A stretch of DNA of 33,103 bases from Planctomycetota bacterium (GTDB lineage Bacteria > Planctomycetota > UBA11346). The notes under the pieces were generated by a model that was given only the letters and a program-made list of their open reading frames with translations, was not told the DNA's origin and did not search any database. The DNA is taken from contig REDX01000131.1 in assembly GCA_007695355.1 (NCBI GenBank), positions 1-33,103 of the forward strand. The letters are read 5' to 3'. A program made the translations under genes and the position numbers. Each line of letters begins with the position of its first letter. The first letter of the stretch is position 1. Below, piece by piece: positions 1 to 33,103 of the stretch.

Positions 1-291
1 AACCTAATTTGAAATTACTTGACTCAGGCAGAAACGCCTATTTTCAAAAGCGCTCAAGATCTTTAGGCCTTTACTGATTTCCATCTAGCCTAATGTGGCT
101 TAATTCCAGAGAGCTTATGATAAGGGCGCTTCGTTCCAGCGTATTATGTAATTGTGTACATACATTTAGACCCCCCAATCCTGCTTGGCCTCATCAACGG
201 TTAATTAATATCCCGTCGTTTATCGTTATATACAACCATTATCTTATTAGCGATTTGGATTTACTCTTCAATGACATTGGGAAATAGACGC
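1..291. other. Non-coding, AT-rich leader region
   Basis: This stretch is noticeably richer in A and T than the genes that follow. It contains only a short open frame (93-287) with no ribosome binding site and no recognisable protein character. I see no tRNA, no clear hairpin terminator and no convincing promoter pair. It probably holds the promoter of the phosphodiesterase gene that follows. Confidence 0.5.
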
Positions 292-972
292 ATGAAAATC
301 TTAGTTATATCAGACGTTCATAGCAATCTAGGCAACCTTAATGCTGTGCTGGCATTTGAATCCGATGCTGATTTAGTCTACTGCGCTGGGGATCTTGTTG
401 ACGTCGGGTTTCAGCCTTGCGAAGTCATAGATCGTTTGCGCTCATTGAACATTCCCGCGGTGCGCGGTAACCACGACGACCATGTGATTGAACTGTGGCG
501 GCGCGGCGTGGATGCAGACGCGGTGCCTGAGAACTTTCTGCAACTGAATGCCCAGCTCCTCGATGCCGATCGCATCGCCTATCTCGAATCCCTGCCAGAG
601 CGTCTCTGTTTTAGCCATGATGGGGTCAGCTATCTCATGCAGCACCTCTACAAGGGCTACGAACTCCTGCGCAGTGATTACGACTTCGATGAGGTGTGGG
701 GCGATGCTCCGGTGGCATCAGGTTCCCGGCATCGCTGTATAATCTTTGGTCATACCCATCATCAGGCAGTTACCTGGCTAGCTTCCGATCGTTGCTGGAT
801 CAACCCCGGCAGCGTCGGTTACAATCGCCCCCAGGACCCCTTCCCCGGCACCCGCTACCTCACCATCTGTGATGGAGAGGTCGCCTTTCACCGCCTCGAA
901 CACCCGGCCTGGTGCTCGCGCTCCGAACTCCGTCGCCGCTTTGAGGAGCGCTACCCCAAAGCCGCAGAATAA
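292..972 (+). CDS. YfcE/MJ0936-type metallophosphoesterase
   Basis: A protein of about 226 aa with the full calcineurin-like phosphoesterase signature in order: D-V-H near residue 8, GDLVD, GNHDD, and GHTHH near residue 150 (the GHxH motif). These residues bind two metal ions in the family. The compact size fits the YfcE/MJ0936 phosphodiesterase group, which cleaves phosphodiester substrates in the cytoplasm; the natural substrate is often unknown. I chose the ATG at 292 because family members begin M-K-I-L-V-I-S-D immediately at the first strand; the in-frame ATG at 271 would add seven residues with no better ribosome binding site. The gene stands alone and converges with the next minus-strand gene about 110 bp away. 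Family assignment is secure; substrate is not. Confidence 0.9.
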   Translation: MKILVISDVHSNLGNLNAVLAFESDADLVYCAGDLVDVGFQPCEVIDRLRSLNIPAVRGNHDDHVIELWRRGVDADAVPENFLQLNAQLLDADRIAYLESLPERLCFSHDGVSYLMQHLYKGYELLRSDYDFDEVWGDAPVASGSRHRCIIFGHTHHQAVTWLASDRCWINPGSVGYNRPQDPFPGTRYLTICDGEVAFHRLEHPAWCSRSELRRRFEERYPKAAE

Positions 973-1080
973 GAGGAGCTGACGGCCCATAATCTTCTGC
1001 GCCGCTATTCCCTTGCTGTCCACGCCTTGCAGCTGGCCCACGGCGCTGCGAATTCTTCAAGGTGTTTAATGGGCGGGATA

Positions 1081-2403
1081 CTAGGGCGATTGCACACAGG
1101 CCAAGAGGTCTGCGGGGTGTCCAAGCAGGGCTGCTGGCTGACAATTGCTGAGCTCTTCCATGCTGCCATAGCCATAGCAGGCAGCGATAAAGTCGCAGCC
1201 ATGGGCCTTGGCTGCTTCGCCATCGAAGCGGCGATCGCCCACCATCGCCGGCCGCTGCCCCCGATTGAGGGCAAGGGCGCGGCCAACCAAGGCGCGCTTA
1301 TCCAATTCGCCGGGCATGGCGCCACAGCAGGCATCAAGGCAGTCGCCGATACCCATGCGCTCCACCGCTTCTGGCAGGCGTTGCTGATCCTTGGCCGAGG
1401 CCAGGATCAAGGCAATTCCTTGCTGGCGTAAGAGCTCGAGACAGCTACGGACCCCAGGAAAGAGCACGCAGCGATCGCGCTCGCCGCCGAGCCAGGCATC
1501 GCGGTAGGCATCAAAGGCGTGATCAAGATCTGATTCGCTTAAGCCCCAAGAGCTCAGGCTTTCGCGCAGGGGGCGGCCAATGAGCGCCCGGAGGGGGGCA
1601 TCGTCGGGGCCTACATGCAGGCCAACGGCGGCGGCGCCGTGGCGCAGACAGCTGACAATGGCCGGGGCGCTATCCACCAGGGTGCCATCGAAGTCCAAAA
1701 GTAAGCTGTCGTAGCGGGGTTCAGGGAGCGGATGAATGCCGGCGAGTTCGGCCAAAAGCTCTTGGCGCAGCCGTAACAGCCGCTTATGGCGGCGCTGGCC
1801 TTCGCTGCGGGCGCTGCTCAGGTGGAAGCCCGCGGCTAGATGGAGCAGCTTGGCTGGGAGATGATCAAGCATGGCGAGGCGGTCATTGAGGGGGCGATCG
1901 CCGAGTGCCGCTGGGTCGCCGGCATGGTAGAGTTGGCCGCCGGTACGCGGCGCCATTTCGGCGGCGCAGCAGGCACTGCGCAGGAGGCCAATGCAGCCCA
2001 GGGCATCGAGACGATCGGCGTCCTGCAGTACCACCCCCAGGGGCCCACTGGGGGCCAGACCCCGGGACCAGGACGCGGTGCGCACCGCCTCCACCACCGC
2101 TGCCACCTCCGCCGCCGCATACCCCGCCTCGGGCAGCAGGCCAGCGGCCAATTCGGCAGAGCGCTGGGATCCCAGGTGGCGATCGGCGCTATCCTTGGGC
2201 ACCGTCACGCAGTCGTGCACCAGCGCCGCGGCGCCGGCCAGATCGGCATCGGCCTGGGCCTCGCCGGCCAAGCGCAGGGCCCAGATATAGACCCGCTCAA
2301 TATGCAAATGGTCATGCGCCAACTCGGCCTCGGGTAGGCGGGCGCTCACCGCCTTGGCGAGGGGGCGATGGCGGGGAAAGCGGGGACTTACCTGGATCAG
2401 CAT
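1081..2403 (-). CDS. HD-hydrolase / HAD-phosphatase fusion protein
   Basis: A 440-aa protein that joins two phosphohydrolases. Residues about 25-215 resemble the YedJ/YpgQ-type HD family: H30 with the following H-x-x-R-V segment, the HD pair at 63-64, and D-A-D-R-L-D at 128-133. Residues about 230-440 form a HAD-superfamily phosphatase of the phosphoglycolate phosphatase/Gph type: D237-F-D239-G-T-L-V-D-S (motif I), a serine in L-I-L-A-S-A-K (motif II), a conserved lysine, and M-V-G-D-R-R-F-D (motif IV). The open frame extends upstream to 2721, but that part is the shadow of the neighbouring membrane-protein gene. I chose the ATG at 2403, 10 nt after that neighbour's stop, although no strong ribosome binding site precedes it. 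Each domain is usually a separate protein, so the pair may act on successive or related phospho-metabolites (inference). Confidence 0.8.
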   Translation of the reverse strand: MLIQVSPRFPRHRPLAKAVSARLPEAELAHDHLHIERVYIWALRLAGEAQADADLAGAAALVHDCVTVPKDSADRHLGSQRSAELAAGLLPEAGYAAAEVAAVVEAVRTASWSRGLAPSGPLGVVLQDADRLDALGCIGLLRSACCAAEMAPRTGGQLYHAGDPAALGDRPLNDRLAMLDHLPAKLLHLAAGFHLSSARSEGQRRHKRLLRLRQELLAELAGIHPLPEPRYDSLLLDFDGTLVDSAPAIVSCLRHGAAAVGLHVGPDDAPLRALIGRPLRESLSSWGLSESDLDHAFDAYRDAWLGGERDRCVLFPGVRSCLELLRQQGIALILASAKDQQRLPEAVERMGIGDCLDACCGAMPGELDKRALVGRALALNRGQRPAMVGDRRFDGEAAKAHGCDFIAACYGYGSMEELSNCQPAALLGHPADLLACVQSP

Positions 2404-2413
2404 GCCGGGGAGG

Positions 2414-2821
2414 CTATGGCTGAGCCGGGTCAGGGGAGGCCTTTTTGCCTGCCCAACTCCACCAGGCGATGCCGCTGATGAGGAGAATGGCGACTTCGGC
2501 CAGGGCCAAGACCTGGGTAGTGGTGCCCAGGTCCTCGAGAAACCAGCCGCTAATTTGGCGCACCAGCAAGATGGGGGCATGCAAACAGAGCAGCGACAGC
2601 AGCACCGCCCCGGTATAGCGCGCTTTGAGGGCACCGCAGGCAAACCATAAGCCCATGCCCCATTCCAGGCCTCCATAGACTGCCAAGTACTCGCTGAGCC
2701 CACTCGCCCCTCGCGGCTCAAAGCCTACGGCCTGGGCGGTGCCATGGGGGTCAATCAAGCACCAGGTGCCCAGCCCAGCATAGACCAGGGCCATCCATCC
2801 ACACCACCAACGCGGCCACAT
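2414..2821 (-). CDS. DUF4345-like four-helix membrane protein
   Basis: About 135 aa, mostly hydrophobic, with four likely membrane segments. The pattern of an early G-L-G, a P-x-G stretch, S-E-Y-L-A-V-Y-G-G-L-E-W-G-M-G-L-W and a later V-R-Q-I-S-G resembles the DUF4345 family of small inner-membrane proteins, which has no assigned function. The ATG at 2821 has an AGGA about 11 nt upstream; the ATG at 2833 is also in frame but abuts that same AGGA, so I prefer 2821. The gene ends 10 nt before the HD-HAD fusion and is probably co-transcribed with it. Family assignment is moderate, since it rests on a loose pattern. Confidence 0.65.
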   Translation of the reverse strand: MWPRWWCGWMALVYAGLGTWCLIDPHGTAQAVGFEPRGASGLSEYLAVYGGLEWGMGLWFACGALKARYTGAVLLSLLCLHAPILLVRQISGWFLEDLGTTTQVLALAEVAILLISGIAWWSWAGKKASPDPAQP

Positions 2822-2934
2822 GCGATAGTCCATCCTGGGAGTACGTATGCCGGTCAGTCGTGTGGGATGTGATAAGTTTTCTTTTGAGCCTTGGCGTCTA
2901 AGGATTGGGTCTACGTCTGCGGTTGGATGGATAT

Positions 2935-4644
2935 TTAGAAGAGGGCGTCGAGGGGGACTTCAATGGTGGCTTCTGCAAGTTTGCCCGATCTCCTAGCGCT
3001 CACTACAAGCCCAAGATAAAACTCCTCACCGAGATCAATTGAGCGCCTCGCCAGTTCCTTCCACTCTTCGCCATCTGATGAAACCTCGGCGATAACTTCT
3101 TCTCCTAGCCGACGGAGTTGTATCCATTTCGGCAGGCGGAGATAGGTGCTTCCATCGTTATTGCTGGAGCCATCGAATTCATCTCGGGTACCGAGGACAA
3201 AGCGATAGCCTTCTTCATTGCCGGGGGAAGCCAGCAACGAGGCGTGGGGAGATCCCGCATCAAGGCTGCGGCGGAAGGAGATGCCAGCCTTGGTGAAATC
3301 ATGGACGGCTTCAATGTTTCGCAGTTTTGTACGGAAAGTCACATTGCCTTCCGCTTTTCGCCATACCATATGCGCACCGTCTTTGCTGCCCCAAAAATTG
3401 TCTCCAGCGCCGCGTATGACAAATGCCCCCTCATTGAATTCGGTACTTCCTGCTACTTCGACATCACCGATATCGCTGGCAGACCAACCAGGTGGCAGAC
3501 CTTCCATATCGGTACTGCCTGGGCCCAATGATTGCATAACTCGTTGAGTGAATGGGTCATCACCGAGCTCAAGGGTTGCAGCAAAGATGGCTCCACGTTG
3601 CTCGCTTTGCTCTGCCCCAAGGGCCTCCGCCGAACGGAGAATCAGCGATCGGAACTCATCCTTCGCAGTATCAGGCAGAAGATCAGGTTGACCTAAGAGA
3701 TCTCCAAGGGCTGGAAGTAAGTTGCTAATGCTCTCTGGTGCAGCGGCTAGGGACATATCCCATAGAGCCTGGGCGTGGCGATGAGGGTCCTTCTTGGCCT
3801 CTGTGATAAGGTAGTTGCTGATGCCATCTCGCAGAGAACCGGCGTTGCTATGCTGGTGCCGCTTAAGGGCCGCCGCGTAAACATCAATGTTCATCGCCTG
3901 TGCAAGTTCGACGACGGTAACTGCGATGGCTGCGTCATCTTCTGTCACATCCTTGCCGGGATCTAAGGTTGCTGACATCAGCAATTCAATAAGTGGTCCA
4001 CCGCGAAGTAGTTCCATCATTGCCGTCTGTCGCTGAAGGCGATTGCCGTCTAAATGAGCAAGATGACGGCGTACCCGATGCTCTTCGTGAATGAATCCAT
4101 TGTAGAGGAGGGCTCGCTTCTCAAAAATATGGCGCAGGTCTGCGTCATCGGTTTCCTCGGCCCATTGAGTGGCTTGTGCCCGTGCGGCTCCGAAATCAAG
4201 GGCTTCGATAAGGGCTTCGAGGGCAGCAAGCCGTGATTCAGCATCACTGTGGCTTAAGGTATCGGGTAAGGGAGTTATGCCAGGTTTCCCGGATACCTCT
4301 TCCGCACGTAGTTCTGAATCTGGTGTTACTAGGGACGATGGTTTTTCCCTGCTCATGCCGACTGGAGGTGGTGGTACTTGGGTAGAGGGAGAAACTGAGA
4401 CGTTGGTTTCTGGCGCCGTTGTGCTGTCTTCCGTTGGTGCGCTATTGGCCCCAGCTTGTCCGTTGCTTGGAGAAGGGTTATGAGTCTCAGATGTTTCAGA
4501 AGGAGAGCTGGTGCAGGCAGCGAAAAAACTCAGCGCGACCGTAAAGAGCGCCAGGATTAGCGTGCGTTGAAAAACGGAGGTTTGTGGGTTCTGGGGTGGG
4601 TTAGAGGTTTTGACTGAAGCGGTGAATGATGGACGTGGGGACAT
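2935..4644 (-). CDS. Large lipoprotein with C-terminal concanavalin-like (DUF1349-like) domain
   Basis: A protein of 569 aa. A hydrophobic signal (about residues 26-42) ends in F-F-A-A-C, so C44 is the likely lipidated cysteine. Residues 45 to about 110 are rich in Ser, Thr, Pro and Gly, as in a surface linker. A mainly helical region of unknown type follows (about 120-375). From about 383 to the end is a beta-rich domain starting L-P-P-G-W-S-A-S-D-I-G-D-V with G-A-G-D-N-F-W-G, then A-G-I-S-F-R, W-I-Q-L-R-R-L-G and S-S-D-G-E-E-W: the pattern of concanavalin-like DUF1349-type domains. The ATG at 4644 is chosen because AAAGG lies about 8 nt upstream and the signal peptide follows; upstream in-frame sequence is not protein-like. 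It is expected in the outer envelope; ligand unknown, possibly carbohydrate (inference). Confidence 0.8.
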   Translation of the reverse strand: MSPRPSFTASVKTSNPPQNPQTSVFQRTLILALFTVALSFFAACTSSPSETSETHNPSPSNGQAGANSAPTEDSTTAPETNVSVSPSTQVPPPPVGMSREKPSSLVTPDSELRAEEVSGKPGITPLPDTLSHSDAESRLAALEALIEALDFGAARAQATQWAEETDDADLRHIFEKRALLYNGFIHEEHRVRRHLAHLDGNRLQRQTAMMELLRGGPLIELLMSATLDPGKDVTEDDAAIAVTVVELAQAMNIDVYAAALKRHQHSNAGSLRDGISNYLITEAKKDPHRHAQALWDMSLAAAPESISNLLPALGDLLGQPDLLPDTAKDEFRSLILRSAEALGAEQSEQRGAIFAATLELGDDPFTQRVMQSLGPGSTDMEGLPPGWSASDIGDVEVAGSTEFNEGAFVIRGAGDNFWGSKDGAHMVWRKAEGNVTFRTKLRNIEAVHDFTKAGISFRRSLDAGSPHASLLASPGNEEGYRFVLGTRDEFDGSSNNDGSTYLRLPKWIQLRRLGEEVIAEVSSDGEEWKELARRSIDLGEEFYLGLVVSARRSGKLAEATIEVPLDALF

Positions 4645-5493
4645 AAGAAGAACCTTTATTAGTTTGCGTGAGCAGGAGAGCGTACTTTGGGGTGCATTAA
4701 TGCGAAAGTTAGGCATGGAAAGGACATCTTGCCAGGTCGCGGGATGCCGAGTCCCTGATGGCTCGGACGTTTTTCTGCAGCAGAGTATAGCGCCGCAGTA
4801 TATAATGGCCAGTGTCAGCAAATCGGGGTTGCTAACTCTCGGGCCTCCAATGGTTACGAGTTCATTACCCGAGCGTTGTGCCTTTCTCATTCAGCCAATG
4901 GGCTATAGAGCTATATTTTTATATTTGAAGTTGTCATCTTTTTAGAGGCGAAATCTCAGGGCGTGGGTTGGTCGTTAAAATGCTAGCTTGTCTAGAAAGG
5001 CGATTAAGCGAGACTGCACCGCTAATGAAAATTATGAGTATAGAAATTTTTTTTTGCTTACCTTATGGGGGTGCAGCTGTGGTACCATTGGCTTGAAACT
5101 GACAACGAACAGTGATTGCCGTGCTATGATTACCAAGTGTTTTTTTGCGGCTGCTATAAAATCGGTCTGTCTGCTTGCTTGAGGCTGGAGAGAAGATATT
5201 GCCAGGCTAGTGCATTTTAAGTGACACAGCATTAAGCCTAAGAAGCTTCAATTCGGCAGCCTGCCCATTGGATGGAGATGAGGCAAGTTTTCGTTTCCCC
5301 GTCCAGCATAAACCAGGGACAACCAGCACATCACTATCGCGGAAAAGGTACCATTTCTTGTGCTTCCTGCGCCAGCTAAGCAGCGCTGTAAGATCAGCCT
5401 CCAGTCTAGCTATTACTGTGATTAAGTATCAATGCTGAACTCTGAGTTTTCGACCGCCGCTGTCGCTACCACACCAGCATTAGCCATATCCTG
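4645..5493. other. Long non-coding gap
   Basis: About 850 bp without a supportable gene. It is AT-richer than the surroundings. Open frames here (for example 4988-5182 on plus and 5032-5232 on minus) are short, lack ribosome binding sites and look random. On the minus strand between roughly 5200 and 5430 an open stretch of about 75 codons has a fairly protein-like composition but no ATG, GTG or TTG near its beginning, so it may be a gene remnant or chance. The left end must hold the promoter of the lipoprotein gene. Confidence 0.45.
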
Positions 5494-5757
5494 TTACCAC
5501 CACCACAGGGCAGCCAGGGCGCCCAAGGCCACGATCAGCAGAAACCAAGGCGTGGAACTCCGCCGCTTTCCGGATCTCATCACCCCCCGCGCCGCAATCA
5601 CCGAACGCTCGCGTGGACTCAGCGGCAGGCCCTTCTTCACCTTATGGCTAATTTGGATGCGCAGGGCATGGCCCAGCTGACTCACCTGGCCAGGATCGCT
5701 GGTTTGCTCGAGGCGCTCGAAGAGGCCATCAATGGTTTGCTGTAAGGGGTCTGACAT
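5494..5757 (-). CDS. Small C-terminally anchored membrane protein, unknown function
   Basis: An 87-aa protein beginning M-S-D-P-L-Q-Q-T. The N-terminal part is amphipathic and helical (L-F-E-R-L-E-Q, then a segment with S-Q-L-G-H-A-L-R-I), followed by a basic stretch (K-V-K-K-G, then R-S-G-K-R-R-S-S) and a single C-terminal hydrophobic segment (W-F-L-L-I-V-A-L-G-A-L-A-A-L) ending W-W-W. The basic residues just before the membrane segment predict a cytoplasmic body with a C-terminal anchor. An extension to a TTG at 5793 is possible, but the ATG at 5757 is preferred. I do not recognise the family. It is monocistronic. Confidence 0.55.
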   Translation of the reverse strand: MSDPLQQTIDGLFERLEQTSDPGQVSQLGHALRIQISHKVKKGLPLSPRERSVIAARGVMRSGKRRSSTPWFLLIVALGALAALWWW

Positions 5758-6020
5758 ATTATGAGATTCTAGTCCTAGTCTGCGGCTGGCCAAGCGAGCA
5801 ATGCGCTTCGCTGCCGGGGCGGCGCATGATCTTCCCCCGTTTTTTTTTGGACGGTCAGATGAGTTTGCGCAGATTAATGCTGATCGGCTCGGGCATGGTG
5901 AGCGTGGTGGTGGGAGCCCACCTCGTCTGGGCCCAGCTTAGCGTGCAATCGCAATATCCGCATCGACCATCTCGGGTCGATCCTCTCAGCTGTTCACGGG
6001 CGTGGGACCCAGTGAGTTAT

Positions 6021-6167
6021 TCTGAGCGGTTTGAATCCAACTCGCCGGGGCAGGTTGGGCGGGCCTGTTACATTTGGCCCCGTTCTTTCCCGGAGAACGG
6101 GAGCACCCGGCCTGGAGAGCGGTTCGACGTCCCGACCGGGGGGGGGCGGATTGGATGCAAACGGAGA
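6021..6167. ncRNA. Candidate structured RNA (long nested helices)
   Basis: No convincing coding sequence lies between 5758 and 6240, but the DNA folds back strikingly. Positions 6029-6046 pair with 6145-6162 over 18 positions (two mismatches, one wobble). Inside this, 6053-6059 pair with 6131-6137 over 7 bp, 6061-6065 can pair with 6076-6080, and 6079-6086 pair perfectly with 6094-6101 around a 7-nt loop. Outside, TTCT at 6020-6023 can pair with AGAA at 6164-6167. The result is a rod of roughly 150 nt with internal bulges, in the size range of 6S-like RNAs, but I could not match conserved 6S sequence blocks. The folding strand is undecided, since an inverted repeat folds on both; no terminator was found on plus. 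Confidence 0.4.
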
Positions 6168-6234
6168 ACGTCAGGGCGGCCTAAGCGCCTTCGCAAGTGG
6201 GCCTTGTGGCGCAACGTGCGTACTGCCCGGCGGT

Positions 6235-6268
6235 TAAGAAAACACCCAGCCCGTTGCGGGCTGGGTGT
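6235..6268 (-). terminator. Intrinsic terminator of tRNA-Asn
   Basis: A perfect 12-bp stem (6242-6253 with 6257-6268) with a 3-nt loop lies directly downstream of the tRNA on the minus strand, and the minus strand continues as TTTTCTT. No T-tract follows on plus, so it acts on the minus strand. Confidence 0.85.
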
Positions 6269-6271
6269 GAT

Positions 6272-6346
6272 TGGCTCCCCGGGCAGGATTCGAACCTGCG
6301 ACCAATTGATTAACAGTCAACTGCGCTACCGCTGCGCTACCGGGGA
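6272..6346 (-). tRNA. tRNA-Asn (anticodon GUU), CCA encoded
   Basis: On the minus strand the cloverleaf is complete. The acceptor stem is TCCCCGG paired with CCGGGGA and the D-arm is GCGC/GCGC. The anticodon arm GTTGA-CTGTTAA-TCAAT carries GTT, which reads Asn codons AAC and AAU. The variable loop is 5 nt and the T-arm is GCAGG-TTCGAAT-CCTGC. The discriminator is G and the 3' CCA is encoded (6272-6274). It lies between folC and the candidate structured RNA, on the same strand as folC, with its own terminator. Confidence 0.97.
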
Positions 6347-6416
6347 TTATGGACTGCGGCGGGGGATGTCCCCCGTTGAGGTGGGGGATGCTATGGCTGT
6401 GGACGGGCTGGCAAGA

Positions 6417-7688
6417 TCATTTTTGTGGTTCGGCTTGGGCAGCTGGAAGTTGGGGGTGGTCGACCTGGGCGAGGGCTTCGCCGGCAAGGTAGAAACTGCC
6501 GCTAATGACGAGGTTTGGGTAATCGGCGAGGAGGGGGTGCGCGAGGGCGGTGGCGATATCCCCGGCCCAGGGCAGGGCGCGGGCGTGCTCTGGCCAGGCT
6601 GGGTGCTGGGGCCCGGCGCTGCGGGGACTGGCGTAGCCGCAGCGCAAGATGGGCAGGGCTGCGGGGATAACGGCGCACAGGGCGTGAAGATCTTTGTCGG
6701 CGGCGGCGCCAAGGATGAGGGCGTAGTCTTGGCCGGCGAAAGAGCTGGCGGCGCAGGCCAGGGTGGCGGACAGGGATTCGGCGGTGTGGGCGCCGTCGAT
6801 GAGGAGGCGGCGTTGGCCGTGGCTTACCAATTGACAGCGGGCGGGGAGGCGTGCCTGGGCGAGGCCGGCGAGGGCTTGGCTGGGGTCAAAGCGGGAGCCC
6901 AGCTGTGCTTGGGCGGCGGCCATGGCGAGGGCGGCATTGGCGGCCTGGTGAGCGCCGGGCAGGCCCAGATGCGGGCAGGGGGCGAGTGGTGTGATATGAT
7001 ATATGCCTTGCGGCTGGGGTTGCAGGCCGGGCAGGGTGTCGGCAATGGCGATGGCGGCGGCGGGGCTTTGAGCGGCGATAAGAAGGGGGGCGTCAGGGCG
7101 AGCGATGGCCAGTTTTTCTCGCGCAATGTGATGCAAGGTGGGACCTAGGACATTGGTGTGGTCTAGGCCTAGGCTGGTAATGCAGGCGATGGCGGCATCG
7201 AGGGCATTGGCACAGTCGAGTCGGCCGCCAAGGCCTACTTCGCAGATGAAGACGGCATCGCTATGGGTTTCGCAGAGGCAACAGGCGAGGAGGAAGCTGC
7301 GCTCAAAGTAGGTGGCGTGCCCGGGCCCGGCGTTGATGGCAGCATCAATGCGTGGCAGGTGGGGCCAGAGTTCGGCGACGGTGAGGGGCTGGCCTTGGCG
7401 GCGCCAGCGTTCGCGCACGGTGAGCACATGGGGGCTGCTAAAAGCCAAGCAGGGCAGTGAATGCGCGGTGTAAATGGATTCAAGGAAGGCCACGGTTGAG
7501 CCCTTGCCCTTGGTCCCGGCGACGGTGATCGGCCGCGGCCGCTGGCGCAGGCCAAGATGTTTGAGGCATTGGCGCAGCGGCTCGAGTTTCCAATCGGCAT
7601 AATCGCCGGAGATCTCGCGGTTGCTGTTCTGGCCGAGCCAGGCTTCCAGGCTAGCGTCGTCAAGCTTCAAGGGCATCGGCATGGGCAT
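6417..7688 (-). CDS. folC: Bifunctional folylpolyglutamate/dihydrofolate synthase
   Basis: A Mur-ligase-family enzyme of about 423 aa that adds glutamate to folates, and in many bacteria also makes dihydrofolate from dihydropteroate; it works in the cytoplasm with ATP. Visible motifs are the P-loop A-G-T-K-G-K-G-S-T near residue 60, S-S-P-H-V-L-T-V-R-E-R-W, C-E-V-G-L-G-G-R-L-D (family signature), L-G-L-D-H-T-N-V-L-G, R-E-K-L-A-I and L-I-D-G-A-H-T near residue 300. The N-terminus reads M-P-M-P-M-P, so starts at 7688, 7682 or 7676 are all possible; none has a clear ribosome binding site and all overlap the end of the upstream kinase gene by 15-30 nt, suggesting translational coupling. Whether it has the dihydrofolate synthase activity cannot be told from sequence alone. 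Confidence 0.9.
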   Translation of the reverse strand: MPMPMPLKLDDASLEAWLGQNSNREISGDYADWKLEPLRQCLKHLGLRQRPRPITVAGTKGKGSTVAFLESIYTAHSLPCLAFSSPHVLTVRERWRRQGQPLTVAELWPHLPRIDAAINAGPGHATYFERSFLLACCLCETHSDAVFICEVGLGGRLDCANALDAAIACITSLGLDHTNVLGPTLHHIAREKLAIARPDAPLLIAAQSPAAAIAIADTLPGLQPQPQGIYHITPLAPCPHLGLPGAHQAANAALAMAAAQAQLGSRFDPSQALAGLAQARLPARCQLVSHGQRRLLIDGAHTAESLSATLACAASSFAGQDYALILGAAADKDLHALCAVIPAALPILRCGYASPRSAGPQHPAWPEHARALPWAGDIATALAHPLLADYPNLVISGSFYLAGEALAQVDHPQLPAAQAEPQK

Positions 7689-8430
7689 GCAGGGTTTGGG
7701 CGAGGTCTTCGACGACCTGCACGCGGGCGTGACGCTTGCAGGTTGAGGGCACCACCATCCACGGGGCATGGGCATGGTGGGTGCGCGCGAGCATATCTTC
7801 GGTGGCCGATTCATAGCAGGCCCACTTATCGCGGTTGCGCCAGTCTTCGGGAGTCAACTTCCAGCTTTTGAGAGGGTTGTCTTTGCGCGCATCAAAGCGT
7901 TCCAGTTGGGTTTGCGCGTCGATATGAAGGAAGTATTTGCGGATAATTGTGCCACTATGGACAAGCAGGCTCTCAAAATTATTAATTTCATCATAGGCTC
8001 GCTGCCATTCGTTATCGCTGGCGAAGGCCTCTACCCGTTCGACTAAAACCCGTCCATACCAACTGCGATCAAAAACCGCAATATGGCCGGCGCTGGGCAG
8101 GCGCAGCCAGAAGCGGCGCAGGTAGTGGTGCGCCTTCTCATCGGAGTTAGGGGCGCCGGTGGGATAAACGTGAAAGCCGCGTGGATCGAGATGTTCATTG
8201 ATCCGTTTAATCACCGAGCCCTTGCCGGCGGCATCCCAACCCTCGAAAACGATAATCACCGGCACGCCCAATTCAAAGCAGCGACGATTGCCGGTGAACA
8301 ATTGGTGCTGCGCATGCTTGAGGCGCTTGCGGTAAGCTTTTTTCTTGAGGCGAAGACTCAAATCAGCGCCAGCTAAGCTGGGCGGATTTTGACTGGTCTT
8401 GCGCTGTCCTCGCTCTTTGACATCCTGCAT
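7660..8430 (-). CDS. PPK2-family polyphosphate kinase
   Basis: A 256-aa single-domain PPK2 protein, which transfers phosphate between inorganic polyphosphate and nucleotides. Walker A is at about 64-72 (E-G-W-D-A-A-G-K-G), followed by I-K-R-I-N-E-H-L-D-P-R-G-F-H-V; the lid and Walker B region reads V-F-D121-R122-S-W-Y-G-R-V-L-V-E-R-V. W after G in Walker A resembles polyphosphate:AMP phosphotransferases (Pap), but AMP versus ADP preference is not settled by this. The length fits a one-domain member rather than the tandem Pap type. The ATG at 8430 is used. The gene overlaps folC downstream, and its 5' end lies only 29 nt from the divergent nucleoside phosphorylase gene, so the two promoters must overlap. 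Confidence 0.9.
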   Translation of the reverse strand: MQDVKERGQRKTSQNPPSLAGADLSLRLKKKAYRKRLKHAQHQLFTGNRRCFELGVPVIIVFEGWDAAGKGSVIKRINEHLDPRGFHVYPTGAPNSDEKAHHYLRRFWLRLPSAGHIAVFDRSWYGRVLVERVEAFASDNEWQRAYDEINNFESLLVHSGTIIRKYFLHIDAQTQLERFDARKDNPLKSWKLTPEDWRNRDKWACYESATEDMLARTHHAHAPWMVVPSTCKRHARVQVVEDLAQTLHAHADALEA

Positions 8431-8445
8431 GGTGTGCCATGGTGC

Positions 8446-8450
8446 GGAGG
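8446..8450 (+). promoter_or_regulatory. Ribosome binding site fixing the PNP start
   Basis: GGAGG lies 9 nt before the ATG at 8460. This decides against the longer open frame starting at 8439, which would place the site inside the coding region. Confidence 0.75.
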
Positions 8451-8459
8451 AGATGCGTA

Positions 8460-9320
8460 ATGTCCACTAGGGGAGATGGCGAGGGGGATCAGCAGTGGCA
8501 GGATTTGTGCCGACTGCGCGATGCGGTGCAATCTCGCTGCGATCTCATCCCCCGGGTGGCGATCCTCCTGGGCACTGGCCTTGGCGCGGTGGCGGCGGCG
8601 ATTGCTGCGAGCCAAATCATTCCATATGCCGACTTGCCAGGCATGCCCTGCAGCAGCGCCGAGGGCCATGCCGGTGAGCTCATCCTTGGCCAACTTGATG
8701 GGGTGCCGGTGGTGGCCTTTTCTGGTCGTCTGCACTGCTATGAGGGGCACAGCCCGCAGGCGGTGGTGGTGCCGGTGCGCCTAGCCAAGTTATTGGGGGC
8801 AGAGATTTTGATTATGGGCTCGGCGGTGGGTGGATTGGATCCGCGGCATCAGCTGGGCCAGGTGGTGGTGCTCGATGACCATATCAATTTTATGGGGGTG
8901 AATCCCCTGATTGGCCCCAACGACGATCGCCTCGGCCCCCGTTGGCCGGATATGATTGCTCCCTATGATGCCCAGTTGCGGCACTTGGCCCAGGAAGTTG
9001 CCCTAGCCGCTGATTTCACTCTGTCCCCGGCGGTGTACGCCGCCGTTCTCGGGCCGAATCTTGAGACCCGGGCTGAATATCGCATGCTGCGCCGTCTTGG
9101 CGCCGATGTGGTGGGCATGAGCACGGTGCCGGAGGCCATCGCGGCGGTGCACTGCGGCCTGCGCACCCTGGCCCTGGCGGTGGTTACCGATCGCTGTCTG
9201 CCCGATGCCCTAGAGCCGGTAAATATTCAGCAGATCTTGAGCGCCGCCGCTGGCGCCGAGCCCCAACTCACGACCATTATCCGCGGGCTGATTGCCCGGC
9301 TTGAGGGAGTATCCAAATGA
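8460..9320 (+). CDS. Purine nucleoside phosphorylase, PNP/MTAP trimeric family
   Basis: About 286 aa. It carries the trimeric PNP/MTAP fold motifs: phosphate loop L-L-G-T-G-L-G, G-H-A-G-E-L, R-L-H-C-Y-E-G-H-S-P, D-D-H-I-N-F-M-G, G-P-N-L-E-T-R-A-E and V-V-G-M-S-T-V-P-E-A. The family splits purine (deoxy)nucleosides with phosphate. Two positions are odd. The usual T-N-A-A-G-G reads M-G-S-A-V-G-G. The usual V-T-N of the base-binding loop reads V-V-T-D-R, that is Asp where 6-oxopurine-specific PNPs have Asn (N243 in the human enzyme). MTAP-type enzymes, which accept 6-aminopurines, have Asp there, so preference may be shifted toward adenosine-type substrates (inference). The stop overlaps the pepA start (ATGA), so translation is coupled. 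Confidence 0.88.
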   Translation: MSTRGDGEGDQQWQDLCRLRDAVQSRCDLIPRVAILLGTGLGAVAAAIAASQIIPYADLPGMPCSSAEGHAGELILGQLDGVPVVAFSGRLHCYEGHSPQAVVVPVRLAKLLGAEILIMGSAVGGLDPRHQLGQVVVLDDHINFMGVNPLIGPNDDRLGPRWPDMIAPYDAQLRHLAQEVALAADFTLSPAVYAAVLGPNLETRAEYRMLRRLGADVVGMSTVPEAIAAVHCGLRTLALAVVTDRCLPDALEPVNIQQILSAAAGAEPQLTTIIRGLIARLEGVSK

Positions 9321-10759
9321 TTCAACGCTGCCAAATAACTGCCGCCAAAGGAAGCGCCCCGGTCACCATTCTGGTTGCCGGTGCCACCAGTGCCAAGGCT
9401 CCCAAGCCGATTCAAGAAGAGGCCGCCCGTCTCGCTAAGGGCGAAGTCAGCGGGGTGCGCAGCCTCCTGCATGATGGTCACACCTGGCTTTTGGCTGCGG
9501 TAAAGTCTCAGGACTGGCTCGTCGGCGGAGAAGACTGGCGGGTTTTGGGCGGGCAATTGATTCAAGCCCTGCGCGATAGTGGGCATAGCGCCGCGGTGGT
9601 GGAAATTAGCGCCGACGCAGCCCAGGTTGCGGCATTGGCCGAAGGCATGGTACTTGGCGACTACCGATTCGATAGTTGCCGCAGCGGCAAGGCCGCTAAG
9701 CGCGCCAAGCTCACCGTACGCTTCCCTGGACACAGCAAGGCGGTGGCCCAAGCGGTGGCCCAGGCGGATGCGCAGAATCTCGCCCGCGAGCTTTGCGATA
9801 TGCCAGGCAATCTGATGAATCCGCGCACCTTTGTCGCCCGGGCGCGTAAGGAATTAGCCGGTCTTGGTTTAAGTATTAGCCTTATTGAAGGCGTGGCGGC
9901 CCTGGCCAAGGCGCGCTTTCCAGGTTTAGTTCAGGTGGGCCGCGCTGGCTCGGCACCGCCGGCCTTGCTGACTATTCGCTATACCCCAAAGAAGGGCGGC
10001 AAAGCAGCCAAGGTGACCAAGAACGCGAAAAAGGGCCCGCAATTGGCTTTGGTTGGCAAGGGCATCACCTTTGATAGCGGCGGTATTAGCCTAAAGCCAG
10101 GGGCCGGGATGTGGGAGATGAAGGGCGATATGGGCGGTGCGGCTGCGGTTTTGGGAGCGATGAAACTCATCGCTCAGCAGGCCCCCAAGGTGCCGGTCAT
10201 CGGCTACTGCGCCCTGGCAGAAAACATGCCCGATAGCCTAGCGCAGCGCCCCGGAGATATTTACCAGGCGCGCAATGGTACCTATATCCATGTTGATAAT
10301 ACGGATGCCGAAGGCCGTTTGGTGCTCTCCGATGTCTTGACCTACGCCTGCGAACAAGGCGCCACCCATATGGCCGATGCCGCCACCCTTACCGGTGCCT
10401 GTCTGGTGGCCCTGGGCACCAATATCGCCGGCTTAATGGCCAATGACGAGGCTTGGGCGCAAACCGTGCGGGCCAGTGGTCAAGAAGTGGGTGAAGAACT
10501 GTGGCCCCTGCCCCTCTACGGCGAGTATCGCAAGCTCATCGACCACCCTCACGCTGACATAAATAATACCGGCGGGAAATTTGCTGGCACCATTACCGCC
10601 GGGCTTTTCCTGAAAGAATTCGTCAGCGAATCAGTGAAGTGGGCCCATCTCGATATTGCTGGTCCGGCGATGATGGGCGGCCCATGGCGCTATTTCACGA
10701 AGGGCAATACGGGTTTTGCGGTGCGATCTTTCGCCCGTTTGGCGCATAAGCTGGCCTAG
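9317..10759 (+). CDS. pepA: Leucyl aminopeptidase, M17 family (cytosol aminopeptidase)
   Basis: A 480-aa M17 metallopeptidase that removes N-terminal residues from peptides in the cytoplasm, normally as a hexamer with two divalent metals. The N-terminal regulatory half is poorly conserved, as usual. In the catalytic half I see G-K248-G-I-T-F-D253-S-G-G, M-K-G-D-M-G-G-A-A and the family signature N-T-D330-A-E332-G-R334-L, giving the metal-binding Lys, Asp and Glu set and the catalytic arginine. A short lysine-rich insertion (about residues 228-242) just before the first metal site is unusual. The start overlaps the PNP stop by 4 nt, and the next gene begins 5 nt after its stop, so it is the middle gene of a three-gene operon. 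Confidence 0.94.
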   Translation: MIQRCQITAAKGSAPVTILVAGATSAKAPKPIQEEAARLAKGEVSGVRSLLHDGHTWLLAAVKSQDWLVGGEDWRVLGGQLIQALRDSGHSAAVVEISADAAQVAALAEGMVLGDYRFDSCRSGKAAKRAKLTVRFPGHSKAVAQAVAQADAQNLARELCDMPGNLMNPRTFVARARKELAGLGLSISLIEGVAALAKARFPGLVQVGRAGSAPPALLTIRYTPKKGGKAAKVTKNAKKGPQLALVGKGITFDSGGISLKPGAGMWEMKGDMGGAAAVLGAMKLIAQQAPKVPVIGYCALAENMPDSLAQRPGDIYQARNGTYIHVDNTDAEGRLVLSDVLTYACEQGATHMADAATLTGACLVALGTNIAGLMANDEAWAQTVRASGQEVGEELWPLPLYGEYRKLIDHPHADINNTGGKFAGTITAGLFLKEFVSESVKWAHLDIAGPAMMGGPWRYFTKGNTGFAVRSFARLAHKLA

Positions 10760-10764
10760 GCGTC

Positions 10765-11490
10765 ATGGCCCGCATAACCCTCAATTCTGACTGCGATCCG
10801 GGCGATCCCTTTCTCGGCCAGGTTCGCGGGAGATTTTTGGCTTTGTCACCTGGCGGTCTTGAGCTCATTGATGGGCTACATGCCCCAGGTATTGGGGCCC
10901 AGCGCTTGGGCTTTCGTCTGCGTCGGGCCTGGCCCTGGTTTCCCCCGCAGACACTGCACCTCCTGCTCTGCGATACGGGTGCGGCCAGCCATTGGTGTCT
11001 CCTACAGGCCGATGACGGGCAGTGCCTGCTGGGGGCAGATCAGGAAGCCCTAGGCACCGCTTTGCCGCCGGGCAGCACCCTGACTTGCCGGCGTTTTGCG
11101 ATCCACGACCAGGGTCGATTCCGCGCCCGCGATGAATTACCTGAACTGGCCCTGCGCTGCCTCAGCGGTGATCTCTTTGAAGGCGACATATCCACCTGGC
11201 GCGGCCCGGATCCCCTCCAGGTAAGCGATAATGCGCGCAGCGAGCACCGTTTAATCGACTGCGATGGGTTTGGCAATCTCATTAGCGACGCGGCACCACA
11301 GCCCTCGCGCCTGCCTCGGGAAGCTTGGCTAAATGGGCAGGCGCTGCCTATCGCCAGCGGGCCCTATGCTAGCCTGGGGGATGAGCGGGCCTATCTCGTC
11401 ATGGGCTGCGATGGCTATTTAGAGGTTAGCCGCCGCGGAGGCGCCGCGGGCGAGGGGGTATTGGGTGCGTTGCTTGAGTTGCGTTGGTAA
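10765..11490 (+). CDS. Divergent SAM hydroxide adenosyltransferase (DUF62/SAM hydrolase)-like protein
   Basis: A 241-aa protein that follows the layout of the DUF62 family, whose members hydrolyse S-adenosylmethionine to adenosine and methionine and which also includes the fluorinases. The N-terminus I-T-L-N-S-D-C-D-P-G-D-P-F-L-G-Q-V-R-G parallels the family's T-D-F-G-x-x-D-x-Y-V-G-x-M-K-G. L-E-L-I-D-G-L-H-A-P parallels I-D-L-T-H-x-I-P. L-L-L-C-D-T-G matches the V-V-D-P-G-V-G strand. The C-terminal domain opens I-D-C-D-G-F-G-N-L-I-S-D, like the family's D-x-F-G-N-L-I-T-N, and ends with a C-D-G-Y-L-E-V segment like its S-x-G-x-L-E-I. However, the active-site region after V-D-P-G-V-G, which normally carries the catalytic Arg, is not conserved, so activity may be altered or lost. 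Third gene of the PNP-pepA operon. Homology is inferred from pattern only. Confidence 0.6.
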   Translation: MARITLNSDCDPGDPFLGQVRGRFLALSPGGLELIDGLHAPGIGAQRLGFRLRRAWPWFPPQTLHLLLCDTGAASHWCLLQADDGQCLLGADQEALGTALPPGSTLTCRRFAIHDQGRFRARDELPELALRCLSGDLFEGDISTWRGPDPLQVSDNARSEHRLIDCDGFGNLISDAAPQPSRLPREAWLNGQALPIASGPYASLGDERAYLVMGCDGYLEVSRRGGAAGEGVLGALLELRW

Positions 11491-11501
11491 GAGCGTAGTG
11501 A

Positions 11502-12620
11502 TTAACGTAGGCCGTAGCGGCCCAGCCACTCGCTCCAACGAGCTGAGGTAACCAGGTCGATGAGAGCCTGGTTAATGTCCTTGCGCAGGGGGCTGCCCAG
11601 TTCCATGGCGATGCCGTAGTCCTGGCGTTCAAAGGTGCCGTCGACCATCATGAGGCTGCCGGCAGGCAGCTGGCGCACCTGGTGGGTAAGCAGGGGGTGA
11701 TCGTGAACCACCGCTCCCACTTCACCAATGGCAAGCGCAGCGAGGGCTTGTTCGAGATTGGCGTAGGATTGCCGGCGCAGCCCCTCGCTTTCTGCCCATT
11801 GGTTTGCGGTGGTGGCTTCGACAACGCCAACTCTGCTGCGGACCAAGTCATCCGGGCCGGTAATGCCCTGTTGGAAGGCGGAGATGGTGAGGGCGCTGGT
11901 AATTTGCGCAGTGACACTGGCAATAAGAATGAGGGCAGCAAACATCCAAACCAAGGCAATCAGGCGACCGGGGAGGGTAATCGGCGCCTTGTCTCCATAT
12001 CCAACGGTGGTCATGGTTACTGCTGACCACCAAAATCCAGCGCCAATGCCGGTTAGCGGATCTTCTTGGAACTGGGGATTGCGCCGGCGTTCGGCAAGCC
12101 AGATGGCAATGCCGATGCCGGTAAGCAAGAGCGAGAGGAAAAAAATCGGGACGAGAAATTCCGTTGAAAAAAGGGCGCCGAGGGCAATCAGCCAGGACGA
12201 ACGCGGTTCGCGGTAGGGCACGGCAATGCCCAGACCGGTAAAATGGAAGGGGTGGCTAAAATCCATTCGCGCTTCGCGACTCGGGGTGATGGTTATCGCC
12301 GCCGCCGCCATATCGACATCGCCCTGGCTGGCGGCATCCAAGAGCTTGCTCATGGAGTCGAAGGCTTGCAGGCGGTAGGTAAAACCGATGACAGAGCTTA
12401 GTTCATCAAGTAATTGGATGCTGAGTCCCCGCCAGTTGCCCTCGGCGTCTTGGTAGGAAAAAGGCGGCGCGTGGCGGGTGCCGATGAGCAGTTGCGGCGG
12501 CGCATTATGGGTGGCTTCGTCGCTCGGCGCTTCTTCGGCCTGCAGCCAGCCGCTTAGGCAAATCAGGCAGGCGGCTAAGGCGAGCAGAGCTCGGCCTCGA
12601 TAGCCGCCAAGAATGGTCAT
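11502..12620 (-). CDS. Prokaryotic ionotropic glutamate receptor-like potassium channel (GluR0 type)
   Basis: A 372-aa protein with a signal peptide (about 10-28) and a periplasmic solute-binding (SBP_bac_3) fold split by a pore. The first lobe is about 44-140, with the amino-acid-binding pattern I-T-P-S-R115-E-A-R-M-D-F-S. Then come TM1 (about 156-176), a re-entrant loop with selectivity filter T-T-V-G-Y-G-D (204-210) and TM2 (about 219-240). The second lobe is about 255-372. This is the order of GluR0 of Synechocystis, which gates K+ flow with amino acids. The arginine of the first lobe binds the alpha-carboxylate in the family; which amino acid is bound cannot be told. ATG 12620 is chosen because the signal peptide follows directly; the longer frame to 12692 runs into the upstream gene. 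It starts 4 nt after that gene's stop. Confidence 0.9.
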   Translation of the reverse strand: MTILGGYRGRALLALAACLICLSGWLQAEEAPSDEATHNAPPQLLIGTRHAPPFSYQDAEGNWRGLSIQLLDELSSVIGFTYRLQAFDSMSKLLDAASQGDVDMAAAAITITPSREARMDFSHPFHFTGLGIAVPYREPRSSWLIALGALFSTEFLVPIFFLSLLLTGIGIAIWLAERRRNPQFQEDPLTGIGAGFWWSAVTMTTVGYGDKAPITLPGRLIALVWMFAALILIASVTAQITSALTISAFQQGITGPDDLVRSRVGVVEATTANQWAESEGLRRQSYANLEQALAALAIGEVGAVVHDHPLLTHQVRQLPAGSLMMVDGTFERQDYGIAMELGSPLRKDINQALIDLVTSARWSEWLGRYGLR

Positions 12621-12624
12621 GAAA

Positions 12625-13962
12625 TTATTGCGGCGGTTTGCCGAAGAGATCCAGTTGTTTGCCATCTCCATCATCTCCCAGATCCTCGTCAAAGGTATCG
12701 GCGCGGGCCCAGTCCGGCATTTTCTTATTGCGCGGGCTGCGTGCTGGCGGCGCCTTGGGTGGGGCGTCTATGGGGTCTTCGTCGGGATCGGGCGTGGTGT
12801 TTGCCGGTTCAACCGCAGGAGCTTCGGTGTCATCTGGGGTAACCAAGCTGTCATTGCTATGATAATCGCTGCTGCCAACCTTGTCCTCGGTGGCGTTTTG
12901 CTCAGCGGTGGATGGGCCAGACTCCTCCGCTGCGTTCGCGTCCTGGCTGGTTGCCGGGTCTTCTTCTTTGTCGCTGGCTGGCGGCTGGGCTTCCGCCGTA
13001 TCTTCAAAGCTGGTGGCGAGGGCGCTGTCGAGGCGGGCTAAAATGTCGTCGAGGTCGACTTGTTTGGGGGCGCTTTCGGGACTCGCGGGCTCGGTGATGA
13101 GGTGAGCGTCTTTGGCTTTTTGCTCAAGCAGGCCAAGGGTTTTCAGGAGGTCCTGTTTTTCGTTAGCGCTGACGCGACTGGGGTCCTGTCGCAGTTGCTC
13201 AGGAACGATGCCTACGTGAAAGCCCAGTTCTTCCATGCGGGTGGCGCGGCGCAGGAGTTCCTCGTCGCTGGCGGCAACCTTCGTCGGCCGTTTTTCCTCG
13301 GGACTGGGAATGGGCTCAGTGGGGGCGCGGGAAGCGTCGTTGCGCTTAACTACGGCCTGGTTGTCGCGCCGACGTACTTGGGTGGTTACGGATTCATTGA
13401 CGCCGTACTTGCGTGTTTCCTCTGGCCGTTGTAGATCGTGGCGGGTACGGGCGTTTTGATCGATATTGTAGGCGGTTTTTGATTTGGCAGCGGTGTGGAC
13501 ATCGGTTTCGATAGGACTGCTATCGCTATCGGTGTCAGTATCGTTGTCGTTGTCGGCTGCCTTGATTTTCGTCGGCAGGCTGTCGTCTGGCAGGGCGGAA
13601 AAGAAATCCCCCTGACTGGGGCCATCATCGGAAACCGGCGCGATTGGCGCCGCTGCTTCATCATCGATTTCATCAGCGGTTTCATCAGCGGGATCTGCTG
13701 GACGAATCTCGTCGTCCTGATCCATCGGCGTGGTTGGGCGATCATCACCAAGCACCGGCGCCCGGCCGCGCCCACGGCCAGCGCCCACGCGTTTGCGCTC
13801 TCGGCGATCTAGGTGGCGTTGCCGCTGCTGGGCTTGCCCAGCCAGACTCAGGCTGGAGATGGCCCGGTAATAGAGAACCATGGCATAGCCCATGCCACCG
13901 AGGGTGATGAGCAGGATCACCCAGCGGCCACTGTGGAGCAATTGATGGAGCGTTTCGAGCAC
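12625..13962 (-). CDS. Single-TM, acidic disordered protein ending in a clamp-binding-like motif
   Basis: A 445-aa protein I do not recognise. It begins with one hydrophobic segment (about 14-31, W-V-I-L-L-I-T-L-G-G-M-G-Y-A-M-V-L), then a strongly basic stretch (about 44-66, many Arg), predicting a cytoplasmic body. The rest is low-complexity and rich in Asp, Glu, Pro, Ser and Thr, including N-D-N-D-T-D-T-D-S-D. Two segments look helical and ordered (about 230-290, with E-E-L-L-R-R-A-T-R-M-E-E-L-G-F-H; about 305-325, with D-D-I-L-A-R-L-D-S-A-L). The tail ends Q436-L-D-L-F440-G-K-P-P-Q, which fits the QL[SD]LF consensus by which bacterial proteins bind the DNA polymerase sliding clamp. The start is GTG at 13962, fixed by GAGGAGG 4 nt upstream. 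It is the first gene of an operon with the channel gene. Confidence 0.75.
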   Translation of the reverse strand: MLETLHQLLHSGRWVILLITLGGMGYAMVLYYRAISSLSLAGQAQQRQRHLDRRERKRVGAGRGRGRAPVLGDDRPTTPMDQDDEIRPADPADETADEIDDEAAAPIAPVSDDGPSQGDFFSALPDDSLPTKIKAADNDNDTDTDSDSSPIETDVHTAAKSKTAYNIDQNARTRHDLQRPEETRKYGVNESVTTQVRRRDNQAVVKRNDASRAPTEPIPSPEEKRPTKVAASDEELLRRATRMEELGFHVGIVPEQLRQDPSRVSANEKQDLLKTLGLLEQKAKDAHLITEPASPESAPKQVDLDDILARLDSALATSFEDTAEAQPPASDKEEDPATSQDANAAEESGPSTAEQNATEDKVGSSDYHSNDSLVTPDDTEAPAVEPANTTPDPDEDPIDAPPKAPPARSPRNKKMPDWARADTFDEDLGDDGDGKQLDLFGKPPQ

Positions 13963-14255
13963 GATGCCTCCTCGCCGAGGTTGCAGGGGCAGGGGATGCG
14001 CATCCCATCACAACCCCTTGGCCCGGCGTTGCTCATTTGAGCAGGTCAGCGCCTGATCACAAGACTTCACCTGGGGGCCCTTGGATTGGTGTGTGCAGCT
14101 TGGCGTTAAGCCTAAAAACCGCAGTAGCACCCCATCTTCTTCGTTGCCTCCTCCTCATTTACTGAAGTCAAACATCGTCGTCGGCGCCTCGAATATGGGG
14201 CACTACCGCGATTTTTTAAAGATCACCTTTTGGGTGAATGTCTATTTTGATACAA
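13963..14255. other. Intergenic region left of the MITE
   Basis: No gene is seen here; the sequence becomes AT-richer toward the right. It must contain the minus-strand promoter of the acidic-protein/channel operon. A small hairpin (TCACC/GGTGA around a T-rich loop, near 14224-14237) is the only structure noticed. Confidence 0.4.
13967..13973 (-). promoter_or_regulatory. Strong ribosome binding site for a GTG start
   Basis: On the minus strand GAGGAGG is followed by CATC and then GTG at 13962. It is one of the strongest Shine-Dalgarno sequences in the window and supports the non-ATG start of the single-TM acidic protein. Confidence 0.75.
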
Positions 14256-14364
14256 GGGCATCTCTATAAACTCACCCCTGGGAACGCCGAGCCCCAGCTC
14301 GGCATTGAGAATAAAGGACTTGCGAAGCAAGTCGGCCTTATTTGGTGAGTTTATAGAGGTGCCC
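14256..14364. mobile_element. MITE-like element, 109 bp, with TIRs and 4-bp target duplication
   Basis: Two terminal inverted repeats of 21 bp (14256-14276 and 14344-14364) match at 20 of 21 positions and begin GGGCA/GGGCAC at the outer ends. The element is flanked on both sides by ACAA (14252-14255 and 14365-14368), a 4-bp target-site duplication. Internally there are two perfect hairpins: 14286-14292 with 14297-14303 (7 bp, loop CCCA) and 14317-14323 with 14327-14333 (7 bp, loop GAA). There is no room for a transposase, so it would have to be moved in trans. A 4-bp duplication is seen for several IS families, including some IS5-type and IS1182-type elements; I cannot name the partner. Confidence 0.8.
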
Positions 14365-14379
14365 ACAAGTCGTTCCTCA

Positions 14380-14420
14380 AAAGGCAGTTGGGGCGACTTC
14401 GTCACCCCAACTGCGTTTTC
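14380..14420 (-). terminator. Possibly bidirectional terminator downstream of pgi
   Basis: A perfect 10-bp stem (14384-14393 with 14405-14414), extended by GAC/GTC inside the loop, is flanked by AAAA on the left and TTTT on the right. On the minus strand it is followed by CTTTT, so it can terminate pgi transcription; on plus it is followed by GTTTTC. Confidence 0.65.
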
Positions 14421-14460
14421 TAGGTTAAGCCAGATGATCGGCAGCGGCGCCCGTATACGC

Positions 14461-14490
14461 AGCAAACCCGCGGAAGTCCGCGGGTTTGCT
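14461..14490. terminator. Strong hairpin just past pgi
   Basis: A 13-bp perfect stem (14461-14473 with 14478-14490) closes a 4-nt loop and lies 28 nt after the pgi stop. No T-tract follows on either strand, so it may stabilise the mRNA 3' end rather than terminate. Confidence 0.5.
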
Positions 14491-14517
14491 CTCGGATGCA
14501 TAAAACGCTTAGCTGGA

Positions 14518-15909
14518 TTAGCAGGTTTTGCGCTCGGTTACCTTGAAGGCTTCCAGGGTGTGGGCCTTGTCTTCAAAGCCCACCCGGCCCAATTGCGCGA
14601 AGACGGCCTGTTTGTTGCTATCAACTCCGGGCTGATTGAAGGGATCAATGCCGTAGAGTTCGGCGCTCATCACCGCTGATAGGCTGAGCAGATAGTAGAG
14701 TCCACTGATCGTGGCTTCATCAATGGCATCCAGGGTAATCGTCATATTCGGACGACCGGCAGCCGTAATCACCTGGGCCGCAGTGGTAAAGCCGGCGTCG
14801 ATAATCGCTGCGATATCCTTGCCGGCGAGGTAAGAAAGGCCGTCAACCTTGGCGTGGGCATTGGGCACTTCCATGGCGACGCCATGATCTTTGGTGGTGA
14901 TGAAGGTGGTCACCTTATCAAAGGGGCCTTCTTGGAAGAGTTGCATCTGGCCATAGCAGCCGGTGGCACCCCAGCAGTAGGCTGGCCCGGGGCCAACGTG
15001 CACCGCCTTGCCCTTACGGTTCAGCATTTTACCTAAGCTGACCGACAGATTGTGGCTGTACCAGTCGGAGACCGTGGCGAGACGACGGGAAAAGGTCATC
15101 ATGGCGTGGATGGTTTTGCGGCGCTTGCGGGTCAGCAGGTATTGGATGAGCGAATGCATATAGGCGGGGTTTTCCACCGCGCGGTCGTGGCGGCAGCGCT
15201 TGTCCATATCCGCAGCGCCGCTGATCAGGGCGTCCACATCGAGATTGCAGAGGCCGGCTAGCAGCAAACTGTGGGGGCCTAGCCAAGCCATGCGATCTTG
15301 GAGATTGCCGGGCAGGGGGATAATGCTGGCTTTGGCGCTGCCCAGGGCCGCGGCCAAGGGGCTGGAAGGATCGGTAAAGCCGAGTACCTGCTTGGTCACC
15401 GCGTCTTTGCCGGATTTTTTCCTTAGCCAAGCCTCTAGCCAAATATAGATGGCATTGGTTTCGGCGGTATTGCCAGAGCGGCTGACCACCAGGAAGAGGG
15501 TCTTCTTGGGGTCGATGACTTCGCAGAGATCGTTAATGCTTTTGGGGTCAAGATTATCGATGGCGAAGACGAGGGGGCCACCCTTGCGGGCTTTGCTGGG
15601 CAGTTGATTCCACTGTTCGTGCAGCAGGGAGTGAACCAGGGTGAGGGGGGTGATTGCGGCCCCGCCCATGCCCACCACTACCACCGCGTCCCACTTGCCC
15701 TTATGTGCTTTAAGCAGCTCTTTCACCGGCTTGGTATCTTGGTAGGGCATGTCGAAGAAGGCGCTTTCGCCGGTGCTACGCAGCTCTTCGATGGCCTCGT
15801 GGTATTTGGGGAATTTAGCGACTAACGTATCCACCTCCGCATCGGTGAGGCCATGGGTGGCGCCAATGCTGCCGGCAAGGGAGTGGGTGTAGTCAAGAAT
15901 TAGGCTCAT
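14518..15909 (-). CDS. pgi: Glucose-6-phosphate isomerase
   Basis: A 463-aa cytoplasmic enzyme that interconverts glucose-6-phosphate and fructose-6-phosphate. The first SIS domain shows V-V-V-G-M-G-G-A-A-I-T (about 77-88) and V-V-S-R-S-G-N-T-A-E-T-N (about 140-152), the sugar-phosphate loop. The C-terminal part contains Y-G-I-D-P-F-N-Q-P-G-V-D-S-N-K (about 412-426), which holds the conserved D-P-F-x-Q-P-G-V-E-x-x-K element with the catalytic-site lysine; here Glu is replaced by Asp in G-V-D. The length fits the shorter bacterial form. The ATG at 15909 follows GGAG by 5 nt. It is monocistronic; a hairpin and a terminator follow. The assignment as Pgi rather than a related SIS isomerase is well supported by the C-terminal signature. 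Confidence 0.93.
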   Translation of the reverse strand: MSLILDYTHSLAGSIGATHGLTDAEVDTLVAKFPKYHEAIEELRSTGESAFFDMPYQDTKPVKELLKAHKGKWDAVVVVGMGGAAITPLTLVHSLLHEQWNQLPSKARKGGPLVFAIDNLDPKSINDLCEVIDPKKTLFLVVSRSGNTAETNAIYIWLEAWLRKKSGKDAVTKQVLGFTDPSSPLAAALGSAKASIIPLPGNLQDRMAWLGPHSLLLAGLCNLDVDALISGAADMDKRCRHDRAVENPAYMHSLIQYLLTRKRRKTIHAMMTFSRRLATVSDWYSHNLSVSLGKMLNRKGKAVHVGPGPAYCWGATGCYGQMQLFQEGPFDKVTTFITTKDHGVAMEVPNAHAKVDGLSYLAGKDIAAIIDAGFTTAAQVITAAGRPNMTITLDAIDEATISGLYYLLSLSAVMSAELYGIDPFNQPGVDSNKQAVFAQLGRVGFEDKAHTLEAFKVTERKTC

Positions 15910-15966
15910 GGATGCTCCATTTTACCACTGGTGGTTGAGGACTGTTGGGTGCGAGGCGGGGCGAGC

Positions 15967-16491
15967 CTAGCGCCGGGGGAGGGGATCGTGGTCGCGGATG
16001 GTGAAGCTGGGCAAGAACCAGCCGCGCTGGCGAAGGATGAAGCGATGTTCGGCCACGCTTTGCGGAGTGCCGCGGGGCTGATGTTCGAGGTTGAGGCCAA
16101 GGGTGATGACGGCGGCATAGTCGCGGTGGCCTTGGTTACTAGGCAGGCGTTCAAGGTGGTGCAGCTGCCAGGAGAGCTGGCGTTGGCTACCCCGTTGTTG
16201 GAAGAAGTACGCGGCCAGGGCCCGCTGCAGCGCTTGGTGGCCATCTGCATCGTCCGCCTGGCGGAGGGCTTCCAGCTCTGGCCAATGCTCAAGCAGGGGG
16301 TAATCGGCATCCACCAGGCCAACCAAGAGGCGGGGATAGCCCCGTTCAACCCCTTCGGCAAGGTCTGAAAGCAGGGCCTGGGCGCGTCCCTCAATGCCAC
16401 CCCGGAGCCACAGATAGCCGGCTGCCAAGAGCAGCAGGGCAATGGCCAGATAAAGGAGTTTGTGGCGGCTTCGGGGAGCATGGTCAACCAA
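15967..16491 (-). CDS. Small single-TM protein, unknown function
   Basis: About 174 aa if it begins at the TTG at 16491, which has AGGA about 9 nt upstream. A membrane segment follows near residues 13-30 (L-L-Y-L-A-I-A-L-L-L-L-A-A-G-Y-L-W-L), then a soluble region of alternating helices and strands that ends I-L-R-Q-R-G-W-F-L-P-S-F-T-I-R-D-H-D-P-L-P. The pattern of helices leading to a late W-F-L-P-S-F strand loosely resembles an NTF2-like fold, which I cannot confirm. The open frame continues upstream to 16806 without any ATG, but that part is arginine/proline-rich and unlikely to be coding in this frame. The protein would sit in the inner membrane with its bulk outside. It lies 57 nt upstream of pgi on the same strand and could share its transcript. 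Confidence 0.55.
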   Translation of the reverse strand: MVDHAPRSRHKLLYLAIALLLLAAGYLWLRGGIEGRAQALLSDLAEGVERGYPRLLVGLVDADYPLLEHWPELEALRQADDADGHQALQRALAAYFFQQRGSQRQLSWQLHHLERLPSNQGHRDYAAVITLGLNLEHQPRGTPQSVAEHRFILRQRGWFLPSFTIRDHDPLPRR

Positions 16492-16804
16492 TCGTCGGGG
16501 TCCTGGGAGTTGGCCAGGCAGCGGGCGGCGCCGGCAGGGGTGAAATAAGGTGGCCAGCCCGGAAAGTGGGCTGGCAAAGATATGCGGCAAATTCCCATGG
16601 CCGGCCCTGCAGGCACGCTGCAGGGAAGGGTGAGGGTCAATGGCGGGAGGAGCGTAACGGTTGGTCAAGCGATTTTCAAGGATGCTTCCCTCTTGCCGCG
16701 GAGGGGTGCTCAGTAGCCTAAAAGATTTGCCCCATGAAGGGTATGGCCCAGGGCTGATCCCGGAAACTGCCAACGCCATCCCCGCATTCGTCCTTGGAGG
16801 CGCC
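16492..16804. other. Divergent intergenic region with two perfect palindromes
   Basis: This 313-bp gap separates the divergent small membrane protein and PLD nuclease. It holds two perfect inverted repeats: 16553-16560 with 16568-16575 (8 bp, 7-nt loop) and 16605-16612 with 16618-16625 (8 bp, 5-nt loop). Both would form hairpins in the leader of the minus-strand gene. On the minus strand a different reading frame (about 16600-16490) has coding-like codon usage but no proper end. Confidence 0.5.
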
Positions 16805-17425
16805 ATGTTGCCCAGCCCTCAGCAGCGTTTTCCCTTCATTCAGCCTTGCTTTGTGCTTGCCCTGCTGCTGTTGTTGCAGGGGCCATCGCTGAGCGCGGTA
16901 GAAGCCCCCCCGCCGCCGGCGAGCCCGGCGCGGGAAGTTCAGCTGCTGCTGGGAGATGCCTATTTCCAGGCCTTACTGCAGGCCTTTGCCGCCGCCGAAG
17001 AGGAGATTGCGGTCATCATGTTTGCCATGGTGCTGCCGGATCAGGCGCGGCCCCATCACCGCGTGCGCCGCCTCGCCGAGGCCCTGGCGGCGGCCCAAAA
17101 CCGGGGGGTGCGGGTGCGGGTTTTGCTTGATGAGGGGCGCGACCGGGATGGCGAACCGGAAACCTTGAACGATGCCGCCGCCGACTTCCTGCATCAATTG
17201 GGGGTTCAGGTGCACCGCGACGGTGACGATCAGCGCACCCATACCAAGACGGTGGTGGTCGATGGCCAGTACAGCTTTGTCGGCAGCGCCAATTGGACCC
17301 ACAGCGCCATGGTCCATAACCGCGAGCACAGTCTGCGGGTGGATAGCCCGGCCCTAGCCCTGGCCCTACTTGCTGATTTCGACCAGGCCTGGGCCGAGAG
17401 CCGCCCTCATCGAGCAGGGCGGTAG
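16805..17425 (+). CDS. Exported single-HKD phospholipase D-type nuclease (Nuc-like)
   Basis: A 206-aa protein with a hydrophobic signal (about 9-26, followed by L-S-A-V-E-A) and one PLD domain. The HKD motif reads H146-T-K148-T-V-V-V-D153, followed by F-V-G-S-A-N-W-T, the standard second half of the motif. Small single-HKD PLD proteins such as the Nuc endonuclease act as dimers that combine two HKD motifs and hydrolyse nucleic-acid phosphodiesters; export suggests action on extracellular or periplasmic DNA (inference). The ATG at 16805 is chosen because GGAGG lies 4 nt upstream and the signal peptide follows. Its last 19 nt overlap the end of the convergent glycosyltransferase gene. Confidence 0.88.
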   Translation: MLPSPQQRFPFIQPCFVLALLLLLQGPSLSAVEAPPPPASPAREVQLLLGDAYFQALLQAFAAAEEEIAVIMFAMVLPDQARPHHRVRRLAEALAAAQNRGVRVRVLLDEGRDRDGEPETLNDAAADFLHQLGVQVHRDGDDQRTHTKTVVVDGQYSFVGSANWTHSAMVHNREHSLRVDSPALALALLADFDQAWAESRPHRAGR

Positions 17426-18264
17426 CGATCGGCCTGGGGATGGCAGAGGCCCTTGAGGACGCCGCCGAGGCTGGCGGGCTCGCGTCCCTGGCCGCTGGCG
17501 GCACCGGCCAGGGCCAAGGCTAGGTGCAGGAGGGTGGCGGGATTGCCGGCGCCGTGGCGGCGGGCCAGCCACAGCCAAAAACGGGCCTTGGCGGCGCCCC
17601 GGGCATGGCGATCGGCGCGGCCGCAGCTGTCCTCGCGATGCACCGCGCGCAGGCAGGTGGCAAAGCGGCAGGGCATGCCCGCCCGGTGCAGGCGCAGGAA
17701 GAAATCCAAATCCTCGCCCAGGCAATAACCGCAGCGGTCGCTGGCAAAGCCGCCGATGGCGGCGGCGCTGGCCCGGCGCACCGCGAAGGCGCAGCCGAAG
17801 AGGGCCTTGCTCCAGGCATCGCCGGGGCCGCTGAGGAGGCGGCGGGGATCGCGCAGGCTGCCCCACTGGCTGAGGCGGGTCAGCTGCCGTTGACGCCGGC
17901 TGCGCCCCTCAATCACTGGTCCCCAGGCATGGCACTGATCTTCTTGGTCGGCGAGACGGCAGGCCTGGGCGGCAAAATCCGGCGCCAGATCGCAGTCGTC
18001 GTCAATAAAGATGGCGAGCCTGGCTGGGCAGGCCGCCAAGAGGGCATTGCGCGCCTGGGGCAGGCCGGGCAGATCGGGGCGATGCAGCACCCGCAGCGGC
18101 GGCGCCCCCGGCGGCAGCTTTGGGATGGGGAAGGGCTGCGGGGACTGGTCGCAGATCCATACCGGCACGCCATTGGCCAGGGCGCTGGGCAGGGTCTGCG
18201 CCAAGCTGGCATGGCGGTTCTTGCTGGGAATGAGAATGGCAGCGTCGCAGCCCATGCCGGCCAT
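17407..18264 (-). CDS. Family 2 (GT-A) glycosyltransferase
   Basis: About 285 aa. The GT-A fold is shown by the start A-A-I-L-I-P-S-K-N-R, typical for GT2 nucleotide binding, the metal-binding F-I-D-D-D-C-D near residue 90 (DxD-type), and G-E-D-L-D-F-F-L-R-L near 190 (the E-D acceptor-base motif). Such enzymes transfer sugars from nucleotide donors to glycans or lipids; sugar and acceptor cannot be told. There is no transmembrane segment. Start candidates are ATG at 18264, ATG at 18255 and GTG at 18288; none has a good ribosome binding site, so the start is uncertain by a few residues. It is divergent from ilvE and overlaps the PLD gene tail-to-tail. There is no glycan cluster around it. Confidence 0.82.
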   Translation of the reverse strand: MAGMGCDAAILIPSKNRHASLAQTLPSALANGVPVWICDQSPQPFPIPKLPPGAPPLRVLHRPDLPGLPQARNALLAACPARLAIFIDDDCDLAPDFAAQACRLADQEDQCHAWGPVIEGRSRRQRQLTRLSQWGSLRDPRRLLSGPGDAWSKALFGCAFAVRRASAAAIGGFASDRCGYCLGEDLDFFLRLHRAGMPCRFATCLRAVHREDSCGRADRHARGAAKARFWLWLARRHGAGNPATLLHLALALAGAASGQGREPASLGGVLKGLCHPQADRYRPAR

Positions 18265-18407
18265 GCTGCGGAGGCCCGGCGCCAGCACAACGGACGCGGT
18301 GGCCTGGGGTCGATTGGCCGTCGCCCATGGCCGACCTTGTGCCGCCTCTACTGGCTCTATTCTCCACCCCGCCCCGCGATCCCGCTTCCTTCCCGAGGTT
18401 CCTGCCC

Positions 18408-19328
18408 ATGGCCAGCGCCGACCCTTCGACCATCGCCTATCTGCGCGACTCCTATCGTCCCCTGGCGGAGTGCCAGGTGCCGATCAATCTCCATGCCTTT
18501 CAGTACGGTACCGGCTGCTTTGAGGGCATTCGCGGTTACTGGGATGGGGAACGGATCAACGTTCTCTTCATGCGCGAGCATTTCGAGCGCCTCGCCGGCA
18601 ATGCCCGCCTGCTGCATATGCACAGCCCCAGCGTGGAAGACATGTGCGAGATCGCCCAGGAATTGGTGCGGCAGAACCGCTGCCAGCAAAACATTTACTT
18701 CCGTCCCATGGTCTTCAAAGATGGCCTTGAATTGGGGCCGGTGCTGCACCGCATGGATGATGGTTACCTCTGTTATATCATCCCCCTCGGTGATTACCTC
18801 GACACCAGCAAGGGTTTGGATCTTTGCGTCTCCAGCTGGACCCGGCTCTCGGATAATACCATTCCCACCCGGGCCAAGGCCACCGGCGGCTACCTCAATA
18901 GCGCCCTCGCCAAATCCGAGGCCCTCATGAACGGCTATGACGAAGCACTGATGCTCAATAGTCGCGGTCAGGTGGCCGAAGGCAGCGCCGAGAACCTCTT
19001 CCTCGTTCGCGATGGCGCCCTGGTGACCCCAGACCTCGCCTCGGATATCCTTGAGGGCATTACCCGCTTTGCCGTGATCGAGCTGGCCAATCTCCTAGGC
19101 ATCCCGGTGGTAGAGCGGCCGGTGGGGCGGACCGAACTCTATCGAACCGATGAAGCCTTCCTCTGCGGCACCGGCTGTCAGGTCTCGTGGGTGCGATCGA
19201 TTGATCGCCGTGTGGTGTCAGACACCCGCGGGCCGATTACCGAGCGTATCCAAAAGCTTTACGAGGATGCGGTGTATGGCCGCGATCCCCGCTTTGCCCA
19301 CTGGTTAACCCCCGTTCCCGTCAGCTGA
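18408..19328 (+). CDS. ilvE: Branched-chain amino acid aminotransferase
   Basis: A 306-aa class IV PLP aminotransferase that interconverts Val, Leu and Ile with their 2-oxo acids. I see Y-G-T-G-C-F-E-G-I-R-G-Y (about 28-40), F-R-P-M-V-F-K-D, the PLP lysine K157 in T-R-A-K-A-T-G-G-Y-L-N, D-E-A-L-M-L-N-S-R-G-Q-V-A-E-G-S-A-E-N (about 178-196) and C-G-T-G-C-Q-V. The catalytic lysine position matches the usual IlvE location (about 159). The ATG at 18408 is preceded by GAGG at a 9-nt gap; an in-frame ATG at 18327 would add 27 residues of proline-rich sequence. pyrF starts 10 nt after the stop, so the two are probably co-transcribed. D-amino acid aminotransferase belongs to the same fold but the length and motifs fit IlvE better. 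Confidence 0.92.
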   Translation: MASADPSTIAYLRDSYRPLAECQVPINLHAFQYGTGCFEGIRGYWDGERINVLFMREHFERLAGNARLLHMHSPSVEDMCEIAQELVRQNRCQQNIYFRPMVFKDGLELGPVLHRMDDGYLCYIIPLGDYLDTSKGLDLCVSSWTRLSDNTIPTRAKATGGYLNSALAKSEALMNGYDEALMLNSRGQVAEGSAENLFLVRDGALVTPDLASDILEGITRFAVIELANLLGIPVVERPVGRTELYRTDEAFLCGTGCQVSWVRSIDRRVVSDTRGPITERIQKLYEDAVYGRDPRFAHWLTPVPVS

Positions 19329-19338
19329 AGGTTTGTCC

Positions 19339-20265
19339 ATGCCGCACGTCGCCGATCGCCTGCTTGCCTGCAGCGAGAAGACTGGTTCCCTGGCCTGCGT
19401 TGGCCTCGATCCCCGGCCGCAATTGCTGCCGCCCATTCTCAAGCAGCGCCACCGCCAGGGTTATCCTGATCCGCGGGCAGCGGTAGCGGCGGCCTTCCTC
19501 GATTTCAACCGCAAGCTCCTTGATGCCATCGCCGGCCGCTGCGCCGCGGTCAAACCCCAAAGCGCCTGCTACGAAGCCTATGGTCACTACGGCATCGCCT
19601 GCCTTGAAGCCACCATCGCCCATGCCGTGGCCCTCGATATTCCGGTGATCCTCGACGCCAAGCGCAACGATATTGGATCTACCGCCGCCCATTATCGGCA
19701 GGCCTTCCGCGGTGGCGCCGCCAGCCTTAGCGGCGGCCCCTGTGCCACCCCGATCAGCGATTGGCTGACCGCCAATGCCTATCTCGGCTGGGACGGCATC
19801 GAACCCCTGCTGGGGGAACCCGGCGATGGCGGTGTCTTCGTTTTGGTAAAAACCTCCAACCCCGGCAGCGCCCAGCTACAGGGCCAGCCCAGCGGCGAGA
19901 TGACGGTTATGGAAGTCATGGCGGACCTGGTCAGCAGCTGGGGAGCCGAGCGCCGGGGCCAGCGCGGCTATAGCGATATTGGCGCGGTGGTGGGCGCCAC
20001 CTGGCCGGAGGAGGCCCGATCCCTGCGCGCGCGCATGCCCCACAGCCTCTTCCTGGTCCCCGGCTATGGCGCCCAGGGTGGCGGTGCCGCCGATGCCCTG
20101 GCCGGCCTCGGCAGCGATGGCCAGGGCGTCTTGGTCAATTCCAGCCGCGGCATTATTGGCGCTTGGCAAGACCGCAGCCACGGCACCTGGGCCGATGACG
20201 ACTGGGGCGCCGCCGCCCGCCACGCCCTCGACCGCATGAACGACGACCTTAACGCCCACCGCTGA
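19339..20265 (+). CDS. pyrF: Orotidine 5'-phosphate decarboxylase, type 2 (long form)
   Basis: A 308-aa enzyme that decarboxylates OMP to UMP, the last step of pyrimidine synthesis. It shows C-V-G-L-D-P-R near residue 22, V-K-P-Q near 71 and the signature D-A-K108-R-N-D-I-G-S-T-A with the Lys-Asp pair of the active site. Later come V-L-V-K-T-S-N-P-G-S and V-P-G-Y-G-A-Q-G-G near 235. The length and G-S-T-A-x-x-Y place it in the long type 2 PyrF group found in actinobacteria, planctomycetes, myxobacteria and others, not the short E. coli type. The ATG at 19339 is preceded by GAAGG at 7 nt; the TTG at 19333 is inferior. It follows ilvE closely. Confidence 0.94.
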   Translation: MPHVADRLLACSEKTGSLACVGLDPRPQLLPPILKQRHRQGYPDPRAAVAAAFLDFNRKLLDAIAGRCAAVKPQSACYEAYGHYGIACLEATIAHAVALDIPVILDAKRNDIGSTAAHYRQAFRGGAASLSGGPCATPISDWLTANAYLGWDGIEPLLGEPGDGGVFVLVKTSNPGSAQLQGQPSGEMTVMEVMADLVSSWGAERRGQRGYSDIGAVVGATWPEEARSLRARMPHSLFLVPGYGAQGGGAADALAGLGSDGQGVLVNSSRGIIGAWQDRSHGTWADDDWGAAARHALDRMNDDLNAHR

Positions 20266-20406
20266 TCGTGTTTGCTTTGTTGAGTCCCCTGGGTCTCTAG
20301 GCTCGGCCGCTTGATTGCACCTGTGGAGAAAGCCGCTAGATTCATTGTCATAGTGGTCGAGCCAGCATGGTGCACTGGCCCATGAAACTCGAGGAGGGGG
20401 TAAGCT

Positions 20407-20613
20407 ATGGATAAGGCACTCATTGACCAAGCCCTGCGCCTCAATGCGAGTGAAAAGCTTGCTTTGATTGATGCCCTTAATCTAAGCCTCGATAAATCGG
20501 ATCCAGCAGTCGATCAAGCTTGGCGTGATGTTGCCAGCCAACGATATAGATCTGTTATAGGGGGAGAGGCTGAACTCATTCCAGTCTCAAAGGTGTTTGA
20601 CAACTATCGATGA
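20407..20613 (+). CDS. Antitoxin of a RelE/ParE-type toxin-antitoxin pair
   Basis: A 68-aa protein starting M-D-K-A-L-I-D-Q-A-L-R-L, with a helical body (A-S-E-K-L-A-L-I-D-A-L) and D-x-x-W-R-D-x-A-S-Q-R-Y near the middle. This matches the small 'addiction module component' antitoxins (TIGR02574/PF09720), which neutralise the toxin encoded next to them through the C-terminal part. A strong purine-rich ribosome binding site (about 20391-20400) precedes the ATG. The toxin gene begins 4 nt before its stop, as expected for this type. The base composition is lower in GC than in nearby pyrF, which hints at horizontal acquisition (inference). Confidence 0.85.
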   Translation: MDKALIDQALRLNASEKLALIDALNLSLDKSDPAVDQAWRDVASQRYRSVIGGEAELIPVSKVFDNYR

Positions 20614-20909
20614 GCTACCTCTTTCATTCAGAGGCGGCAGCAGAGCTGGATGAGGCGTTTCGGTATTACGAAAATGACTATCCAGGAAGAGGTCATCGTT
20701 TTCTCGAAAAGATCGAAGAATGCGCCCTGCGTATATGCCAATACCCCAATCTCGGCACAGAAGAACTGCCGAATATTCGCAGGATGGTAGTGGATCGATT
20801 TCCCTACAAGCTCCTCTATATGATTCATCGCAATGAGATCGTTATTTTGGCGGTGGCCCATTGTCGCCGAATGCCTAATTATTGGATGGATCGAGCGCAA
20901 AGCTCATAG
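20610..20909 (+). CDS. RelE/ParE-superfamily toxin
   Basis: A 99-aa protein with the RelE/ParE fold pattern: an N-terminal strand Y-L-F-H-S-E-A-A-A-E-L-D-E-A-F-R-Y-Y, a helix, F-L-E-K-I-E-E near the middle, then R-R-M-V-V-D-R-F-P-Y-K-L-L-Y and I-V-I-L-A-V-A-H-C-R-R at the end. The last segment usually carries the basic residues that act on mRNA at the ribosome (RelE type) or on gyrase (ParE type); sequence alone does not say which. It overlaps the antitoxin stop (ATGA). The pair can be expected to be autoregulated through a palindrome in the upstream region, but I did not identify one. Confidence 0.88.
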   Translation: MSYLFHSEAAAELDEAFRYYENDYPGRGHRFLEKIEECALRICQYPNLGTEELPNIRRMVVDRFPYKLLYMIHRNEIVILAVAHCRRMPNYWMDRAQSS

Positions 20910-20932
20910 GCCACCCCTGTCTTACGTCAGCC

Positions 20933-20969
20933 CTCATCCAGCCCCCATACTAGGGATGAGAAAGTTTTT
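20933..20969 (+). terminator. Possible terminator after the toxin gene
   Basis: CTCATCC (20933-20939) pairs with GGATGAG (20954-20960), and a T-run follows (20965-20969). The loop is about 14 nt, longer than usual, so the call is moderate. Confidence 0.4.
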
Positions 20970-21019
20970 GGGGAACGCTTGGGGGACAGATTTAGTGGGT
21001 ATTTAGGAGTCTTGAGCTT

Positions 21020-21583
21020 ATGTTCAGGAGATCTGCCTTGTCTTGTTCTTGGCTCTGTTGTAGTCTGCTGGCTGCGGTGTTGCTATTGGCTGTGCCGTCC
21101 CAACTGCCGGGTTCAGAGGCATCGCAGCGCTTCATTACCATGGTGGTGGCCAGCGAAATAGAGGTGCCAGATGGCATAGATGGGGCCCTCTATGCCGCAG
21201 CCCTTCGCATAGAGATCGAACGCATGCGCGAAATCCCGAGGGATGGGGTTCCTGCTGAAATCATCGCGGCTTTGGGCCAACTCCTTCTAGCTAAGGAGGA
21301 TCAAGCTCGTTATTACCAAAAACTATCAGATTCCCTATACCGCCTGACTTGCGCCGCCATTTTTGACAGAGAGCATGCAGACGGAGTCGCGTTTGCAGCT
21401 GAAATGGCGGAGATTCGCGAACAACTCCTAGCCGCTTCAGTCCGATCAGCCCATGGCTTGAAGGCGCTCATGGAATTTTACCAGCCTGACCAAGGGGGTG
21501 AATCCCATGAAGACGCTTCGGCAGATGACCAGCCTGACCAAGGGGAGAATTCCCCTCAGGATCAATGGGTGGACGAGATGTAG
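21020..21583 (+). CDS. Exported protein with C-terminal acidic repeats, unknown function
   Basis: A 187-aa protein. The N-terminal hydrophobic stretch (about 7-27: S-C-S-W-L-C-C-S-L-L-A-A-V-L-L-L-A-V-P-S) predicts a signal peptide; cysteines occur in it but no clear lipobox. The mature part is helical with charged residues (E-I-E-R-M-R-E-I, E-D-Q-A-R-Y-Y-Q-K). The acidic C-terminus has a twice-repeated Q-P-D-Q-G-E/G-x-S: the DNA repeats ACCAGCCTGACCAAGGGG at about 21480 and 21529, so this is an internal duplication. I do not recognise a family. AGGAG about 10 nt upstream supports the ATG at 21020. It has a promoter-sized gap upstream and a terminator 90 nt downstream. Confidence 0.6.
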   Translation: MFRRSALSCSWLCCSLLAAVLLLAVPSQLPGSEASQRFITMVVASEIEVPDGIDGALYAAALRIEIERMREIPRDGVPAEIIAALGQLLLAKEDQARYYQKLSDSLYRLTCAAIFDREHADGVAFAAEMAEIREQLLAASVRSAHGLKALMEFYQPDQGGESHEDASADDQPDQGENSPQDQWVDEM

Positions 21584-21672
21584 AAAGCGATGGATGGGAA
21601 AATAAGCGGCTGCCTGCAGGGGGCAGTATCGGTAAAGAGATATTGACCTCTCTGTTGGAAGCATTGGTAACC

Positions 21673-21700
21673 AAGGTGGGCAGGCCCACCTTTTACTCTT
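21673..21700 (+). terminator. Intrinsic terminator of the exported-protein gene
   Basis: AAGGTGGGC (21673-21681) pairs with GCCCACCTT (21684-21692), followed by TTACTCTT. It points along plus about 90 nt after the stop at 21583. Confidence 0.75.
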
Positions 21701-21840
21701 ACCTCGGGGGACTCCGCCCCAATGGCATTAAGCATATTAATCCATTGCGAAGTGCTGGCTGGCTGGCGCTCAGTATGATCAGAGCCCCGCGTCATGTCGC
21801 CTACGACGTCTTCCAGGGCCACGGATGGGGGGATATCAGC

Positions 21841-21910
21841 CACGTATAAACACGGATGAACACGGATGGGAAGGGCTTTTATCCGTGTTCATCCGCGTTC
21901 GTCCGCGGCC
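21841..21910. repeat. Extragenic palindrome with 10-nt periodic heptads (CACGGAT type)
   Basis: The left arm holds CACGTAT, CACGGAT and CACGGAT at exact 10-nt spacing (21841, 21851, 21861). The right arm holds ATCCGTG, ATCCGCG and GTCCGCG, again at 10-nt spacing (21881, 21891, 21901). The core arms (21849-21867 and 21881-21899) pair at 18 of 19 positions around a 13-nt loop. This is a known type of dispersed extragenic repeat in several phyla. It lies in a gene-free stretch (21584-22029). Confidence 0.8.
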
Positions 21911-22005
21911 TTTACTCATGCCATGCGCAGCCACTGCTGGGGAGGGTCCCAAGTGGTTCATATTATAAACGCTTAATGCCATTGGCTCCGCCCCCTCGCG
22001 CTCCC

Positions 22006-22027
22006 GGCAGGACACGAGAGTCCTGCC
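22006..22027. repeat. Perfect hairpin just past the GH2 gene
   Basis: GGCAGGAC (22006-22013) pairs with GTCCTGCC (22020-22027) around a 6-nt loop, 2 nt after the stop of the GH2 gene on the minus strand. There is no T-tract, so it may be an extragenic repeat or an mRNA 3'-end stabiliser. Confidence 0.5.
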
Positions 22028-22029
22028 CG

Positions 22030-23727
22030 CTACCTACCGGTAAAGGCCTTGCGCACGGTTTCCGCGGCCATTTTGGGGCGGCGGTATTCGTCAAAGCTGC
22101 CCTTATTATTGAAGGACCGCGGCCGTCCCAGGGCGTGGCCGTCGGCGTAGGTGCGGCAGTCGCAGAATTGCCAAATGGCGAGGCCGGCAATGCGCGCATC
22201 GTTGACCACCCGGCGGCAGAGAATGTCGAGGTAGGCCGCCTGGTATTGCTCTGACCAGTGGCCTTCCAATTCATCGCGACAGCCGTAAATGGCACCGGCG
22301 CCCATTTCCGAAATAATGAAGGGTTTGTCGCCCTGGCCTTCGGCCTGGAGGTGGGCCAGGAGGCGATCGATGAGCGGCTCGATTTCGGCGGTGGGCCGTT
22401 CGAGATTGATATCGGCTGGGTACCAGCCGGGGTATTGATTGATCGAAACCACATCAACCAGCTGATAGTTGCGCTCTTCAAAGGGATGATTGGTGGCGAA
22501 GGTCACCAGACGCGAGGCATCTTCATCGCGCACCGCCGCCGCCAGGCGGGCGAGGGTGGCTTCGCTTTCGCTCAGATGACTATCACATTCATTGAGGAAT
22601 CCCCACATAATCACCGATGGGTGATTAATGCTGGTTCGCACCATGGAGCGCAGCTGGTCTTCCTGCAGTTGATTGAAAACCGGGCTGGCGAAGTGGGGTG
22701 TCCGGGCCTGCCAGCCCAAGCCTTCTTCCCAAACCACAAAGCCTAGTTCATCGCAAAGATCTAAGAAACGCTGGTCCTGGGGATAGTGACTGCCGCGCAC
22801 AAAATTGCAGCCGAGGCGGCGCAGGTGCTGGAGATCCTGCACCAATTGCTGCTGCGGCAGGGCCGGGCCGAATTGCGGATGGGCCTCGTGGCGATTGTAG
22901 CCGAGGAGCTTCAGCGGTTCGCCATTGAGCAGAATTTGCCCCTTGGCGGTGCTTAAGCTGCGGATGCCAAAGCGCTCCAGCACCGTGTCCTGGTGGCCAT
23001 CGGCAAGGCTTAAGCGTAGGGTATGGAGCTGAGGGGACTGGGGCGACCACAGCTTTGGTGTCGCCACTCGCGCCTGAAAGCGGGCGCAGCCCTGGCTGAC
23101 CGGAACGCTTACAGATTGCTCGGCCTCATGATCAAAGGCAAAGCGCAGGGCCACCTCCTTGGCCGCTGTGCCGTGTAGGCGTAAGCGGATCTCCACGGTG
23201 CCATCGAGGCCCTGGGGGATGACCTGGGCGCGATCAATCGCTAGCTCCGGCAGCTCATGCCAGAAGCAGGAACGAAAAATGCCGCCGTAGCCATAGAAGT
23301 CGAAGTAGGGATCGAAGAGGGGGACGCGCTTGGGATCGATGCGGCTATCGATGAGCACGGTCAGCTCACGCTCTAAGCGCTGACTGGCAGGAATCGCCAC
23401 CTGCCAGGGTGCCCAGGGCGTTTGGCAGGTGCCGATGGCCGCGCCGTCGACGAAAAATTTAGCCCAGAGGCCCAAGCCCCCAACCACCAGCTTGCCGGCC
23501 TGTCCCACCTGCTCGCAGCTTATCCGGCGGCGCAGGGCATAGCAGCCGCGCTGCTTGAGGTAATTAGGAAGGCTATCGACCACCCCCGGAATCGCCATGC
23601 GGTCGTTATAGACAATGCTTGCCGGATCCACCGATTCCGGATCAATGTCGCATCCAAGGAAGGCGAGATCCCATACCCCATCGAGGCAGTGAACGGGGCG
23701 GGAAGGAAAGCATGGCCAATGAATCAT
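22030..23727 (-). CDS. Glycoside hydrolase family 2, beta-glucuronidase-like
   Basis: A 565-aa GH2 enzyme. The three expected modules are visible: a sugar-binding jelly-roll (about 1-170), an immunoglobulin-like domain (about 170-275), and a TIM barrel (about 275-565). The barrel has L-L-G-Y-N-R-H-E-A-H-P, N-F-V-R-G-S-H-Y-P, the acid/base E380 in G-F-L-N-E-C-D-S and the nucleophile E474 in I-I-S-E-M-G-A-G. The ending F-N-N-K-G-S-F-D-E-Y-R-R-P-K resembles beta-glucuronidases (compare N-x-K-G-x-F-T-R), but beta-galactosidase-like activity cannot be ruled out. No signal peptide is seen, so it is likely cytoplasmic. The ATG at 23727 follows CAGGAG at 5 nt. It is divergent from an AraC regulator, the likely controller of the gene. 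Confidence 0.87.
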   Translation of the reverse strand: MIHWPCFPSRPVHCLDGVWDLAFLGCDIDPESVDPASIVYNDRMAIPGVVDSLPNYLKQRGCYALRRRISCEQVGQAGKLVVGGLGLWAKFFVDGAAIGTCQTPWAPWQVAIPASQRLERELTVLIDSRIDPKRVPLFDPYFDFYGYGGIFRSCFWHELPELAIDRAQVIPQGLDGTVEIRLRLHGTAAKEVALRFAFDHEAEQSVSVPVSQGCARFQARVATPKLWSPQSPQLHTLRLSLADGHQDTVLERFGIRSLSTAKGQILLNGEPLKLLGYNRHEAHPQFGPALPQQQLVQDLQHLRRLGCNFVRGSHYPQDQRFLDLCDELGFVVWEEGLGWQARTPHFASPVFNQLQEDQLRSMVRTSINHPSVIMWGFLNECDSHLSESEATLARLAAAVRDEDASRLVTFATNHPFEERNYQLVDVVSINQYPGWYPADINLERPTAEIEPLIDRLLAHLQAEGQGDKPFIISEMGAGAIYGCRDELEGHWSEQYQAAYLDILCRRVVNDARIAGLAIWQFCDCRTYADGHALGRPRSFNNKGSFDEYRRPKMAAETVRKAFTGR

Positions 23728-23776
23728 GGGAACTCCTGGGTTTATAGCGGTGAGTATGCACCTGCCGCGATCCACT

Positions 23777-23815
23777 GACAAGCCTCTTGTCGTAGCAATG
23801 CGGACTATTGTCGCA
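23777..23815. promoter_or_regulatory. Candidate AraC-type operator between GH2 and AraC genes
   Basis: TTGTCGTA (23787-23794) and TTGTCGCA (23808-23815) form direct repeats exactly 21 bp apart, two helical turns, as is usual for AraC-family half-sites. The first overlaps a perfect palindrome GACAAG-CCT-CTTGTC (23777-23791). The site sits in the 115-bp divergent promoter region. Confidence 0.5.
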
Positions 23816-23842
23816 TGCCTGTGCTGGCCTAGGCTGGTTCTC

Positions 23843-24652
23843 ATGGAACAGCAGCGCGTGCTTGTCTATCGCCCCGAGGGCCTGACGCCCCCCGCCCTGC
23901 CCTGGCAGGTACGCAGTGTGGGATGGCGCCGCCTCGGCGGGCCCTGGCGCGAAGCCCATCCACCGCGCCCCTTTGTCCAAATCTGGTGGGGGGAATCGGG
24001 GCAAGGGGAATTGCGTGGCGCCGGCGGCCGGGTGCTTACCCTGGGGCCGGGATCGGTGGCCTGGTTTCTCCCCAATGAGCCCCACCGCATCAGCTGCCAT
24101 GGGCCGTGGACCTACCGCTGGCTGACCCTGGACTTTGGCGATATTGCCGCCTTCCTCGCCGCCTGCGGTTACGATCACCGGCAACGCTTGCTGGAGCCGG
24201 GCTGCGCCGCGCCTACTGCCCTATTTGAGCGCCTCAGCGCCGAGCTCAGCGACCCCCGCGGCGCTCGCCGGGCCTTTGCCACCGCGGTGCAAATTCTCAC
24301 CCAGGCGGTGGAGCCACCGCCGGTGGACGATGATCCCCTGGTCAGCCGCTGTCTCAGCCTCATCGAAAGCGATTTTCGCGATCCCCAATGTGGCGTGGCC
24401 AGCCTCGCCGAAGCCCTGCGCGTCCATCGCGCCACCCTGCACCGCCGCTGCCAGCGGGTATGGGGCATGGGCCCCGGCCCCCGCCTCCAGGGCTGCCGCC
24501 TTGCCGCCCTCCTCGACGCCCTCGGCAATGCCCCCGGCAGCATTGCCGCCATCGCCCGCAGCTGCGGTTTTGAAGACCCCGCCTACGCCGCCCGCGTTGT
24601 CCGCCGCGCCACCGGCCTCCCCCCCCGCGCCCTCCGCGGCCTCGTCCAGTAA
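23843..24652 (+). CDS. AraC/XylS-family transcriptional regulator
   Basis: A 269-aa regulator. The N-terminal part (about 20-110) has a beta-rich, cupin-like pattern with G-P-G-S-V-A-W-F-L-P-N-E-P-H-R-I, as in AraC sensing domains. The C-terminal part (about 165-269) holds two helix-turn-helix units: C-G-V-A-S-L-A-E-A-L-R-V-H-R-A-T-L-H-R-R-C, and S-I-A-A-I-A-R-S-C-G-F-E-D-P-A-Y-A-A-R-V-V-R-R-A-T-G-L-P-P-R-A-L-R, the typical AraC signature. It probably binds a sugar or related ligand and controls the divergent GH2 gene (inference from position). The ATG at 23843 is chosen because upstream in-frame sequence overlaps the GH2 start and is not protein-like. It is translated divergently from the GH2 start at 23727. 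Confidence 0.9.
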   Translation: MEQQRVLVYRPEGLTPPALPWQVRSVGWRRLGGPWREAHPPRPFVQIWWGESGQGELRGAGGRVLTLGPGSVAWFLPNEPHRISCHGPWTYRWLTLDFGDIAAFLAACGYDHRQRLLEPGCAAPTALFERLSAELSDPRGARRAFATAVQILTQAVEPPPVDDDPLVSRCLSLIESDFRDPQCGVASLAEALRVHRATLHRRCQRVWGMGPGPRLQGCRLAALLDALGNAPGSIAAIARSCGFEDPAYAARVVRRATGLPPRALRGLVQ

Positions 24653-24726
24653 GCGCTCGTTCAGCCCTTGGGATCGCGGACTCAATGGCGGGAAGCTCAG
24701 GCCCCCTTGCGATCGGCGATGGCCCT

Positions 24727-24798
24727 CCTTCGTGGCCTTCGTGAGCTTCGTGGTTAGCCATCCCTTTTTTACCACGAAGTTCACGAAGCGCATGAAGG
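24727..24798. repeat. Extragenic palindrome with CTTCGTG heptads
   Basis: The arms 24727-24754 and 24771-24798 pair at 24 of 28 positions around a 16-nt loop. Each arm carries three spaced heptads of CTTCGTG or its complement, 9-10 nt apart, just like the CACGGAT-type palindrome at 21841. It lies between the AraC gene and the methionine operon. Confidence 0.8.
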
Positions 24799-24849
24799 TA
24801 AGCGCCCCTGGGATCGCCGAGTGGTACTCGGTCTCATCTGCCCAGTTCC

Positions 24850-25218
24850 TCAATCGCCGCCGCTGGCCTCGCCAAAGTCATAGTTGTCACAGAGTTCCGC
24901 CACTAAGTCGCTGAGACTCCAGCCCAATTCCGCTTCCTTGATCGCGGTGGCGGCGTGGATGAAATCCAGCTGTTCCAGGGCGCTGGCCTGGCGGCCCTGG
25001 GCCCGCAGCCAGCAGCCGAGTTGGCCGAGGGCGCTGAGCCAGGCGCTAACCCCAAAGCGCGAGTCATCGATGCGCTGGGCCAGGGTTTGCCGGGGCGCTG
25101 GCAGGCTTTCGCCCAGGGCCTGGAGGCTGCGCACACAGGCCTCTCGCTGGGCCGCGTTCGTGGGCAGCAGGGGCTGCCAGGATGCCGGCAGCCAGGCCGG
25201 CGGCTCATCGGCGCACAT
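24850..25218 (-). CDS. Small protein in the metH operon, unknown function
   Basis: A 122-aa protein, mostly helical and acidic, starting M-C-A-D-E-P-P-A-W-L-P-A-S-W. It has a central Q-R-I-D-D-S-R-F-G-V-S-A-W and ends D-L-V-A-E-L-C-D-N-Y-D-F-G-E-A-S-G-G-D. No membrane segment or known motif is seen. The ATG at 25218 lies 5 nt after the metH stop; a TTG at 25227 would overlap that stop. Neither start has a clear ribosome binding site. Position as the last gene of the methionine operon suggests a role near methionine or folate metabolism, but this is a guess from context only. Confidence 0.55.
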   Translation of the reverse strand: MCADEPPAWLPASWQPLLPTNAAQREACVRSLQALGESLPAPRQTLAQRIDDSRFGVSAWLSALGQLGCWLRAQGRQASALEQLDFIHAATAIKEAELGWSLSDLVAELCDNYDFGEASGGD

Positions 25219-25223
25219 GACGC

Positions 25224-28200
25224 TCAAGACTGGGGCTGGTAGCCCAGGGCCGGGCTCAGCCAGCGTTCATTTTCCGCCACCGTTTCCCCGCGCCGGGCGG
25301 CGTAATCGGCCACCTGGTCGGCGCCGATGGGCGAGACGGTGAAGTAGCGGCTTTCGGGATGGGCAAAGATGAGGCCGGAGACCGATGAGGCCGGGTGCAT
25401 GGCAAAGGACTCGGTGAGGGTCATGCCGGTGTGCTTTTCCACCTCCAGCAATTCCCAGACGGTGGTTTTTTCCCGGTGGTCGGGGCAGGCCGGATAGCCG
25501 GCGGCGGGGCGAATGCCGCGGTAGCGCTCGCTAATGAGCTCATCCACACTCAGGGCCTCGTCATGGCCAAAGCCCCATTCGCGGCGCACTTGGCGGTGCA
25601 GCCATTCGGTGAGGGCTTCGGCCAGGCGATCGCCCAGGGCCTGGACCATAATTGCGGTGTAGTCATCACCGGCGGCTTTGTAACGGGCGGCAATCTCATC
25701 CACTTCGGCACCGGTGGTAACGGCAAAGGCGCCCAAGTAATCCTGGCGGCCGCTGGCGGTGGGCGCCACGTAATCGGCTAGGCAGAGCAGGGGTGAGCCA
25801 TCCTCGGCCCGGCGCTGCTGCTGACGCAGGAAGTGAAAGCGGAAGTCGCGGCTTTCATGCTGCACCAGGACATCGTCGCCTAGGCTGTGGGCGGCAAAGA
25901 GGCCATAGACGATGCGCGGCTTAAACCAGCCTTCGCTCATAATGCGTTCCAGTAGTTCCTGGCCCTCGCGCAGTAATTCCCGGGCTTGGGGGCCCTTGTG
26001 TTCATCCTCAAGAATCTGCGGATAGCGGCCCTTGATCTCCCAGGTCCAGAAAAAGGGGCCCCAGTCGATGAGTTCGGCGACGGCGCGTAGATCGATATCC
26101 TCCGGGCCGAGGACCTGAATGCCCAGGCGCTCAGGGCTGGGAATGTCGATGTCGGCCCAGTCCCAGACCGGGGCTGCGCTACGGGCATCGGTGATCGCCA
26201 CCAGATCGGCCTCACGGGCACCAGCACCGCGGGCGTGGCGCTGGCGGTGGGCTTCCTGCTTCTCCAACAGCTCGCTAATGAAGGCCCCTCGGCGCTCAGG
26301 GCTTAAGAGTTCTGAGCACACCCCCGAGGCCAGACTGGCATCGAGCACATGCACCACCGGCTGATCGTAGTAGGGGGCAATTTTAATCGCGGTATGGGCG
26401 CGACTGGTGGTGGCGCCGCCGATCAGCAAGGGACAGCTAAAGCCCTGGCGTTTCATTTCCGCGGCGACATGGGCCATTTCATCCAGGGAGGGGGTAATCA
26501 GGCCTGAGAGCCCGATAAAATCGGCATTCTCTTCGCGGGCGCGCTCAAGAATCTTTTCGCAGGGCACCATCACGCCCAGGTCGATCACCTTGTAATTATT
26601 GCAGGCCAGCACCACGCCGACAATGTTCTTGCCGATATCGTGCACATCGCCCTTTACCGTGGCGATAACCATGGTGCCTTGGGTGGAACCACCGCCGGCC
26701 TTTTCCGCTTCCATGAAGGGGGTAAGATAGGCCACCGCCTTCTTCATTACGCGGGCGCTTTTCACCACCTGGGGCAGAAACATTTTGCCGGCGCCGAAGA
26801 GCTCGCCGACCACTTTCATGCCATCCATCAGTGGGCCTTCGATGACCAGCAGGGGGCGGCCTAATGCCTGACGGGCTTCTTCCACGTCGTCGTCGACAAA
26901 TTCAATCAGGCCCTTGACCAGGGCGTGTTCGAGGCGCTTGCCCACGGGCAATTGCCGCCAACTCATATCCGGGCCGCTGGTCTTGGCGCTGCCGCCCTGG
27001 CCCGAAGTTTTCACCGCCTCGGCCAGATCCAGCAGGCGCTCGGTGGCGTCCTCGCGGCGGTTGAGTAGGACGTCTTCCACCGCCTCGCGCAGTTCCGGCT
27101 CAATATCATCGTACTGGGCCAGCATGCCGGCATTGACGATGCCCATATCCAAACCAGCGGCGATGGCATGGTAGAGGAAGACGGCGTGCATGGCTTCGCG
27201 CACCGTATTATTGCCACGGAAGGAGAAGCTAATATTGGAAATGCCGCCGGAGGTGCGCGCACCCGGGCAGCAGGCCTTAATTTCGCGCACGCCCTCGATA
27301 AAATCGACGCCGTAACCGGCGTGTTCGGCAATGCCGGTGGCCACCGTCAGGACATTGGGGTCGAAAATAATATCATTGGGGTCCATGCCCACCTGGGGGC
27401 CAACTAAGATATCGTAGGCGCGTTTGCAGATGCGCACCTTGTCAAATTTGGTAGCGGCCTGGCCTTGTTCGTCAAAGGCCATGACCACCACCGCGGCGCC
27501 ATAGCGGCGGATGGCCCGGGCCTGCTGGATAAACTTTTCTTCCCCTTCTTTGAGGGAGATGGAATTGACAATGGCCTTGCCTTGGACGCACTGCAGGCCG
27601 GCCTCTAGTACCTCCCACTTAGAGCTATCGATCATTACCGGCACCCGGCTAATATCCGGCTCGGCGGCCAGGAGATTGAGAAAGCGGCGCATGCAGGCGA
27701 CACCATCAAGCAAGCCCTCATCGAAATTAATATCGATGATATTGGCGCCATTATCCACCTGCTGGCGGGCCACCTGCAGGGCGGTGTCGTAATCGCCGGA
27801 TTCGATCAGCTTGCGGAATTTCGGCGAACCGGTGACATTGGTGCGTTCGCCCACCATAATAAAGGGGGCGCCCACCGGCGGCAGCTCTAAGGGTTCCAGG
27901 CCGGAGAGGCGCAGGGCTGGCTGGGGCTCGGGAATGCGCCGGGCGGCGAAGGTGCCGACCTCGCGGGCGATGGCGGCAATGTGATCGGGCGTGGTGCCGC
28001 AGCAGCCGCCAACGATATTGAGCAGGCCATCGGCGGCAAAGCCCCGCAGTTTGCCCGCGGTATCCGGCGGCAATTCATCGTAGCCGGTGGGGGCCAGGGG
28101 ATTGGGCAATCCCGCATTGGGATAGCAGCTGACCAGGCAATTGGCGCGCTTAGCCAGGCTTTCCACATAGGGGCGCATGAGATCGGCACCGAGGGCGCAG

Positions 28201-28976
28201 TTGACGCCCACCGAGAGGGGGCGGCTATGGGAGACCGAGGTCCAAAAAGCCTCGATGGTTTGGCCGGAAAGGGTGCGCCCGGAGGCATCGGTAATGGTCA
28301 CCGAAATCATTACCGGCACCTGCTGGCCGTGTTCCTCGCTCCAATTATCGATGGCGAAGAGGGCGGCCTTGGCATTGAGGGTGTCGAAGATGGTTTCCAC
28401 CAGTAAGAGATCGGCCCCGGCGGCCATCAGGGCATCGATCTGCTGGCGGTAGGCGCGCACCAAATCGTTGAAGGTGACGGCGCGGTAGCCGGGATCGTTG
28501 ACATCCGGCGATAAACTGGCGGTACGGTTGGTGGGGCCGAGGGCGCCGGCCACATAGCAGACCCGCTCGGGGGATTCGGCGACGAGGAGGTCCACCGCTT
28601 CGCGGGCGACGCGCACGGCGGCGGTATTGAGTTCATCCACCAGGTGTTCGAGGCCGTAATCGGCCTGGGCAATGGTGGTCGAGGAAAAGGTATTGGTTTC
28701 CGTAATATCGGCGCCGGCGCGCAGGTAAGCGAGGTGGATATCGCGGATAATATCGGGCCGGGTGATATTTAAGAGATCGTTGTTTCCCTTGAGGTCACTG
28801 GGGTGATGCTCCAAAGCGGCATTGCGGAAATCCGCCTCCTGCAGGCCATAGGTCTGGATCATGGTGCCCATGGCGCCATCGAGAATAAGAATGCGCTCCT
28901 GGGCGGCTTGGCGCAGGGTGGCGGCTTCGATGGCGGCGCGGGGCTGATGGATGCGGTGCGCTTCGAGGGTGGGCAA
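25224..28976 (-). CDS. metH: Cobalamin-dependent methionine synthase
   Basis: A full-length 1250-aa MetH, which methylates homocysteine from methyltetrahydrofolate through cob(I)alamin. All four modules are visible. The homocysteine/zinc module (1 to about 345) has Cys260 and G-G-C325-C326-G-T-T-P. The pterin-binding module (about 370-630) has [10 protein letters not shown]. The cap and B12 module (about 660-900) has G-D777-V-H779-D-I-G782-K-N, where His779 is the lower axial ligand. The AdoMet reactivation module (about 930-1240) has R1156[10 protein letters not shown]. The start is TTG at 28976, since no ATG occurs in frame before residue 36; AAGGA lies about 10 nt upstream. It follows the regulator gene by 23 nt and precedes a small unknown gene. 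Confidence 0.97.
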
Positions 28977-28999
28977 GATGGTATGGTCCTTAAAAAAAT

Positions 29000-29911
29000 C
29001 TAGCAGGTCACGGTGAGCAGCAGGGGGGTAAAGCGCGGCGGCTTGGCCTCCGGTGCCAGGGTGAGGCAGCGGGCCTGGCCTCGGCCCTGGACCCAGTCCA
29101 AGAGCTGCTGGCGCTGGAAGCCGGGGTGGCGATGTCCGTAACGCTCGGCCTCGGGATAGTCATGGCTGGAAAGCGTCAAGCAAATGAGGCGCCCCTTGGG
29201 GCGCAGGAGTTCAAGGGCGCGGGCCAGGGCGGCCTGGGGATCGGCGATATACTGCAGGCTCTGCAGGAAGAGCACGCTATCGAAGCGCTGCGGCGCCAAT
29301 TGCATATCCTCGGCGCTGGCCTGAATAAATTCTGCGCCTTGGAGTTTGCCTTCGGCAATGCGGCGCTTTCCGGCGGCCACCATGGCCGCGGCCGGATCGA
29401 CGCAGGTCAGGGAGCGGCAAGAGCCCAGCAGCAATTCCATCATTGCCCCATCGCCGGCGCCCACATCCAGGCAATCCCCCAAGTCCAGGGCGGCAAGGAA
29501 GGCATGGCCCAAGGCCTCCCAGGTGCGGCCGGGGGCGTATTCCCGGTGCAGGTGGCCGGCCACCCGTTCGACCCAGGAGGCGCGGGTGGCAGAGCGCAGT
29601 TCCGCCAGTCGCCGCCGATCATCGGCAATGGCCGGGTTACTGCCGCTGAGCTGGCGCACCGCCAGCCAGCAGGCTCGGGCTGGTTCGCCAATGTCCTCGC
29701 GCAGGCGGTAGCGGTGGGCGCTGCCCTCGGCCACATCGTAGAGGAAGCCGGCGCGCTTGAGCTTACCCAAATGGCTGGAGACGGAGGACTGGGAGAGTTG
29801 CAGGATATCCTGTAATTCCGCCACCGTCAGCGGCTCATGCTCCAGCAGGTGGAGGATGCGCAGGCGGTTATCGTCGGCGAGAAGGCGGAGGCAGTCGGAG
29901 AGCTGGTTCAC
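29000..29911 (-). CDS. ArsR-family regulator fused to a SAM-dependent methyltransferase domain
   Basis: About 303 aa. Residues 1-75 form an ArsR winged helix: [33 protein letters not shown] (recognition helix), then a G-S-A-H-R-Y-R-L wing. Residues about 140-300 form a class I methyltransferase fold with [10 protein letters not shown] (SAM motif I), a C-V-D-P second strand and [12 protein letters not shown]. The same fusion next to metH is typical of methionine-cycle regulators such as SahR of Proteobacteria, which respond to S-adenosylhomocysteine, so I infer that this protein senses SAM or SAH and represses metH. GTG at 29911 is chosen because the longer TTG-started frame (29986) would run through the rpsO terminator. 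metH follows 23 nt downstream. Confidence 0.85.
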
Positions 29912-29915
29912 GGCA

Positions 29916-29943
29916 GTATCGTTGTATGTTGATGCAGCGATAC
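29916..29943. promoter_or_regulatory. Candidate operator of the ArsR-methyltransferase/metH operon
   Basis: GTATCG (29916-29921) and CGATAC (29938-29943) form a perfect inverted repeat with a 16-nt centre containing TTGTATGTTGATGC. It lies right before the GTG start of the regulator, where an ArsR-type autorepressor would be expected to bind. Confidence 0.45.
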
Positions 29944-29964
29944 AAGCGGGGGTGTGCCCCTGGT

Positions 29965-30001
29965 AAAAAAACACCCCGCCGGGCAAGCGCCATGGCGGGG
30001 T
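29965..30001 (-). terminator. Intrinsic terminator of rpsO
   Basis: An 8-bp perfect stem (29973-29980 with 29994-30001) is followed on the minus strand by a run of seven T (A-run 29965-29971 on plus). It lies 27 nt past the rpsO stop and separates rpsO from the methionine operon. Confidence 0.9.
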
Positions 30002-30028
30002 GGAGAGATTGGCCGAAGGGCTGAAGAT

Positions 30029-30304
30029 TTAGAACTTCTGGCGAATACCGAGCTTCTCGGTGAGGCTGCGATACTTTTCAATATCATGCTTGGCAATGTA
30101 CTTGAGCAGGCGGTTGCGCTGGGCAACCAGAACCAGCAGGCCGCGACGGCTGTGGTGATCCTTCTTGTGCTCTTTGAGATGATCGGTGAGGTAGTTAATG
30201 CGCTCACTGAGCAAGGCGACTTGGACTTCGGAGGAGCCAGTATCTTGGCTGGTGCCGCCGAATTCCTTAATGATTTCACTCTTGCGTTCTTTGGTCATGA
30301 CCAT
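30029..30304 (-). CDS. rpsO: Small ribosomal subunit protein uS15
   Basis: A 91-aa protein of standard S15 length. Motifs are [46 protein letters not shown] (the family signature, binding 16S rRNA helix 22), and Q-R-N-R-L-L-K-Y-I. It binds early in 30S assembly. The ATG at 30304 has AAGGAGG 8 nt upstream; an ATG two codons later is also possible. S15 often represses its own mRNA, but I see no convincing pseudoknot here. The gene stands alone and ends in a good terminator; pnp (polynucleotide phosphorylase), a common neighbour, is absent in this window. Confidence 0.98.
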
Positions 30305-30394
30305 GGCGATACCCTCCTTGGGGGTGGTGGATGAAAAGGACCCGGAGGGCGTCTCGCCAGGCGCTGCTCCGCGTCGGGGTGAGGATGCTAGGCC

Positions 30395-30667
30395 TTAGGA
30401 TGAGAACTCAAGGACCAAGCCGTCGCCTTCCTCCACCAGCTTAAAGCGCTCGCGGCGGCCCTTGAGGCGGCCATTGAACTGGCTGACCAGGCTGCGCATG
30501 AGGCGGTAGACCTGATGCTCGCGCAGGGCGCAGGTGCGGTGGTAGTCGGCCTGCGAGCGCTCATCGCGCCCGGGTTCGGGTTCGCCACCGAAGATAAGCT
30601 CATGAAGGATGTCTGGATCCAACTGCACACGGATATTATTGGCGCCATAACCTGAGGTTTCGGACAT
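30395..30667 (-). CDS. Small hypothetical protein
   Basis: A 90-aa protein starting M-S-E-T-S-G-Y-G-A-N-N-I-R-V-Q-L-D-P-D. The middle is basic and helical (R-E-H-Q-V-Y-R-L-M-R-S-L-V-S-Q-F-N-G-R-L-K-G-R-R-E-R-F) and the end is a beta-like L-V-E-E-G-D-G-L-V-L-E-F-S-S. No family is recognised. The start is supported by GAGGAA 7 nt upstream. A basic small protein beside a ribosomal gene could bind nucleic acid, but nothing in the sequence proves it. Confidence 0.6.
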   Translation of the reverse strand: MSETSGYGANNIRVQLDPDILHELIFGGEPEPGRDERSQADYHRTCALREHQVYRLMRSLVSQFNGRLKGRRERFKLVEEGDGLVLEFSS

Positions 30668-30847
30668 GGGGGTTCCTCGTCGCGTTTGATGAAATGTTCT
30701 TCTAATCTTGCCAGCCGATTAGGGATTGGAAGCTGAGAATGGCTGGTCGCGGCTTGGGCGGCGGCAAAGCGAGACCGGCTTTGTTTGGCTATGAGGCTTC
30801 CTTGGCAACAACGATGCTGTCGCTGCTGCTGAGCTCATCCCTGCTGT

Positions 30848-31351
30848 TTAGGGGATCAATCCCTGATTGGTGCCTGGCCGGGGATCGGTGGGCTGGGTGT
30901 GGTAGGTGCTGGTGCCCACCGAGTCATCCAGCTTCCCTGTGCTGCGGGTGCCGTATTCATCCTTGAGCTGACGCAGAATAAACGCTTCACGGGTGCCCAG
31001 TCGTAGGACCACGGCATTATGATCGGACATATTGATACGAACTTCGTTATCAATTGGGACGTCATCTAGATAGGTGCCATTGCTGGATAGATCGCGCAAG
31101 GTGACGTAGGTGTCTTCTACCAGAATGCTGACGTGACGCCGAGATACGGTATTGAAATCGTGATCATTGTCTCGGGTTTGCGGATCGGCGCTGCGATAGC
31201 CTTGACAGCGGCGCAGGCTAATGTCGCAGCTGCGGGAACGGCCGATACAGACTTCGCCCTGGTGCAGCGTGTAGGATTCTCCGCGGACCCAGCCATTGAG
31301 ACCATCAAGCACCAAAGGCGATTCGTTTCCGGCATGCTCCATGGAGGTCAA
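30848..31351 (-). CDS. FHA-domain protein
   Basis: A 167-aa protein with one forkhead-associated domain, which binds phosphothreonine peptides. The core residues are present: E-V-C-I-G-R-S-R-S-C-D-I-S-L (about 32-45), V-S-R-R-H-V-S-I (about 68-75) and L-S-S-N-G-T-Y-L-D-D (about 87-96). Between the G-R-S loop and the S-R-R-H strand lies an insertion of about 20 residues (C-Q-G-Y-R-S-A-D-P-Q-T-R-D-N-D-H-D-F), unusual for a minimal domain. A disordered tail (about 125-167) follows. The start at TTG 31351 fits GGGAGG about 7 nt upstream; the ATG at 31342 is in frame but would be 16 nt from that site. Phospho-dependent signalling implies a Ser/Thr kinase elsewhere; none lies in this window. Confidence 0.85.
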   Translation of the reverse strand: MTSMEHAGNESPLVLDGLNGWVRGESYTLHQGEVCIGRSRSCDISLRRCQGYRSADPQTRDNDHDFNTVSRRHVSILVEDTYVTLRDLSSNGTYLDDVPIDNEVRINMSDHNAVVLRLGTREAFILRQLKDEYGTRSTGKLDDSVGTSTYHTQPTDPRPGTNQGLIP

Positions 31352-31406
31352 CTTAGGGCCTCCCAAAGCTGACGCCAGCGAGAATCACTATTTGACCAAG
31401 ATGAAA

Positions 31407-32909
31407 TCATTGGATGCCCCCATAGGTCTGAAGATAGGATTGCATGCGAAACTTACGCCGAGTTGAGTCCGAGCTCATATAGCGGATCGAGCCAAAGATT
31501 TCCCGTTCAAACCAGGGGCGGTCATAGCGGCCAAAGCACCACAAAACCCCAGACCAGGAATTGGCGTTCCGTCCATCGAGGCTCCATTTATTATTTAGGT
31601 GAATGGCCCGCTGATAGGCGGTTTCGGGATCTGGACTCCACTCGAGTATTTTCTTTCCCCAAAGCATGCGTAAATAATTATGGATCATTCCCTCGCTGCG
31701 CAGTTGGCGCATGCTGGCATTCCAGATTTCATCGTGGGTTTGCGCTGCTTCGAGTTGTTCCAGCGTGTAGCAGTGGGGCCGTGGATCGCCGGCATGGGCG
31801 GCGAGGCTTTTGAGCGCCCACTCAGGCAGCGAATCATAGCGATCATAGGCCTCGGGCCGCAGGGCCCCGGTATGGTGGCCCAGTTCACGCCAGGTAATTA
31901 ATTCATCGAGGAAACTTTGCGCGCTTTCGGAAAGCGGCCAGAAGCCCAGACGAGCCCCGCCTTTTTCTGGCAGTAGGCCGGGGTCCCAGGGTTGCTCTGC
32001 TTCCCAGACCGCACGCAGAATCTCATAGGCGGACAATTGGCCCCAGTGGAGATAGGGGGAGAGGCCGCTGGCCACCGGCTGAGCGGGATCGCTGCGCCGC
32101 TCCCCATAATCCTTGAGGCGGTGGCGCAGGAAATCCCGCAGTTCGCCGAGGCCGCATCGGCGGCCTCCGCGCCCGGGTACCAGGGGCACCCCATGGTCGA
32201 TGGGGAGCTGGGCCAGGGCGGCTTCCGGTTGCTGAGAAAAGTGATCTAGCCAGGCATCGGCGCTGGGCCAGCGCTGGGGAATCGGGCCCAGGCACTCCCA
32301 GGAGAAGGGGGCCAATGGGGTGCCGGTGAGGGGATTGGCCTTGGGGGAACTGGCCAGGGCGGTGACCATATGCCGATGTACGTGGCGGCGGAAGACGGCG
32401 GCGGTGGGGCAGGGCTTTTCTAGCAGGTGGATGGGGAGGAGGCCGCAGCTATCGACGGCGGTGGCTCGCAGGCCCTGCTCGGCGGCAATACGGCCGAGGG
32501 CGCGATTATGACCGGGGACAATAAAGCAGGGAACCTCGTCGGTAATCACCTCTGCGGCCTGCCGGGAGAGGGCGGCGAGGAGGCCCTTTCCGGCCCCCGG
32601 GCGATCCTCGACATAGGGGTAATAGCCCACCGGCCCCGGGGCCAGGGCGCGCCGATGCTCCAACATACCATGGATGCAAAAGGCGTGATGGCGATCGGCG
32701 GCGTGGGGGTAATCCACCCGCAGGGCTTCAAAAATAAGCAGGGGCAGGCGGTGCTGCCGCGCCCGGTAGACGGCGTGCTGTAGCCCGTGGTGGTAGGCTA
32801 AGCGCCGATGCTGCTGCATCCAATAGAGGACATAACGGCCGTCGCCGCGGGGCTTGCCGCTGGGGTTGAGGGGGCGGAGTCGATAGTCGAGGAAATCGGC
32901 CGCGGTCAT
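31407..32909 (-). CDS. Class II deoxyribodipyrimidine photolyase-like protein
   Basis: About 500 aa, in the length range of class II CPD photolyases, which split UV-made pyrimidine dimers using FADH- and blue light. The N-terminal Rossmann-like part has Y-V-L-Y-W-M-Q-Q-H-R-R, a typical opening for class II members. The C-terminal FAD domain has S-G-L-S-P-Y-L-H-W-G-Q, F-L-D-E-L-I-T-W-R-E-L, then M-L-W-G-K-K-I-L-E-W, L-N-N-K-W-S-L-D-G-R-N-A-N-S-W-S-G-V and I-F-G-S-I-R-Y-M. These are class II signatures, where the usual reads L-N-D-K-Y-x-L-D-G-R-D-P-N-G-Y. N-for-D replacements and other small changes are worth noting. The ATG at 32909 is chosen because the longer frame begins at a TTG inside the upstream terminator. 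No ribosome binding site is evident. Confidence 0.88.
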   Translation of the reverse strand: MTAADFLDYRLRPLNPSGKPRGDGRYVLYWMQQHRRLAYHHGLQHAVYRARQHRLPLLIFEALRVDYPHAADRHHAFCIHGMLEHRRALAPGPVGYYPYVEDRPGAGKGLLAALSRQAAEVITDEVPCFIVPGHNRALGRIAAEQGLRATAVDSCGLLPIHLLEKPCPTAAVFRRHVHRHMVTALASSPKANPLTGTPLAPFSWECLGPIPQRWPSADAWLDHFSQQPEAALAQLPIDHGVPLVPGRGGRRCGLGELRDFLRHRLKDYGERRSDPAQPVASGLSPYLHWGQLSAYEILRAVWEAEQPWDPGLLPEKGGARLGFWPLSESAQSFLDELITWRELGHHTGALRPEAYDRYDSLPEWALKSLAAHAGDPRPHCYTLEQLEAAQTHDEIWNASMRQLRSEGMIHNYLRMLWGKKILEWSPDPETAYQRAIHLNNKWSLDGRNANSWSGVLWCFGRYDRPWFEREIFGSIRYMSSDSTRRKFRMQSYLQTYGGIQ

Positions 32910-32947
32910 GGGGTGTATACGTTTGCTTAAGCCATTTGTGAGTAAAT

Positions 32948-32983
32948 GCAAAAAGGGACAGCAAAAATGCCGCCCCTTTTTGC
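32948..32983 (-). terminator. Terminator of groES
   Basis: GCAAAAAGGG (32948-32957) pairs perfectly with CCCTTTTTGC (32974-32983) around a 16-nt loop, 28 nt past the groES stop. On the minus strand the T-run lies at the foot of the stem, as in compact bacterial terminators. It limits the upstream extent of the photolyase gene. Confidence 0.75.
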
Positions 32984-33010
32984 GTTATTCAGGCCCACAG
33001 GCCCTGACTT

Positions 33011-33103
33011 TTACTTAATCACGGCGAGGATATCGGATTCTTCCATAACCAGGAAGTCTTCGCCCTTATGGCTGACTTCGGTGCCGGCATAGCTGGTAAA
33101 AAT
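33011..33103 (-). CDS. groES: Co-chaperonin GroES, C-terminal fragment
   Basis: The window edge cuts this gene, leaving the last 30 codons and the stop TAA at 33011-33013. The reading frame is [20 protein letters not shown], ending [10 protein letters not shown]. This is the highly conserved end of the 10-kDa chaperonin (the usual form reads Y-x-G-T-E-V ... E-x-D-I-L-A-V-I), which forms the lid of GroEL. GroEL may lie on either side; only the groES tail and its terminator are visible here. Confidence 0.95.

Follow-up and report, generated by a model that had tools for sequence, protein, structure and literature searches.

Proteins that bind the bacterial sliding clamp DnaN carry a short motif, QL[S/D]LF or QxxLF, often within a flexible C-terminal tail (PMC12309361, PMC4549789, PMC11139829). 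The definition given for the motif is QL[S/D]LF, or QxxLF in general terms, and positions 1, 4 and 5 are the critical ones (PMC12309361), and QxxLF is accepted as the general clamp motif (PMC4549789); the strongest pentapeptide is QLDLF, in which position 2 is tolerant and Leu is preferred (PMC11139829). UmuC (DNA polymerase V), whose clamp motif is QLNLF (PMC11139829), is a clamp-binding protein that is kept at the membrane before activation (PMC4552617), and the dynamin-like CrfC of E. coli has been listed among the sliding-clamp partners outside the polymerases and repair enzymes (PMC4284645). Membranes are not mentioned in a review of the beta clamp (PMC11139829). Our literature search found no transmembrane protein with a clamp-binding motif. 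CrfC itself is a large dynamin-like GTPase that is not known to have an N-terminal anchor or a long disordered arm. ZipA, a division anchor, possesses an N-out single membrane helix, a basic stretch, a long disordered linker and a cytoplasmic functional C-terminus.

In the window, by which we mean the whole 33,103-nucleotide stretch of DNA analysed here, a gene encoding a protein of 445 aa was located at positions 12625..13962 on the minus strand, with a GTG start at 13962 and a TAA stop at 12625-12627. We refer to it as the tether gene, after the proposed role of its product as a clamp tether; the features of the window given below lie on the minus strand unless they are marked as having no strand assigned. 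The start codon is preceded by GAGGAGG, and the translation start context (GAGGAGGCATCGTG, 13960..13975) is Shine-Dalgarno-like immediately before the GTG. Over 12625-13962 the plus strand contains stops and no open frame. The interval proposed in the initial annotation coincides exactly with this open reading frame; the strand, which had not been given there, is minus. The same annotation was also right about the anatomy of the protein, namely a single N-terminal membrane segment, a basic stretch, an acidic region and QLDLF at residues 436-440. The predicted transmembrane helix spans residues ~14-32 (13867..13923), as judged by hydropathy and charge in homologues and by a helix in the AlphaFold model, with one basic residue ahead of it and eight in the 30 residues behind it. 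The hydrophobic segment is followed by the basic stretch RRERKRVGAGRGRGR, and a basic juxtamembrane stretch covers residues 52-68 (DRRERKRVGAGRGRGRA, 13759..13809). Beyond the membrane region the linker is acidic (87 D/E vs 44 K/R), and the candidate clamp-binding motif QLDLF (12643..12657) is separated from the C-terminus by five residues.

Comparison with the described systems showed that the tether protein shares its motif with DnaE, PolC, MutS, DinB, Hda and the transposases that have a C-terminal beta-binding peptide. These proteins are cytosolic enzymes or regulators that have folded domains, whereas the tether protein appears to be a membrane-anchored disordered chain without a known domain. 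UmuC resembles it in clamp binding and membrane retention, but is a folded polymerase that shows no obvious membrane anchor at its N-terminus, is regulated through UmuD cleavage and is unrelated in sequence; no Pfam match to the IMS catalytic domain of Y-family polymerases was found in the tether protein. Likewise, the tether protein had no Pfam match to the dynamin GTPase domain, and no dynamin family occurred among the matches of 16 homologues. Division anchors of the ZipA type are similar in layout, yet ZipA has a folded FtsZ-binding domain at its C-terminus, where the tether protein has a short clamp-type peptide, and no sequence relation between them was found. The tether protein also gave no Pfam match to an FtsZ-binding fold, and its C-terminal region has no predicted structure. 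The motif itself was already known; our literature search did not find it paired with both a membrane anchor and a disordered arm that lacks domains.

The class of Planctomycetota to which the window belongs was sampled by one family comprising 23 genomes, and a profile search detected the tether gene in 19 of them; the four genomes without it are 61-72% complete. Outside the class, nothing convincing was found among 392 genomes of the phylum, where the search returned only three marginal matches, all of them unrelated: one CheA-like protein and two instances of a short coiled coil. No part of the tether protein alignment was sufficiently conserved to serve as the query of a contig scan, for which the linked pgi gene was taken. 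Viral contigs contained zero relatives of the tether protein, so a phage origin of the gene was dropped. No match to the protein was found in Pfam, NCBIfam or PDB sequences; weak Pfam matches among the homologues (Pup, SARAF, DUF7119 and COOH-NH2_lig) were scattered over one or two members each at E 0.009 or worse, and were rejected. Over 16 homologues the mean column identity is 21%, while protein length ranges from ~200 to 552 residues and that of the arm from ~160 to 510 residues. The composition of the arm also varies, being acidic or Pro/Ala-rich depending on the lineage. In homologues whose N-terminus is intact, the membrane helix and the basic stretch beside it are found again, with 0-1 basic residues ahead of the helix and 3-10 among the 30 residues that follow. 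By the positive-inside rule, this flanking charge suggests an N-out, C-in orientation with a cytoplasmic long arm and tail, and hence we infer that the QxxLF tail lies on the cytoplasmic side in these homologues.

Conservation of the tail was evaluated in the 16 homologues whose C-terminus is complete. The results showed that Q-x-x-L-F is present at the extreme C-terminus of 14 of them, followed by 0-5 residues, in the versions QLDLF (n=2, the genus of the window), QQKLF (n=7), QQRLF (n=3), QQSLF (n=1) and QQNLF (n=1); the tail peptides of the family include GKQLDLFGKPPQ and DDTQQKLF. The invariant positions are 1, 4 and 5. The site of the motif, at the extreme C-terminus and without predicted structure, is thus kept in orthologues. 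When the C-terminal 60 residues of these 16 proteins were shuffled, 0.009 occurrences of QxxLF in the last 12 residues were expected, compared with 14 observed. At the DNA level, the pattern QQ[KR]LF plus a stop-like codon matched ten times across the 23 genomes, seven times in the tether gene, and a reversed control pattern matched twice. In the two genes from the same genus, three of the seven GKQLDLF codons differ, all silently (AAA/AAG, CAA/CAG and CTC/CTT). The consensus QL[SD]LF quoted in the initial annotation for DnaN-binding proteins agrees with the literature (PMC12309361), and its suggestion to align homologues gave a clear outcome, in that the tail and its C-terminal position are kept in 14 of 16 while the arm diverges. 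Loss of the tail from homologues, which it had regarded as evidence against clamp binding, was seen in two, from genomes G002 (L082) and G019 (L079), as against the 14 of 16 that keep QxxLF. No frame-shifted remnant of the tail was found when sought in these two genomes. The homologues of G002 and G019 also lack the internal LF block described below, and both genomes are only 2.3 Mb.

The motif was then compared with the clamp-binding sequences of the same class. DnaE proteins of the class carry QQTLF, QNTLF, QATLF, QTTLF or QTSLF at the known clamp site of DnaE, directly behind the HHH region, and MutS proteins carry mostly QLTLF or QLSLF near the C-terminus. Since DnaE of the same genomes has QQTLF or QNTLF, Q at position 2 is normal here, and QQ[KR]LF fits local usage. 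Clamp binding may nevertheless be weak, because position 2 is Q in most relatives and not the aliphatic residue that well-studied clamps prefer. DnaN is encoded in most genomes of the class, and the two DnaN proteins examined keep a C-terminal LIMPI segment, the counterpart of VMPM in solved clamps. No dnaN match was found in the draft assembly of the window itself (3.46 Mb, 308 contigs, 86% complete); as a sister genome of the genus has two, the absence is most simply attributed to the incomplete draft. The DnaN-like genes of this sister, G001, are located at C129:1514-1861 and C146:1309-1629, and one of them may be a paralogue or a contaminant.

The initial annotation described the linker as acidic and of low complexity. 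The acidic composition was confirmed, but the linker is not featureless, as several conserved short blocks lie within it. Block A (residues 238-249, RRATRMEELGFH, 13216..13251) has invariant G247 and H249 in the alignment and coincides in part with a model helix at 230-245. Block B (residues 304-315, LDDILARLDSAL, 13018..13053) has invariant L, I, L, D and L columns and a model helix at 304-317, and block C (residues 416-429, PDWARADTFDEDLG, 12676..12717) occurs in the longer homologues only. The family consensus sequences are RxAxRMEELGFH, LDDILxRxDxxL and PxWARADxxDED for blocks A, B and C, respectively. The AlphaFold model, built with eight sequences, has a confident N-terminal helix at residues 13-59, with block pLDDT of 79-95 over residues 1-40 and the highest values in the membrane part, and short helices of low to medium confidence at blocks A and B; elsewhere, including the tail, pLDDT is mostly below 60. 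A further LF-like block, QGDFFSAL (residues 117-124, 13591..13614), is a possible weak second clamp motif. The pattern Q-x-x-[LF]-[LF]-x-x-L is found after the basic region, at residues ~75-137, in all six members of the acidic subgroup, which consists of the window protein and the homologues in G001, G007, G008, G009 and G012 (versions QGDFFSAL, QFSLLDSL, QEDLLSVL, QEDLLARL, QSDLLSAL and QSNLLDAL). Its frequency in shuffled sequences is 0.0004 to 0.005 each, for a pattern picked after inspection of the sequences. Several non-acidic homologues have xLFxGL or a similar block without Q at this place. In the acidic homologues, the internal block could possibly provide a second clamp contact.

Analysis of the neighborhood showed neither dnaN nor other replication genes near the tether gene, and the sole recurring neighbor is the glucose-6-phosphate isomerase gene pgi, situated upstream at 14518..15909. 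The two genes adjoin in ten class genomes (G000, G001, G002, G005, G006, G011, G013, G016, G018 and G021). In G008, G009 and G019 the tether gene is placed elsewhere, away from pgi, which makes the linkage look historical and not functional; we do not think that the two genes serve a common function. The pgi product falls far short of the NCBIfam equivalog cut-offs in its scores, and its N-terminus is conserved and distinctive (in relatives, LDYTNCLAEAIGATHGLTKSEVDTLVAKFPKHHE); it is a divergent class-specific form of glucose-6-phosphate isomerase. Between the two genes, at 14240-14380 (no strand assigned), lies a near-palindrome of ~120 bp with the arms GGGCACCTCTATAAACTCACC and GGGGTGAGTTTATAGAGATGCCC; with 46 matches in its own genome, it is a high-copy MITE-like repeat. 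Downstream, at 11502-12620, a family-3 solute-binding domain split around a TTVGYGD channel segment identifies the predicted product as a bacterial potassium channel of the ionotropic-glutamate-receptor type. In G001, too, the tether gene has a relative of the channel gene downstream.

Based on these results, we propose that the tether protein is a class-specific membrane-anchored, disordered multi-motif scaffold that would tether DnaN, and with it DNA loaded with clamps, to the inner membrane, a reading to which we assign a probability of roughly 0.68. From sequence we infer membrane insertion, the cytoplasmic tail, DnaN binding and tethering, the tethering role being read from the anatomy of the protein. 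In the proposed mechanism, the N-terminal helix would sit in the inner membrane with the remaining chain in the cytoplasm, as indicated by charge and hydropathy that are consistent across homologues. The flexible arm of ~160-510 residues would end in the Q-x-x-L-F peptide, and this conserved peptide is predicted to dock into the hydrophobic pocket of DnaN. Clamps, and hence newly replicated DNA or the replisome, might thereby be kept within ~10-25 nm of the membrane on average, as estimated by a rough random-coil formula that places the tail at a mean distance of ~11-23 nm, and blocks A, B and C would probably recruit further partners, creating a link from replication to the envelope. A more specific version, put forward tentatively and at a little short of even odds, holds that the protein is a class-wide dedicated clamp tether, a disordered chain with several motifs that directly joins DNA with loaded clamps to the inner membrane, and that the second block of the acidic subgroup could allow each chain to engage the two pockets of a dimeric clamp together.

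Three other explanations were weighed. The tail could bind DnaN to bring in a membrane-held repair or regulatory partner through block A, B or C, or could compete with polymerases, without any anchoring of the replisome. The several further conserved linear blocks do suggest more than one partner, and there is a precedent in UmuC, which E. coli keeps at its membrane until damage has been processed (PMC4552617); however, the tether protein lacks an enzyme domain, nothing in Pfam or NCBIfam matches it convincingly, and a conserved repair neighbor is absent, so that we consider this explanation unlikely. We regard it as more improbable still that the C-terminal QxxLF binds some other partner, such as a protease adaptor, a PDZ-like domain or an envelope or division protein, with the clamp likeness arising by convergence. 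It would accommodate the Q at position 2 of most homologues, one short motif can serve several pockets, and DnaN binding is itself predicted. Against this, a near-identical pentapeptide is present in DnaE of the same genomes, and the kept positions 1, 4 and 5 match known clamp binding. Moreover, four homologues have residues beyond the motif (QLDLFGKPPQ, QLDLFDKPD, QQSLFD and QQNLFD), which disfavors readers of a free carboxylate such as PDZ domains and C-degrons; a motif that tolerates following residues has no need of a free carboxylate, in keeping with clamp docking. Lastly, a chance pentapeptide in the tail, rich in D and L, of a low-complexity protein of no importance, an option the initial annotation had left standing, is barely credible given 14 of 16 tails against 0.009 expected by shuffling, the rarity of QQ[KR]LF-stop elsewhere in the genomes and the silent GKQLDLF substitutions, even though two homologues lack the tail and the arm is low in complexity.

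It has long been asked how replication forks in bacteria relate to the membrane, and the tether protein bears on this question. Read as a membrane-anchored tether of the sliding clamp, it offers a hypothesis for the function of a core gene in an uncultured class of Planctomycetota.
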